Of a stretch of 64,000 nt of DNA, positions 1 through 64,000 are shown one piece after another. Made by a program: the position numbers and the translations under genes. The stretch is from contig JAQCKF010000013.1 of the NCBI GenBank assembly GCA_027592275.1, forward strand, positions 1 through 64,000. Reading direction: 5' to 3'. This DNA is from Pseudomonadota bacterium. Lineage in GTDB: Bacteria; Pseudomonadota; Gammaproteobacteria; Pseudomonadales; Pseudohongiellaceae. The number at the start of each line of letters is the position of its first letter. Position 1 is the stretch's first letter. The notes under the pieces are model-generated. The model did not search any database. It saw nothing but the letters and a program-made list of their open reading frames with translations, and had not been told where the DNA came from.

Positions 1-192
1 CGCACCTCAGCTATTCCCTTTTCTTATAGCATCGAGCAGCCTTCAAGTTTCCACTTTAGCGCCTTAAATCTCAGCCACTCGTTTCGACTTATCATCTGAC
101 ATCGAGCAACAATCAGAGCGCCCACGCTCAAGCACTCAGCGACATTGTAGTGGCTGCTCGCAAGCTAAAATTTAGTGAAGTGTGCCGCGCGC

Positions 193-990
193 TTAATCTC
201 GGGTAACGATTAATCTGCGCTCGCCCTGGCGAAGGGAGTTGCGTCGTAGTAGGGGGTTTCTCTGTTGCCGAATCGACATCTCAGTATTCAGATCAGAGGA
301 AAGAAAAAGCTCTCTTTCAAAGATCTCTATATTTCGTGCCAGCATGGCAAACTTCGGGTCGTCTAAGGACAGCGTGTTCTCCGCAATTTGCATACGAAGC
401 TTGAATAGCTTGTTTACCTTACGTAAATGTTCGATACGATTACCCCCTAGATTCACATTTAACGCAGTAATATGCCAGTCACTGACTTTTCTAAGCCCAG
501 CCTCAAGTCGACTATCGTTCGTGTCGTAGAGCCTACGATAGAGATGTTCCTGATACGCATAGTAGTCATTCACCTCTTCCCAATTTTTCAGAGCAATCTC
601 GGCGGAGATGATGTCGTCTACAATGGAAATCTGTGATTCGTGATACAAACCTTGATTTATTCGGGCAACGTGTAAAGCCTGCTTAAAAAGAACCAACGCC
701 TGTTGATGCTCACCTGAAGACTGACTAAACCGACCTAAATCTTCCAACAACTCAATCTGACGTAGATCGTAGGCACCGAAGTCAGACTCTACAGTCGTGA
801 TCGTTCGCGAAGCTGGGTCGATAGACGGCACCAAATCATTCGTTAGATTGAGAGACAAACCCTGTGCGAGGCTGTCGGAAGACAGGAGGGCAATACTGAA
901 TATAGCGAGAAGCGTCGCTAATAGTTGAGATACTACAAGCTGAGGGTCTACGGGGTAATTAGCTGCTTTTAGTTCGTCTAATTTAGTCAT
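193..990 (-). CDS. hypothetical secreted TPR-like protein
   Basis: 265 aa ORF; hydrophobic N-terminal segment, TPR-like helical repeat (SSGEHQQALVLFKQALHVARINQG). Confidence 0.65.
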   Translation of the reverse strand: MTKLDELKAANYPVDPQLVVSQLLATLLAIFSIALLSSDSLAQGLSLNLTNDLVPSIDPASRTITTVESDFGAYDLRQIELLEDLGRFSQSSGEHQQALVLFKQALHVARINQGLYHESQISIVDDIISAEIALKNWEEVNDYYAYQEHLYRRLYDTNDSRLEAGLRKVSDWHITALNVNLGGNRIEHLRKVNKLFKLRMQIAENTLSLDDPKFAMLARNIEIFERELFLSSDLNTEMSIRQQRNPLLRRNSLRQGERRLIVTRD

Positions 991-1157
991 AATCCTGCGC
1001 CACTAATGGTTTAAATATGGCGTAAAAAAAATGATTATTCAATCAGATTCGGAACTAATTTTACAGAATTATGAAATTTATGTGACAGGGATATATTTTA
1101 ATCTTTTAAATATCAATTAGTTAAAAATTGACCATCAAATATAGGTAGGCTTTGTGG

Positions 1158-3182
1158 CTACCGGTAGGTACGGTTGGCAACGAAGGCCTCAGTGAGAATA
1201 AGCAGCATAGTTAGACACAATATCCACCACCAGACTCTCTGTGGTCGCTCCAACTCTTCTATCAGCTGCGCAGTCCTAACCTCCCGCGATTGATTAGGTT
1301 CCGTATCTGGATTGATTATCTGATCATACAAGTTTGCGACCGGAGTACGATTGAAATTTGATTCTTCAGGAATTCCATTAACTGCAAAGTTGACTGGATT
1401 CCCATCGACCCTCGCGCTAATCATGCCAGGCGTTGTCGCTGTAGTGACGAAGTTGTCATTCTCAAATTGGATAGAGTTGCCGGCCGCATCAACGGCTTCG
1501 ATTACTTGCGCTGTGCCTGAGGGATCTAAGTCCAGACTATCTCCAACCTGATACGCACGTTGCTTGGGATTCTGTTGTACGAGGTATCTGAGAGTTTCAT
1601 GCACGAACGGAAGGAACAACCTTTGCAGCGCTAAATTATTCCACTCTAAATCTAGCGACGAGGCAAATAAGATGACATTGCCCTCCCCAACGCTTCGTTC
1701 CAAAAGTGCGGGCTCCGTATTGTCGAACTGCATCAATACGTCTGCCGCTTCGTTTGGCAACAACGACCAGTGATTCTGAAACCGCGCCGACCAATCACTA
1801 CTGAGCGGGCTAAGAATAGGATGACGACGGTCGAAATCAGCGATCACAAGATAGTCGTCAAGACCTAATTGCCCTCTGCTTTGAATCACTGCCGGCGTAA
1901 TCTCAGCAAACTGACGATTGAATACTTCCGGCGTCACCTTATCCGCGGGCGCCAAAAGCAAACTCCCGCCTTCGCGCACATAGTTTTCGATAGCAGCTGC
2001 CTGGCCGGAACTCAAGTCACCCACGTTTAGTAATACGGCAACATCATTCTGTCTGAGCGAAGCAGAGCTAAGCTCGGCCGGCTCGATAGTCTGCAATAAG
2101 AAAGGCGATTGAGCGGCGCTGCTTACTGCAAGACCAAACCAGTGCCCTTCATCATCAAACCAATCGTCCGATGCTTCACCGTTAACCAACAGGACACGAA
2201 TCTTAGGCAGCACATCGACAGTAAAAAAATAGGAGTTATCAACTACGAAGTTGTCGCCCGTCACGCGCACCTCGCCATTGTGCGTGCCCTGCGCATCGAA
2301 ACTGGCGGTGAAGGTGACAACCTGCTCGGAGCGATCAGCTAGATCTACTTGAACTGACTCAATCATTTCACCGTCGACGTAGAGACTAACATCGCCCTGC
2401 TCTAAATAAAGGGTGCCAGTCGAGCGGACTCTAGCGAGAATCTGTTGTTCAGCCGCATCCTCTAACAACTGCTCAGGTGACCTCACGTCAGTAAGTGCTA
2501 GATTGCTGCTCTCAATTGCTGCCACATCGATGCCATTAAAGGCTGTGCCAGGGGCCAGTTTCCAACCCTCTTCCGAGTTATCCATACCGACATCCTGAAA
2601 ATCGCTTATCAGATAGATTACACGGTTCTCATAGCGAGAAGTTTCAAGCAACTGATCAGCGAGACGCAAATTTGGCATGTAGCGCGTAGTTCCATAGCCC
2701 GGCTCATCTAGACTATTGATAAGCGATCTAACACTATCAATATCAGTGCTTAACTCGCGTACCATGGCGGCGGCATTAGAGAAGCTTATTAATGCCACCT
2801 CGTCGCCCGATGTCATCCCGTCTAGGATATCGAGGGCCTCCTGTTTAGCTAGCTCAAAATTGTCTTCGTAGCGCATACTCATAGATATATCGAGCATGAT
2901 CACCGCTGACATGGGGTCGGCGTCTAATAGGCGTGCCACGGTGGGATCGAAAAGCGGCCTAGCGAAGGCGAAAACCAATAGGGCGATAACTGCAGATCTT
3001 AGCAACAACAGCAGCCACTGCTGAATATGTTGAAATAGTATGAGCTTCTTAGAGGTTTTCTTCAGAAATCGAATAGTACTGAACATCACCTTCGGTGGCT
3101 TTTCCTTGCGAATGAGATGAATCGCTATCGGAATTAGCGCCGCTAGCAAGCCAAGCAAAAATAAGGGAGTTAAAAATACCAT
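1158..3182 (-). CDS. BatA-type membrane protein with VWA domain
   Basis: N-terminal LTPLFLLGLLAALIPIAIHLIRKEKP...LLLLLRSAVIALLVFAFARP is typical of the BatA N-terminal (aerotolerance regulator) domain; VWA MIDAS-like MLDISMSM; C-terminal TM helix; abuts DUF58 gene. Confidence 0.88.
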   Translation of the reverse strand: MVFLTPLFLLGLLAALIPIAIHLIRKEKPPKVMFSTIRFLKKTSKKLILFQHIQQWLLLLLRSAVIALLVFAFARPLFDPTVARLLDADPMSAVIMLDISMSMRYEDNFELAKQEALDILDGMTSGDEVALISFSNAAAMVRELSTDIDSVRSLINSLDEPGYGTTRYMPNLRLADQLLETSRYENRVIYLISDFQDVGMDNSEEGWKLAPGTAFNGIDVAAIESSNLALTDVRSPEQLLEDAAEQQILARVRSTGTLYLEQGDVSLYVDGEMIESVQVDLADRSEQVVTFTASFDAQGTHNGEVRVTGDNFVVDNSYFFTVDVLPKIRVLLVNGEASDDWFDDEGHWFGLAVSSAAQSPFLLQTIEPAELSSASLRQNDVAVLLNVGDLSSGQAAAIENYVREGGSLLLAPADKVTPEVFNRQFAEITPAVIQSRGQLGLDDYLVIADFDRRHPILSPLSSDWSARFQNHWSLLPNEAADVLMQFDNTEPALLERSVGEGNVILFASSLDLEWNNLALQRLFLPFVHETLRYLVQQNPKQRAYQVGDSLDLDPSGTAQVIEAVDAAGNSIQFENDNFVTTATTPGMISARVDGNPVNFAVNGIPEESNFNRTPVANLYDQIINPDTEPNQSREVRTAQLIEELERPQRVWWWILCLTMLLILTEAFVANRTYR

Positions 3183-4076
3183 CTAAAAGCTCTTCGCCCT
3201 TTTGCTCATATAGGATGACAGAGCCGAGTCTAGAGGTTCTGAAGTGTTTAGTAGGCAGTAGTCTACGCCACTACTCTGGCATTGTTTCTTGCAGAACGAC
3301 AGGAACTCATTCAGGTTCTCGAGGTAGGCCTTACGAATCGCTGCTGGTGTTGTAATAAACGTCTCATCACTTTCCATATCAACGAACTCCGAAGCCTCGT
3401 TGAAAGTAAAGTTCAGTTCAGCATCATCCATTACATGAAATACGATCACGTCGTTCCCCATGCCGCGCAAAGTCTGCAAGGTCTTGATGATGCGTTCTTC
3501 GTCGTCGAGCATGTCAGTTATCAACACCACCATACTCTTCTTATTGAGCGAGGCGGCAAGGTCGGTCAACGGTTTAACTGCATCGGTTTTCTTGCCCGGT
3601 TTGATCTGCGCAAGGGTTCGTAATATGCGCATGAGATGTGGCTGTCGACACTTCGCAGGCAGGTACTCATTGACCTTCTCATCGAAGGTAATTAGGCCGA
3701 CTGCGTCGCGCTGCCTATTGATAAAATAAGCCAACGCCGAAGCTAGAGTGATGCCATAGTCCATCTTACTCGTGCCGCCGGATGAATAAGACATAGAAGC
3801 GCTGGTATCCAGCACGACCATACAGCGAACATTGGTCTCGTCCTCATACTGCTTGATATAAAATTTTTCGCTTCTGGCGTATAACTTCCAGTCTATGTGT
3901 CGCATATCATCGCCACGTTGGTAGTGACGATAATCATTGAATTCAACACTAAAACCTCTGTGTGGACTTTTGTGCAAACCAGAAAGAAAGCCTTCCACAA
4001 CAACACGCGCACGCAACTCGAGGTTGTCGAGACCAGCGAGGACTGTAGGGTCGAGAAAATTTAACGATTCTGACAT
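3183..4076 (-). CDS. DUF58 domain-containing protein
   Basis: VEFNDYRHYQRGDDMRHIDWKLYARSEKFYIKQYEDET is the DUF58 signature; VWA-like VVLDTSASM. Confidence 0.93.
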   Translation of the reverse strand: MSESLNFLDPTVLAGLDNLELRARVVVEGFLSGLHKSPHRGFSVEFNDYRHYQRGDDMRHIDWKLYARSEKFYIKQYEDETNVRCMVVLDTSASMSYSSGGTSKMDYGITLASALAYFINRQRDAVGLITFDEKVNEYLPAKCRQPHLMRILRTLAQIKPGKKTDAVKPLTDLAASLNKKSMVVLITDMLDDEERIIKTLQTLRGMGNDVIVFHVMDDAELNFTFNEASEFVDMESDETFITTPAAIRKAYLENLNEFLSFCKKQCQSSGVDYCLLNTSEPLDSALSSYMSKRAKSF

Positions 4077-4130
4077 TAAAACTTTTACTCAGTTATGCAC
4101 AAATCAGCATTATTGGTATAGGGCGGTAAA

Positions 4131-5180
4131 CTATAGGTTCGATGTCGGCTCGGGCACTTCTTCAAGCAGACGCTGAATAACATGATCGGTAGTAATGCGC
4201 TCCGCTTCAGCGTGGAAGTTTAGCAAGACCCTATGTCGCAATATCGAAGGCGCAAGAGCGCGCACATCCCCATAGGAAACGTTGTAGCGGCCCATTAAGA
4301 GAGCACGCACCTTCCCTGCAAGGATCAGATTCTGCGAGGCTCGAATACCCGCTCCCCAGCTCACCCAGTCTTTAATAAACTGTGGACTACTTTCAGTCTG
4401 CGGTCGTGATGCATGCACTAGCCTAACCGCGTACTGAATCACCGCCTCGGCCGCAGGCACCTGTCGTGCGATGCGCTGGAACTCCAGAATATCCTCTCCA
4501 CTGAGGGGATGCGATAACGTTGTGTTATTGGTCTGCGTGGTGCTACGTACCACTTCAACCTCTTCATCTTCGGAAAGATAACCGAGTTCAATCTTGAACA
4601 TGAAACGGTCGAGCTGCGCTTCTGGCAACGGGTAAGTACCTTCGAGCTCGATCGGATTTTGTGTAGCCAGCACGAAGAAAGGCGCCGTCATCGGGTAGGT
4701 CACACCCGCTGCAGTGACTTGTTTCTCTTCCATCGCTTCTAACAGGGATGACTGCGTCTTCGGCGGCGTTCTATTGATCTCATCCGCGAGTAGGATATTG
4801 GTAAAGATCGGGCCTTTGACAAACTTAAGAACTCGATTTCCATCTTTCTCCTCAACGACCTCAGAACCGACGACGTCTGCCGGCATCAAGTCGGGTGTAA
4901 ACTGAATCCGACTGAAATCGACTTGCAGAATATCGGCAACGGTTTTGATCAGCAACGTCTTCGCCAACCCGGGAACACCGGTAATCAGACAGTGACCACC
5001 TGAGAACAGAGCAATCAACAGCTCATCGATAATATCATCCTGACCGATGATAACTTTCTTGATCTCGGCGACGATCTGATCGCGACCATCCTGCATCTTC
5101 TTAACGAGCGTAAGATCATCCGGGCTTTCCATAGCCTCGTCCTCGACCGCGTCTGTAGCTACTTCTTCAAAGTCTGTCAT
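4131..5180 (-). CDS. MoxR family AAA+ ATPase
   Basis: GGHCLITGVPGLAKT Walker A, LLADEINRTPPKTQSSLLEAMEEKQVT Walker B/MoxR signature, ATQNPIELEGTYPLPEAQLDRF. Confidence 0.96.
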   Translation of the reverse strand: MTDFEEVATDAVEDEAMESPDDLTLVKKMQDGRDQIVAEIKKVIIGQDDIIDELLIALFSGGHCLITGVPGLAKTLLIKTVADILQVDFSRIQFTPDLMPADVVGSEVVEEKDGNRVLKFVKGPIFTNILLADEINRTPPKTQSSLLEAMEEKQVTAAGVTYPMTAPFFVLATQNPIELEGTYPLPEAQLDRFMFKIELGYLSEDEEVEVVRSTTQTNNTTLSHPLSGEDILEFQRIARQVPAAEAVIQYAVRLVHASRPQTESSPQFIKDWVSWGAGIRASQNLILAGKVRALLMGRYNVSYGDVRALAPSILRHRVLLNFHAEAERITTDHVIQRLLEEVPEPTSNL

Positions 5181-5250
5181 GTCTAATCCCTATCTTCCGG
5201 TTTTCTCAATTTTTCTGTTTGCTTCACTGATGTAGTGACTCGTCTCCAAA

Positions 5251-6081
5251 CTAGTGACTGAACGCATACATCAGAAAGTTAATCCCAATTTTATAAGCAT
5301 CATTCGTGGCCTTAGTAGGATAGCCCTTATAAAAAGTATGCTCCCAACCATCACCCAAATCCGTATTGTAATTTGCCACCATCATGACACGCCCATCGTC
5401 GTCCAGAATCGCATATACCTCGGGCGGATAGCTGGGATCATCAAGTTTCATGAACCCTCCGAAGTCCCATGTCACCATGCGGCCAGGAACCTGAGCTACC
5501 TCATCGATGTCGAAGAACACATGGAATATTTCATGAGTATTGTTCAATTTTATTATTTCACGTTCGGGGAAGATTTTTCCCATCTCCGCAAACATGTCAT
5601 CGAGATGCGGCTGTCCCCAAAAGTCATCCACCATGACGAAGCCGCCACGAAACATGAACTCTCGAAGGGCTTCAATCTCCGCGGGAGAGAAGTTCGGCCC
5701 GCTAGAGGATGAGCCGATTGGCACTCGTTTCCAGTTCATATAGAGAAATATGTTTTCGAATAGACTAGGGTCGGTTAGCTCAATAAATTCATGGTTGCGC
5801 GGATTCGTATCGATATTGGTGTAACGCTGCACGCCGCGTAGAAAATTCTCATCCGAGTCGGGATAATCTGTATCCCACCAACCGCCACCACGCCTGCCAA
5901 AACCTCTACTCCCACCGGCATAGTTCGTGTACTGCCCTCTTATCCACTGAAAATCGGTAATCTCATTTCCGTAGATTTCAGAGTCGCCCTCATTGTCGAA
6001 CTGCAAAACCTGCGCAACCACAGTCGTGCTGACAAATAGCAAGAACGCGGAAACGAGCAATAAGAGGTTTTTGAGGATCAT
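5251..6081 (-). CDS. DUF4159 domain-containing secreted protein
   Basis: ORF listed to 6132, but MILKNLLLLVSAFLLFVSTTVVAQ at 6081 gives a signal peptide; FRGGFVMVDDFWGQPHLDDM typical of DUF4159. Confidence 0.82.
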   Translation of the reverse strand: MILKNLLLLVSAFLLFVSTTVVAQVLQFDNEGDSEIYGNEITDFQWIRGQYTNYAGGSRGFGRRGGGWWDTDYPDSDENFLRGVQRYTNIDTNPRNHEFIELTDPSLFENIFLYMNWKRVPIGSSSSGPNFSPAEIEALREFMFRGGFVMVDDFWGQPHLDDMFAEMGKIFPEREIIKLNNTHEIFHVFFDIDEVAQVPGRMVTWDFGGFMKLDDPSYPPEVYAILDDDGRVMMVANYNTDLGDGWEHTFYKGYPTKATNDAYKIGINFLMYAFSH

Positions 6082-6085
6082 CAAT

Positions 6086-8770
6086 TTAATCCGAATCTCC
6101 ATCGATTGATTGCAGCAATATTCTCTGCGCACGCTGATAGCTAGGTGCCGTTTCCAGCGCTCTCAAAATGTTTTCCTTAGCCTGAAGAGCCTGCCCATTA
6201 TTCAAATAGGCCTGCGCCAGATTCGTCTGTGCTTCTGCAGGGTCATTAATCTCGAGTTTCAGTAGCACTTCGTATTCAGTAACCGCCAGCTGGCTATCAC
6301 CTATTGTTTCAGCGTAACTAGCCTTCAACTGATGCACGTCAGCTCTGTATGGATCTACCTGAATCGCACGATCGATATAGTACTCGGCACGCTCAAAGTT
6401 ACTTTCTTCTAAGGCTGCCTCTGCCAAGATGATTGCTGAAGCGTAGTCGTGTTGGAGATTCTGTAGAAGTAATTCCAATTGTTGTAGCTGCGCCTCGCGG
6501 TTGCCTTCCTGCTCATAAATCTGCGATAGCACCAGAGGAGGACTAGGATAGCCGGTATAGGATGGCAAGAGTTCATACGCCTGATTAAGATACTGCTTCG
6601 CCTCAAAGAAACTCTCTTCCTTAAACAAAACGATGCCCAGCTGTAAGTAGGCTTGGAAGTCGCGATCGTTCTCTTCAATTCGGGCGCGCATATGCTGCTT
6701 CAGCGATACATTATTGTAGAGCTCGGCGAGTATCGCGCTTGAGTTCTCACGCACGCCATGACCGTGCCCGTCGCCTTCATCGGGCAGGTCTTCCGTATGT
6801 ACATAGACGTTAATCTCGGCAACACGACGATCGATCCAGCCTCTGAAAGCCGCATCGAATTGCCCTAAATTTTGATCGAAGACCTCATCAAATCGCTCTT
6901 CTTCTTCTTTTATAAATGCATACTGGTCGACCAGCTCAACCAACTTCTCAAACCCGTACTCGTCGGCGATGAAATCAACCACCAGATAGGCCTGGAAATA
7001 GGCGAAACCCAGATCGGCACTATTTTGTGCGCCGGAGAAACCAGAATTCAGATCAGCTACATGCAACAACTTGTCTTGTTCCGAGGCGCGTACTAGATCC
7101 AGCCCCTGGCTTCGGCCCCAATAAGGTCTGCCCTCACGTTCTTCATAGACCGAAATTCCCTCAGAGAGCCAACGCGGCATCCTATTGCCTGTCATTTGCA
7201 AAGTGATTACATGCATAAACTCATGCCAGACTATTTCCTGCCAATTTGCAGAAAGTGTATCGGGTGAGATCAGTGTTATCACCTTACCGAAGCAGATTCC
7301 GACCAGCGGGCCGATGTCTGGGAGTCCCACCGAGCGCACAGCAAAATCTTCAGATTTTTCGAACACCTCAATCAGAATAGGCCCTTCGGGCTCGAAGCCA
7401 TACTTCGCCGTCAGTGTGACCCAGCTTTCTTCTAGCAGAGGCTCAAGATAGGGCCAGAGTACATCAGCATCGTTCTCACTCATGTGCACCTTGAAGTGCT
7501 CACTCTCTAGAGTCCTATAAGTTTCCAACGTATCGAAGACCTTTAACATATTAGAGGTCAGCACATTGAATGGATCGTTCTCGTAGCCTATCTCGAGATT
7601 GGTCTTGCCCTCTTCCTCTTCGCCGAGACGAATAAGGTTACTACCAAGCAGTGTGTATCCCTGCCAATACTGAGGATCTGCTGCGATTGCGGCGCGAGCG
7701 AACACCACCGCCTCATCGAAAAGATAATTATTACCGAAGCTATCCGCAACATTGCCTAGGAAGATCGGATTATTTGGGCTGAAGGATTCAACTTGCGCAA
7801 GATAACCCTCGTAGTCTGCACTGCGTTCTTCTAGTGCCGCTTGCGAGGCCAGCACGCTGAGTGTTTTCAACGACTCCGGATTGAGGGCAAGTACGCGTTC
7901 GAAATAGTCATGCGCCTCCTCTTCTCTCCCATTGACCATCAACAATTGGCCATAGGTTTCCATCGCTGGAATCGAATTAGGATTTATCGCCAGTGCACGC
8001 TGCAATGCCCGCTCGTCACCGACTACATTCGCCATCCCCACAAGAGCAGGTACATAGCGGCCATTAATATCTATTGCTTCTTGATAAGAGCGCTCAGCAT
8101 CGGAGGCATTATATTTCTCTAGAAAGAGATCGCCCCACAGGGAATGAGCTTCCAAATTGTTAGGATTTGCCCGCGTTGCCTCATTGAAGAGGCTATTCGC
8201 ATCATGAAAATTACCCATCAGCCAGCTTGCGAGTGCCACCATCGCTACGTCTTCAGAGGCGAACACAAGGCCGTTGTTATAACGCTGCATAGCCCGATCC
8301 AAAATCGAGAACGCTATCTGCCTCTGCCCGACGAAGTCGAGCAAGCTGCCGTATTGAACCAAAGTACGTACCGGCGGTTCTGCCAATCCAGCGACAACCG
8401 ATTCCAGTATCTCCAACGCCTCTTTCGATTCGCCTACAGCTCGCTTAACTTCGGCAAGCTGCGTACTGAGTAGTGGGAAGCTAGCATATTCATCGTCTTC
8501 TATTGCATTCTCAACAACACTCATCGCATCGATATAGTTACCCATCATTGCGAAAGCCTTGCTTGCCCCAACGAGCCCCTCGTTTCGATCAAGACCATCG
8601 GCCATCTGAAAAATATCGGTGGCCGCCGCATACGAACCTGTCATCAATAATTGCTCGCCGCGAAACAGAGCAGACTCACCAGTGTTGGTCTGCCCAGAAT
8701 CCTGCGCAGAAACGCTGAATGCCAGACTCGCCAACAAAAGCACGGCGGCTGTAGAGTGTTTTCTTGCCAT
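6086..8770 (-). CDS. TPR protein with gluzincin (peptidase MA-like) domain
   Basis: Start chosen at MARKHSTAAVLLLASLAFSVSAQ (signal peptide); many TPRs; IVWHEFMHVITLQ...WLSEGISVYEE (HExxH + downstream E). Confidence 0.85.
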   Translation of the reverse strand: MARKHSTAAVLLLASLAFSVSAQDSGQTNTGESALFRGEQLLMTGSYAAATDIFQMADGLDRNEGLVGASKAFAMMGNYIDAMSVVENAIEDDEYASFPLLSTQLAEVKRAVGESKEALEILESVVAGLAEPPVRTLVQYGSLLDFVGQRQIAFSILDRAMQRYNNGLVFASEDVAMVALASWLMGNFHDANSLFNEATRANPNNLEAHSLWGDLFLEKYNASDAERSYQEAIDINGRYVPALVGMANVVGDERALQRALAINPNSIPAMETYGQLLMVNGREEEAHDYFERVLALNPESLKTLSVLASQAALEERSADYEGYLAQVESFSPNNPIFLGNVADSFGNNYLFDEAVVFARAAIAADPQYWQGYTLLGSNLIRLGEEEEGKTNLEIGYENDPFNVLTSNMLKVFDTLETYRTLESEHFKVHMSENDADVLWPYLEPLLEESWVTLTAKYGFEPEGPILIEVFEKSEDFAVRSVGLPDIGPLVGICFGKVITLISPDTLSANWQEIVWHEFMHVITLQMTGNRMPRWLSEGISVYEEREGRPYWGRSQGLDLVRASEQDKLLHVADLNSGFSGAQNSADLGFAYFQAYLVVDFIADEYGFEKLVELVDQYAFIKEEEERFDEVFDQNLGQFDAAFRGWIDRRVAEINVYVHTEDLPDEGDGHGHGVRENSSAILAELYNNVSLKQHMRARIEENDRDFQAYLQLGIVLFKEESFFEAKQYLNQAYELLPSYTGYPSPPLVLSQIYEQEGNREAQLQQLELLLQNLQHDYASAIILAEAALEESNFERAEYYIDRAIQVDPYRADVHQLKASYAETIGDSQLAVTEYEVLLKLEINDPAEAQTNLAQAYLNNGQALQAKENILRALETAPSYQRAQRILLQSIDGDSD

Positions 8771-8774
8771 AGGC

Positions 8775-9851
8775 TTACTGTTCAATTGACTCACCCTGGT
8801 TAACGACTTCATTGAATTGTCCTGTGGCTCTAGCTAAGTCTACAAGCAACTCTTCCATCTGCTGCCAGTAGTCTTGTTCTAAGAATTCTACCTTGCGCCC
8901 TCTCAGTATGAAGACCGAACGCTCTAAATCCTGCATGCGACTCTTTAACTGAATTGCCTCTGCTGAAAGGCCAGCAGTATCATCTACCAAATTGTCTATG
9001 TACGCTATTTCCGCCAGTCTGCCGTCGATCTCAGCCACAGTTGGATTAAGACTAAACAACGCATCGCCATTGTCATCAAGGCCTGCATGCTCGGAGGCTA
9101 ATCTACCTTGCTCCTCATAAAACTCTTCTACGTTGCTCTTGGCATAGTTGAATGCTTCCAAAATAGAAACTCGATTGTTCTTGTCTCTATCCCCATTGCG
9201 ATTATCCAACGCCTCGATGAAGTAATTCGAGAAGATCGGATCAAATTTTTCTGAAGAGGATCGCGTAGATGAGACTACAACGCGCCCTTCGTTAGATAAA
9301 GAAGCTGAAAATCCGTAGCTCGCCGAGGTTGTGTTGACTATAATCATGTCCTGTTGATCGAAGACATCCAACATGCCAGCAAATTGTCCGCCGGTAATAT
9401 CTGGGCCGACGATATTAAACTTCGACTCTTCTTCCGCTCCACTGCCATGACCGATTAGATAAATTGTTATCTGATCACCCGGCTGAACCACTGATTGCAA
9501 ACGAGCGAACTCTTGTTGAATGCCCACTAAATCGCAGGCGGCATCGATTCTCTGACTACCGGCTCCTTCTACTTCACCACGGTCATACAACAAAGAGATC
9601 GTGTCTGAGCTATAACCATAGTCTCTAGCTAAAATATCGTGTAGTGAAAATGCCCACTGCCGAAACTGTGATTTATTCTCATCACCGACTGTTGGACCGG
9701 CCAGAATAACAGCGTATTTTGTTGAATCTGGTCTATCGAGAAAAAACTCATTCTCGCTGCCATTGCCATCGCTCTGTGCGCTTGCGGCATTGGCAAGCAA
9801 CACCCCTAAACCCACGGCGAAAGTTTTCAATAAAAGGTTCATAGTCTTCAT
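8775..9851 (-). CDS. secreted caspase/C13-like fold protein, likely catalytically degenerate
   Basis: Start at MKTMNLLLKTFAVGLGVLLANAASAQ; KYAVILAGPTVGDENKSQFRQWAFSLHDILARDYGY...YLIGHGSG (His-Gly motif) and IIVNTTSASYGFSASLSNEGRVVVSSTRSSSEKF at the position of the caspase Cys motif. Confidence 0.65.
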   Translation of the reverse strand: MKTMNLLLKTFAVGLGVLLANAASAQSDGNGSENEFFLDRPDSTKYAVILAGPTVGDENKSQFRQWAFSLHDILARDYGYSSDTISLLYDRGEVEGAGSQRIDAACDLVGIQQEFARLQSVVQPGDQITIYLIGHGSGAEEESKFNIVGPDITGGQFAGMLDVFDQQDMIIVNTTSASYGFSASLSNEGRVVVSSTRSSSEKFDPIFSNYFIEALDNRNGDRDKNNRVSILEAFNYAKSNVEEFYEEQGRLASEHAGLDDNGDALFSLNPTVAEIDGRLAEIAYIDNLVDDTAGLSAEAIQLKSRMQDLERSVFILRGRKVEFLEQDYWQQMEELLVDLARATGQFNEVVNQGESIEQ

Positions 9852-9877
9852 AATTTTATTTATGTTGCGCTCATAAG

Positions 9878-12181
9878 TTACGACAATCCTTTGGTTCGTC
9901 TGCTTACCCAATCCACACAGAGTAGTAGAATTAATAGGGCTAACAACCAGGGCCGATCCCAAAGGTCTATCTGTACTTCGCGAGAATAGGCATTCGGAGT
10001 AAACTCGATCGTATTAGCCAATTCGCTAGCTGCCGCCAAATTAAAATAGCTGCCGCCACTAACCTCGGCAATGCGAGCCAGAAGACCGCTGTCGAGTTCG
10101 GCGTTTGTGTATTCACGCAATGACGGTGTAACCACGAAGGCCGCCGTTTTCTCTGCGCTGGAATCGTTAGTCTCTCCCGCGGCACTCGCCACATCTACGA
10201 GCAAGCTATAGACCCCTTCTTCTTCGGCTATAAAGTTCGCTCTATAGACACCGTCTTCTTCAATATCCCATTCCATAGGAGCATCGATTAATTCTTCGAG
10301 AGGGTTCGAAGTCTGCATCCACAGCGTCGCGTCGTTGTCCGCTTCATACTCTTTATTGAGCACGACCGCCCTTACGTTGACTTCATCACCAACGTTATAG
10401 AATTCACGATCGAACTCAATAGTAATTCGTTCTGGGGCCGAGACGGCTAGCCAACGCAATATCTGACGCCAGAGTGTTTCGTGGGACTCATCTGCCGCGG
10501 GCAGCATCATTTGCCAACGCCACGTACTTGCTGTGGTCAAGGACATGCTGCGACCCGAGCCATAGCGCTGCGATGCGAGAAGCGGAAGCGCCTGATTCTG
10601 GTATTGCAGCAAGGGATGCTCTAGTAATACTTCCGCGCCGGGCTTGATCCGACCGGTTACATAAGTACCCTGTAGCTCAGGTAACTGTCGCCACAGTGCT
10701 TGATTCTCTGAATCATCGGCGGAGAGACGAAGCAAGGGTGAGAACTCGCCGTTGCGAGTGAGTCGCGGATAAAAGAGTTCTCCAGTAGGATGATCTCCGC
10801 GGCGAATCCCGCCACGCAGATGAGCAGGCAAGAAGCTCTCTTCGACAAGGGTAATAGGGAGAATATCGGCTATTGGACTCCCAATGAATTCTTCATCTAC
10901 CATTCCACTCATCAGAAAACCGCCGCCTCGTTCGGCGACGAAATCTTCTAGCATTTGCAGTTGGTCAGCATCGAAGAAATCGAACTCTATGTCCCCCAGC
11001 ACGATCGCTTCATACTCAAATAACTCCTCGCGATCCTCAGGAAAACCACTACTAAGTTCTGTAGCCGATTCAATACCTTGACGATAGTATTTTTCTGGTC
11101 CCGTTTGCAGATAGGTTGCCAGGTGGAGTGAATTATCTCCGGACACCGCACGGCGTATAAACTTGTATTCGTTGCGTGGGTGGCCTTCTAAATAAAGTAT
11201 GTCCAACGCTTCTTTCTCAGTATTATCAACCAAAAAACTGTAACTGTTGTTCTTGTCGATGATCTCACCGGTCTGCAATTCGACATTTAGCTCATAGACA
11301 ATCAAATCTGGGCGCTCGGGCGTTATCTCTAACTCAAATCGGCGAGTCACTCCCTCCGGGCCTAGAATGACCACGTCGGAGACTACTTGAGTATCACCAT
11401 CCATTATGGAAAGCTCGACTTCTTGCCCTTCATAGCCCTGATGATTTACTGCAACTTGCACATTGAAGACAGAACCTTTCAAGACTGTCTTCGCAGCACT
11501 CACATCAACAATACCGATGTCCTGGGGAATGTCTTCCTGTCCTACTCCAATGGTGAACACTGGTATCTGTCTGGCACCAAAATCTTGAGCGGTAGCTAGA
11601 GGATCATCATCGCTATTGTCGGCGCCGTCACTGACTAAAATTATGCCTCCCAGAGGAAGACCGTTAAGCTGATCATCAACATAACTTAAGGCCTGATCGA
11701 TAGATGAAGCGGTGCCTTCTTCACTTAATTCCTCTATACCAGCTATTCGCTGCGTCTGGTTATCGAAACGAAAAGTGCGAATCTGGAAAGACTCAGAAAG
11801 TTCATCGAGTAGACCGTTTTCATAGAGTTGTTCTTCGACAGCGGCCTGCCGAGTTTGCCCATCAGGAAGGTCAGCGATGGACATACTCTGCGAATCATCG
11901 ATTAATACAGCGAGGTAAGTTTCTTGTGGCGAAACCTGCAACGAAGTCACTACCGGTCTTAACAAACAGAACAGAAGTAGCACCAACACACTAGAACGTA
12001 TGCCGATGAAGAAAGCCTTCCAAGGAGTGCTGAGCTGCCTTGTTGTTTTGCGATAGGAAAACCAGACTCCAATCGTAATAAACACAACCAACAAGGTAAA
12101 TAGCCACGGGCTAATGCCGTAAGCAAAAGTGAATGTGCCGTCGTCGAGAGCTGTCAAAAAGTTAGGTTGTGAGTATGCCAT
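9878..12181 (-). CDS. VWA / glutamine-amidotransferase-like membrane protein
   Basis: N-terminal TM helices, LAVLIDDSQSMS (MIDAS-like), AIVLGDIEFDFFDADQLQMLEDFVAERGGGFLMSG (GATase1-like), C-terminal TM; overlaps the extended form of the next ORF. Confidence 0.8.
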   Translation of the reverse strand: MAYSQPNFLTALDDGTFTFAYGISPWLFTLLVVFITIGVWFSYRKTTRQLSTPWKAFFIGIRSSVLVLLLFCLLRPVVTSLQVSPQETYLAVLIDDSQSMSIADLPDGQTRQAAVEEQLYENGLLDELSESFQIRTFRFDNQTQRIAGIEELSEEGTASSIDQALSYVDDQLNGLPLGGIILVSDGADNSDDDPLATAQDFGARQIPVFTIGVGQEDIPQDIGIVDVSAAKTVLKGSVFNVQVAVNHQGYEGQEVELSIMDGDTQVVSDVVILGPEGVTRRFELEITPERPDLIVYELNVELQTGEIIDKNNSYSFLVDNTEKEALDILYLEGHPRNEYKFIRRAVSGDNSLHLATYLQTGPEKYYRQGIESATELSSGFPEDREELFEYEAIVLGDIEFDFFDADQLQMLEDFVAERGGGFLMSGMVDEEFIGSPIADILPITLVEESFLPAHLRGGIRRGDHPTGELFYPRLTRNGEFSPLLRLSADDSENQALWRQLPELQGTYVTGRIKPGAEVLLEHPLLQYQNQALPLLASQRYGSGRSMSLTTASTWRWQMMLPAADESHETLWRQILRWLAVSAPERITIEFDREFYNVGDEVNVRAVVLNKEYEADNDATLWMQTSNPLEELIDAPMEWDIEEDGVYRANFIAEEEGVYSLLVDVASAAGETNDSSAEKTAAFVVTPSLREYTNAELDSGLLARIAEVSGGSYFNLAAASELANTIEFTPNAYSREVQIDLWDRPWLLALLILLLCVDWVSRRTKGLS

Positions 12182-12183
12182 TG

Positions 12184-15100
12184 CTACTGATCTGTATTCG
12201 CTGATCCCTGGTTCTCAGACAATACACGATAATATTCTTCCACAAGATCTCGGTATTCATCAGGGATATCTTCATCAACGGTGGCGTACAATTTGTTGTT
12301 GATGTTATCCAACTCTGCCTGCGCGCGCAGTGCTCCCTCGAGTTCTGTTATCGGTTGGAGTAGTTGTCTAAATAGTTCTGGTTGATTGAGAAAGTCTTCG
12401 ATATCTTGCTGCGTCAATTGCTGGCGAATCGATCTGGCATTGCCAATATTATTCGGCGTACCTTGAGCACCTGCACGTCCGAGTGTACCTGGTTGCTGTT
12501 CACTGCCCGAGCCACTTCCTTGGCCTTGTTGACCCTGTTGACCTTGTTGACCCTGTTGACCTTGCTGGCCTTGTTGACCCTGCTGCCCTCGCTGCTGGCC
12601 CAATTGACCTTGCTGACCTGACTGATTACCTCCAGCACGCGCTTGATCTTGCAATTGCTGCGTCAGTTGCTGCGCTAGTTGCTGCGTCTGCTCCAATTGC
12701 TCGCGCATCTCCCGTAACGATGGCACCTCGCCTCCTGATTCCTGCCCTGCCTCATTGAACGCTAATGCCTGTTGCTCGAGATCTTCCACCTGCTGACGCA
12801 ATTGCGCAGCATCGCTTGCCACCTGTTGTACTTGATCTGACGCAGAGTCTCCGCTAGAGGGATTCAATGCAGCAAGGCTCTGCGCGAATTCTTCAATCGA
12901 ACCCTCGAGTTCCTGTTCTATGTCTACCGATAGATTCACCATGCCATTGCGCAAGACGCGGTTGCTGGTCTGCATCTCTTCGCGAAGCGGTCCGAGTTCA
13001 CGGCTCGCTGCCTGCGCTTGGGACATCAAACGCTGATCTTCGTTGTCACCACGAGCAATGATCGCTCTAAGCATGACCTCAATTTCTTTTAGATCTTTTT
13101 GCTGTTGCTGCTGCGCCTCGATGAGGCCCTGCAGATCGGCATCATCGCGAACGGCTTGTCGCGTCTGCCCAAGCCCCTGCTCTCGGATAGTTTCCTGCAA
13201 GCTATCCTGCAGATCTCGTTGCTGTTGCAGCAGTTGCTGACCGCGCTGACCAAGATTCTGCGCAAGCTGATTCACAGAGCGCTCGGACTTTTGACTCATC
13301 TCACGTTGCTGCTCGCGTAGATTTTCCAACGCCTTCTGCGATCTGGCTGCTGCAATTGCTGCCGTCTCACTCTGAGAGGCTTCCTGCATTTGCTGTGCTG
13401 CTCGCTGTAAGGCCGTCTGCGGCTGCTGCTGTTGCCCGCCACTAGCGCTGCCGGATGAAGACGCGGCACTACTCGATTGTGCCTGTGATTGAGATTGAGA
13501 TTGAGATTGAGAGGAAGCTTGCTGGCTTTGCTGTTGTGATTGAGAGCCTTGTTGACCGCGATTCAACTGCTGAGCTAACTGCTCCACCTCACGGCTGAGC
13601 TGCTCTTGCTGACGCATTAGGCGCTCTAACTCGCGTCGCTTCTGCTCCTGTGTCATTTGTTCTTCGCGTCTGGCTAGATTACGCTGCGCACGAGTCAGAC
13701 CTTCTTGTCTGCGCGCTAATTCTTCCAGCTTGTTCGCTTCTTCGGTTTCCTGCTGCGAGCCGCCACCCCCGCCGGCACTATTTGGTGTCTCGTAGCGATT
13801 TTCAAGCTGCCCCATCTCCATCTCGAACAGCTCGCGAAGATCTTCACGCTCCTGTTGCGCACCACCACCGCCGCCACCACCACCGCCTTGCTCCATGGAG
13901 ATATTGGTGCGATTGATATTCGCCTCAGCCTTCAATACATATTGAAGTGCTAGCTGCTCGGGTTTCAGGGCACTGTTGATCTGCTCCTTACCAAGCTCGT
14001 CCGCCGCCTGGTTCATTTGATCTATGGCCAGTGAAAGGTTTTCTACAGCGGCATCGTAGCTCGCATCGGAGAAACTGACACGCTCGGCAAGACGGTCAAT
14101 AGATCGACGCGTCCGCTCAGTCGCCTCGAGTTGAGACTCTGAAATAATCTCAGCATCGGATGCGAATTCTTCCGGTGATACCTTCGCTTGTCTGTTCTTT
14201 AGCTTCCATGTCGCCGCGATGATGTCTTTCTGTATCTGCACCAGCGCGCTGCTATCGGCGCTTTCTCCACCGCCACCGCCACCACCGCCACCGCCACCAC
14301 CGCCGGACTGGCGGAATTCCTGATCGGTGGGAATAACCTGCAGAAAGTAAATATCGGATATAACTTCAGCCGGTCCCGCAAGACCGTTGTTGTCAGCGAG
14401 AGTGAGGAAATAGCTGACGAAGTCGCCGGGCTCTACATCAAGGTCTTCCAAATAGATAAGCTCGTCGCCAGACACTTCGCGCAGATTCTGTTCGGGTAGA
14501 AAATCAACTTGTACTTCGTCCGCGCCTACAACACTGTAATTCAAGGTGAATTTACTCAGGCCATAGTCATCGCTAGCGTCAATCTCGAGTACAACTTCCT
14601 CCAAAGGCATAACATCTTGATCTTGGCCCGGTCTCTTCAGTGCCAATTCGGGAGGCATGTCTTCGATAGAGCGAATGAAATAGTCGAGCGGATTCTTACT
14701 TTGCAAATCAGAAAAATCAGTCGCGGAAATACGGTACACACCATCTTGATTCACAGTAAATTTTGCGCGGCCAATATTGCCATTCATCACTAGACTAATG
14801 TCTTCATAGGCAGGCAGTGGATTGACTTCATCTTCATCCTGGCTATAACTCTCGTCGAACTGGACGATCGCCTCCCTAATATTCTTATTGAAGGTTACTA
14901 GCAGTTCGACTTCCGTTCCTTCGGGTACTACTAAATCGCCACTGTCTTCTTCCGTGATGTCCTCAATTTCCGTGTATTCGGGATAGTCCATGACTAAATC
15001 GATTCGCTCGATTTGCGGCAGATCGAACAGGTCTATCTGATATTGCGTTGAGCTCTGCTCGCCGCGCTCATCAAAGGTGACATAGTAAGTGGTGTCTTCT

Positions 15101-15912
15101 GCCAGAGAAGGAATGAAGTAGCTATAAGTTGCGCTGTCGCTGCCACTGCCATCGCGATTCATTGTGGCGTCGCGCCAATTCACATTATCATCTTGAAGGC
15201 GCAGGTTAATCGTGCCGGGTATAGCGTTTCTAACGCGAGCTATGATCGTCACGCTATCACCGCGTTGCATCTCCAGATCACCCGGCTCAACACTGATTTC
15301 AATATCTGGCAGCACCTCAACGACCACTACCGGCTCGCTGATCGCGAATGGCCATGCCAGTCGACTTGCCGCATTGAATAGGACGTCGGAGCTAAGGAAC
15401 ATTCCCATCACTACGAAGGCAACGCCGGCCGCCGATGCAAGAGAAAGGTAGGAAGTTCTAGAAGGTACAACTGTCTCAACCTGTTGCTGTTGAATCTGCA
15501 CGTGTTCTTGAGCATCCAACCAAAGCTGTTGAATGAACTGCTGAGAAACACCGCGCTTGCCGTTCGCTAAATCCTCTTCGGTAAACTCCAGCGAGGTTAG
15601 CAGGCGCTGCTCTAAATCCGGAATATGATCTTCTACATAATGTGCGAGCTTGCGGTCATCGGTTGTCTGTCTCCCCAAAACCTGAATCAAGCGCCCGACT
15701 AGCAAACCAATACTCAGCACTGACACTGCAAATAAGATAGTGGTGCCGGTCTTGTCGGGTTCTAACCAGAGGGTCGCCGCGCTGAGCGATAAAATTAAGA
15801 CGGAAAAGGCGATAACGAAATAGCTCACCTGCTTCAGAATGAACAGGTTATTGCGACGACGACGAAGGTTCTTCAGGGTTTCGCGAAGACTATTGAATGT
15901 GGGAGACGACAT
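12184..15912 (-). CDS. large DUF4175-like membrane protein with Gln/Gly-rich low-complexity region
   Basis: 1242 aa; two N-terminal TM helices, Ig-like middle, long coiled-coil Q-rich C-terminal half. Confidence 0.72.
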   Translation of the reverse strand: MSSPTFNSLRETLKNLRRRRNNLFILKQVSYFVIAFSVLILSLSAATLWLEPDKTGTTILFAVSVLSIGLLVGRLIQVLGRQTTDDRKLAHYVEDHIPDLEQRLLTSLEFTEEDLANGKRGVSQQFIQQLWLDAQEHVQIQQQQVETVVPSRTSYLSLASAAGVAFVVMGMFLSSDVLFNAASRLAWPFAISEPVVVVEVLPDIEISVEPGDLEMQRGDSVTIIARVRNAIPGTINLRLQDDNVNWRDATMNRDGSGSDSATYSYFIPSLAEDTTYYVTFDERGEQSSTQYQIDLFDLPQIERIDLVMDYPEYTEIEDITEEDSGDLVVPEGTEVELLVTFNKNIREAIVQFDESYSQDEDEVNPLPAYEDISLVMNGNIGRAKFTVNQDGVYRISATDFSDLQSKNPLDYFIRSIEDMPPELALKRPGQDQDVMPLEEVVLEIDASDDYGLSKFTLNYSVVGADEVQVDFLPEQNLREVSGDELIYLEDLDVEPGDFVSYFLTLADNNGLAGPAEVISDIYFLQVIPTDQEFRQSGGGGGGGGGGGGGESADSSALVQIQKDIIAATWKLKNRQAKVSPEEFASDAEIISESQLEATERTRRSIDRLAERVSFSDASYDAAVENLSLAIDQMNQAADELGKEQINSALKPEQLALQYVLKAEANINRTNISMEQGGGGGGGGGAQQEREDLRELFEMEMGQLENRYETPNSAGGGGGSQQETEEANKLEELARRQEGLTRAQRNLARREEQMTQEQKRRELERLMRQQEQLSREVEQLAQQLNRGQQGSQSQQQSQQASSQSQSQSQSQAQSSSAASSSGSASGGQQQQPQTALQRAAQQMQEASQSETAAIAAARSQKALENLREQQREMSQKSERSVNQLAQNLGQRGQQLLQQQRDLQDSLQETIREQGLGQTRQAVRDDADLQGLIEAQQQQQKDLKEIEVMLRAIIARGDNEDQRLMSQAQAASRELGPLREEMQTSNRVLRNGMVNLSVDIEQELEGSIEEFAQSLAALNPSSGDSASDQVQQVASDAAQLRQQVEDLEQQALAFNEAGQESGGEVPSLREMREQLEQTQQLAQQLTQQLQDQARAGGNQSGQQGQLGQQRGQQGQQGQQGQQGQQGQQGQQGQGSGSGSEQQPGTLGRAGAQGTPNNIGNARSIRQQLTQQDIEDFLNQPELFRQLLQPITELEGALRAQAELDNINNKLYATVDEDIPDEYRDLVEEYYRVLSENQGSANTDQ
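12522..12600 (-). repeat. in-frame tandem 9-bp repeat encoding collagen-like (Gly-Gln-Gln)n
   Basis: ccttgttgaccctgttgaccttgttgaccctgttgac...; protein GQLGQQRGQQGQQGQQGQQGQQGQQGQQGQG. Confidence 0.9.
13486..13512 (-). repeat. in-frame 6-bp tandem repeat encoding (Ser-Gln)n
   Basis: tgattgagattgagattgagattgagag; protein SQSQSQSQSQ. Confidence 0.85.
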
Positions 15913-16249
15913 AAAGGCTCTTCTGGCTACAGTGAATAGGAAAACTTATATAGAACGTGTTGCTCCTCGCTAGGCGACGTCCGAAAGCGACTCAGTCATT
16001 GAAATTTGGCGCGGAAAAAGGCTAGAAGCCACAGTATTACTGACCGCGAACACTGACAGATTGTTTCATTCGTACGGTTTAACTATCCCATTAACCCGCC
16101 CGGAATTGCAAGGGCTTATAGGTGGGATTACCGCCAAAGGAGCAGCAAAATCAGCTAGTCTGAGGATTGGCCGAATGCAGCCGGAAATTGCCCGATTTTG
16201 GGCCAGATATTGCCCGAGATGAGGGCGGATTAGAGTACGTAACGGGAGC

Positions 16250-16831
16250 TTAGCAGCCCATTTCCTGCGGACGGTAATAGGTTGAATCCTTAGGAAAAAC
16301 ACGAATATCTCGTTGATTGGCATCTTCAAGCAGTTCTTCTAGGTTGCGGTGCATCTCGATATCCCGCAGCGTCACCATCGTTGGCCTCGGTAAGACCCAT
16401 TTGTCATCCGCCGCATCGGCCAGGGCATCACGTGGCGTAATCCAGCGATGCTCCAGAATTTCATCATTGTCTACCATCACTGTAACCGGCTCTTTAAGCG
16501 GGCATAGGAAGAACCAGGTGCAGAAACGCCTAGGCAGCTTTGGAGGGGTAGTCCAGTGGGCAGTATGAACCAAGTCATCGATATCGATATCGATGCCTGC
16601 CTCCTCTTTCGTCTCCCGCACTGCAGCGCGTAGCGCGGCCTTATACTCCAATCCATCGTCGTCTAGCGCGAAGTCTGCCGCATCGACGCGGCCCCCTGGG
16701 AATACCCAGTGGCCTCCGTGAAAGACTAGCTTGGAATTTCGCCTAAGTAACAATATCTCAAGATCCGTCTTGTCAGCCGTCTCTCGAATAACTACCACGG
16801 TTGCCGCCGGTACCGGTTTGATATCTGTCAT
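16250..16831 (-). CDS. NUDIX hydrolase
   Basis: Start at MTDIKPVPAATVVVIR; AALRAAVRETKEEAGIDI Nudix box, GGHWVFPGGRVD. Confidence 0.92.
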   Translation of the reverse strand: MTDIKPVPAATVVVIRETADKTDLEILLLRRNSKLVFHGGHWVFPGGRVDAADFALDDDGLEYKAALRAAVRETKEEAGIDIDIDDLVHTAHWTTPPKLPRRFCTWFFLCPLKEPVTVMVDNDEILEHRWITPRDALADAADDKWVLPRPTMVTLRDIEMHRNLEELLEDANQRDIRVFPKDSTYYRPQEMGC

Positions 16832-17071
16832 TGTCCTTCTGCCCACCTTGTTTCTCTGAGAAAAAGGCTGTCCCAAACAGACTAACCGAGAGGGCTATTA
16901 TAGCAATGACGCCAGCGTATTACTTCCAGCTTTTTACAACATACGGCATCACACGCATTGCAGCAGACGCACCATCAGCATAGAATCCTGCCCACATTTG
17001 AAAGAGCCTGCTGATGGAACCTATGAGAAATGGGCAGGCATACTCGATTCAGCAATAGCAGGAGAAGCAGT

Positions 17072-17944
17072 ATGAAAATCAATTTCGAAGGTCAAGTCGC
17101 GATAGTCACAGGAGCTGGTGGCGGATTGGGCAAGCAGCACGCCTTAGAGCTAGGTCGACGCGGCGCGAAGGTAGTAGTCAATGATCTGGGCGGTTCGGTA
17201 GACGGCAGCGGAGGCTCAGCCTCAGCTGCAGAGCAGGTAGCACAGGAAATTCGCGATAACGGCGGCACAGCAATGTCGAACGATGCATCGGTTACCGATT
17301 TCGAAGCAGTTCAGGCGATGGTTGATGAAACCGTAGCAAAATGGGGCCGCATCGATATTTTGGTTAACAATGCCGGCATCCTAAGAGATAAGACCTTCTC
17401 AAAGCTAGAACTAGAGAACTGGCATGCTGTTATTGATGTTCATCTTACCGGTAGTCTCAATGCAACGAAGTGTGTTTGGCCCATCATGGTCGAGCAGAAG
17501 TACGGTCGCATCATTATGACTACGTCCACTTCAGGTCTGTTTGGAAATTTCGGTCAGGCCAACTACGGTGCTGCAAAGTTAGGTTTAGTTGGATTTATGA
17601 ATACGCTGCGTTTCGAAGGTGCCAAGTACAACGTCTTCACTAATGCAATAGCCCCCATCGCCGCGACGAGAATGACAGTCGAACTGCCAGGCTTTGAGGA
17701 CAGCGCCGAGAAATTAGCTCCTGAACTCGTTACACCAGCCGTGGTTTATCTCTGCTCGGAGAAGGCTCCCAATGGCCGCATCATTCAGGCTGCTGGCGGA
17801 CGCTACTACTCTGCTGACGTCAGAGAAAATGTTGGCGTTGACCTTGGTCTAGGCGCATCCGTTGAGGATATCGAAGCAAATATCGAGACCATTCTCGATA
17901 TGAGTAGTAATGCAGGCATTCTCGAAAGAACGCCACATCGCTAG
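17072..17944 (+). CDS. SDR family oxidoreductase (3-hydroxyacyl-CoA dehydrogenase / MFE-2-like)
   Basis: Start at MKINFEGQVAIVTGAGGGLGKQHALELGRRGAKVVVNDLGG with ggagaag SD upstream; NNAGILRD, YGAAKLG. Confidence 0.92.
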   Translation: MKINFEGQVAIVTGAGGGLGKQHALELGRRGAKVVVNDLGGSVDGSGGSASAAEQVAQEIRDNGGTAMSNDASVTDFEAVQAMVDETVAKWGRIDILVNNAGILRDKTFSKLELENWHAVIDVHLTGSLNATKCVWPIMVEQKYGRIIMTTSTSGLFGNFGQANYGAAKLGLVGFMNTLRFEGAKYNVFTNAIAPIAATRMTVELPGFEDSAEKLAPELVTPAVVYLCSEKAPNGRIIQAAGGRYYSADVRENVGVDLGLGASVEDIEANIETILDMSSNAGILERTPHR

Positions 17945-17955
17945 AGCTAATATCT

Positions 17956-17996
17956 ATTCAGGCAGATCAGGCGTCTCGCGCCTGATCTGCCTGAAT
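17956..17996. terminator. 18-bp perfect inverted repeat between convergent genes (possible bidirectional terminator)
   Basis: ATTCAGGCAGATCAGGCG-tctcg-CGCCTGATCTGCCTGAAT; no clear flanking T-tract. Confidence 0.6.
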
Positions 17997-18614
17997 CTTC
18001 TGAATAGATTCACGCTCATCCATCAGATCCAATAGCCCCTTAATATTTGGCAGCTCACTCAACGCATTCCAATTTAGTGCCTTCTTACACACTATGGTTG
18101 CTAGGCCTACGCTAAATCTGTAGTAAAAATCCGCGTAACTCAGCTCTTTTCCCGCCAAGTAGGGGTCAAAACTCGCCAAGTGTTGCAGCGAAGCAAATCC
18201 TTTTTCCAACTGCAGCTTAACCTGTCCTTTCAGCTCATCCATAGCCGGATTGCCGAAGAACACATCGCCATACAAGCGTCGCGCTGGCAATTCGATATAG
18301 AGTTCAAGATGCCTTATCAACTCCTTGACCTTTGCTTGGGCAAAGAGCTGCTCTGGATACAGTGAGGGGCCAATTTTCAGGCTATCGATATAGTCGATCA
18401 TGACGCCGGTTTCACTTAGGAAGCCGTCCTCGGTCTCCAAGCAGGGCACTTTACCCATCGGGCTCTTGAGCAAGAACTCCGACTCTTGATTTGGCAACAC
18501 ATGAACTTCCTCGAAATCCATTCCCTTTTCTATCATGATGGCCTTAACCATATTGTAATAGTTGCTATAGGTCATACCATGCAATTTAATTGTCATTGTT
18601 CCCCCCGAATTCAC
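17967..18614 (-). CDS. glutathione S-transferase family protein
   Basis: MTIKLHGMTYSNYYNMVKAIMIEKGMDFEEVHV...KSPMGKVPCLETEDGFLSETGVMIDYI. Confidence 0.9.
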   Translation of the reverse strand: MNSGGTMTIKLHGMTYSNYYNMVKAIMIEKGMDFEEVHVLPNQESEFLLKSPMGKVPCLETEDGFLSETGVMIDYIDSLKIGPSLYPEQLFAQAKVKELIRHLELYIELPARRLYGDVFFGNPAMDELKGQVKLQLEKGFASLQHLASFDPYLAGKELSYADFYYRFSVGLATIVCKKALNWNALSELPNIKGLLDLMDERESIQKIQADQARDA

Positions 18615-18739
18615 TATCCGTGACTGATTGGTAAATGGCTTCAGCGTCGCTGCTGACTTATTTGATCACGCACGCTAAGCTAATACCCTAAATTATGCCA
18701 GCATTATTCCGGTAATGATTTGCAATGAAAGAACCATCA

Positions 18740-19903
18740 ATGAATTATCGAATTTTACTGCTCTCTGCTTACGACGCCATGAGTCACAAAATGTGGCGCA
18801 GCAGACTTCTCGAAATGTTTCCCGAGCACACTTGGACTCAACTCGTACTGCCACCGCGTCATTTCAACTGGCGGATAAGAGGCAATAGCTTGCAATGGGC
18901 TTTAAACGAAAAAGACCTACTCAATCAAGACTACGATTTGCTCATTGCTACCTCGATGGTTGATCTGGCAAGTCTTCGCGGGTTCATACCCCGCATCGCA
19001 CAGTTACCCACTCTGCTCTATTTCCATGAGAATCAGTTCGTCTATCCTTTAGGCAGCAAGCAAAGAAGCAACAACGTAGAACCACAGTTAGTCCCGCTCT
19101 ATTCGGCCCTATGTGCGGATGCCATCGCCTTCAACAGCAATTACAACCGATCCACTTTCTTGCAAGGGACCAAGGAATTACTGAAAAAATTACCAGACCA
19201 GCTTTCTCCGGAACTACTTGAGAGAATTGAGAAAAGCGAAGTCATCCCGGTTCCGTTGGAAGAATTTCCATTCGAGCCCGCAACGCCTGCAATGCTAGAA
19301 AGCCCTAAGCAAATTCTCGACGTAGTCTGGAATCATCGTTGGGAGTATGACAAGGGACCGAAACTTTTACTGTGTCTAGCGCAGGCGATCCGTACACAGC
19401 GATTGCCAATCAGGCTCCATGTAGTTGGACAACAATTCAGATCGTCCCCTGCGGAGTTTGAGAAGATTGCGCCACTACTAGAGCAGCATGCTGCGGACCT
19501 TAAGATCGATCAGGGTAGCTTCGGCTTTGTCGAGATGCGTGAGAACTATATAGATCTGCTTAAGCGCTGTGACGTCGTGCTCTCCACCGCACTGCATGAT
19601 TTCCAGGGTCTCGCCATACAGGAAGCCTGCACGCTAGGCTGCACGCCGCTTGTGCCCGACGCACTGGTCTATCCCGAATACATCGACAATGAATTTCTCT
19701 ATACTTTCAATAAAGGCATCAATGAAAGTAGCGAGGACGAAGCGAATTGCGCGGGAATTCTCAAGCGACTTGAGAACTGGCAAACAATGCTAGCAAATAA
19801 TATTGCTCTGCCAACGGTCACTCTAGATGGCTTTTCTCAGAAGGCACTTCGACCCAAATATGCGGAGCTTTTACAAAGGCTTTTTCGAGCAGCGAAGAAG
19901 TAG
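18740..19903 (+). CDS. DUF3524/GTDC1-like glycosyltransferase (candidate tRNA-queuosine alpha-mannosyltransferase)
   Basis: MNYRILLLSAYDAMSHKMWRSRLLEMFPEHTWTQLVLPPRHFNWRIRGNSL...LIATSMVDLASLRGF...LYFHENQFVYP; C-terminal GT4-like HDFQGLAIQEACTLGCTPLVPD. Alternative start 18725. Confidence 0.85.
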   Translation: MNYRILLLSAYDAMSHKMWRSRLLEMFPEHTWTQLVLPPRHFNWRIRGNSLQWALNEKDLLNQDYDLLIATSMVDLASLRGFIPRIAQLPTLLYFHENQFVYPLGSKQRSNNVEPQLVPLYSALCADAIAFNSNYNRSTFLQGTKELLKKLPDQLSPELLERIEKSEVIPVPLEEFPFEPATPAMLESPKQILDVVWNHRWEYDKGPKLLLCLAQAIRTQRLPIRLHVVGQQFRSSPAEFEKIAPLLEQHAADLKIDQGSFGFVEMRENYIDLLKRCDVVLSTALHDFQGLAIQEACTLGCTPLVPDALVYPEYIDNEFLYTFNKGINESSEDEANCAGILKRLENWQTMLANNIALPTVTLDGFSQKALRPKYAELLQRLFRAAKK

Positions 19904-19908
19904 CGCGA

Positions 19909-22161
19909 CTATTCTGCCTGCTCAACGAGTGGGAAGACGATTTTTTGGCCGATTTGTATCCGATTGAAATCCAGCTCGGGATTGTACTGGCGCACTAACC
20001 AGATAGGAGTGGAATAGCGATTCCTCGCTATGACGCCGACATTATCGTTTCGCTTGATCTCATATTGCTCGACACCCTGAATGCGGTAATTGCTAAAAAA
20101 TTCTTGCTGCAAAGTCGAATGAAATTCTCGACGCTTAAGTTCGAACTCCGCAATATTCACACTCGAGAAATCCAGAGTCAGACGCTTCCCCACAATAACT
20201 GGGTCGCTAAATGCCATATTGTTTAACCTGCGCACATCCCAAGCACGAATACTCAACCACTCGGCGAAGTGCCCTAGTGTTTCTGATGCCTGCACTTCAA
20301 CAGTATTGTTACTCGCTACGGTGTAATCTGAAGGGTCAGCAGACAAATTTTCGACGAGCTGTTCATTGCTCTCACTAATATCTATCACAGGGTCCAATGC
20401 CTCAGCCGTACTCTCTTCATCGGAAACTGGGGTATCCAATTGCTGATTGTCAGGCAAGACGGCGGCAGGAGGCAGGCGCACTAAGGTGAGCTGCTCTACT
20501 TCTACTGGAGGGGCTACTGGCATGTCTCCCACCGGCTCTACACGTGCCAGGACCTCTTCTGCCAGTTGAGTCTGTGCAGTCGGCGTTGGCGTTGGCGTAT
20601 TAGTAGCGTTTATCCCTGCTAGTTGAATCCCGGCGTCGCCCTGACCAGGCATTGTGAGCTGCTGTCCTGGATAGATTCTGTGTGGGTCTTGTATCCCATT
20701 CACACTCAAAAGCGCCCGCTCAGTTACGCCGTAGCGTGCAGCGATTAGTGATACGGTATCGCCCCTGCGAACTGTGTACGATCCGTCTTGGGATACAACA
20801 GCTGCAACCGCAGTAGATTGGCTATTATCCTGAGGAAGCAACAGCTGCTGGCCGATTTGGATCCTGTTATGGCTCAGCAGTTGATTCAAAGAGGCAAGCC
20901 TTGTCACTGACGTATTAAAGCGTCTAGCGATCACCGATAGGCTGTCGCCACGCTCAACCACATAGGCTATATCGGGAGTTTGTACTGCGAATTTGAAATC
21001 AGCAAGCACCATCGCCAAGATATCCCCCGAGGGAGCAACCTCTTCGCGTATCTTGATTTTGAAACCTGCCGGGATTCTTTTATTGCCCTCCCACACGACA
21101 GGACGAAGCGCTCGATTGTCAGCGCGCAATTGCTCCAAGCTTATACCAACAGAGCTCGCAAACACTTCAGCATCGATGAAGGCATCTGTCTCGATCTCTC
21201 TAAAATTTGGCGCGGGATTAAAATGCACAACGCCGAAGTGTTCCGCGGCATTTCTTTCTACCTCATTGACAGCGAGAAATTGTGCGTAGAAATTTCGCGA
21301 TGCGAATCCAAATGATCGACCCTTATAATTTGCGACGATCTTTTCAATATCAGTAGTTTCCGTTTCCCTTACGGCTCTGGCGATTCCGCCGGCTCCGTGG
21401 TTATAGGCAGTTAGCGCCAAAGGCCAAGTGCCTAGCACGCTGTAGTTGTACTCAAGCAGGCTCATCGCAGCGCTGGTAGCTGTATAGGGATCCATTCTCT
21501 CATCGACTATGTGATCGATGCGCATGAAGCGTTGACCGGTGGCACGAGTGAATTGCCACATACCTGCAGCCGATGCGCTAGAAAAAGCACCCGGATTGAA
21601 TGACGACTCAACATGAGGAAGCACTCCGAGCTCCGCTGGAAGACCTTTTTCTCGTATCACGTTGTTTATGTGTTGACGGTAGGCACCTGATCTTTGCAAT
21701 CCACCTAGGAATCTATCTGACTGACCCAACTGCCAGCGAACGTTGGATGCAGCCGCGCGCAGAGTCTGGTTACTCACGTCAATTGGCCACAGTGCAAGTA
21801 TCTCACTCTGCGAAGCTGTAAGCTGACCACGTTCTCCAGTGGCAAGCACTCGCAAGTCTTCCTGAATTTGGCTACGCCTAGCCTCAATCGCGCGGCGATT
21901 CAAGCGCATATCAGTATAGATAACATCTAGATGCTGTGAGTCGTGAAGAAAGCCACTCTGAGTGTCGACTTCGGTATACACACGAACCCAAAAGCTTATG
22001 GCAGGCTCTAATTCAGCAGGTCTAGGGAATAAGGCAGGGTCTTGAGCAAGCGATTCAATGGGCGCAAAGAGCAAGAATTGCAGCATCAGCACTGAAAGTG
22101 CTAGACGCCAACTTAAGAGAGCCTGCGCAGTGCGCTGGGGTTGTTGCCGCGAGTGAATCAA
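19909..22161 (-). CDS. mltD: membrane-bound lytic murein transglycosylase D with LysM domains
   Basis: LPAELGVLPHVESSFNPGAFSSASAAGMWQFTRATGQRFM (family 1D SLT), repeated LysM units (YTVRRGDTVSLIAARYGV). Confidence 0.93.
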   Translation of the reverse strand: MIHSRQQPQRTAQALLSWRLALSVLMLQFLLFAPIESLAQDPALFPRPAELEPAISFWVRVYTEVDTQSGFLHDSQHLDVIYTDMRLNRRAIEARRSQIQEDLRVLATGERGQLTASQSEILALWPIDVSNQTLRAAASNVRWQLGQSDRFLGGLQRSGAYRQHINNVIREKGLPAELGVLPHVESSFNPGAFSSASAAGMWQFTRATGQRFMRIDHIVDERMDPYTATSAAMSLLEYNYSVLGTWPLALTAYNHGAGGIARAVRETETTDIEKIVANYKGRSFGFASRNFYAQFLAVNEVERNAAEHFGVVHFNPAPNFREIETDAFIDAEVFASSVGISLEQLRADNRALRPVVWEGNKRIPAGFKIKIREEVAPSGDILAMVLADFKFAVQTPDIAYVVERGDSLSVIARRFNTSVTRLASLNQLLSHNRIQIGQQLLLPQDNSQSTAVAAVVSQDGSYTVRRGDTVSLIAARYGVTERALLSVNGIQDPHRIYPGQQLTMPGQGDAGIQLAGINATNTPTPTPTAQTQLAEEVLARVEPVGDMPVAPPVEVEQLTLVRLPPAAVLPDNQQLDTPVSDEESTAEALDPVIDISESNEQLVENLSADPSDYTVASNNTVEVQASETLGHFAEWLSIRAWDVRRLNNMAFSDPVIVGKRLTLDFSSVNIAEFELKRREFHSTLQQEFFSNYRIQGVEQYEIKRNDNVGVIARNRYSTPIWLVRQYNPELDFNRIQIGQKIVFPLVEQAE

Positions 22162-22304
22162 TCTGAACCGCCCTCTATAAACGTCCTACATGAACATTAG
22201 ATTTTGACGGGCTAAAACATAGCAATTATGCGAGTGATCGCCAAGTGCTATTTATCGCAGAACTAGCCCGCCTCGGGCAAATGCCTGCATGTTACAAACC
22301 CACA

Positions 22305-23258
22305 CTAGGGAATATCGTCCAATTCGGCGCCTTCCTTTACAGGCAACATCAAATCTTCGCGGGTCACGTTCATGTACAAAATGACATTCGAGGCGATATA
22401 GATTGAAGAATAGGTCCCAATCACCACACCGATGATAAGCGCCACTGCAAATCCCTGAGTAGATTCGCCGCCGATGAAAAGAATTGAGAAGAGCACCAAT
22501 AGTGTTGTCAATGAAGTAATCAAGGTGCGTGATAGTGTTTGATTGAGAGAAATATTGACCATCTCAAGCGGCGTGCCGGTGCGCAGGCGACGAAAATTCT
22601 CGCGAATACGGTCGGATACCACGATAGTATCATTCAATGAATAACCAATGATTGCCAACAGAGCAGCCAATGTATTCAGATTGAATTCGATTCGAAACAG
22701 AGAAAATATACCGAGAGTAATAATAAGATCGTGTGCAAGTGCCACCACAGCACCCACCGAGAACTTAAACTGGAAGCGCATGGCGATGTACACCATGATA
22801 ATGGCGAGGGCCACCAGCATGCCGATGCCCCCCGATTCAACCAGTTCTCCGCCAACTTTCGCGCTAACGTAGTCGGAACCTAACAGGGATATCTCACTTC
22901 CACTACTGCTCTGTAGCAGCTCGGCAATAGACTCTCCAACGATGACTGCCTGCGCAGCCTGTTCGCCTACTGCAACAGTTTCATCCACTGGCAGAAGAAT
23001 TCGAATATCGCGATCGGAACCGAAAGTTACGACTACCGCGTCTTCATAACCATTATCACGCAGCGTCTGATTAACATCTTGGACGACGACTGCTTCTGAG
23101 TAGCTCAAGCGCACCGATGTACCGGAGGTAAAATCCAGGCCAAACTCCAATGAGTTGAACGCCAGCGATAGGATAGAAACAATTACCAGAATAATAGATC
23201 CTATGCCCGCAATCTTGCGCACACCCATGAAGTCGATTTGTTTTTCAGTTAGTAACAT
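22305..23258 (-). CDS. secF: protein translocase subunit SecF
   Basis: FGLDFTSGTSVRLSY, LNTLAALLAIIGYSLNDTIVVSDRIRENFR; adjacent to secD. Confidence 0.97.
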   Translation of the reverse strand: MLLTEKQIDFMGVRKIAGIGSIILVIVSILSLAFNSLEFGLDFTSGTSVRLSYSEAVVVQDVNQTLRDNGYEDAVVVTFGSDRDIRILLPVDETVAVGEQAAQAVIVGESIAELLQSSSGSEISLLGSDYVSAKVGGELVESGGIGMLVALAIIMVYIAMRFQFKFSVGAVVALAHDLIITLGIFSLFRIEFNLNTLAALLAIIGYSLNDTIVVSDRIRENFRRLRTGTPLEMVNISLNQTLSRTLITSLTTLLVLFSILFIGGESTQGFAVALIIGVVIGTYSSIYIASNVILYMNVTREDLMLPVKEGAELDDIP

Positions 23259-23264
23259 ATTTAT

Positions 23265-25160
23265 CTATTTTCCCGCCGCTATGTTCAGGTCGTCTTGCTT
23301 GGCCATCATCCTGTAACTACCGATGGAGAGAGTCTTCCCAGACTTGCCGCCATAGATCAAATTCACAATTGCCCGTGTGCCGACGATGGCAGTAAACATG
23401 GACGTGATAATTCCGATCATCAGAGTGATTGCGAAGCCGCGCACTGGACCGGTGCCAATCGTGTAGAGCACCGCAGCAACCAAGAAAGTAGTCAGGTTAG
23501 CATCGATAATAGTCGAGAATGCACGGTTGTATCCCGCGTCGATGGCCTTTTGTGCTGGCGCGCCTTCACTCAACTCCTCACGAATTCTCGTGAAGATGAG
23601 CACATTCGCATCAACCGCCATGCCCACCGTAAGAACGATACCAACGATACCTGGCAGCGTCAGTGTTGCTGGAATTATCGAAGACATCACCGCTACGATC
23701 ATCAGAATATTCATGATGAGCGCCGCGTTCGCCGCCATTCCGAATGTACGATAATAGAAGAACATGAAGAGAACGACGAGCCCGGCCGCGACCTGCACGC
23801 CCAACAAGCCCTGATCAAGATTTTCCTGTCCCATTGACGGCCCGATAACTGATTGCTCAACAATCGTCATAGGGGCAGCTAACGATCCCGAACGAATAAG
23901 CGGAGCCAAGTCGCTCGCCTCGCGCGGGGTCAGCCCGGTGATGCTAAATTGGCGGCCCAAAGCCTGTTGAATAGTTGCGTGCATGATGAGTTCTTTCTCT
24001 TCATAGAACTCAATATCTTCGATTTCTTCGCCGTCTTCATTGATGCTTGTGATGGTGCGCGATTTAGTCTCGATTAAGAGTATATCCATGCGCCGGCCCA
24101 CATTGTCGCGAGTCGCACGGTTCATCTGATTGCCACCTTGCGCATCGAGACTCAAGACTACCGAAGGCTGGCTGTTCTGATCGAGCTGATAAACCGCATT
24201 GCTTATACGGTCACCCTGCAGGACTACATTGTTGTCGACATTGACGGGGATACCTTCGTAGTCATAGGTCTCGTAGCTGAGGCTAGACGCTCCTAATTCA
24301 GACTCGAGATGAATTTCCAATGTGGCGATACGCTGCAGAATTCGAATGGCTTGCGCAGGGTCTTGCATGCCCGGCAGCTCGACCACAATTCGATCAGAGC
24401 CTTGCTGCTGTACAGTTGGCTCCGACACACCGAGTGTGTCGACACGATTCAACAATGTAGTTCTATTAGCTTGCAAGGTATCAGTTTGAATCTGCAGCGC
24501 GGTCGCTGGTGTCATCCGCATATCGAGAATAAACACGCCTTCAGCTTCGCGATTCTGCATTTGTAAATCTGGAAAGTTAGTTACCAGTTCCGATCTGGCT
24601 TGGCTACGATCTTCCGCATTTGCGAAACGCACTTCTAGATGTGAGTTCGAAATCAAATTCAAGCCACGACTGCGAATTCTTTGCTCTCTTAATATGGTTC
24701 TTACATTGCTTAGGTTGTCTTCCATGCGACGTATTATCGCCGCGTCCATGTCCACTTCCATCAGAAAGTGCACTCCACCCTGCAAGTCCAAACCAAGATT
24801 CATCTTGCCTGCGCCTATGGACTGTAACCAGCCTGGAGTAGTGGGAGCGAGATTCAGAGCAACGATATAGCTCTCACCCAAGGCGTCTTCTATAGCCGTC
24901 TTTGCGCGTAGCTGATCATCGAGATTATTCAGGCGAATACGAATGCTCTCGGTATCAATTTCCTCACCGAAGAAATAGACCTCCGCCGCTTCTAGTGCTG
25001 ACGTAATGACGGGCATATCTCCCTGGCTCAACTCGGTGAGTTCATGGGAAATTTGCAAGGCGGGATCGTCAGGATAGAGGTTTGGCAAGGAATACAGAAA
25101 TCCCAAGATGACCACTATAAGAATGAGAATGTTTTTCCAGGCCGGGTACTTGTTTAACAT
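23265..25160 (-). CDS. secD: protein translocase subunit SecD
   Basis: LGLDLQGGVHFLMEVD, TVGMAVDANVLIFTRIREEL. Confidence 0.97.
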   Translation of the reverse strand: MLNKYPAWKNILILIVVILGFLYSLPNLYPDDPALQISHELTELSQGDMPVITSALEAAEVYFFGEEIDTESIRIRLNNLDDQLRAKTAIEDALGESYIVALNLAPTTPGWLQSIGAGKMNLGLDLQGGVHFLMEVDMDAAIIRRMEDNLSNVRTILREQRIRSRGLNLISNSHLEVRFANAEDRSQARSELVTNFPDLQMQNREAEGVFILDMRMTPATALQIQTDTLQANRTTLLNRVDTLGVSEPTVQQQGSDRIVVELPGMQDPAQAIRILQRIATLEIHLESELGASSLSYETYDYEGIPVNVDNNVVLQGDRISNAVYQLDQNSQPSVVLSLDAQGGNQMNRATRDNVGRRMDILLIETKSRTITSINEDGEEIEDIEFYEEKELIMHATIQQALGRQFSITGLTPREASDLAPLIRSGSLAAPMTIVEQSVIGPSMGQENLDQGLLGVQVAAGLVVLFMFFYYRTFGMAANAALIMNILMIVAVMSSIIPATLTLPGIVGIVLTVGMAVDANVLIFTRIREELSEGAPAQKAIDAGYNRAFSTIIDANLTTFLVAAVLYTIGTGPVRGFAITLMIGIITSMFTAIVGTRAIVNLIYGGKSGKTLSIGSYRMMAKQDDLNIAAGK

Positions 25161-25222
25161 AGTGTGCTGCCAGCTAGCTTTTTATCGTCGATGAATAAAC
25201 GCGTGCGACTATTTGTTCGATA

Positions 25223-25350
25223 CTGAAAAAGTCATCCATGACTTTTTCAGACTGTCGTGCGCCAAAAGCTAGCGTAAAAATGTCATTTTACTTGCTTTTG
25301 GCTCACTCGCATTGCCCTTAACGGGCAATGGTTGCACATCCCTGTGCAAC
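25223..25350. repeat. cluster of four consecutive hairpins in the yajC-secD intergenic region
   Basis: CTGAAAAAGTCAT/ATGACTTTTTCAG (25223-25250); GCCAAAAGC/GCTTTTGGC with inner GTAAAA/TTTTAC (25261-25302); CATTGCCC/GGGCAATG (25310-25330); GTTGCACA/TGTGCAAC (25331-25350). Confidence 0.85.
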
Positions 25351-25363
25351 TCTGTCGACGCTA

Positions 25364-25690
25364 CTAGATCTGACTAATTGTGCCCTTAGGCAGAACCGCG
25401 GCGACTGAAGACTTTTGCAATTTGAGGACTACATTTTCCGCTACTTCAACGGCGATATAGTCTTCAGTTACATTGGCAACTTTGCCCATGAGCCCACCGG
25501 ATGTCATTATCTCATCGCCTTTAGAGACGCTGGTAATAAGCTCTTTATGTTCTTTGGCGCGTTTGGACTGAGGACGCCACAAGATCAGATAGAACAGTAC
25601 GAACATGCCACCGAATAGAATCAGGTTATAAGTCATCGAAGGTTGCCCTGCGGCTTCTTGGGCATAGGCTGTGGGGAAGATTAAATTCAT
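25364..25690 (-). CDS. yajC: preprotein translocase subunit YajC
   Basis: GMFVLFYLILWRPQSKRAKEHKELITSVSKGDEIMTSGGLMGKV. Confidence 0.97.
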   Translation of the reverse strand: MNLIFPTAYAQEAAGQPSMTYNLILFGGMFVLFYLILWRPQSKRAKEHKELITSVSKGDEIMTSGGLMGKVANVTEDYIAVEVAENVVLKLQKSSVAAVLPKGTISQI

Positions 25691-25928
25691 AAATGACTCT
25701 CTCAGGGAGTTAGGTGTCCGCTCAAGCAGAAAAGACCGGGGATTGTACCGGCTTTAATGCACTTCTTATATCGATTATTGCGTTCGCTTTAGCTCGCCTG
25801 CGAACGCTGTTTATTCTTTTCAAATACAGTGACTGCAAAAGCCCGAGGCCTACCGCTGTAACGCATCTATTCTAAATTGGGATTATTACTTTATTTTCAA
25901 GTGCCTAGCGCGCAGATTAAGGAAATTC

Positions 25929-27062
<1,134 letters not shown>

Positions 27063-27129
27063 TTAGTAACACTTATTTATCGACTAGGGCTTACTAACTG
27101 AATTTGAGAGACTGACTAGAAAAACTCCA

Positions 27130-28716
27130 TCAGTGTTCTCTAGTCGCGCGAAATTCAATGTCTGGCCAGCGCTCTTCCATCAAACTTAAGTTAACGCGAG
27201 TAGGTGCGAGATAGGTGAGATAGCCGCCACCATCGATGGACAAGTTCTCATGCGCCTTCTTGCGAAATTCTTCTAGCTTAGCCTTGTTCTTGGAATCCAC
27301 CCATCTCGCCACGTAGACCGTAACCGGCTCATAGATGGCATCAACCTTGTATTCGTCTTTCAAGCGAAAGGCCACAACTTCAAATTGCAGCACACCCACG
27401 GCCCCGACAATCAGGTCGTTGTTGCGAAGAGGCATGAACAACTGCGTAGAGCCTTCTTCGGATAGCTGCGTCAGTCCCTTCTGCAACGCCTTCAGCTTGA
27501 GTGGATCTTGCAGTCGAATACGTCTAAACAGCTCCGGGGCGAAGTGAGGGATACCTCGAAACTTCAAATCCTCTCCTGTGGTAAAGGTATCGCCTATCTG
27601 AATTGTGCCGTGATTATGCAAGCCGATGATGTCGCCAGACACAGCCGATTCAGCCTGCTCTCGATCACCCGCGAGAAAAGTTACCGCGTCCACTACTTTG
27701 ATATCCTTACCGATGCGCGTGTGACGCATCTTCATACCCTTCGTATACTGACCTGAACAGATCCTCATAAACGCTATTCGATCACGATGCTTAGGATCCA
27801 TGTTCGCCTGAATCTTGAAGACGAAACCACTGAATTCTTTTTCTTTCGCTTCTACGACACGAGTTTCTGTTTCTCGACTTTTCGGCTGGGGCGCCCACTC
27901 TACGAAATCTTCGAGCATTTTCTTAACACCGAAGTTCCCTAAAGCTGTACCAAAGAAGACGGGGGTCATGGTCCCCTTTAAGTAAGCGTCTCTATCGAAT
28001 TGGTGGCTGGCACCGCGCACCAGCTCAATCTCATCGATAAAGTCCTGGGTATAGCTTCCCAGCAGTTCTGCTGTCTCAGGACTTTCCAGCCCGTCGATTA
28101 TCACCTCGTCATGAATCTGGCTCCCTTGGCCGTGCTGATAGACATGAACTTTGTCTTCATACAGGTTATAGACACCCTTGAATTCTTTACCCATGCCCAG
28201 CGGCCAATTGATCGGCGCGCATTTGATATTGAGAACGGCCTCTATCTCATCTAGCACTTCAATAGGGTCACGGATATCTCGATCAAGCTTGTTAACGAAG
28301 GTGAAGATCGGAGTGTCGCGCAAACGACAGACATCCATCAGTTTGATAGTTCTCTCTTCTACGCCCTTCGCTCCATCGACGATCATCAACGCGGAATCCA
28401 CAGCCGTTAGTACGCGATAGGTGTCCTCGGAAAAATCTTCGTGTCCAGGCGTATCGAGCAGATTCACCATTCGACCCTTGTAGGGGAACTGCATCACCGA
28501 GGAGGTCACCGAGATGCCCCTCTGTTGCTCCATTGCCATCCAGTCAGATGTCGCATGGCGATCCGACTTCTTGCTCTTAACCGTACCTGCGACCTGAATC
28601 AGATTCCCGTAAAGCAGCAATTTCTCAGTGATGGTGGTCTTGCCAGCATCCGGGTGTGAAATGATCGCCAACACGCGGCGGCGCCCTATTTCGTCGATTA
28701 ATGATTCAATACCCAT
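27130..28716 (-). CDS. prfC: peptide chain release factor 3
   Basis: [67 protein letters not shown]; likely start 28716 rather than 28749 (upstream part lies in a hairpin). Confidence 0.96.
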
Positions 28717-28738
28717 GCTGATGATTGCCGTTTTTTGA

Positions 28739-28768
28739 CCCCAGATCATGCGATTGCATGATCTGGGG
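28739..28768. repeat. 13-bp perfect palindrome upstream of prfC
   Basis: CCCCAGATCATGC-gatt-GCATGATCTGGGG. Confidence 0.8.
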
Positions 28769-28798
28769 CTCAGATTGCAGAATTAGTAGGATCTATGC

Positions 28799-28828
28799 TC
28801 ACTCGCATGCCTAGTGCATGCCGAGTGA
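28799..28828. repeat. second palindrome upstream of prfC (one-base bulge)
   Basis: TCACTCGCATGC...GCATGCCGAGTGA. Confidence 0.65.
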
Positions 28829-28960
28829 AATCGGGCGCGATTATAACAGCTCGGAGCAAGGGTAGGGAAACCGCTCTACCGCTCTAGTCTATGGGTAGCC
28901 TGCCAGATACTCTACAATACCCGCCACAGCAATGAGAATAGAGCACAAGGACTACCAGAT

Positions 28961-30124
28961 ATGGATTTCACACTATCCGAACAACAAGTCGCCCTGCAGC
29001 AATCCGTGCGCAAGTTTGCACAGCAGGAACTCCCAGCTATCGCCAAACAAATAGAAGAAAGTGACGAACCGCCGGGAATCGAACTACGTAAGCGCTACGC
29101 CGAATTGGGATATCTCGGCGTTAACCTCGACGAGAAGTATGGCGGCGCCGGCATGAGCCACCTCGATGCCGTGATCGTCTTGGAGGAGATTGCCAAAATT
29201 TCAATCGCTGTAGCCTTCCCTATATTTGAGTCCTGTTTCGGCCCGAGCTTAGCGATAGCGCATTTCGGTAGCGATCGACTGAGGGAGAAATTTCTGCCCA
29301 GAGTATGCTCAGGCGAGATCGTGGTCGCGGTATCTATGTCGGAGCCAAATGCCGGATCGGCACTTACTGATCTAACGACTAACGCTCAAGTTGGAACCGA
29401 TCAAGTAACAATCAATGGCAATAAACGCTGGTGCTCCGGAGCCGGTCATTCGGAAGCCTATGTTGTCTACTGCCGCATGGATGATAGTGCCGGCGCGAAG
29501 GCAATTGGCGCTGTTGTTATTGAGAAAGGCAGTAACGGCTTTAGCTTCGGAAAACGTGATCACCATATGGGCTTTCGCGGTGTTGCAAGCGCCGACATGT
29601 ATTTCGACAACGTTGCAGTACCAACAGAGAATATTCTCGTACCAGCGGGCGGCTTCGGAAAATTAATGGATGCTTTCGATCTGGAGCGCTGTGGGAATAC
29701 GACGATGTCACTTGCCGTAGCCCAATCCGCATTCGATTATGTATTGGAATATGTTCAGCACAGGGAGCAGTTCGGCAAATCACTCATTGAATTTCAAGCA
29801 GTGCAATTGCAGATCGCTGAGATGAAAATGAGACTGGAGGCATCGCGTCTACTGCTCTATCGAGCTGTCGTGAACGCAGAGAAGGGCCTGCCCTCCATCG
29901 CAGAGAGTTCGGTCGCCAAGTGTTTCGCCAATGAAACAGCACGCGAGGTAACCGGCAAGGCGATGCAACTCATGGGAGGCTACGGCTATTCGAAGGAATA
30001 CCCGCTAGAACAGAAATTGCGAGATGCATGGGGATGGGGAATTGCCGGGGGTGCCATCGATATTCAAAAAGCAAACATTGCCGCTGCGCTTGTTGGTAAG
30101 CGCTTTAATCAGCGTGCGAAGTAG
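28961..30124 (+). CDS. acyl-CoA dehydrogenase
   Basis: MDFTLSEQQVALQQSVRKFAQQELPAIAKQI, VAVSMSEPNAGSALTDL, QLMGGYGYSKEYPLEQKLRDA. Confidence 0.95.
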   Translation: MDFTLSEQQVALQQSVRKFAQQELPAIAKQIEESDEPPGIELRKRYAELGYLGVNLDEKYGGAGMSHLDAVIVLEEIAKISIAVAFPIFESCFGPSLAIAHFGSDRLREKFLPRVCSGEIVVAVSMSEPNAGSALTDLTTNAQVGTDQVTINGNKRWCSGAGHSEAYVVYCRMDDSAGAKAIGAVVIEKGSNGFSFGKRDHHMGFRGVASADMYFDNVAVPTENILVPAGGFGKLMDAFDLERCGNTTMSLAVAQSAFDYVLEYVQHREQFGKSLIEFQAVQLQIAEMKMRLEASRLLLYRAVVNAEKGLPSIAESSVAKCFANETAREVTGKAMQLMGGYGYSKEYPLEQKLRDAWGWGIAGGAIDIQKANIAAALVGKRFNQRAK

Positions 30125-30149
30125 GCAGAAGCGTCAGGCGCAAGAAATA

Positions 30150-30851
30150 CTAGTGCAGCACGGCAGTTTCAGGCTTAGCCTTAGTTTCGGCAAATTCGGG
30201 ATGCAAGATATCCCCGCGCTTCGCTAGCAGCAGGTCGTGTCGACTTAGGCGATCATACTCATCTGTTGCCTGCACATCGATGTCTTCCAATAAGACGCAG
30301 ACGACATCATCATCTTCGATATCCACAACGATACAGGGCCTGAACCCAATGATCGTATTCAACGAGGCAAGTGCACCGATCTCGCAACTGTGAACGGGAT
30401 ACAATCCGTTGAACTCTTTCAATAAACCGTAAGACGTGAACGCTACGCCGAACCCTGCCGCCGCCACAACATGAATGATGTCGATAATCGCTGGATCAGT
30501 TAAGTCGATGCGGACCGTGTCAGATATTCGCTGCTTATTCGCGAGCTGCTCTTGATTCACGAGCTTCAAGAATAAGCTAATGTCTTCTTGATTCCATTCT
30601 AGGGTCTCTTCTTTTTCCGAACGAATACTGTCAGACGAAAGACTCAAGACACTGGTTTCGATGGTGAGGTCTTTGATCTCGGTCTCGGGCGGACAGGGAA
30701 CAATCATAGATACAGAGCAATAGCCTTCGCTGCTCTCTGCGCCTAAGCGCCACAGGAATGGGATTTCGGCAGTTAATTCAATCATAGTAAAATACTGGAC
30801 AACTAGTGGTAGTGGAAACATAGCACATTCCTTTAGTTGGCAAAATCTCAA
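30150..30851 (-). CDS. hypothetical protein
   Basis: 233 aa ORF occupying an otherwise empty region; no family recognised; internal start MIELTAEIP possible. Confidence 0.6.
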   Translation of the reverse strand: MRFCQLKECAMFPLPLVVQYFTMIELTAEIPFLWRLGAESSEGYCSVSMIVPCPPETEIKDLTIETSVLSLSSDSIRSEKEETLEWNQEDISLFLKLVNQEQLANKQRISDTVRIDLTDPAIIDIIHVVAAAGFGVAFTSYGLLKEFNGLYPVHSCEIGALASLNTIIGFRPCIVVDIEDDDVVCVLLEDIDVQATDEYDRLSRHDLLLAKRGDILHPEFAETKAKPETAVLH

Positions 30852-31336
30852 TGTGAGTAACTCCTAATCGCTCTGACATCGAGCAATTTACGACTAGTTA
30901 TTTTTTGGTGCACTTAGCGCACACTGCTAACACACTCTCCAGCAAGCTTTCTTAAGCCATTGAGGATGCTAGGGAATTCCATTAATCCATCCATAAGTTT
31001 TTTTCCACAGATTCTGTGGATAAGTCAGTGGGTAATTCTTCAAGAATCGCTTCAAGCCTCTAAAATACGCCTCTATGACACAGATTGATCAAATTTTAAT
31101 CAATAGGTTATATTCTTATTATTCAGTGACTTACGAGTTCTGGAAGTGACGATCTAAAATAAAACCTGCTTATTCTTAGCGTTTTATGACAGGGGCTTCA
31201 TTTTTGTGCATAAATTCTCGCATCAAACGCAATCTACGGAATGTAAGAATTCCTTTATCACTGTTTTTATTGAAGTTTTTCTGCCTATAATACCGTTCGT
31301 TCTTACCGGTAATTATTGGAATTCGCACACACCGCA

Positions 31337-31795
31337 ATGTTGAAAGATTCACGTAAAATCACAGCTTTAGTTTGCCTCGCGTTATTAGTAGTAATAGCCG
31401 TATTCACATGGGCAATATTTCGCAGCAATCGCCTCGAAGCCTCTGCCCAGGAAATGGCAGTTCAGGTTGTTGAGGAATCATTTTCCGAACACTATCCCAG
31501 GCTACTCATCGAAAATTCGCATCCTGACTATCAGGCAGAAACACCAGTGGAGCTGCTAGTTAGCTATGTGAATGGCATCAAAGGTCAAACTGGACCTCTA
31601 GAATCCTTAGAGAGTATCCGAGGGAATGCGGAGATTCCACTTATAAGCTTCGGTCAAAGCGATTATTTCGCAAGCTATGAGCTTAAACTGATTTTTCGAA
31701 ACACGCCCGCAGCCGTGCAAATAGATATGCAATTCACTGAAGGCCGATGGCAAGTAACCAGACTTGAAGCTATAGCAGATGCTCTAATCTATTAG
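31337..31795 (+). CDS. hypothetical membrane-anchored protein
   Basis: ATG at MLKDSRKITALVCLALLVVIAVFTWAIF; N-terminal TM then soluble domain (listed ORF begins at an upstream TTG). Confidence 0.6.
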   Translation: MLKDSRKITALVCLALLVVIAVFTWAIFRSNRLEASAQEMAVQVVEESFSEHYPRLLIENSHPDYQAETPVELLVSYVNGIKGQTGPLESLESIRGNAEIPLISFGQSDYFASYELKLIFRNTPAAVQIDMQFTEGRWQVTRLEAIADALIY

Positions 31796-31817
31796 GCAGC
31801 CAACCAAGCTTACAATG

Positions 31818-32165
31818 CTAATTTACAATGAGCTGGTAAACCGAAGGCACTAACAGCATCGCACAAACCATTGCCAGTAGAGCATCGCGGTCTAGGTGAT
31901 ACTGCACTAGCGTCGCATCCGGCAGATTGAAGGCAAATACCCCCACCAGCACAAGCATCAGCAGAACAAGGCTTCTGCTAAGTAATAACCCAGCCACCAG
32001 AAATGCAATAGAGAATACAATAATGTAATTACTTTCTAGCCCGAAACGGGCGAGGATCTCATTCGCTATCGCTATCCCCAAGGTAATGAAAACTACTACA
32101 CAATATACAAGCGGCTGAATTAACTGCTTTTGTCGTTCCATAAATACACCTCTAAAACTGACCAC
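31818..32165 (-). CDS. hypothetical small membrane protein
   Basis: 115 aa, several hydrophobic helices. Confidence 0.55.
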   Translation of the reverse strand: MVSFRGVFMERQKQLIQPLVYCVVVFITLGIAIANEILARFGLESNYIIVFSIAFLVAGLLLSRSLVLLMLVLVGVFAFNLPDATLVQYHLDRDALLAMVCAMLLVPSVYQLIVN

Positions 32166-32423
32166 TTTCAGTGGGCTTCAGAATCAATATAGAACAAGCA
32201 GAAGGGTTTAGTGCGGGTAAACTCCCAGAACATGAACTGGTTCAAACACTAGTTGTGCGCTACTCCTCACTTTGTTCAAGATTACACAGAACGAACTTTT
32301 TTGAGGGAGTAAAACAGTGTATAACCCCATAAATACGGCGGGATTTGCGAGGATTTCCGTCAATCGATAAAGAGGACCACTCGGAACCTGCGGGACTAGG
32401 GCTGAACTACTCTATGATCGGCA

Positions 32424-34753
32424 CTACTGAGCAACGACGCGCAATAATTGTTGGTAGTCACTTAGGCCCCTGAATATTTTCTCGATTCCATCCTGCTTCA
32501 TGGTCTGCATGCCATCTTTGAGCGCCTGTGCGCGTATCAAGTCCAGCTCCGCCTTCTTGTAGATCATGGCCTGCAACTCATTCGTACCCATTAGCAATTC
32601 GTGAATGCCGGTTCTGCCTTTATAGCCAGTTCCGCCACAGTCATCGCAACCTACTGAGCCCTGCAATTCGATATTGTTCAGGTCATAAGGCAAATCTTTG
32701 AATGCCTCCCGGCCATAGGCATCGACCAGGTGATCGAGTTCCTTCTGATCAGGCTTATACGGTTGCTTACATTTAGCGCAGAGCGTTCTCATCAAACGCT
32801 GCGCTAATACACCTAGCAGCGCATCTGAGAAGTTAACCGGATCAAGGCCCAAATCAAGTAGACGAGTTATTGTTTCCGGTGCGGAATTAGTGTGCAAGGT
32901 AGATAAAACCAAGTGACCCGTTAGAGACGCCTCGACACCGATACTCGCGGTCTCATGGTCACGCATCTCACCAATTAGAATGACGTCAGGATCGGCACGC
33001 AGAAAGGCTCGCATCGCCGTTGCAAAGGTAAAGTCAATCTTCGGCAACATCTGCACCTGCTGCAGACCTGGCTGTGTTATCTCTACGGGATCTTCCGCCG
33101 TCCAAATCTTTTTGTCAGGCTTATTGATGTACCCGAGCACGGCGTGCAAGGTAGTAGTCTTACCGGAACCGGTTGGTCCCACAACAAGGAACAGTCCATG
33201 TGGGTGAGCCGATGCCTTGATCACTTTCTCCAAGTTTCTAGGGCTTAGATTCAGTTTATCCAACGGCATCGCGCTACCAGCAGCGAGAATGCGCAGTACG
33301 GCACTTTCACCTTGTACGGTAGGTACGGTGGCGACGCGAAGCTCCAGACGCTTGCCTCTAACCTTCAGCTTACACTTGCCATCCTGAGGCAAGCGCTTCT
33401 CAGTGATATTCAATCGGGAAATAACTTTGACACGAGCAATCATTGCCGCGCAGTGTTCCTTGGGCACCTTAAGTAACTCTCTGCAAATACCATCGACACG
33501 TATTCGTACACCACCAGGCGCATCGTCTTTACCGGGCTCGATATGTATATCCGAGGCACCCAATCTCTCCGATTCGGTGATGATTCGATTAACCAGCTGA
33601 ATGATGCCGGATGTCGCCGCTAGTCCTTCGTCTTCGTCATCATCGCTACCGCTATCGACCTCGATGCCACCCTCGCCTCCGAGTGAATCGAACACATCAT
33701 CGAAACCGGCTTCCATATCGGCATCGGCATCGCCACGCAAGAATTGGTGAATATGTTCAGGAAGGCCCACACGAAAGACATAATTTCTAGCGTTAACAAC
33801 ACCCTGAATCTCCATAATTCGCTGATAGTCAGATGGATCATCAATGAGGATGACCGCTTCTTCCTTGTTGCCTGCTACCGGCAGCCAGAGATTACTTTTA
33901 AGATAACTCACACCGATATTTTCTAACAGATCAAAGGGTAGTACGTGATCGGCGTCATACTCATATAAGGAACGCGGTAATAATGTTCCAGTGACTTGCC
34001 GATGTCATCGGCTTCAATATTGAACTCTTCCATGAGACTGCGTGTAACTGAACCGCCATAGAGTGCAACATTGTTCTGCATTTCTGCGAGTTCAACACCA
34101 GAAATTTTGCTTTTCTGCACGAGATAGTCGTAAGGACCCTGTGTACTTTGCAGAGAAGAACGAAACTGTTTAGCCAACATCTGACTAACCATCATTGCAT
34201 GTTTCAAATCGGTCTTCGTGAACTCCCGATCGCCCTCGAAATTAATCAACTGCATGACTCCCAACAGGATTTCATCCTTGATGGGAACAATGATCATGGA
34301 TTTTACATTCCAGCCTTTAGCTTCACTGAAACGCTTATCGAATTGCAGTCGCGGATGGATGTCTATCAGCTCTTCGCTGTTTAAAACATTTTTAATAACA
34401 AGAGCTCTCTGGCTAAGCGCAACATATCCGGCCAGCGATGTTGGGCTGAACGGCACTCTGATCTCGATGGAATCATCGTCGTCTGGATCGCCACCTTTGA
34501 AACTGGCCAGAATTTCCTTGCCGTTGTCTACACTCTGATAAACCGTGAACAGTTTGACGTCAAGCAACCCAAGCAGGTCCTGCTCGACTTCCTTCATGGC
34601 CGTCTTTAGTTTCTTGCTGTATTTGAGGCGTTGATAGATTTTGGACAAGTTAGCGACAAATTCGTCCTGCTTCTCCACAACCGGTGGCGGTGGCGTTTCT
34701 ATCTCTATATCTGTGCTAGCTATCTCAGTCATTTTTTTCAATAGTTCCAGCAT
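32424..34753 (-). pseudogene. GAF-MshEN-GspE/PilB family ATPase split by an apparent 1-bp deletion (ORFs 33923-34753 and 32424-33911)
   Basis: Upstream ORF: GAF domain plus start of MshEN domain (LMEEFNIEADDIGKSLEHYYRVPYM). Downstream frame continues EYDADHVLPFDLLENIGVSYLKSNLWLPVAGNKEEAVILIDDPSDYQRI and then a full secretion ATPase (VVGPTGSGKTTTLHAVL, IGEMRDHETASIGVEASLTGHLVLSTLHTN). Restoring one G near 33961-33962 joins the frames. Confidence 0.88.
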
Positions 34754-34925
34754 CTATATAGTCAGATGTTTGAAATGGCCTGTTCGACCTCGGCTCCAAT
34801 CGAAGCCCATTCTACGTGCTTTACCTACCAAGATGTGACGAAAATTCTGCCATATTCTGAGGTTTTGGCCGATAACAAAGCCTATCATGCTCTATATTTC
34901 TTCAATATTGTCACAACGGGCCAAA

Positions 34926-35741
34926 ATGCCAGCTATTTCAATCAGTTTCAATAGGTTTTTGCTGTTATTACTGCTACACACCGCAGTAATTCCGGCGGCT
35001 TGGGGACAATTACCACAGTTCAATCCACAACAGATGGATTGGCTAGGCGACCAAATTTTTGCGAACGAGTGCAATAGAAACTTTAGCTGTCTTACCAGCT
35101 GGAACGAAGGCGAGGACTTTCCCTCACTCGGCATAGGTCACTTTATCTGGTATTCCGCGCAGCAAAACGAGCGCTTCGAAGAAACCTTTCCAAACTTATT
35201 AGCCTTCTACAAGAAGCACGGCTATGAGTTACCAAACTGGTTGGAGGCCTTAGAAAGTCCTGACTCTCCATGGCAGAGCAGAGAGCAATTCCTAGCAGAT
35301 ATCGACAGTCAGAGAATGCAACAGCTGCGCGACTTCCTAGGCTCGACCACCGAGCTTCAAGTGCTGTTTATCGTCGAAAGATTGCATGACTCTACAGCCG
35401 ATCTCTTTCGCGGCTTAGAACCGTCTCAGCAAAGCTCTGTAGAGACCAGTTTCTATGAGGTCGCCAATTCACAGCCACCCTATGGCATGTATGCCCTGAT
35501 CGACTATGTGCATTTTAAGGGAACAGGCATTGCACCTAGCGAGCGTTATCAAGGCGAAGGCTGGGGGCTGCTGCAGGTTCTGCTGGAATTGCAGGGCAGC
35601 GCTGCAAATCTGGATGATTTTGTAACGGCTGCTACTCGGGTATTGGAGCGACGCGTTTCAAATGCTCCTACTCAGCGCGCAGAACAGCGTTGGATAGCCG
35701 GTTGGAGCAATAGATTGCAGACCTATTTGCCTAACCAGTAG
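34926..35741 (+). CDS. secreted protein of unknown function with lysozyme-like SLGIGHF motif
   Basis: Signal peptide from MPAISISFNRFLLLLLLHTAVIPAAWGQ; FANECNRNFSCLTSWNEGEDFPSLGIGHFIWY. Confidence 0.7.
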   Translation: MPAISISFNRFLLLLLLHTAVIPAAWGQLPQFNPQQMDWLGDQIFANECNRNFSCLTSWNEGEDFPSLGIGHFIWYSAQQNERFEETFPNLLAFYKKHGYELPNWLEALESPDSPWQSREQFLADIDSQRMQQLRDFLGSTTELQVLFIVERLHDSTADLFRGLEPSQQSSVETSFYEVANSQPPYGMYALIDYVHFKGTGIAPSERYQGEGWGLLQVLLELQGSAANLDDFVTAATRVLERRVSNAPTQRAEQRWIAGWSNRLQTYLPNQ

Positions 35742-35900
35742 AGGCTCAGCGAGCCTGCTTACTAGGCACTGGTCGCTAGACTCAAACCCATTTAAGCTAT
35801 AAGCTTTTCTCCCTACCGTTTACAGATGAATTGACTCGATCCGCTCATCTGACTCTCTAGATACCCTAGCTCTATTGAACTACTTAGCGAATCAATCAGC

Positions 35901-36977
35901 ATGTCTTTCGAACGTAAAAATATTGAGAAAATGCAGGGCTATGCACCGGGCGAACAAACCGGAGCAGCGAATACTATTAAGCTCAACACCAATGAGAACC
36001 CCTACCCGCCTAGCCCCCAAGTGGCTGAAGCCCTGAAATCGATCGACGTGGCCTCCCTCAGGCGCTATCCGTCACCGATGGCCGATTCGTTTCGAGAAGC
36101 CGCAAGCCGGCTGCACAATGTCCCCGCCGTGCAGATCATTCCCACTAACGGCGGTGATGAATTATTACGCCTCGTTTTGACTACCTATGTTGAACAACTA
36201 GATACCATCGCTGTCTGCAAACCCAGCTATTCCTTATATCCGGTTCTCGCTGAAATTCAGGGATGTCGATTCGAAGAGATTTCGCTCAATGATGACTGGA
36301 GCATGCCAGAGAATTTTCTAGAGCAATTGAATAAGTCTGCGGCTAAGCTGTTGATTTTGGTTAACCCAAACGCACCTACCGGCGCCCTGCTGCGTGCCGA
36401 CTATCTTGCCGAGATAGCCGAAAATTTTTCGGGGCTATTGTTAATCGATGAGGCCTATGTCGATTTTGTCGATCCAGAACTCAACTACGATTCAATATCC
36501 TTGATTAATTCCCACGATAATATTCTGATACTCAGAACATTGAGCAAAGCATACTCACTTGCAGGCCTGCGCTTTGGCTATGGTATTGCAGCGAAATCGC
36601 TGATCGAACCGATGATGTTTAAGACGCGTGACAGCTATAACACCGACCATATCGCCCAGAGTCTCGCGACCGCCGCACTAGATTCATCCGAATATGCACG
36701 AGAAAACTGTGTACGCATTCGTCAAAGTCGAGAGCAACTGCGCGCAGATTTACACGCACTTGGCCTTACCGTTCCAGCGAGCCAAAGCAACTTCATCTTG
36801 TGTCAGGTTCCAGAATCGGTGGGCGCCGAAAAACTCTACCTGCAATTGAAACAACGCAATATTCTAGTGCGTTATTTCGAACAAGATCGACTACGTGACA
36901 AGCTCCGAATTTCAATTGGCACGGGCACAGAAAACGCGGCACTAGTTGCTGCGATAAAAGAACTCACGCAGCAATAA
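35901..36977 (+). CDS. hisC: histidinol-phosphate aminotransferase
   Basis: KLNTNENPYPPSPQVAEAL, PNAPTGALL, LIDEAYVDF, RTLSKAYSLAGLRFGYG. Confidence 0.93.
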   Translation: MSFERKNIEKMQGYAPGEQTGAANTIKLNTNENPYPPSPQVAEALKSIDVASLRRYPSPMADSFREAASRLHNVPAVQIIPTNGGDELLRLVLTTYVEQLDTIAVCKPSYSLYPVLAEIQGCRFEEISLNDDWSMPENFLEQLNKSAAKLLILVNPNAPTGALLRADYLAEIAENFSGLLLIDEAYVDFVDPELNYDSISLINSHDNILILRTLSKAYSLAGLRFGYGIAAKSLIEPMMFKTRDSYNTDHIAQSLATAALDSSEYARENCVRIRQSREQLRADLHALGLTVPASQSNFILCQVPESVGAEKLYLQLKQRNILVRYFEQDRLRDKLRISIGTGTENAALVAAIKELTQQ

Positions 36978-37114
36978 GCGCCTCCTCTAGAAATAGTAAA
37001 TCGCTGTTTTGTCTAGCTGCTTCTGTTACCATAGTTAGAACCTAGGGGCTTCGAGTGTATGGCATTTCTCACAGCCGCCACTACTAGACTATTTCCGAAG
37101 ATTGACCCAAAACT

Positions 37115-37567
37115 ATGCCCGAACTTAACTCTGAAACCGACAACACCAGCAATAAAAAGCGGCTGCACTATTGCCCGAAATGTAAGAAACCACTGCGACG
37201 AATTCAGGGAAAGATGGGGCCTTTCTGGGGCTGCAGCGGGTTTCCTGATTGCCGCGCCTCCCTCAACGATGTAGATGGCAAGCCTTCTGAAGATGTGGAC
37301 GAGCACTACCGCTGCCCGCTGTGCACACGCCAATTAGTAAAGGCGGATAAGGAAAAAGGAGACTATTGGTTTTGCAGCGGATACTCAAAGGGTTGTAAGG
37401 TGACTCTTCCAGACCATGATGGCGTGCCCGAGGCGGCCTATCAATGTCAAAAATGTAATAACCTACTGGTTAAACGCAGCGGTAAAAATGGTGTATTCTG
37501 GGGTTGCAGCGACTACCCCAACTGCACTGCCAGTTATAACGACGATGCCAACAGGCCAAAGTTTTGA
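37115..37567 (+). CDS. stand-alone triple topoisomerase-type C4 zinc-finger protein
   Basis: Three C4 zinc ribbons: YCPKCKKPLRRIQGKMGPFWGCSGFPDC, RCPLCTRQLVKADKEKGDYWFCSGYSKGC, QCQKCNNLLVKRSGKNGVFWGCSDYPNC. Confidence 0.88.
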   Translation: MPELNSETDNTSNKKRLHYCPKCKKPLRRIQGKMGPFWGCSGFPDCRASLNDVDGKPSEDVDEHYRCPLCTRQLVKADKEKGDYWFCSGYSKGCKVTLPDHDGVPEAAYQCQKCNNLLVKRSGKNGVFWGCSDYPNCTASYNDDANRPKF

Positions 37568-37803
37568 TTTTTTCACTACTCAAAATACGCAAGAAAACCG
37601 CTGCCGTGCTAGTAGGTATCGCCTGTGGTCTAGCCTGTGTATGGGTGGTTGCGACCTGGCAACAACTCTCCATTCAGGAGATCCTCAATATGCTCCTGGG
37701 CAGCATTCTGCTTCTTGGCGGAATTATGCTCGCGGCTTTATGTGTAGTTGCCGCATTCACTTTGCTTAGGAAATTACTGAGTAAGATGAATAGCTCCGAA
37801 TAA
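37564..37803 (+). CDS. small membrane protein
   Basis: 79 aa, two TM helices; 4-nt overlap with upstream zinc-finger gene. Confidence 0.6.
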   Translation: MIFSLLKIRKKTAAVLVGIACGLACVWVVATWQQLSIQEILNMLLGSILLLGGIMLAALCVVAAFTLLRKLLSKMNSSE

Positions 37804-37839
37804 GTAATCCGACCCTCAGTTATTAGAGGCTCCCTAAGA

Positions 37840-38316
37840 TTAGGGCAGCGGCAAACCCCGTGACATGATAAGCGCATCTTCCCTATCGCTTTTACTGGGA
37901 TAATAGTTTTTGCGTTCTCCAATCTGTACAAAACCCATCGAACGATAGAGATTGATCGCGCCCTCATTGGAGCGGCGAACCTCAAGAAAACAGACTTCAG
38001 CCTCCTGTTTGTGAGCCCGATCAAGCAGCAACTTAAACAGTTTTCTACCGTAGCCATTACGCTGATATTCCGGGCGTACACACAACGTTAGTAGATGACA
38101 CTCACCGATTGCTACAGATACGACAGCATGAGCAACGATCTGCTGTTTATTGGCCAAGACCCAACATTGATAACCCGCTCTAAGGCAATCGATAATGATG
38201 CGCTTAGTCCAAGGATGGTCATAGGCGGACGCTTCATTCTGCGCAACTAGCTCGACATCGCTAGTTCGCATTGTTCGAGCAAAGAAATCCGTTTTGGGAG
38301 TAATTTCAGGAGGCAT
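37840..38316 (-). CDS. rimI: ribosomal protein S18 alanine N-acetyltransferase
   Basis: GNAT fold: LLTLCVRPEYQRNGYGRKLFKLLLDRAHKQEAEVCFLEVRRSNEGAINLYRSMGFVQIGERKNYYP. Confidence 0.92.
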   Translation of the reverse strand: MPPEITPKTDFFARTMRTSDVELVAQNEASAYDHPWTKRIIIDCLRAGYQCWVLANKQQIVAHAVVSVAIGECHLLTLCVRPEYQRNGYGRKLFKLLLDRAHKQEAEVCFLEVRRSNEGAINLYRSMGFVQIGERKNYYPSKSDREDALIMSRGLPLP

Positions 38317-38347
38317 AAATTTTAGGCATTAGCGCGCAGGTTTAGTT

Positions 38348-39157
38348 CTAGCTAGAGTTATCGATTCGCTTTCGCAGTGCCTGCAAATGCTGCCATACAT
38401 CTCTCTTTAGGGTGGATACCGCCAGCATCGAGGCTAAACTATGCGTTACCGTAATGAAGTAGCCTTTGCTGCTCTCAAAATCTCGCGCGTTCTTGTTCGC
38501 ATCAAACTGTAGTAGAACATCTTCAATCTGCCCTGCAAACACCAGCAGGTTAGTGAAGCCATCTGTCTCTTTTCGCATCTGCAGAAATCCTGAAATTGCT
38601 TTCGCCGCCTCTACCCGCGGCGTATTCTTCATGGAGTATCCACTAAGCAAGGGCCAGGAAAACTCTTCTGCTTTTAGGTTGGACTCGAAGCCATCCTGTC
38701 CTAAAGCCTTTAGAATTGCTTGCATCAACGTCAGCGATTCTTCGCTGAGTTGCGCAGAGCCCTGGGTAGGCACCTCGTCGAGTACCGCCAGTCTTTCATT
38801 AATTCGGTAGTATCGTAGCGTAAAGCTTAGGCTGCTCTCTTGATCCAACGCCGTAGCAGATTCATTCTCACTTTCTGGCACCTTACTCGATTGTCGAATA
38901 GGCGTTACCGTCGCTTTGCCAGGGGCAGGTGAGCGCGAACGCAGTTCTTCTATCGCGTCAAGCCCACTGGCTTCTCTCGCGCTCTTCGCGGAAATCTCGG
39001 TCTTCCCTTGAATTGGCTCATTAAGCTCAGACAGGACGGTGTTTAAAGCTGGAAAATCGTATTCAGGCGAAGCTTTCGCGCCTGGCAACTGTTGCCGCGG
39101 GAAATAGGTCTGAATATCCATGGCCGCTAAATAGGCCTGTCTTTTACGTTCATTCAT
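38348..39157 (-). CDS. hypothetical protein (rimI-linked)
   Basis: Start MNERKRQAYLAAMDIQTYFPRQQLPGAKASPEYDF; adjacent to rimI. Confidence 0.7.
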   Translation of the reverse strand: MNERKRQAYLAAMDIQTYFPRQQLPGAKASPEYDFPALNTVLSELNEPIQGKTEISAKSAREASGLDAIEELRSRSPAPGKATVTPIRQSSKVPESENESATALDQESSLSFTLRYYRINERLAVLDEVPTQGSAQLSEESLTLMQAILKALGQDGFESNLKAEEFSWPLLSGYSMKNTPRVEAAKAISGFLQMRKETDGFTNLLVFAGQIEDVLLQFDANKNARDFESSKGYFITVTHSLASMLAVSTLKRDVWQHLQALRKRIDNSS

Positions 39158-39323
39158 CGCGGGGCGCACTACAGAAAAATCTAGGTATAAATATACGCGT
39201 TTGCGCCAGCCACAACAATACAATCACCAATAACTCTAGAGGCAATTGCAGGAATACCTCCAACAATTGAAGTAGAGACCTATTCGTGATTGAATCCGCG
39301 TTCGTTGTATTCGAGGTAACCCC

Positions 39324-40307
39324 ATGAAAGCGATAGTTTGTAAGACCTATGGTCCCCCTGAAAATCTTGTCCTAGAGGAGATCGATGATCCAGTCGCCGC
39401 AGAGAATGAGGCGGTCGTTCAGATTTACTCTGCATCACTGAATTTTCCAGACGGATTGCAAATTCAAGGTAAATACCAATTCCAACCTCCGATGCCATTC
39501 ACACCTGGCTCAGAAGTTGGCGGAATAATTACCTCTGTTGGTGCGGGCATTCAAGACTTCGCGGTTGGCGATAGAGTCATGGCCACACCGGGTATAGGCG
39601 GATTAGCTGAACAGGTCGCCGTCAAGGCCGATGGCCTACGAAAGATTCCAGACAGCATGGATTTCAAGACAGCTGCCGGCTTCGCGATGATTTACACAAC
39701 ATCCTATTACGCCCTGAAGCAACGCGCACAGTTGCAAGCTGGCGAAACTCTACTCGTTCTCGGTGCCAGTGGCGGTGTCGGCCTAGCCGCGGTTGAACTA
39801 GGCAAGCTGATGGGCGCCAAAGTGATTGCTGCTGCAAGCTCTGACGAGAAACTTGATTTCGTCAACCGACTGAATCCTGATGCATTGCTCAACTATGGCG
39901 ATGGTGAACTCAAAGAGCGAGTAAAAGAACTCACCGGTGGTACTGGTGCCGACGTAATCTACGATCCAGTAGGCGGCGACCTCTTCGACCAAAGCTGCCG
40001 CTGCATAAACTGGAATGGAAGACTCCTAGTTGTGGGATTCGCCAGCGGGCGCATTCCTGAGTACAAGGCTAATCTCGCCCTACTCAAAGGATCATCCATG
40101 GTAGGGGTATTCCTCGGGCGCTTCCGAAAAGAAGAACCTGCAGAATATGAGAAAAACTTCGCCGAGTTGCTAGATATGTACGACGCAGGAAAATTAAAAC
40201 CCATCGTCACCGAATCTTTCGCAATGACTGATTTTGTAGACGCGTTTAATGTATTCACCGAACGCAAAGTCATGGGCAAAGTGACGCTGGAGATACGCAA
40301 AGAGTGA
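39324..40307 (+). CDS. NADPH:quinone oxidoreductase family (zinc-free MDR)
   Basis: MKAIVCKTYGPPENLVLEEIDDP, VLGASGGVGLAAVELGKLMGAKVIAAASS. Confidence 0.94.
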   Translation: MKAIVCKTYGPPENLVLEEIDDPVAAENEAVVQIYSASLNFPDGLQIQGKYQFQPPMPFTPGSEVGGIITSVGAGIQDFAVGDRVMATPGIGGLAEQVAVKADGLRKIPDSMDFKTAAGFAMIYTTSYYALKQRAQLQAGETLLVLGASGGVGLAAVELGKLMGAKVIAAASSDEKLDFVNRLNPDALLNYGDGELKERVKELTGGTGADVIYDPVGGDLFDQSCRCINWNGRLLVVGFASGRIPEYKANLALLKGSSMVGVFLGRFRKEEPAEYEKNFAELLDMYDAGKLKPIVTESFAMTDFVDAFNVFTERKVMGKVTLEIRKE

Positions 40308-42055
40308 CAATTCACGCCAACGCACTGTCCGACCAACAAATAATCGATGACCTAGGTCAGCTGAAAACCATTGCCGCCGCGCACATGGGTCCCGGCGCCG
40401 CACTCGAAACGAAAACCGTCACCATCGATGGTCAGGAATTAAGTGTTTTCGCCCACGTTCCAACAAACCTCGGCGAACTCTATAAGCTGGGATTAGAATT
40501 TGGCGATCAGACCTTTTTGGTCTATCAGAACGAGCGCTTCAGTTTCGCCGAGAGCTTGGACCTAGCATTACGCATGGCCCGAATACTCAAAGAGAAATAC
40601 AAGATTCAACTGGGTGATCGTGTGGCTATTTGTGCGCGCAATTCTCCTGAATGGTGTATGGCGTATATGGCGATCACACTGGTGGGCGCAATTGCGGTGC
40701 CCATGAACTCCTGGTGGAAGAGCACTGAGTTAAAATACGGCCTCAGCGACAGCGACAGCAAATTAATCTTTCTTGACCCAGCACGATTGGACTTGGTACA
40801 GCCATTTCTAGATGACCTCGAAGTGCAAATCGTCATGTTTAAGCCCGAAGCTGAATCTGCATTTCCCGAATTTTATGAGCTGGCCCGATCCGTGGAGCCG
40901 CTATCTCAAGACGAGCTTAATGAGATAGAGGTATTCCCTGAAGACAAAGCTTCGATCATGTACACCTCAGGCTCTACAGGCATGCCCAAGGGCGTACTTT
41001 CTACGCATCGAAACATAATCAACGCCCTCTATACCTGGAAGTTCGTCAAAGAGATCACAGAGATCCTCAGGCCTGAGCTAGTGGAAGATAACCCGGAATT
41101 TCCGCCAGCCCTTCTCGCGAATGTACCGCTATTTCATGTAACCGGAAGCCACGCACAGTTTTTAGCCAGCTTCATTTACTCACGCAAGTTTGTGATGATG
41201 TACAAATGGGATGCCGATGCTGCGCTGAAACTAATAGAACAAGAGAGGATTTCAGTATTTCACGGTGTACCAACGATGGCCTGGGAAATAATGCAATCCC
41301 CAAACTTCGAATCGACAGACCTAAGTAGTTTGCGTGGTGTACAGAGTGGTGGCGCTTCTCGTCCGCCAGAACATCTCAATATGATCATGCAAAAGTTCCC
41401 CGATTCCGTTATTCCTGGTCTTGGTTATGGCCTCACCGAGACAAACGCAATCGGCGCAATAATATCTGGAAAATTTTACGCGAGCAGACCAAACAGCACA
41501 GGACGACCTACGCCTCCGGTAACGAGCGTAAAGATCGTCGATGACGAAGGTAACACTCTAGAAGATGGTGGAGTTGGCGAGATTTGCATCAAGGGCGCCA
41601 CGGTGATGAAGGGCTACTGGAATAATCCAGAGGCCACCGCGGAAGTTATTAAGGACGGTTGGTTTTACAGCGGCGATATCGGTATGTTGGATGAATTGGG
41701 CTTTCTCATCATCCTAGATCGGGCTAAAGACATTGTGATTCGTGGTGGTGAGAACATAGGCTGCGCTGAAGTAGAATATGCAATCAGCGAACATCCTGAG
41801 GTTAGCGAGGTTTCCGTCTACGGCATACCTGAAGAGCGTCTGGGCGAAATGCTCTGTTGCTCAATCATGCTGCAGGCGGGAAGCGAGCTTAACTCTGAGC
41901 AGTTAACCAACTTTCTAAGTTCACGAATAGCAGGCTTTAAGATACCTGAGCGAGCCTTTTTCCAGTACGAGCAACTACCACGCATAGCAACTGGCAAAAT
42001 AGCCAAAAGGGAGCTGCGCAAGAAAACCTTGGAATTCCTCGGTGTCGATGCCTGA
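40304..42055 (+). CDS. class I adenylate-forming enzyme (acyl-CoA synthetase)
   Basis: GTG start with 4-nt overlap; ASIMYTSGSTGMPKGVLSTHRN, GWFYSGDIGMLDELGFLIILDRAKDIVIRGGENI. Confidence 0.94.
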   Translation: MTIHANALSDQQIIDDLGQLKTIAAAHMGPGAALETKTVTIDGQELSVFAHVPTNLGELYKLGLEFGDQTFLVYQNERFSFAESLDLALRMARILKEKYKIQLGDRVAICARNSPEWCMAYMAITLVGAIAVPMNSWWKSTELKYGLSDSDSKLIFLDPARLDLVQPFLDDLEVQIVMFKPEAESAFPEFYELARSVEPLSQDELNEIEVFPEDKASIMYTSGSTGMPKGVLSTHRNIINALYTWKFVKEITEILRPELVEDNPEFPPALLANVPLFHVTGSHAQFLASFIYSRKFVMMYKWDADAALKLIEQERISVFHGVPTMAWEIMQSPNFESTDLSSLRGVQSGGASRPPEHLNMIMQKFPDSVIPGLGYGLTETNAIGAIISGKFYASRPNSTGRPTPPVTSVKIVDDEGNTLEDGGVGEICIKGATVMKGYWNNPEATAEVIKDGWFYSGDIGMLDELGFLIILDRAKDIVIRGGENIGCAEVEYAISEHPEVSEVSVYGIPEERLGEMLCCSIMLQAGSELNSEQLTNFLSSRIAGFKIPERAFFQYEQLPRIATGKIAKRELRKKTLEFLGVDA

Positions 42056-42219
42056 TACATAGCTTTTTTGGAGACTATAAACTTCTGATTTTATTAGCCT
42101 TTCTCAAGGCTATAAATTGGTGAAAAATTCTTTCTCTTTTTATTGAAGATTCACGCTTGAACAAACGATAGGTTTACTTAGGAGCCTTAGCTCCATGTGG
42201 ACACCCGTTTAGCGACAGA

Positions 42220-42468
42220 GTGAGAATCGCCATGAAAGAACTCCAGTGGGATGATTCAATCGACGACTCGAATGAGTTTTTTGATGCAGCTGTAGTCCTG
42301 CCTGTTGATGAAGAAAATATGACCGACGAAACACCGGTGAATGCAGTCTCGACTAAGACTCAATATACCGAACTGCGTAGACGCATCGAAGAACGTTTAG
42401 ATGGCAAACGCATCGATCATGAGTTCGAATACGACGATCTGGATGGCTTGCTCGACAACATGGGCTAG
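42220..42468 (+). CDS. small acidic protein, PA3496-like
   Basis: 82 aa; C-terminal YTELRRRIEERLDGKRIDHEFEYDDLDG resembles PA3496-type small proteins. Confidence 0.5.
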   Translation: MRIAMKELQWDDSIDDSNEFFDAAVVLPVDEENMTDETPVNAVSTKTQYTELRRRIEERLDGKRIDHEFEYDDLDGLLDNMG

Positions 42469-42652
42469 GCTCGACTATCATCCGAAAGCGCCTGCATCCT
42501 GCTTTCTTGGCTCTCTAGCTACTGTTCTACGTCAACTAAATATTACGAAATCCGTGATATTTACTGCCAGTGAAATTCCCCGAGAAACCGCTACCCACTC
42601 ACTATCATAGTTAGTATGATTACGTGCTCGATTTATCAGAATTATTAGAAAT

Positions 42653-43411
42653 ATGACATATTGTGTAGCAGTATCAGTGGATGCAGGCATCGTGTTTTGC
42701 TCCGATTCACTCACCAACGCCGGCATCGATCAGGTGTCTTCCTACAGCAAAATGTTCCACTTCGGCATCGACGGCGAACGACAAATCGTCATCCTCTGCG
42801 CCGGCAACCTCGCCACGACTCAGGCCACCATAGCTACCATAAAGTCCGACATTAAAAAGAAAGCAGATGTAAACCTTCTAACCATAGAAACTCTAGGAGA
42901 GGCGGCGGATTACATCGGAGATATTTCCAGAGAGCAACAGGGAAAGCGCACAGTCGAAGGCAAGAAATTTGAGGCCAGTTTCATTATTGGCGGCCAGATC
43001 GGCAGTGCCAAGCATGAAACCATCCTCATCTACCCGGAGGGGAATCACATCACTACCTCCAAGGATACGCCCTATCTACAAATCGGCGAGAGCAAATACG
43101 GCAAGCCGATTTTAGACCGCATACTGCAGCCAGAGCTCGATCTAGATACCTGCGCTATGTGCGCACTCGTTTCCATGGACTCGACTCTACGCAGCAATCT
43201 CAGCGTAGGCCCGCCGATAGAGATGCAGATCTACAAAACCGGCTCTCTCACGGCAAAAAATCTACACCGCTTCGAGGAAGACAGTGAATTCCTTCGCGAA
43301 CTTAAAAAATCCTGGGATCAACTTCTCAAAGAGGCCTTCTTGCGCATGCCTCCGCTGACTTGGGCAACTAACTGGGATAGATCAAGCCGTGAACGAAACG
43401 GATCTTCCTAA
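42653..43411 (+). CDS. Anbu-type proteasome-like peptidase
   Basis: MTYCVAVSVDAGIVFCSDSLTNAGIDQVSSYSKMFHFG; Thr2 as predicted N-terminal nucleophile. Confidence 0.92.
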   Translation: MTYCVAVSVDAGIVFCSDSLTNAGIDQVSSYSKMFHFGIDGERQIVILCAGNLATTQATIATIKSDIKKKADVNLLTIETLGEAADYIGDISREQQGKRTVEGKKFEASFIIGGQIGSAKHETILIYPEGNHITTSKDTPYLQIGESKYGKPILDRILQPELDLDTCAMCALVSMDSTLRSNLSVGPPIEMQIYKTGSLTAKNLHRFEEDSEFLRELKKSWDQLLKEAFLRMPPLTWATNWDRSSRERNGSS

Positions 43412-44372
43412 GAGATAATTCGGAAAGGACGAAGGGGTAGGCATCTTCCAACCCCATACTTCTATTTAGCGAATTCAGCAGCAGCACCAACTCTGCCCAT
43501 TTGTCCAAAGTATTATCGATATCGTCGAACTGTGCGGAGCTTTGGCTCACCCGGTATTGATTCGCCGTCTCTAGCGTATCTGTCATGTGTAGATAGTGCG
43601 CCCAGACTTCGGCCCAGTCTTCCCAGGGATGCGACTGCGCATAATGGCTAATCATGTCTGGGTCGTGAGGTGCGATGAAATTATTCTCATAATACTCCTT
43701 AAGAGCGGCGCCATAGTCCTCAGTATAGTCTCCGAATAACTCCACGAACTGTCGCTTTCTCTCATCAGTCGTTATCAACTTCAAGAAATAGTAGTGACCG
43801 CTTTCGTGACGAAAATGCCCCAGCAGAGTTCGGTACAATTCCCGCGTATACTGCCGCGCTATTTCTCTATTCACACGATCTGCTTCTGCGATATTAATCG
43901 TGATCATTCCATCAAAATGACCCGTGTTCACGTGTTGCTCGAATACCCCAGGGTTGGTGCGTTTATCTTCCATGAACTTGAAAGCCAGACCCATACGATC
44001 TTTCTGCTTGCTTACGACAGGCAGATTGAGGCTCAGCAACGAATAGATGAGTCGGCGCTTGGCATACTCTAAACTCTTCCACCAGGCGCGGCGGTTTTTA
44101 TCAAGTAAATTCGGAATTGTATGGTTCATTTCACAAGAAAGGCAGTAGTCGTCTACTGAGTCGCTCACCAGCCAATTGCATACGTCATACTCAATCGAGT
44201 TCTTGCAGCGATGCAGCGTGGAATCACGAGAGATGTGCTGCCCCAAGTCTTCGTTGGCTATCCTGCGCATATTCATACTATAAGGATCGAAACCAACACC
44301 GTAACCACAGCTAAGGCACTTGGTATTCTCGAAAAAAAGCATCTGCCCACATTTACAATTGAAATTTCTCAT
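43368..44372 (-). CDS. DUF2248-type zinc-ribbon metallopeptidase
   Basis: N-terminal zinc ribbon CKCGQMLFFENTKCLSCGYGVGFD; LLGHFRHESGHYYF (HExGH) and downstream PWEDWAEVWAHYLHMTDTLETA. Confidence 0.9.
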   Translation of the reverse strand: MRNFNCKCGQMLFFENTKCLSCGYGVGFDPYSMNMRRIANEDLGQHISRDSTLHRCKNSIEYDVCNWLVSDSVDDYCLSCEMNHTIPNLLDKNRRAWWKSLEYAKRRLIYSLLSLNLPVVSKQKDRMGLAFKFMEDKRTNPGVFEQHVNTGHFDGMITINIAEADRVNREIARQYTRELYRTLLGHFRHESGHYYFLKLITTDERKRQFVELFGDYTEDYGAALKEYYENNFIAPHDPDMISHYAQSHPWEDWAEVWAHYLHMTDTLETANQYRVSQSSAQFDDIDNTLDKWAELVLLLNSLNRSMGLEDAYPFVLSELSLRKIRFVHGLIYPS

Positions 44373-45317
44373 CTAGTTGTGAGGAAGAAACCAAGTATCT
44401 GCAATGCTAGTGTGTATCTTGGCAATCTCTACCTGTAAGTCATCTAGGTATTGAAACAAGCCTGCATCGAGCAATTTACTGATGTCGCCCTTCTCTATCA
44501 TTCGCAGCGTCTTATTTACCTGCGTAGTAGACTTGCTATTTTTCGGAAGATGCTTGAGCACCTTCGTGATCGTAGTCAGTGCATGAGTTGCCGCACGAGG
44601 AAAATCATCATCCTGTAGTAGAAACCTTACGACATCTTCACCATTGACTCGATGCTTCACGTGCTGTCTATACATCTGATAAGCAGTTAGTGAGCGCAAA
44701 ATACTCATCCACAACGTATTCTCATAAGGTTCGTTGGACTCTACCTGCTTCGCGCCTGTACCTATATCAGGGAGGAGATTACCGGATCCAACATCGACAA
44801 TACGAGTTGCCATATCGGCGCGCTCGAGAGACCTGCCTAAACGCACAAAACTGTAGGCCGCTCCCCTGCTCATGCTGCCAGCCATCAATCCTGATATTTC
44901 GTGACAGTTTGAGATTATCTCTTCGAGAAACTTGTGCCTCGAGCCTCCCGAGATAGAACCTGCTGCATTGTCTTTGACATAGTGGAACAAATCATTAATC
45001 TGCTCGAATGCTTCCAACGGCATAATCTCCCGTGTGGTGCGGGCATTCTCGCGAGTATTCTTCAATGTATTCAAAAGCGAGCTAGCGCTATCAAGCAACA
45101 GAAAGCGCATTACATTGCGTTCATTAGCCTGTTTGTATTTCTCATCAAAGGCCCTGTCAGTTCCGGTAATCTCAACTAATGATCGCCAACTTAATTTCGT
45201 GCCCGGAGGCAAGTCTAACAATAGAGTTGAGAACACGCTTAGCAGACGCGCGGTGTTCTCGGCTCGTTCCAGATAACGTGCCTGCCAATAAATTCGTTCA
45301 GCTACTCGAGAAAGCAT
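44373..45317 (-). CDS. alpha-E domain-containing protein
   Basis: MLSRVAERIYWQARYLERAENTARLLSVF; follows ATP-grasp gene. Confidence 0.95.
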   Translation of the reverse strand: MLSRVAERIYWQARYLERAENTARLLSVFSTLLLDLPPGTKLSWRSLVEITGTDRAFDEKYKQANERNVMRFLLLDSASSLLNTLKNTRENARTTREIMPLEAFEQINDLFHYVKDNAAGSISGGSRHKFLEEIISNCHEISGLMAGSMSRGAAYSFVRLGRSLERADMATRIVDVGSGNLLPDIGTGAKQVESNEPYENTLWMSILRSLTAYQMYRQHVKHRVNGEDVVRFLLQDDDFPRAATHALTTITKVLKHLPKNSKSTTQVNKTLRMIEKGDISKLLDAGLFQYLDDLQVEIAKIHTSIADTWFLPHN

Positions 45318-45321
45318 GGGC

Positions 45322-46764
45322 TTATTTGTCTCCCACTATCCAGGTGTCTTTACTACCGCCACCCTGTGATGAATTGACTATGAACGAGCCTTTTACCATG
45401 GCGACTCGCGTTAGGCCGCCAGCGGTTACATGCGTCTTGTCAGCCTGCAGTATGAAGGGACGCAGATCCACGTGTCGCGGTTCAACAACGCGCTCACCCA
45501 ATATGGGCACAGTGGAAAGTGATATCAAAGGCTGCGCCATGTAGTTTCTCGGGTCAGCTTTAATTCTTCGAGCAAATTCAGCCAACTCACGCTTACTTGC
45601 CTGCGGACCAATGAGCATTCCATAGCCTCCGGATTCGTTAGCTGGCTTTATCACTAGCTTATCTAGGTGCTGCAGTACGTGCTGGCGCTGCACCTTATCG
45701 ATACACAGAAAACTCTCCACATTCGGCAGAAGAGGCTCTTCTCCGAGATAGTACTTAATCATTGCAGGAACGTAGGTATAGATAATCTTGTCGTCGGCGA
45801 CGCCTGCGCCAGGAGCATTTGCGAGAGCCAAGTTACCTTTTACCCAAGATTTGAAAAGGCCGGGCACGCCAAGGGTAGAATCTTTTCGAAATACTTTTGG
45901 ATCAAGAAACATATCATCGATTCTACGATAGACCACATCGACCTGAGACAGGCCATCGATCGTACGCATAAAGACTTTATCTTTTTCAACAACAAGATCA
46001 CCACCCTCAACGAGTTCCGCACCCATCCTCTGCGCGAGGAAGGAATGCTCGAAATAGGCGGAGTTGAAGGCTCCTGGAGTAAGTACTACAACCTCGGGAT
46101 AGTCAGACGGCCGCGGCGAGATGGCAGCCAGCGTATCGAAAAGCTGCGCCGGATATTCGGTAATAGGACGAATACGATGATTCTCGAATAGCTCAGGGAA
46201 CACTCGCTTAGTAACGCGCCTGTTCTCCAACATATAGGAAACGCCTGAAGGCACTCGCAGATTATCTTCTAATACATAGAATTGACCGTCATCGTCTTTT
46301 ATTAAATCGGTTCCGCATATGTGCGCCCACACGCCATACTTTGGTTTTATCCCCATGCACTCCTTTCTAAAATTCGTCGAATCTAGGACGAGTTCCTTGG
46401 GAATTATTTTGTCTTTAAAAATCTTCTGATCGTTGTAGGTATCATTGATGAAACAATTCAATGCGCGTAGGCGTTGTTGTAGGCCAAGGCTGGTTTGATC
46501 CCATTCCTTTTCGGCTATGATGCGCGGAATGATGTCGTACGGCCATTCGCGATCGATATTCCCGGCGTCACTGTAAACAGTGAAGGAGATACCCATTGTC
46601 TTGATCGCAAGATCAGCGGCACGCTTCTTCTCTAGCAACTCGCCATGGGTGAGAGAGGCAAGATGACTTGCCAGACGGCGTGCTGGTTTACGAGCAAACC
46701 CTGGAGAGCTGATAATCTCGTCGAAGAATTTTCCCGAATTGTAAGTCTTCCAGTTGACGCGCAT
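45322..46764 (-). CDS. circularly permuted type 2 ATP-grasp protein
   Basis: FYVLEDNLRVPSGVSYMLENR, VDVVYRRIDDMFLDP, LVIKPANESGGYGMLIG. Confidence 0.95.
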   Translation of the reverse strand: MRVNWKTYNSGKFFDEIISSPGFARKPARRLASHLASLTHGELLEKKRAADLAIKTMGISFTVYSDAGNIDREWPYDIIPRIIAEKEWDQTSLGLQQRLRALNCFINDTYNDQKIFKDKIIPKELVLDSTNFRKECMGIKPKYGVWAHICGTDLIKDDDGQFYVLEDNLRVPSGVSYMLENRRVTKRVFPELFENHRIRPITEYPAQLFDTLAAISPRPSDYPEVVVLTPGAFNSAYFEHSFLAQRMGAELVEGGDLVVEKDKVFMRTIDGLSQVDVVYRRIDDMFLDPKVFRKDSTLGVPGLFKSWVKGNLALANAPGAGVADDKIIYTYVPAMIKYYLGEEPLLPNVESFLCIDKVQRQHVLQHLDKLVIKPANESGGYGMLIGPQASKRELAEFARRIKADPRNYMAQPLISLSTVPILGERVVEPRHVDLRPFILQADKTHVTAGGLTRVAMVKGSFIVNSSQGGGSKDTWIVGDK

Positions 46765-46843
46765 AAAATTTTCTCAAGGAAAGATGATTCACTAAGTTAA
46801 AGCATTCCGAGGTTACTGGCAATCTTGATGCCGCGCTCTTCGC

Positions 46844-48619
46844 TTACAGGGGCCAGGCCATTAGCAGCAACGGCAGTGCGACGATGACTATAACAATTTC
46901 CAAGGGTAAACCCATACGCCAGTAGTCACCAAATTTATAACCGCCTGGGCCCATAATCAAAGCGTTGTTCTGATGCCCTATTGGAGTCAGAAATGCACAC
47001 GATGCACCTACCGCCACAGCCATCAAGAAGGCGTCAGGGTTAAGGTTGAGGGCAAGAGCGATGTTGTAGGCTATAGGCGCCATGAGAATTGCAGTAGCCG
47101 CATTGTTAAGAACATCCGATACCGTCATCGTAATAATAAGTATCATGGCTATTAGAAATACTGGAGACAGATCGCCGGCAACTGCGAGAATGCCATCGAC
47201 TAGCAGAGTCGTGGTGCCCGTTGTCTACAATGCTGTGCCGAGCGGTATCATTGCACCAAGTAGTACGACAACAGCCCAATCCACACCATCATAAAATTCC
47301 CTAACAGGCACGATATTTAGAAGAACCATGGCAACGGTGGCCATACCTAAAGCAAGCTGAATGGAGACTAGGCCACTCGCAGCTGCAACGATAGCAAGAA
47401 TAAAAGTTAACATGGCTGGAATGGCTTTAGTATTTCGTCCTAGACCAAGCGCTCGACTCGCAAGGGGATAGCAATTCAACTTAACTATTGCCTCCTCTAT
47501 TTCACCCACTTCGCCGTGCAGCAATAACACATCCCCCACGGCAAATTTGAAGTTCCGCAGCCTTTCTCTATGCGGGGTTCCCGATCGAGATGCCGCCAAC
47601 AAATTTACCCCATACTTTCGATTAAACCTTAATTGGCTAGGCGTTCTCCCAACGATAAACGAATTCGGAGTAACTACAACTTCCACAGCCTGCATATCTT
47701 CCGAGTGGAGCACTTCTCTCTGCACATTCTCCGCTGATACCATCTGCAAATTGTGATTCTTAGAGAACTGAGCAATATCATCATGTGAGCCCTGAATCAT
47801 TAGTAGATCGCTGGCTGCAATTAACTGCCGACGATAAACAACAGAAATGTTTTCCCGTCTATGAACCATCGAGAGTAGTGTCAGGTTTTGTTCTGCAAGG
47901 CTGTCTTTTAGCTCTCCGGCCTTTTTTTCAAAAAAAGTCGACTCTTCAGTCACTTTCAATTCAAACAAATATTTCTCTACATCGAAAAGCTCAAGGCCGG
48001 TGGTTTGTTTTCGCACTTTTACCAACTTCCAACCGATAAACAGCATGAAGAAGATGCCACATATTGCTATGCCTCCACCAACTGGAGCATAGTCAAACAT
48101 TGTAAAAGCTTCTCCATTCATCTGTTGCCGATAGTTTGCGATCAAAATATTCGGCGGAGTACCAATTAGAGTGACCAAGCCCCCCAAGATCGAACCAAAT
48201 GATAACGGCATTAAAACCGTGGCTGGAGATCGGCCGGCCTTGTTCGTAGATCGAATAGCAATTGGCATCAACAATGCCAATGCCCCGACATTATTCATGA
48301 ACATCGACAGGAATGCCGCGAGAAAGGTTAATACAGCAATATGAAGAAATGGCTTAGAGGAAATAGGCTCAATGGCATCGGCCACGAATTCGACAGCTCC
48401 TGATTTCGTCAAACCAAAGCTTACTATCAATACCATTATCACCGTAATAGTCGCCGGATTCCCAAATCCAGCGAACATCTCGGCCTGTGGTATTAGACCG
48501 AAGATGCTGGCGGTAAATAGCGCGCCGAGCGCGACTATGTCGTAACGCCATCTCCCCCATACTAATAAGACTAAGAGCGCGAAAAGTATAAGCAGCAGAA
48601 CACTTTGATCAGTAGTCAT
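46844..48619 (-). pseudogene. SLC13-family permease interrupted by an in-frame TAG (47225-47227)
   Basis: ORFs 47225-48619 and 46844-47146 are in the same frame; read-through is LLGAMIPLGTAL*TTGTTTLLVDGILAVAGDLSPVFLIAMILIITMTVSDVLNNAATAILMAPIA; RCK/TrkA-C-like regions mid-protein. Confidence 0.9.
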
Positions 48620-48634
48620 CTAGAAAAAACCTGA

Positions 48635-49345
48635 CTATACAATTTTAAAATCCAGAGTCCCGACGCCTTCTACACAGGCAACTATTCGATCACCCTTGGT
48701 TGCTGCCGCCACACCAGATGGGGTGCCCGTGTAGATTATATCCCCGGATTTCAATTCGAAGTACTTGGAAAGCTCAGCGATTATTTCGGGCACCGACCAA
48801 ATCATCTCATTGAGACTGGCCTGCTGCCGAGTTTCATCATTTAACTTTAAAGAGATTTGCCTATCACCAAGCTGACCCACTTCACTTATAGGTAGTATGG
48901 CCGAGATTGGCGCAGATTGATCGAAACCCTTAGCCAGGTCCCAGGGCCGCCCCTTACTCTTGGCGATATCCTGTAAGTCGCGACGGGTGAAGTCTATGCC
49001 AACAGCATAGCCATAGACGCAATCCATCACCGATTTCAGGTCAATGTCTTTGCCCCCCGATTTTAAGGCTACGACTAGTTCAACTTCATAATGTAGGTCG
49101 TTCGTTGCCTGAGGATACGCCACGTCTTGGTTGAAGGTGACACAGGCGTTTGCTGGTTTGCTAAAAAAAACCGGTGGCTCTTGTTTCGGGTCTCCACCCA
49201 TCTCCTTTACATGCTCGCTATAGTTTCTGCCTACACAATAGATTCGATGAACCGGGAATCGTGGAGCCTGTTCACTTACTTCAGCCTGCGCATCAAGTCT
49301 CACTGGCACGGTGGTAGGTTCGTGTTGTTGAACTACAAATTTCAT
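48635..49345 (-). CDS. fumarylacetoacetate hydrolase family protein
   Basis: VHRIYCVGRNYSEHVKEMGGDP, HYEVELVVAL, GDIIYTGTPSGV. Confidence 0.95.
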   Translation of the reverse strand: MKFVVQQHEPTTVPVRLDAQAEVSEQAPRFPVHRIYCVGRNYSEHVKEMGGDPKQEPPVFFSKPANACVTFNQDVAYPQATNDLHYEVELVVALKSGGKDIDLKSVMDCVYGYAVGIDFTRRDLQDIAKSKGRPWDLAKGFDQSAPISAILPISEVGQLGDRQISLKLNDETRQQASLNEMIWSVPEIIAELSKYFELKSGDIIYTGTPSGVAAATKGDRIVACVEGVGTLDFKIV

Positions 49346-49373
49346 AGCGGTGAATTCTCTGTGGTTGTCGATT

Positions 49374-50210
49374 TCAAAACCTGCACGTCAATTGCGCATG
49401 CAGAGTATCAGTAATTCCATTTACGCGCTGCGGGAATAAAGTGAGACCAGTCGCATCTTCTATCAAATCCAGCGTGCTCACCTGGTCGCAAAAACTTACG
49501 TGCTGCCGGACATCACTGTCGAAGATAAACGCGCTCAAAGAATCCGGAGTGCTAATGACCTTGAAATAGGCAGAAGGCTTTGCCGCACTCTCGCTCATTT
49601 CTTCTCCGCGCTCTCTATAGATCGGCCCACTGACCACGTAGACCTCTCCAATCTTATCCGCCAGCGCATTGATCGCCTGATCCAGCCGAGACCAACTCCC
49701 GGCTCTTAGCTTAAACGGCAGCGCTGCCATATTACTGAGAAAGTTCAGTTCAGACCAATAGGGGGTTCCGGCGAAACTACTCATCGGCACCAAACGACCC
49801 TGATCTTCTGAGAATAGATTGATTCCGCCTAGCTGATAGCTGCGTTCCTCCGCGTCAATAGGAACCTCTTGTTCGATCTGCGGTGTGCTGTCAATAACCT
49901 CGATCTGAGTAGCACCTCCCAAGACGAGAGGATCCTCAAACCAAACACGCGGCAACAACGAGGCTACACCAACGCTATCGGCAAGCACACGGTAGGCCTG
50001 CCAGTCTGCGAGTCCACTGCGCGCATTGATGGAGGCCACATACAATTGCCGCACGATTAGCTCACTATTTTCAATCGCTATGCTGTCAGCGACCACGGGA
50101 CACCCTGCCATACAGTGTGAGATATGCACTGTCTGAGCATTGGCTATCGTCGCGACAAGAAGACTAAAAAGACTAGCCCATCGGATAAAGTATTTGCCTA
50201 TGTACGTCAT
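49374..50210 (-). CDS. secreted DNA/RNA non-specific endonuclease-fold protein with degenerate active site
   Basis: Signal peptide; DQGRLVPMSSFAG (cf. DRGH), ELNFLSNMAALPFKLRAGSWSRLDQAI, VYVVSGPIY. Confidence 0.78.
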   Translation of the reverse strand: MTYIGKYFIRWASLFSLLVATIANAQTVHISHCMAGCPVVADSIAIENSELIVRQLYVASINARSGLADWQAYRVLADSVGVASLLPRVWFEDPLVLGGATQIEVIDSTPQIEQEVPIDAEERSYQLGGINLFSEDQGRLVPMSSFAGTPYWSELNFLSNMAALPFKLRAGSWSRLDQAINALADKIGEVYVVSGPIYRERGEEMSESAAKPSAYFKVISTPDSLSAFIFDSDVRQHVSFCDQVSTLDLIEDATGLTLFPQRVNGITDTLHAQLTCRF

Positions 50211-51189
50211 CGCACTGCTTCAGTGTCTCGTCGCTTAGTGTTACATCGAGGGCCGCCAACGACTCTTCTAACTGATCTGCAGTTCGCGCACCGATAATGG
50301 TCGATGCGACAAAGTCGAAATTCATACTCCAGGCAGTTGCCAAAGTCACTGGGGACATACCAGCCTCTTTTGCAATCTCCATATATTTCGCAGTAGAGGC
50401 CAAGGTTCCTTCGTTTACAAAACGACTAGACATAGCCTTCTGTCTTGGATCTGCGGAGCCGTATTCTGCGAAGCGAGAGTTTTTGGGTATTTCTGGCTGA
50501 TTGTATTTACCACTGAGAACGCCGCCGCCAATCGGGGAATAAGGCAAGAGTGATACATGCTCCCTTTTACACACCTCTGCCAATTCATCCAGAAAACGAC
50601 GATTCAACAGGGAGAAATTATTCTGAATAGACTGAAATCGTGCTAGGCCCTCATAATCGGCAACGGTATTTGCCTTCGTCAATCCGTAGGCATTCTCGTT
50701 AGAAGTTCCGGTATAACGCACCTTGCCCGCCTGAACCAACCTATCTAATGCTTCCATCGTTTCATCAATAGGCACGATAGGATCTGGCCAGTGCACCTGA
50801 TAAAGATCGATGTAGTCGATTTTCATTCTGCGTAGCGAGCCTTCTACGGCCGCTTCGATATGGAACCTATCCAGAGCGGTCAGACCATGACGAATCGGTG
50901 GAACAAACCATCCTGCCGCTGCCCCAGCAACCTTGGTCGCTATAATGAGTGAATCTCTGGGTTTGGTCTGAACCCATTCGCCGAAAATTTGCTCAGTAAC
51001 GCCGACCGTCTCGGCCGATGGAGGAACTGGATAGACCTCTGCCGTATCGAAGAAATTAATACCGCGTTCATAGGACTCTTCAAGAATCTTAAACGACTCC
51101 TTCTTATCGCTCCAGCTACCAAAGCTCATAGTCCCCATACAAATAGGGCTAACTCTTAATCCACTCTTTCCTATATATCGATGTTCCAT
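50173..51189 (-). CDS. aldo/keto reductase
   Basis: MEHRYIGKSGLRVSPICMGTMSFG, FFDTAEVY, DYIDLYQVHWPDP. Confidence 0.96.
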   Translation of the reverse strand: MEHRYIGKSGLRVSPICMGTMSFGSWSDKKESFKILEESYERGINFFDTAEVYPVPPSAETVGVTEQIFGEWVQTKPRDSLIIATKVAGAAAGWFVPPIRHGLTALDRFHIEAAVEGSLRRMKIDYIDLYQVHWPDPIVPIDETMEALDRLVQAGKVRYTGTSNENAYGLTKANTVADYEGLARFQSIQNNFSLLNRRFLDELAEVCKREHVSLLPYSPIGGGVLSGKYNQPEIPKNSRFAEYGSADPRQKAMSSRFVNEGTLASTAKYMEIAKEAGMSPVTLATAWSMNFDFVASTIIGARTADQLEESLAALDVTLSDETLKQCDDVHRQILYPMG

Positions 51190-51232
51190 ACTACTCCCTC
51201 TTGCACCATTTAATTATAATCAAACGCAGCGC

Positions 51233-52354
51233 TTAGACCGGCGCGCTGCAATCGTCTCCGAGATAACCGCCGCCGCCACAATACACGGCATCCTGCAGTT
51301 GAATTCGTATTCCATCGGGGTCTGAGAAATAGACCTCCGGTGTTCCGCGTTCTATACCACCACGATCTGGCATACGCATGCTAATCCAATGCACTAATGG
51401 CGGGGTATTGTCCGCGTTCTCTCTAGGGGTGAAGCCATAATCTTCGAGCTTCGCAATAATGCCATCAACATCGAAGTCCTCGACACTGAGACAAACGTGA
51501 TCTACTCGAGCTGGTTGTGTAGGTGCGCCTGACTCGTCGCCGCCTACATACATCAGAAATTGTATGCCATCGCCTACGCCGACAATCGGCGATGTTGGCC
51601 CTTGATAGGCTTGAAAACCCAGCCCGAAAGCGCGCGTATAAAATTCATTAGCGCGATCTTTGTTGGCGAGAAAATTAGTAAAGTGGCTAATCTCTAAAGA
51701 ACGAAACATGCCGTCCGCTGATGCCTCCTCCACGCGTTCACAAACATCTCCAGATTCACCCGCTCCACCGCAGTGATCTGCGCCATTGAGTTGGTAGATC
51801 AAGCCTTCGATGTCTGCAAAAAATAACTCCTGCGTCCCTGACGCTGACCCGCCTTCACTCTGACCGCGAATCCTAGTCCAGGATTGCATAGCAATGTCGA
51901 GAGAGGCTGAATTGGGGCCCGACTCAGCACGACGAGAGATGCCTAGCGCATCTAGCTGATCGCGCACCGACTCCAGATCGAAATTTTCAACGCTTAGACC
52001 AATATGACTAAAGCCAGGCGCTTGGCCTGGCAACAACGGCGACAATGAGAAGAATCTCGGCCCTTCGCCAATGCGCAAACAGACAGAAGCGCCCTGCCGC
52101 GACTGGATGCTTGCACCGAACAGATCCTGATAGAACCGCACCGATCGCTCGACATTTGAAACGCGCATGCCATAGCTGTGAAGCTTGCGCACCGCAATTG
52201 CAGAACCTGACTGTGCAAATAATACCGAGCTGAGCGAGAGAGCGGGAATTGCTTTAAGGAGGGTACGTCGGCTGAGTATTGCCGATTTTCTGATCACATT
52301 GGATTTAGTCTTCATAGCCGCTGTCCTCGCGCCTTTTATTAGTCGCGACATCAT
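51233..52354 (-). CDS. twin-arginine-type secreted VOC (glyoxalase/bleomycin) protein, two domains
   Basis: SRRTLLKAIPALSLSSVLFAQSGSA; two VOC modules (RVSNVERSVRFYQDLFGA; FLANKDRANEFYTRAFGLGF). Real start may be internal (MKTKSN). Confidence 0.82.
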   Translation of the reverse strand: MMSRLIKGARTAAMKTKSNVIRKSAILSRRTLLKAIPALSLSSVLFAQSGSAIAVRKLHSYGMRVSNVERSVRFYQDLFGASIQSRQGASVCLRIGEGPRFFSLSPLLPGQAPGFSHIGLSVENFDLESVRDQLDALGISRRAESGPNSASLDIAMQSWTRIRGQSEGGSASGTQELFFADIEGLIYQLNGADHCGGAGESGDVCERVEEASADGMFRSLEISHFTNFLANKDRANEFYTRAFGLGFQAYQGPTSPIVGVGDGIQFLMYVGGDESGAPTQPARVDHVCLSVEDFDVDGIIAKLEDYGFTPRENADNTPPLVHWISMRMPDRGGIERGTPEVYFSDPDGIRIQLQDAVYCGGGGYLGDDCSAPV

Positions 52355-52418
52355 AGCTAGAGTCCAATGCTAGCGTCTACCTCGTGGCGAATTTAATTCG
52401 AAGCAACTTTAGTTGTAA

Positions 52419-52820
52419 TCAACTCTTATTCAATTCAACAGCTCCACCATCTTTCTGCCACTGCTCCATGCCTCCCTTAAGGTGCACGATATTCTCGATG
52501 CCCATGTTCTGTAGAGATTGTGTAGCCAGCGCTGAACGCCAGCCCTTATTACAATATAAAACCAACTCCTTCGCTTTATCGAATTCGGTGCGGTAATAAG
52601 GGCTATCTGGATCTACCCAAAACTCCAGCATGCCACGAGGAATGTGCAGAGAACCGGCAATCTTACCTTCGCGCTTTACCTCGCGAACATCCCGCAGATC
52701 GATAATTACTACCGACTCGTCCAAATTCTCCAACCGCGCCTTTAGCTCGGAAGAATCTATGGCCTGAATCTGCTGTTCTGCCTCGGCAACTAACTGCTTG
52801 TAGCCCTTTTTTAAATTCAT
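52419..52820 (-). CDS. rhodanese-like domain protein
   Basis: VVIIDLRDVREVKREGKIAGSLHIPRGMLEF, LVLYCNKGWRSALATQSL. Confidence 0.93.
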   Translation of the reverse strand: MNLKKGYKQLVAEAEQQIQAIDSSELKARLENLDESVVIIDLRDVREVKREGKIAGSLHIPRGMLEFWVDPDSPYYRTEFDKAKELVLYCNKGWRSALATQSLQNMGIENIVHLKGGMEQWQKDGGAVELNKS

Positions 52821-52872
52821 TCGTAGCTATCCTTGTATCCAATTGAACTATTCAAATTAACTTTTCATACCG

Positions 52873-53064
52873 CTAGCTAGTTATAACCTTCTGACATTGA
52901 GTACGCCCCAAGGGAAATACCACAGAACCATCTTCACTGATCCATTCCCCTACCCAATCGAATCCCTGAGCGGAGATGCCCGCGAAAGTAAGTATCGAAA
53001 ATCCATCAAGATCTGTGCCCAGCGCCTTCTGAGGCTGCCTCAATACTAGATTTTCTGCTTCCAT
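52873..53064 (-). CDS. small hypothetical protein
   Basis: 63 aa, plausible composition, intergenic. Confidence 0.35.
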   Translation of the reverse strand: MEAENLVLRQPQKALGTDLDGFSILTFAGISAQGFDWVGEWISEDGSVVFPLGRTQCQKVITS

Positions 53065-53313
53065 CTTACCTCGCCAACTGCTCTAGCTATAGGCAGGTGC
53101 AGAAAAAAAGTAACTACCCATTCGTGTGCTTCAGGATCATAGGCGCAAATTTTTTATGACGCATCTCACGTATTTTTTTATATTTTTGCTTATAAAATTG
53201 ACTCAGGAAATTTACTGATTGCTATCTTGACCTACTATTGTTGAGTATAAAGTCAGATAATGACTACATGTTGAACCTTACAAGGGTGCCTACGGCGTAT
53301 AAGTGTAACCGAT

Positions 53314-53631
53314 ATGAATGAGAGAGACTTTCACCTTGTAATGCACGCTAAGCGCCAGATTCACCGCGAGACAGCTCTCAGGTCCATGCTGATATTTGGG
53401 CTGCTATTCTCGGCAGCGCTACGCTTTCTAGGCGTAGAGTTCCCGTTTCTCTATCTGATGTTATTTGTCTTTCTCTTAGTATCGCTGATTTTTAGCTCAG
53501 ACCTGATTGCAAACTTCGGCTTAGTATCCAAAGACGATCTAATCAAGGTCATAGAGAAACAACTACATAGTGATCCAGAAATGCTCACGCGCTATTTAAA
53601 CACTAAAAGCCGGAGCAAAGTCGGACTATAG
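53314..53631 (+). CDS. small membrane protein
   Basis: 105 aa, central hydrophobic hairpin LIFGLLFSAALRFLGVEFPFLYLMLFVFLLVSLIFSS. Confidence 0.6.
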   Translation: MNERDFHLVMHAKRQIHRETALRSMLIFGLLFSAALRFLGVEFPFLYLMLFVFLLVSLIFSSDLIANFGLVSKDDLIKVIEKQLHSDPEMLTRYLNTKSRSKVGL

Positions 53632-53639
53632 AATTCAGA

Positions 53640-54728
53640 CTAACGGCGCGCGGACTTCACCAGAGCACCGCCACCGGACACGACTGCGCCGAACACATTG
53701 CCAGCGGAATCTACGGCCACGCCTTCAGGGTTTGAACCCGCTGGATAAGCCTCTACTGTTCCGTCGATAAAGTAATCCACAATGCCATCTAATAGGCTGC
53801 CCACGCGGATACCTGCATGCCATCCAGGATTCCTAGTGTCATCGAATTCCGATTCGGAATCCGCTACATAGATTATGTCGTCGTCACCTATGTAAATTCC
53901 ACTCGGTCTGCTGAAAGATTTGAATTCGCCGATATAGTTACCGACCAAATCAAATATCTTTAGACGATTATTACCCCTGTCACCCACGATTAATCGATTT
54001 CGAGAATCGATATCCAATGCGTGGGGCGTCTTCAACTTGCCAGCGTCAGATCCCCAGCCACCCCAGTATTTGAGTAGGTTGCCATCGCGATCAAACTTTA
54101 CGATTCTGGCTACCGTTGAAGCTGTAGCATCTGGATTCTGGCCACTGTGTCCATCGCCTACATAGATGTTGCCATCGGCATCTGTAACAACGTCACAGGG
54201 CGTTTCCAACAACGCATCTGTTCCATCGCCGGCCACACCGGGCTGCCCCAGCGTTAGTAACACTTCGCCCTCTGGACTTAGTTTGTAAACTACGTGCCCC
54301 ATGCCGGCAGTCGCTGGATTGTCCTCGCGCGGCCCCTGCCCATCCGTAACCCAGATATTGCCATCACGATCGACATGAAGACCATGAGGAAACAGCATCA
54401 AACCGCCACCTATCGAAGCGACAACACTGCCACTAGGATCAATCTTCAAGATGGGATCAACACTGGAGCCGGTACAACTATTTGTCCCGCAGCGATCGAT
54501 TGCCCACAGATGTCTACCATCTGGATCCATATCCACCCCTGCGGTGGACCCCCATTCGCGGCCATCGGGTAATATTGCCCAGTTGTCCACAGTGGAAAAA
54601 GGGTTCGGCCTTTTATTGATTGGCTCGAGCTGAGCGAATACGGTACCGCTAATAAAAATAGCGAACATACAGACAAGAAGAAAAACAGCGAGAGATATTT
54701 GTTTACCAGCATTAGAAACAGTGTTCAT
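53640..54728 (-). CDS. secreted NHL-repeat protein, peptidyl-alpha-hydroxyglycine amidating lyase (PAL)-like
   Basis: Signal peptide from MNTVSNAGKQISLAVFLLVCMFAIFISGTVFAQ; FPHGLHVDRDGNIWVTD, TPCDVVTDADGNIYVGDGH, TPHALDIDSRNRLIVGDRGNNRLKIF. Confidence 0.82.
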   Translation of the reverse strand: MNTVSNAGKQISLAVFLLVCMFAIFISGTVFAQLEPINKRPNPFSTVDNWAILPDGREWGSTAGVDMDPDGRHLWAIDRCGTNSCTGSSVDPILKIDPSGSVVASIGGGLMLFPHGLHVDRDGNIWVTDGQGPREDNPATAGMGHVVYKLSPEGEVLLTLGQPGVAGDGTDALLETPCDVVTDADGNIYVGDGHSGQNPDATASTVARIVKFDRDGNLLKYWGGWGSDAGKLKTPHALDIDSRNRLIVGDRGNNRLKIFDLVGNYIGEFKSFSRPSGIYIGDDDIIYVADSESEFDDTRNPGWHAGIRVGSLLDGIVDYFIDGTVEAYPAGSNPEGVAVDSAGNVFGAVVSGGGALVKSARR

Positions 54729-55122
54729 AATTAACTCTCCCTGCTGAGAAGTCCTCAGCAAAATTTATTCGCTCTAGCCCTCTTAGAACCGTACTGCTCG
54801 AAGCACTGGCGACTCTAATTCCTCAAAACAGATTAAATCAGCAAACTGGCGAATGCAATGAGCCACATCAAGGACTCACAAGACTATCGATCACACATGC
54901 TCGCGATGTTCGGCGCCCTTGCCGAGCGTGATAAATCGCCTTCAGCGACTCACTTACAGAGATGTTGTATTGGATGAGATCGAACCTCTGGGTAGCGAAA
55001 ACAAAGTTAATAGGACGCAACACCCGCCGAAGAATCCGGCGAGTTATTAGAGACGAAATGAAGGGAAAACTCTCGAAAGAAGCAAGAAATCATACACTTC
55101 CTGCCAGTTAGACGAAAAACTA

Positions 55123-56109
55123 CTAGCGCGTTACCGTAACGTTGACATTCTGGTAGGTAAACAGTGAGCCGTCGCTAGCGATACCACGCAACACATACTC
55201 TCCCGGTTCATCGAAGACCACTTCCGCTGACCAGCGACCATCTTCAGGCGGCTGAGGGATTCCAAATGGTGGCGCCCAGGGCGAGTTCGCATACATTCGG
55301 GTATCGGTATAGGTCTTAAACTGTGTTGGTTCGAAACTCGCCTTCGCGGCAGGACCTCGGTATACCGTCCACGAGAAACGCAAACCGGGACCACTAATGG
55401 CAACAATGGAAGATGGCGGCCGATACAATTGATCCATACTCGAACTGCTAGGTTGATCGCGGCGCGCCGGTAAATTGTCCGGATCGCTCGCCCTTACCGC
55501 CAGCCTAAGTGGCTCTCCAACACGTGCTGAGCGAAAACTTTCTCCCTCTACACGCAATTCGGGGGGAATATTCGTTCTCAACGAATCGCTAAGACTGCCG
55601 TAGTTACCACCCACCTCAGTAGAGATAACCTGAGGGTCGATTTGATAGTCGGATTTTAGCGTACCGTATGCGCGATTAGTCTGACCCTCAGTCCTTAACG
55701 TCCATACTAGTTCCTTCTCAGCAAAATCTGCAGGCACATCGATTGTGAACAGGAAGGGGTTGCGTCTGGGATAGAAATGAGTTGGTTGCCCCATGTCCGC
55801 TGTAGAAAAATCAAAACCATCCAGACTTAAATCGTCTAACTCGCCCGGCTCAACTTCGGAAAAATAATTCTCTGCGCCAATGGAAATATCAAATTGCTGT
55901 TCCCAGTTGGAATTCATGTAACCAAAGAACAACTTGAATGTCCCGTCCTCGTTTGGCCACCACCCTTCAAATGCAGGCGAGGTAATCTGACCACGTAGCT
56001 GCATGTATCGAGTCTGGGCATTGACCGGCTGAGCCACTAACAAAGGAATAAGCGAGGCGACGAGCAGTAAACTACCAAGCTTTGAAAATTTAAGATTTAC
56101 TAACCTCAT
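55123..56109 (-). CDS. secreted protein with GQPTHFYPRR motif and Ig-like C-terminus, unknown function
   Basis: Signal peptide; FEGWWPNEDGTFKLFFGYMNSNWEQQFDISIG...MGQPTHFYPRRNPFLFTIDVP; start next to the upstream stop codon (alternative GTG at 56112). Confidence 0.75.
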   Translation of the reverse strand: MRLVNLKFSKLGSLLLVASLIPLLVAQPVNAQTRYMQLRGQITSPAFEGWWPNEDGTFKLFFGYMNSNWEQQFDISIGAENYFSEVEPGELDDLSLDGFDFSTADMGQPTHFYPRRNPFLFTIDVPADFAEKELVWTLRTEGQTNRAYGTLKSDYQIDPQVISTEVGGNYGSLSDSLRTNIPPELRVEGESFRSARVGEPLRLAVRASDPDNLPARRDQPSSSSMDQLYRPPSSIVAISGPGLRFSWTVYRGPAAKASFEPTQFKTYTDTRMYANSPWAPPFGIPQPPEDGRWSAEVVFDEPGEYVLRGIASDGSLFTYQNVNVTVTR

Positions 56110-56111
56110 CA

Positions 56112-57578
56112 CTAATCATTCCCTTGTGCTAACGATGATTCCATAGACTCGGGTGCCCAACACATGGGACAGCCAACATCGTAGTCGTTTCGATCTTTCA
56201 TATTAGCTCGTCTGGTCGCCATCTCTTCTTGAAACTGCTCTTCGGTAAGCGACACGGAGTAACCCAGATCGATAAACATATTTGATACCGAACGACGTCC
56301 GCCGCCAGCCCAGTTTCGAGCATCAGCCAGATTAGGGTTCGCCCTAGTGGTATCGAGGAAGCCTATAGTGTGCAATATGGTACCTTTAGGAAGAAGTGGC
56401 GCCGCATCATCTTCATAGACATACTGCTTCACCCAGTTGTGATCATAACCAACACAGTTCAGCGTAAATTGGTTGTGACCCCAGATAGCTTCCATGCACA
56501 TCCGCACACCTGGTGCATGAAGGTGCGGCTCGAACGCGATAATTTTAGTGTGTTCTTGCAGAACCACATAGTTATGGAATTCCTGATTCGCCTCATTTGG
56601 CACTACATCGATATCGATACCATTACCTGTTCGTGGACCGCGGCGACTGTATTGAGGTTTGTAGCCAACTGGAAAGAACTTGATACCGAATTCAACGTAG
56701 GCTGAAGTTTCCCGTCCATTGGAATGCATATGAGTCGCTTCAAGGTGCAATGCGGAGTTCGCCGGAAGCAAGCGCCCAGCCTTCTCGGGAAAAATATCTG
56801 CATTGCGACCGACCTCATGGATAGGCCAGCTAACCACATTATCCACTACCTCAGAGCCGTCTTCGTTGAGAGAACCGCTTGTATAGGTCATATGGTGGAC
56901 GATATAACGACCACCAACCGTACCGGTAACCCCGTCGGCTGGAATATCATTGATCTCGCGAACCTGAATCGCTGAAACATAGCGATCTTCAGTAAGACCA
57001 GTAGGCACTAAACCAAGATCGCCCCACCAGTCTGGACCTGCAGCCGGGCGAGAGAAGTCATTCGAGCGCAAGATCAAATCTGGCTCGCCTATTGCCCATT
57101 CGTTGCCACTATCAAATTCTAAAAGAGGAGGTTCATTTTCTGGATTACCCCGAGGAGCGCCGTTATCGGCCCAAGCCTGAATCATCGCTAACTCTTTATC
57201 TGACAGTGAGTAGTCGTCTTTCATGCGAGTTATGCCAATGTGTTTTTCCAAGAAATAAGGAGGCATTGCTCCCATGCGATCACGTATTGCCGTGCGGTAC
57301 TTGATTACCGGAGCCCAGGGCCGCACTTCGTCGTAAGTCATCAGCACCATGGGCCCGCCACCACCGGGGCGATGACAATTTTGGCAGCTGCTCTGTAAGA
57401 TGGGTGCAATATGATCCGAGAACGTTACCGACTTGGGGTCGATACCAAAATCAGCAGAATCGTAGTAATGAGGCTGATGATTAGCCACGCTTGCATCATG
57501 GGCCTGCGCGGCGAGAGAAGATGAAAGAATTAGTGCGACTAGAGATGAAGCAAATGTAAGAAGGTGTCTGGCTGTCAT
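56112..57578 (-). CDS. secreted cytochrome c fused to PHM/DBH-like copper type II monooxygenase fold
   Basis: Signal peptide MTARHLLTFASSLVALILSSSLAAQAHD; CQNCH heme motif; YIVHHMTY, LHLEATHMHSNG, AFEPHLHAPGVRM, C-terminal GCPMCW. Confidence 0.72.
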   Translation of the reverse strand: MTARHLLTFASSLVALILSSSLAAQAHDASVANHQPHYYDSADFGIDPKSVTFSDHIAPILQSSCQNCHRPGGGGPMVLMTYDEVRPWAPVIKYRTAIRDRMGAMPPYFLEKHIGITRMKDDYSLSDKELAMIQAWADNGAPRGNPENEPPLLEFDSGNEWAIGEPDLILRSNDFSRPAAGPDWWGDLGLVPTGLTEDRYVSAIQVREINDIPADGVTGTVGGRYIVHHMTYTSGSLNEDGSEVVDNVVSWPIHEVGRNADIFPEKAGRLLPANSALHLEATHMHSNGRETSAYVEFGIKFFPVGYKPQYSRRGPRTGNGIDIDVVPNEANQEFHNYVVLQEHTKIIAFEPHLHAPGVRMCMEAIWGHNQFTLNCVGYDHNWVKQYVYEDDAAPLLPKGTILHTIGFLDTTRANPNLADARNWAGGGRRSVSNMFIDLGYSVSLTEEQFQEEMATRRANMKDRNDYDVGCPMCWAPESMESSLAQGND

Positions 57579-57764
57579 GTCAGTTATCCCCTGATTGCGT
57601 TTTAGCCTTAGCCTCACGCTTATTCTTAGTAGTAGGTGTTCTGTTAGGGCGCCGACTCAATTGTCGCTGCGAGCCCATACGTAGCCATCGAGATTAAATT
57701 CTCTTGAACGAAAAGTCCACAAAATCAGCCTTTCACAAGTGCGAAAGGTGCACTATTTCGTTAT

Positions 57765-59417
57765 TCAATACTCGGGGAGCGCAAACGCTGTCAGGGTCGT
57801 TCCGGAGGGAATTAGTACATATTGTCGGCCATCGAGCATATGGGTCATGGCCCCGGCTCCCCATATACGCGAGCCAGTCTGATAGTGCCAAAGGTTCTCT
57901 CCGTTTACCGCGTCGAAGGCCATGAAGTTGCCCTCGTGATCACCAGCAAATACCAGCCCCGCAGCCGTGCTCAATACGCCGCCAAAGGTCGGCGATGGAT
58001 AGGTGAATTCCCAGCGTAATTCGCCGGTCTGCACATCGAGAGCGCGCAGCGCACCGGAGCCTATCTCAGGATCAATGAACACGACACCGCCGAAGGAGGC
58101 CTGCCCAGGCACTAGATTGGGCTCTTCCGGCACTATGGTGGCACAGGTTTCACGCGCCGTGAGGTAAAACAGACCAAGCTCCGGGTAGAACGAAGGTGGC
58201 ATGAAATTCGTGCTGCCCCAAGGATCGGGCAAACAACCCTTACTCCCATCATTCAATACTATCGGCCTGCCATCTTCCCCTATTTCCCGCGCCCAAGTGG
58301 TTGCGGTAAAGGGTTTGCCTAGCAAAAATTCACCGGACACCCTATCAAGCACATAGAAGAAGCCATTGCGATTACCGACCATTACCACCTTGCGCGGCTC
58401 ACCCTGCCACTCAATATCCGCCAATACCGGCATATGATTTGAGTCCCAATCGTTCAAATCATGAGGCGTGAACTGGTAGTGCCATTTCAGCTCTCCGGTA
58501 TCCGCATCTAGCGCTACCAAGGAATTCGAGTACAGATTGTCTCCCGGCCTGCTGTCGCCGTAGTAATCTGGGTTGGGATTGCCCACGCCCCAGTAAATTA
58601 GGTTTAGCTCGGGATCATAACTACCGTTCATCCAGGTGCCACCGCCACCCTTCGCCAGAATCTCTGGATCATCCGGCCAAGTCTCACTGCCGGGTTCACC
58701 CGGCCCTGGTATTGTATTAAAGCGCCACAGTCGTTCGCCCGTAGCGGGGTCATAGGCATCAATAAAGCCCCGAGTCGCGTACTCGCCACCAGATACGCCA
58801 GTGATTACCATGCCATCGATGACCAATGGAGCACCGGTTGAGGCATAACCTACTCGGTAGTCGGCTAACTCAACATCCCAAAGGATGTCGCCGTTGCGCC
58901 TATCAAACGCTAGCAGATGTGCGTCCAACGTCACCATGAACAGACTATTGCCAAGCATCCCGAAGCCTCTGTTAACCGGCGCACTAGCACCATAGGTCAG
59001 ATCATCTGGAAGATTGCGTCGATACTGCCAGAAACGGCGACCTGTTTTTGCATCGATAGCCCAGGCGTAGTTATTTGACCCCGTTACATAGAGCACACCA
59101 TCGTCGATGAGAGGTGTCGTTTCGAAACCTCGACCTCGAGTCGTGGTGCCTGTCTGAAAGGTCCAGACCGGTCGCAGCGAAGCGACGTTCTCTGTATTTA
59201 TTTGCGTTAACGGGCTATGTCGTTTGCCGCTGTAATCACCGGAATAGGTCAGCCACCGAGATGGGTCCGAAAAGCCCTGTAGGATATCTCCGTAATCGGG
59301 CCCAGAATCGTCTTGTGCCAGCGCAGCCAAGGCAGGAAAAAGTAGGCCGAACGCCACAAACGATGAATTTTTGACCATTCTTCTAAGCATTTGATGACAG
59401 CTTGGGATTTGATTCAT
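57765..59417 (-). CDS. PQQ-dependent (quinoprotein) dehydrogenase
   Basis: PQQ propeller repeats: WLTYSGDYSGKRHSPLTQINTENVASLRPVWTFQTG, VVFIDPEIGSGALRALDVQTGELRWEF. Confidence 0.94.
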   Translation of the reverse strand: MNQIPSCHQMLRRMVKNSSFVAFGLLFPALAALAQDDSGPDYGDILQGFSDPSRWLTYSGDYSGKRHSPLTQINTENVASLRPVWTFQTGTTTRGRGFETTPLIDDGVLYVTGSNNYAWAIDAKTGRRFWQYRRNLPDDLTYGASAPVNRGFGMLGNSLFMVTLDAHLLAFDRRNGDILWDVELADYRVGYASTGAPLVIDGMVITGVSGGEYATRGFIDAYDPATGERLWRFNTIPGPGEPGSETWPDDPEILAKGGGGTWMNGSYDPELNLIYWGVGNPNPDYYGDSRPGDNLYSNSLVALDADTGELKWHYQFTPHDLNDWDSNHMPVLADIEWQGEPRKVVMVGNRNGFFYVLDRVSGEFLLGKPFTATTWAREIGEDGRPIVLNDGSKGCLPDPWGSTNFMPPSFYPELGLFYLTARETCATIVPEEPNLVPGQASFGGVVFIDPEIGSGALRALDVQTGELRWEFTYPSPTFGGVLSTAAGLVFAGDHEGNFMAFDAVNGENLWHYQTGSRIWGAGAMTHMLDGRQYVLIPSGTTLTAFALPEY

Positions 59418-59418
59418 T

Positions 59419-59454
59419 TATACCTTCTATACTTTCTATACTTTCTATAGTTTG
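59419..59454 (-). repeat. 9-bp tandem repeat (about 4 copies) directly upstream of the PQQ dehydrogenase start
   Basis: TATACCTTC TATACTTTC TATACTTTC TATAGTTTG on +; on - strand GAAAGTATAGAAAGTATAGAAGGTATAAATG. Confidence 0.88.
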
Positions 59455-59467
59455 TGTTCCTACAATC

Positions 59468-60280
59468 TCAGCGCTGCTGATGAAGGTAGCTTAAAATATC
59501 ATCGAGCTGAGAATCACTCAGTTGCTCCTCAGTAAAAGCAGGCATTAGTGAGTCGATGTCTCGATCTTGAGAGAGCAGATCAGATTTTACGAAGCCTCGC
59601 AGCCTCTGATTGCTATCTAATATCTGAATCGAGAATGCATCCTCACCTTTAATGATGCCACTCACATTAGGGGCACTACTGGTACTCAGAATGATTGGTT
59701 TATAGCCGCGAGAGATACTCGAACTCGGTTCGCGTACTGAACTGCGAAGTGCCGCCTGTGAGCGCCTGAGGGTGATAAGCTCTAGATTCGGCCCCAAACT
59801 CCCGCCGCTAATGCCAGCGCGATGACATTCGCTGCAATGGGCGGTAAACAGGCGAGCGCCACTATTTTCATCTCCTGTAAATTCTTCAATGGACCCAGTA
59901 ACCGCTACGCTGCGTAGATAGCTGACCAACATCCAAATTTCAGTATCCGGGTAGTTATGGGGCGGCATAATGCTGCCAGGCACACCCGCTTGTATGCGCG
60001 TGAATACTCGATCCTCGCTCATTCCCGGCTGCGTCCACATCAGTGTCAAGTCTGGCGCATCGATACTGCTTAGTCCCTTTGCATCTGCTCCATGGCAGGT
60101 TGCGCACTGTCCACGAAAAATCACGCCACCTGCTTGGGCAGCTCTAGGGTCAGAAGCTAGGGGATTGGTTTGTTGTGCAGAAGCGGTCGATGCAATCAAG
60201 AATGCGGCGAAAGCCGCAAAGAGCACGAACGGCTTCAGCGGAGCTATTCGGCATTGATAGAAAATTGATTTTGTAGTCAT
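59468..60280 (-). CDS. secreted c-type cytochrome (two CxxCH)
   Basis: FRGQCATCHGADAKG and TAHCSECHRAGISGG; N-terminal signal. Confidence 0.93.
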   Translation of the reverse strand: MTTKSIFYQCRIAPLKPFVLFAAFAAFLIASTASAQQTNPLASDPRAAQAGGVIFRGQCATCHGADAKGLSSIDAPDLTLMWTQPGMSEDRVFTRIQAGVPGSIMPPHNYPDTEIWMLVSYLRSVAVTGSIEEFTGDENSGARLFTAHCSECHRAGISGGSLGPNLELITLRRSQAALRSSVREPSSSISRGYKPIILSTSSAPNVSGIIKGEDAFSIQILDSNQRLRGFVKSDLLSQDRDIDSLMPAFTEEQLSDSQLDDILSYLHQQR

Positions 60281-60458
60281 CGCGGTTCTTATTATTCTAT
60301 TAATTGAAATTCTAATTGTTCAGCGAAAAGAGCCAAACTCTGTTCAGTAGGCAGAATAACACCATCCATCACAGCCGACCATCCATGGATTTGTTGACAT
60401 TTATAAGACTTTGATTAACTCTAGACAAGTTGAGATTTACATTAACCTGGAGAGAAAT

Positions 60459-60920
60459 ATGGGTAATAACAACGAAAAACAGAAGAAAAATTCAACCCTA
60501 CAAATTGTAACCTCGGCCTGTGCCGCACTCGCGCTAGGCTGGTTAGTACTTGGTACACAGGCCAACTTAACGACTGCACAACAGAGTAATTTCATGGGCG
60601 GATCGCCCAGCGTCGAAGACAGCGATGCAATAAGCACCCTTAGATTGGTCTTTCCGGCTGGAGTGCGCTCCAACTGGCATAGTCATTCTTGGGGCCAACT
60701 GTTAATGGTTGAGGAAGGCCGCGGCCTGACGCAAGATCGTGGCGGCCCATTACTTGAGATGCATCCGGGCGAACCGTGGTGGACACCATCCGGACGAGAA
60801 CACTGGCACGGCGCGCACCCTGACGAAGACGTGTTGCAACTAACAATCTACGAAGGCGAAGTGAATTGGTTGGAAGGTGTCGGTGATGCAGTCTATAACG
60901 CCACACCAAGACGCCCCTAA
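60459..60920 (+). CDS. cupin domain protein
   Basis: RSNWHSHSWGQLLMVEEGRGLTQDRGG...EMHPGEPWWTPSGREHWHGA; start MGNNNEKQ with aggagag upstream. Confidence 0.9.
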   Translation: MGNNNEKQKKNSTLQIVTSACAALALGWLVLGTQANLTTAQQSNFMGGSPSVEDSDAISTLRLVFPAGVRSNWHSHSWGQLLMVEEGRGLTQDRGGPLLEMHPGEPWWTPSGREHWHGAHPDEDVLQLTIYEGEVNWLEGVGDAVYNATPRRP

Positions 60921-60952
60921 TCGCAGCTCACTGAGATCAGGTTTAGAAAACT

Positions 60953-60983
60953 AATGGGTGGTCCGTTTTTCGGACCACCCATT
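60953..60983 (+). terminator. Rho-independent terminator after the cupin gene
   Basis: ATGGGTGGTCCG-ttttt-CGGACCACCCAT followed by TTTTT. Confidence 0.93.
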
Positions 60984-61167
60984 TTTTCTTCACTCCCGCT
61001 TATTCTCCCCAGCTATTGCTAACGTCCAACATTGATAGCCGACGCAACTAGTCTCGTTGCTGGTTTACTACCTAAGGATAAGAGTCATATACTCAACCAG
61101 CGAACAGAGCTAGCTAGCTACCGAATGCCGTGCCATGGGGGGATGGGAGTAGAAGCAAGGGATCAAT

Positions 61168-62376
61168 ATGAAATATTCAACTCTAAGAGTCATCTCGATT
61201 GCCAGCGCCACTGTATTACTCGCCAGTTGTGGCAATGAAGAACCCGCTATGCCCCAACTCAGCTTCGAAGAGGCCCTGCAAGAGCAGCTGATCCAGGCTA
61301 AATCTGGCGATGTGATTACCATTCCTGCCGGCGTGCACGAAATCACCCGCAGCCTATCGTTAAATGTTTCCGGGGTGACTATTGCCGGAGCAGGCATCGA
61401 CACTGCCGTTCTTTCGTTTAAGAATCAGGTGCAGGGAGCTGAAGGGCTACTCATCAGCGCCAATGATTTCGTGATTCGCGACTTGGCCATCGAAGATACG
61501 ATAGGCGATGCGCTAAAAATCAACGAGAGCAACAATGTACAAATATTGCGAGTAAGAACTGAGTGGACAAACGGGCCATTGAGTACAAATGGCGCTTATG
61601 GGATCTATCCCGTGCAGTCGAACAATGTGCTGATCGATGAAGCTGTAGCCATCGGCGCCTCGGATGCCGGCATCTATGTCGGGCAGTCCTCGCAGATAAT
61701 CGTTCGCAATTCCCGCGCCGAATACAACGTTGCTGGCATAGAGATAGAAAATTCTACCTTCGCCGACGTTCACGACAACGTTACAACAAATAATACTGGC
61801 GGCATCCTTGTTTTCGATCTGCCCAATCTTCCAGTTCAGGGCGGTCGTAATACTCGCGTCTACCGCAATCAAATTTTCGCCAATAACACCGGCAACTTCG
61901 CACCCGAAGGCAATATAGTCGCAGGCGTACCGGCGGGTACCGGTCTAATGATCATGGCCAATGACAACATCGAGGTGTTCGAGAATAATTTCGAGGACAA
62001 CAACAGCGCGAACGTACTTATCGTCAGCTATTTGATCAATGAGATACCTATTACCGATCCGAATTACGACCCATTCCCAGAAGCTATCTATCTACATAAC
62101 AATCAATACACGGGAGGCGGAGAAAAACCCGACTCCGAACCGCTAGCATTATTGCAGGCCGCAACTGGCCAGCCATTACCTGATATTATTTGGGATGGCA
62201 TGCTCTCCGAAGGAAAGACCGCCGCCGACGCACTGTGTTTCTCTGAGGCCGCCGATACCAGCTTCGTCTCCCTCGATGCGAGTAACGGTTTCGCACAACC
62301 TGTCTTCGATGCAACTGCACACGATTGTGCTTTTCCTCGCCTCGCCGAGATATCCATGAGCTTAAGTAGTCAATGA
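61168..62376 (+). CDS. parallel beta-helix repeat lipoprotein
   Basis: Lipobox VLLASC; beta-helix repeats (NNVQILRVRTEW, NNVLIDEAVAIGASDAGIYVGQSSQIIVRNSRAEYNVAGIEIENS). Confidence 0.9.
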   Translation: MKYSTLRVISIASATVLLASCGNEEPAMPQLSFEEALQEQLIQAKSGDVITIPAGVHEITRSLSLNVSGVTIAGAGIDTAVLSFKNQVQGAEGLLISANDFVIRDLAIEDTIGDALKINESNNVQILRVRTEWTNGPLSTNGAYGIYPVQSNNVLIDEAVAIGASDAGIYVGQSSQIIVRNSRAEYNVAGIEIENSTFADVHDNVTTNNTGGILVFDLPNLPVQGGRNTRVYRNQIFANNTGNFAPEGNIVAGVPAGTGLMIMANDNIEVFENNFEDNNSANVLIVSYLINEIPITDPNYDPFPEAIYLHNNQYTGGGEKPDSEPLALLQAATGQPLPDIIWDGMLSEGKTAADALCFSEAADTSFVSLDASNGFAQPVFDATAHDCAFPRLAEISMSLSSQ

Positions 62377-63467
62377 CAGACTGTCATTTGCGCTGGGCAG
62401 CCTTCAGCGCATGTCTGTTACTGCTCGTGGCCTGCTCGGAATCGCCGCCGGTCTTTCATGCTATTGAAAGACCGCTGCGTCTCTCCGATTGGCAGTTATT
62501 TGCTGTGGATGTAAACGAACTCGTCCCAAGTGAATCCAGCGTAGTCTTTCGACCCAACAATCCACTCTTCACCGATTACGCACACAAACTGCGAACGCTG
62601 TGGATACCGCAATCTCTGCAAGCGGATATTGTCAACAATGAGATTAACTATCCCGTGGGCAGCGTACTAAGCAAGACGTTCTACTATCCACGCTCCTCGA
62701 GCACGACACTCACCAAAGTTGCTGATAGCGGGCTTCAGAAAATAAACCTGAAGGACAATCAACTGATAGAGACTCGGCTTCTCGTGCGCAAGGTTGACGG
62801 CTGGGATGCCTTCGGCTATGTGTGGAACGATGAACAGAGCGAAGCCTTTCTGCGCATTGCCGGGGCCAGCAAGCAAGTCTCACTACTCGATCAAGAAAGC
62901 ACCCAGACAACGGACTTTACCTACTTCGTGCCGAACGAGAATCAATGTGCCGGCTGCCATACGACGGTACACCCCGACGGTGATATGCATCCACTTGGCG
63001 CGCTTTTCAGCCAACTTAATGTCGATGTGAGTACCGCTATCGCATCACCTCTCGAACAGATGGTACAGCGCGGCTGGCTAAATGATGAGCAGGTTTTTCC
63101 ACGCTCAGAATCTTGGCAAGACCTTTCTGCCTCCTTAGACGACCGCGCACTGGCCTATCTAAATATGCAGTGCGGGCATTGCCACAACCCAGAAGGTGCC
63201 GCCGATACTTCAGGACTCATCCTCGATAACTCGCAAACGCTCGGCATAAACCGCGGCGTGTGCAAACCGCCTGTCGCGGCGGGCGGAGGTGCTGGAGATC
63301 TGCGCTATGGAATCGTACCCGGGCAGCCCGAGGAATCGATTTTGCTGTATAGAATGCGCTCCGATAAACCCGATGAGATGATGCCGGAGCTAGGTAGGTC
63401 GCTGATTCACTACGAGGGCGTAGATCTCATTAGCCGCTGGATAGCAGGAATGCCCGGGGCGTGCTAA
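62373..63467 (+). CDS. SO2930-family-like diheme c-type cytochrome lipoprotein
   Basis: Lipobox LLVAC; NQCAGCHTTV and NMQCGHCHNPEGAADTSGL; ATGA overlap with beta-helix gene. Confidence 0.88.
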   Translation: MTDCHLRWAAFSACLLLLVACSESPPVFHAIERPLRLSDWQLFAVDVNELVPSESSVVFRPNNPLFTDYAHKLRTLWIPQSLQADIVNNEINYPVGSVLSKTFYYPRSSSTTLTKVADSGLQKINLKDNQLIETRLLVRKVDGWDAFGYVWNDEQSEAFLRIAGASKQVSLLDQESTQTTDFTYFVPNENQCAGCHTTVHPDGDMHPLGALFSQLNVDVSTAIASPLEQMVQRGWLNDEQVFPRSESWQDLSASLDDRALAYLNMQCGHCHNPEGAADTSGLILDNSQTLGINRGVCKPPVAAGGGAGDLRYGIVPGQPEESILLYRMRSDKPDEMMPELGRSLIHYEGVDLISRWIAGMPGAC

Positions 63468-63490
63468 CGCACTTTGCTAGAATTACTCGA

Positions 63491-64000
63491 TTATTCTGTA
63501 GGAAAGAATGTATACAACACATCATCTAAGAGCGGCCCCCAATTGTCCCAGTCATGGCCCTCGTTAACCTCGCGGTAAGTCAGATCGTATTCCTGAAACT
63601 TTAGCGTCTCCATAAATTGCCGACCCGCCTGTGTATTATCATTGACGGTGCCAACACTCATGAAAAATTTCAATGGCAGTTTTTCTTGCGCCATGTATTG
63701 AAATCGCAGTTCATCCACCATCTCACTGTTTGCGGGAGACTGCATAGCAATGCCAGCGAATGAGTCGTGCGCCATGAGCCCGAAGCAGGCGCTGTTACGA
63801 CCACCGAAGGACAATCCAAGGATGACTCGGTCGTCGCGCACTGCAGAAGTCGCGTATTCCTTGTCTATGGTAGGCAATAGCTCTTCGGTAAAAAAGTCGA
63901 CATAACGCGGATTACAGAAGAACTGCTGATTGCGCCGATTCTGCTGCAGATTATCAGGATTGCGACTATCCACGAACACGACTAGCACGGGCTCTATATT
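63491..64000 (-). CDS. alpha/beta hydrolase (esterase-like), truncated by window edge
   Basis: VILGLSFGGRNSACFGL (GxSxGG), FMSVGTVNDN, EVNEGHDWDNW; reading frame open to window end. Confidence 0.8.
   Translation of the reverse strand, partial: NIEPVLVVFVDSRNPDNLQQNRRNQQFFCNPRYVDFFTEELLPTIDKEYATSAVRDDRVILGLSFGGRNSACFGLMAHDSFAGIAMQSPANSEMVDELRFQYMAQEKLPLKFFMSVGTVNDNTQAGRQFMETLKFQEYDLTYREVNEGHDWDNWGPLLDDVLYTFFPTE

Follow-up and report, generated by a model that had tools for sequence, protein, structure and literature searches.

Introduction

Copper monooxygenases of the PHM/DBH class contain two copper ions placed about 11 Å apart and perform hydroxylation dependent on O2 and a reductant. To our knowledge, PHM and DBH are eukaryotic enzymes that depend on ascorbate. 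DBH carries a DOMON domain N-terminal of its copper domains. PHM is a domain of PAM, in which the lyase activity belongs to PAL; rat PAL has the zinc ligands His585, His690 and His786, the catalytic Tyr654, and the arginines Arg533 and Arg706. In rat PHM, CuM is bound by His242, His244 and Met314, and the CuH site is formed by His107, His108 and His172 (PMC6123673).

Here, we analysed a gene cluster in a 64,000-nucleotide stretch (the window) of a genome of 3.2 Mb in 43 contigs. Those of its relatives that bear names are gammaproteobacterial metagenome-assembled genomes from marine and freshwater sources, several labelled Pseudohongiella, and one relative is labelled Pseudohongiellaceae in the trees. 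The original prediction for the locus, made from the sequence, had proposed a PHM-like gene, fused to a cytochrome c, and a PAL-like gene as an amidating pair. The actual unit is more general than first described: a heme-fused PHM/DBH-type protein together with an Ig-like partner (MID), coupled here to a quinoprotein dehydrogenase.

Results

Organization of the gene cluster

The features of the locus, with the basis of each assignment, are as follows.

53640–54728, minus strand: PAL-like NHL β-propeller of 362 aa, accessory (Pfam NHL, PAL alignment)
54729–55122, no strand: gap between the MID and NHL genes, occupied by TAXI-TRAP transporter genes in about half of the congeners (neighbourhood comparison)
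55123–56112, minus strand: MID, exported partner, two Ig-like sandwich domains in the model, without a named family (family search, model, neighbourhood counts)
56112–57578, minus strand: PHM/DBH-like protein with N-terminal c-type heme domain, 488 aa, Sec-type leader (motifs, alignment, AlphaFold2, Foldseek)
57765–59417, minus strand: PQQ-type quinoprotein alcohol dehydrogenase (TIGR03075 above cut-off; also close to TIGR04528, 'acido-empty-quinoprotein')
59468–60280, minus strand: diheme cytochrome c that probably accepts or donates electrons in the cluster (family search, neighbourhood)
60459–60920, plus strand: divergent cupin protein (family search, neighbourhood)

The genes for cytochrome c, dehydrogenase, PHM-like protein, MID and NHL protein are all read in one direction. 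The PHM-like gene starts with ATG at 57578, and the MID start (GTG at 56112 or ATG at 56109) falls within or just after its stop codon, an overlap that suggests translational coupling of the two genes. Scanning this region for promoters and terminators gave a signal no more than slightly above that of shuffled sequence. Plasmid relatives of the locus were not found.

Conservation of the cluster was graded among 27 orthologous loci. The diheme cytochrome c and the PQQ-type dehydrogenase are present in every one and the cupin in 26, and the TAXI-TRAP genes and the NHL gene occur in 14 each. The TRAP genes of the relatives were identified by the NCBIfam models TIGR02122 and TIGR02123; the window contains no TAXI-TRAP genes, nor did the gap at 54729–55122 reveal a relic of the transporter. 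In three loci from Gemmatimonadota, the cytochrome c, dehydrogenase, PHM-like and MID genes are ordered as in the focal cluster, and a cupin gene is close by. Genes related to carbohydrates or polymers were not seen in the focal cluster. The biosynthesis gene pqqC is missing from the focal genome and from several near-complete congeners (it was found in 4 of the 13 genomes of the genus tested), from which it follows that the PQQ-type enzyme may rely on PQQ obtained by scavenging or else be free of the cofactor.

A copper monooxygenase fold fused to a c-type heme

The sequence motifs named in the original prediction are all in place. The heme site at the N-terminus is C65-QN-C68-H69, for which M105 is the likely axial ligand. 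YIVHHMTY contributes H228 and H229, LEATHMHSNG contributes H283, and FEPHLHAPG contributes H352 and H354. The CuM methionine, described earlier as not obvious, is present as M434 in NMFIDLGY. The ligands predicted for CuH (H228, H229, H283) and for CuM (H352, H354, M434) are thereby all present, and the protein is presumably loaded with copper. The heme domain matches Pfam Cytochrome_CBB3 at E 9.3e-5, below the curated cut-off, and the export signal (Sec-type leader) was judged by eye.

In an alignment of 37 relatives, H228, H229, H283, M434, C68, H69 and M105 are invariant, and C65, H352 and H354 nearly so. The wider set of 112 relatives (44 focal-type orthologs, 51 second-group sequences and 17 distant ones) has H228, H229 and H283 throughout, barring one ambiguous letter, H352 and H354 in 110, and M434 in every sequence covering its position; C65, C68, H69 and M105 are invariant save one ambiguous letter and one truncated row. 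The heme CxxCH, M105 and all six copper ligands are found in 44/44 focal-type orthologs, and the set is complete in the second group where covered. The distant sequences retain the HH pair, the third His and the Met; two of them, paralogs from the genome, have lost HxH, so not every family member need be active. M434 aligns with the DEM of distant paralogs matched by PF03712, and in one paralog the Met lies inside the Pfam-matched stretch.

The AlphaFold2 model of the protein (pLDDT 78.8, pTM 0.76) was used for a Foldseek search, in which the PDB matches at ranks 1–29 were all DBH or PHM (E 2.8e-9 to 1.4e-4), led by DBH at E 2.8e-9, with PHM at E 1.7e-7 and weaker; the matches after rank 29 were unrelated and weaker. 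The global fit to PHM is moderate, with a TM score of 0.55–0.57 by PHM length for the best matches. A profile search of the PDB with the protein core found DBH (4zel, E 1.2e-5) as the only copper monooxygenase, with HH, H and HxH aligned. The uniform Foldseek ranking, taken together with the six ligand positions conserved through 112 relatives, places the likeness of the modelled protein to PHM/DBH far beyond chance. The structural comparison with PHM, proposed at the outset as a check on the locus, thus recovered the PHM/DBH fold, and the evidence supports the predicted fusion of a PHM/DBH-type domain, with both putative copper sites, to a c-type heme in an exported protein.

Neither Cu2_monooxygen nor Cu2_monoox_C of Pfam matches the focal protein, and its PHM domain is covered by no Pfam or NCBIfam model. 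Within the aligned family set, the Pfam Cu2_monoox models match 6 of 15 members; the missing match is rather a limit of the models' reach than a structural feature.

Substrate pocket

Pocket residues were equated with those of PHM by their offset from the copper ligands. Arg240 of PHM, two residues before HxH, binds the substrate carboxylate, and the position presumably corresponds to Glu350, which is found in 95/95 focal-type sequences. Asn316 and Tyr318 of PHM, at positions +2 and +4 after the Met, correspond to Ile436 (rarely Leu) and Leu438, near-invariant in the same 95 sequences. The substitutions argue against peptidyl-glycine as the natural substrate, not against hydroxylation. The focal-type members additionally show His285 beside a CuH ligand.

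MID as the constant partner

MID is a protein of 329 aa for which no Pfam or NCBIfam match was found. Assignment to a known family was also sought in the PDB, giving no convincing sequence match, and by Foldseek, giving only general Ig-fold proteins; the model shows Ig-like sandwiches at limited confidence (pLDDT 68). Among copies with enough sequence, some genomes being counted twice via two collections, the MID gene immediately follows the PHM-like gene on its downstream side in 96/98 (50/51 focal-type and 46/47 second-group). The pairing spans three phyla, with sequences from Gammaproteobacteria, Gemmatimonadota and Acidobacteriota. Trees of the two proteins show the same main clades and matching deep branches, and place the three Gemmatimonadota modules beside the focal orthologs in both.

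The focal genome holds four paralogous units made up of the PHM-MID pair only, in varied surroundings (methylmalonyl-CoA mutase, FMO-like monooxygenase, TonB receptor, amidase, amidohydrolase, PETase-like hydrolase). Most PHM paralogs are without PQQ dehydrogenase and cytochrome neighbours and retain MID alone. MID, not the NHL gene, is the obligate partner of the PHM-like gene.

The NHL protein and its relation to PAL

As originally noted, the NHL gene lies two genes downstream of the PHM-like gene on the same strand. Its product has three Pfam NHL stretches (E 2.7e-21) and can be aligned with rat PAL without interruption over 90–273 (E 2.4e-15); animal TRIM-type NHL propellers match it as well as PAL does or better, and they ranked first when the PAL-type alignment was made via another NHL protein. 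Residue equivalences outside the printed aligned stretch were assigned from known PAL motifs and are to that degree presumed. R79, H115, H236 and R251 occupy the places of PAL R533, H585, H690 and R706. The replacement of the third zinc His, suspected earlier, is borne out: Glu335 stands at its place in all NHL orthologs and nearly all paralogs, and the catalytic Tyr is likewise replaced, by His194. The full residue pattern (R79, H115, H236, R251, H194, E335) is common to nearly all paralogs.

Across the 73 genomes of the genus, the PHM-like ortholog is present in 52, the NHL ortholog in 30 and both in 26 (Fisher p 0.019). The NHL ortholog is missing in 26 of the 52 genomes with the PHM-like ortholog, single-contig or near-complete genomes among them. 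Wherever the contig permitted a check, the focal NHL ortholog in the genus was located at the PHM-MID locus. In the four NHL-only genomes the gene lies at or near a contig end, with MID beside one and TRAP genes beside two; the NHL protein therefore seems tied to the focal locus, and in half of the genomes the PHM-MID module occurs without it.

As a rule, the NHL gene is not found beside other PHM-MID copies, and none lies inside the Gemmatimonadota module. In each of four genomes from Gemmatimonadota, the closest NHL relative was located outside the PHM module: one is 12.5 kb off on the opposite strand, and three have no PHM-like gene in the stretch read. PAL-like NHL genes are numerous in the focal genome, in Gemmatimonadota and in Acidobacteriota.

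Family size and spread

The focal genome contains 18 PHM-like genes; of the 19 matches, two fall in a single frame. Matches were obtained in 75 of the 118 genomes searched, comprising 73/73 of the genus and 2/45 others of the order, and nearly every congener has many such genes. Expansion with changing neighbours would fit catabolic diversification better than a processing function akin to that for peptide hormones. A literature search, with most subscription journals outside its reach, found no earlier description of a heme-fused PHM-like/MID system.

Discussion

Based on the collective evidence, the PHM-like protein is best understood as a candidate periplasmic dicopper monooxygenase that would receive electrons from its own heme and act in catabolism, a reading to which we assign a probability of roughly 0.6. 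The enzyme would probably oxidise nutrients outside the inner membrane rather than amidate peptides. Since the cytochrome domain at the N-terminus is a constant feature of the family, the heme is a reasonable and plausible electron source. In the proposed mechanism, CuM would bind and activate O2, and CuH and CuM would each be reduced by one electron, delivered from the fused heme instead of ascorbate; the heme in turn might draw its electrons from carriers in the periplasm, for example the cytochrome of the cluster. The Ig-fold MID would serve as constant partner or subunit. The reaction would be periplasmic hydroxylation of an organic substrate, not primarily peptidyl-glycine. At the focal locus, the neighbouring PQQ-type dehydrogenase could oxidise the product further, an acidic product could be taken up by the TAXI-TRAP transporter in many relatives, and the NHL protein may be an accessory in some species.

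A quinoprotein and a cytochrome as constant neighbours at the focal locus, the many paralogs and a partner built from Ig-like domains could alternatively suggest a heme-copper protein for electron transfer, sensing or storage, devoid of monooxygenase activity and working as periplasmic subunit of a PQQ dehydrogenase system. However, both full copper sites, including the catalytic Met, are kept in all focal-type relatives, and most paralogs have only MID and not the PQQ and cytochrome neighbours, leaving this explanation unlikely. We consider it least probable that the PHM scaffold supports a different O2- or peroxide-using copper chemistry (peroxygenase, oxidase or polymer-cleaving): the altered pocket residues Glu350, Ile436 and Leu438 and the extra His285 would be compatible with it, but positive signs of such chemistry were not seen, nor polymer-related genes in the cluster.

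A bacterial PAM was the reading first proposed for the locus. The PHM-like protein would hydroxylate C-terminal glycines or N-acylglycines, and the NHL lyase would release the amide and glyoxylate. The PHM fold with all copper ligands, the alignment of the NHL protein to rat PAL with the first two zinc His and both Arg positions kept, the location of the NHL ortholog at the focal locus and an amidase beside one paralogous PHM-MID pair are in its favour. Amidation can dispense with the PAL lyase above neutral pH (PMC6529398), so NHL loss alone does not rule out glycine chemistry. Against it are, however, the absence of NHL from half of the congeners with the PHM-like ortholog, from the surroundings of most other PHM-MID copies and from the Gemmatimonadota module, the His and Glu at the PAL Tyr654 and third zinc-His positions in almost all NHL members, the Glu at the position of PHM Arg240, and the generic NHL propellers that match at least as well as PAL. 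Neighbourhood, co-occurrence and residue tests all lowered the PHM/PAL pair as a functional unit, and we regard amidation as distinctly improbable.

Taken further, the evidence could point to an undescribed, self-sufficient class of bacterial dicopper monooxygenases that draw on their fused c-type heme in place of ascorbate and have an Ig-fold protein as obligate subunit. Such a pair would be a portable unit for oxidation, much expanded in Pseudohongiellaceae and also present in Gemmatimonadota and Acidobacteriota, and would make organic matter accessible outside the inner membrane. We hold this proposal to be evenly poised. If true, a large bacterial family with every copper ligand and a built-in heme donor would represent another way of driving PHM/DBH chemistry, with tractable enzymes in which to study how electrons pass between the two coppers, a matter of long debate. 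Its expansion in a marine lineage suggests that dissolved organic matter is used by an O2-dependent route that has gone unrecognised. Automatic annotation misses the PHM-MID pair because the key domain of neither protein has a named family, and the strict partnership with MID thus provides a concrete handle that has been overlooked.

Among the known systems, PHM (1phm, 1sdw) shares with the focal protein the two-domain fold recognised by Foldseek and the CuH and CuM ligands in order, at only about 11% identity in the structural alignment; the focal protein differs in the heme domain fused in front, in Glu350 and Ile436/Leu438, in its MID partner and in the lack of a Pfam match. DBH (4zel) is the best structural match to the model, and it too has an additional domain in front, yet a DOMON domain where the bacterial, periplasmic protein has a c-type cytochrome. 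The uncharacterised bacterial Cu2_monoox_C proteins, distant paralogs in the same genome, likewise combine cytochrome c and a PHM-type domain with the same ligands, but they have a redoxin-like N-terminal domain and mostly lack the MID partner. PAL (3fvz) and the focal NHL protein have the NHL propeller and four active-site positions in common, whereas Tyr654 and H786 of PAL are exchanged for His194 and Glu335, and the NHL gene is not constantly linked to the PHM-like gene.

The PQQ-type dehydrogenase encoded in the window at 57765-59417 is close to the 'acido-empty-quinoprotein' model, and pqqC is absent from the source genome. The cluster is adjoined by:

61168-63467, plus strand: two genes, one for a NosD-like beta-helix protein, the other for an unknown product

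The position of these two beside the cluster is kept in 24 of the 27 orthologous loci.

The whole 3.2 Mb source genome (G000; loci L074-L086) contains 18 PHM-like genes, and the distant proteins among them carry a redoxin-like domain N-terminal to the cytochrome and PHM parts. In two distant paralogs (L080:4744-6480 and L085:8089-9774) the HxH motif of CuM is replaced by RxN, with the remaining copper ligands kept. Close to its C-terminus, the focal protein (56112-57578) has a CPxC motif (GCPMCWAP) that is conserved in the focal and second-group proteins, but missing from most of the distant ones.

The gene for MID, the exported partner of the PHM-like protein, is doubled at some loci: a single PHM-like gene is followed by two tandem MID genes at L074:3430-7105, and the same doubling is found at L142, L144, L146, L151, L158 and L172. 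At L077:6338-13797, the PHM-MID pair is adjoined by an amidohydrolase, an amidase and a PETase-like hydrolase, which suggests breakdown of amides or esters.

About 6 kb away from a PHM-MID pair, a distant NHL protein (L167:16238-17278) possesses both the PAL-type Tyr and the third His, two residues that are replaced in the focal NHL family; it would be a better candidate than that family for a true lyase.
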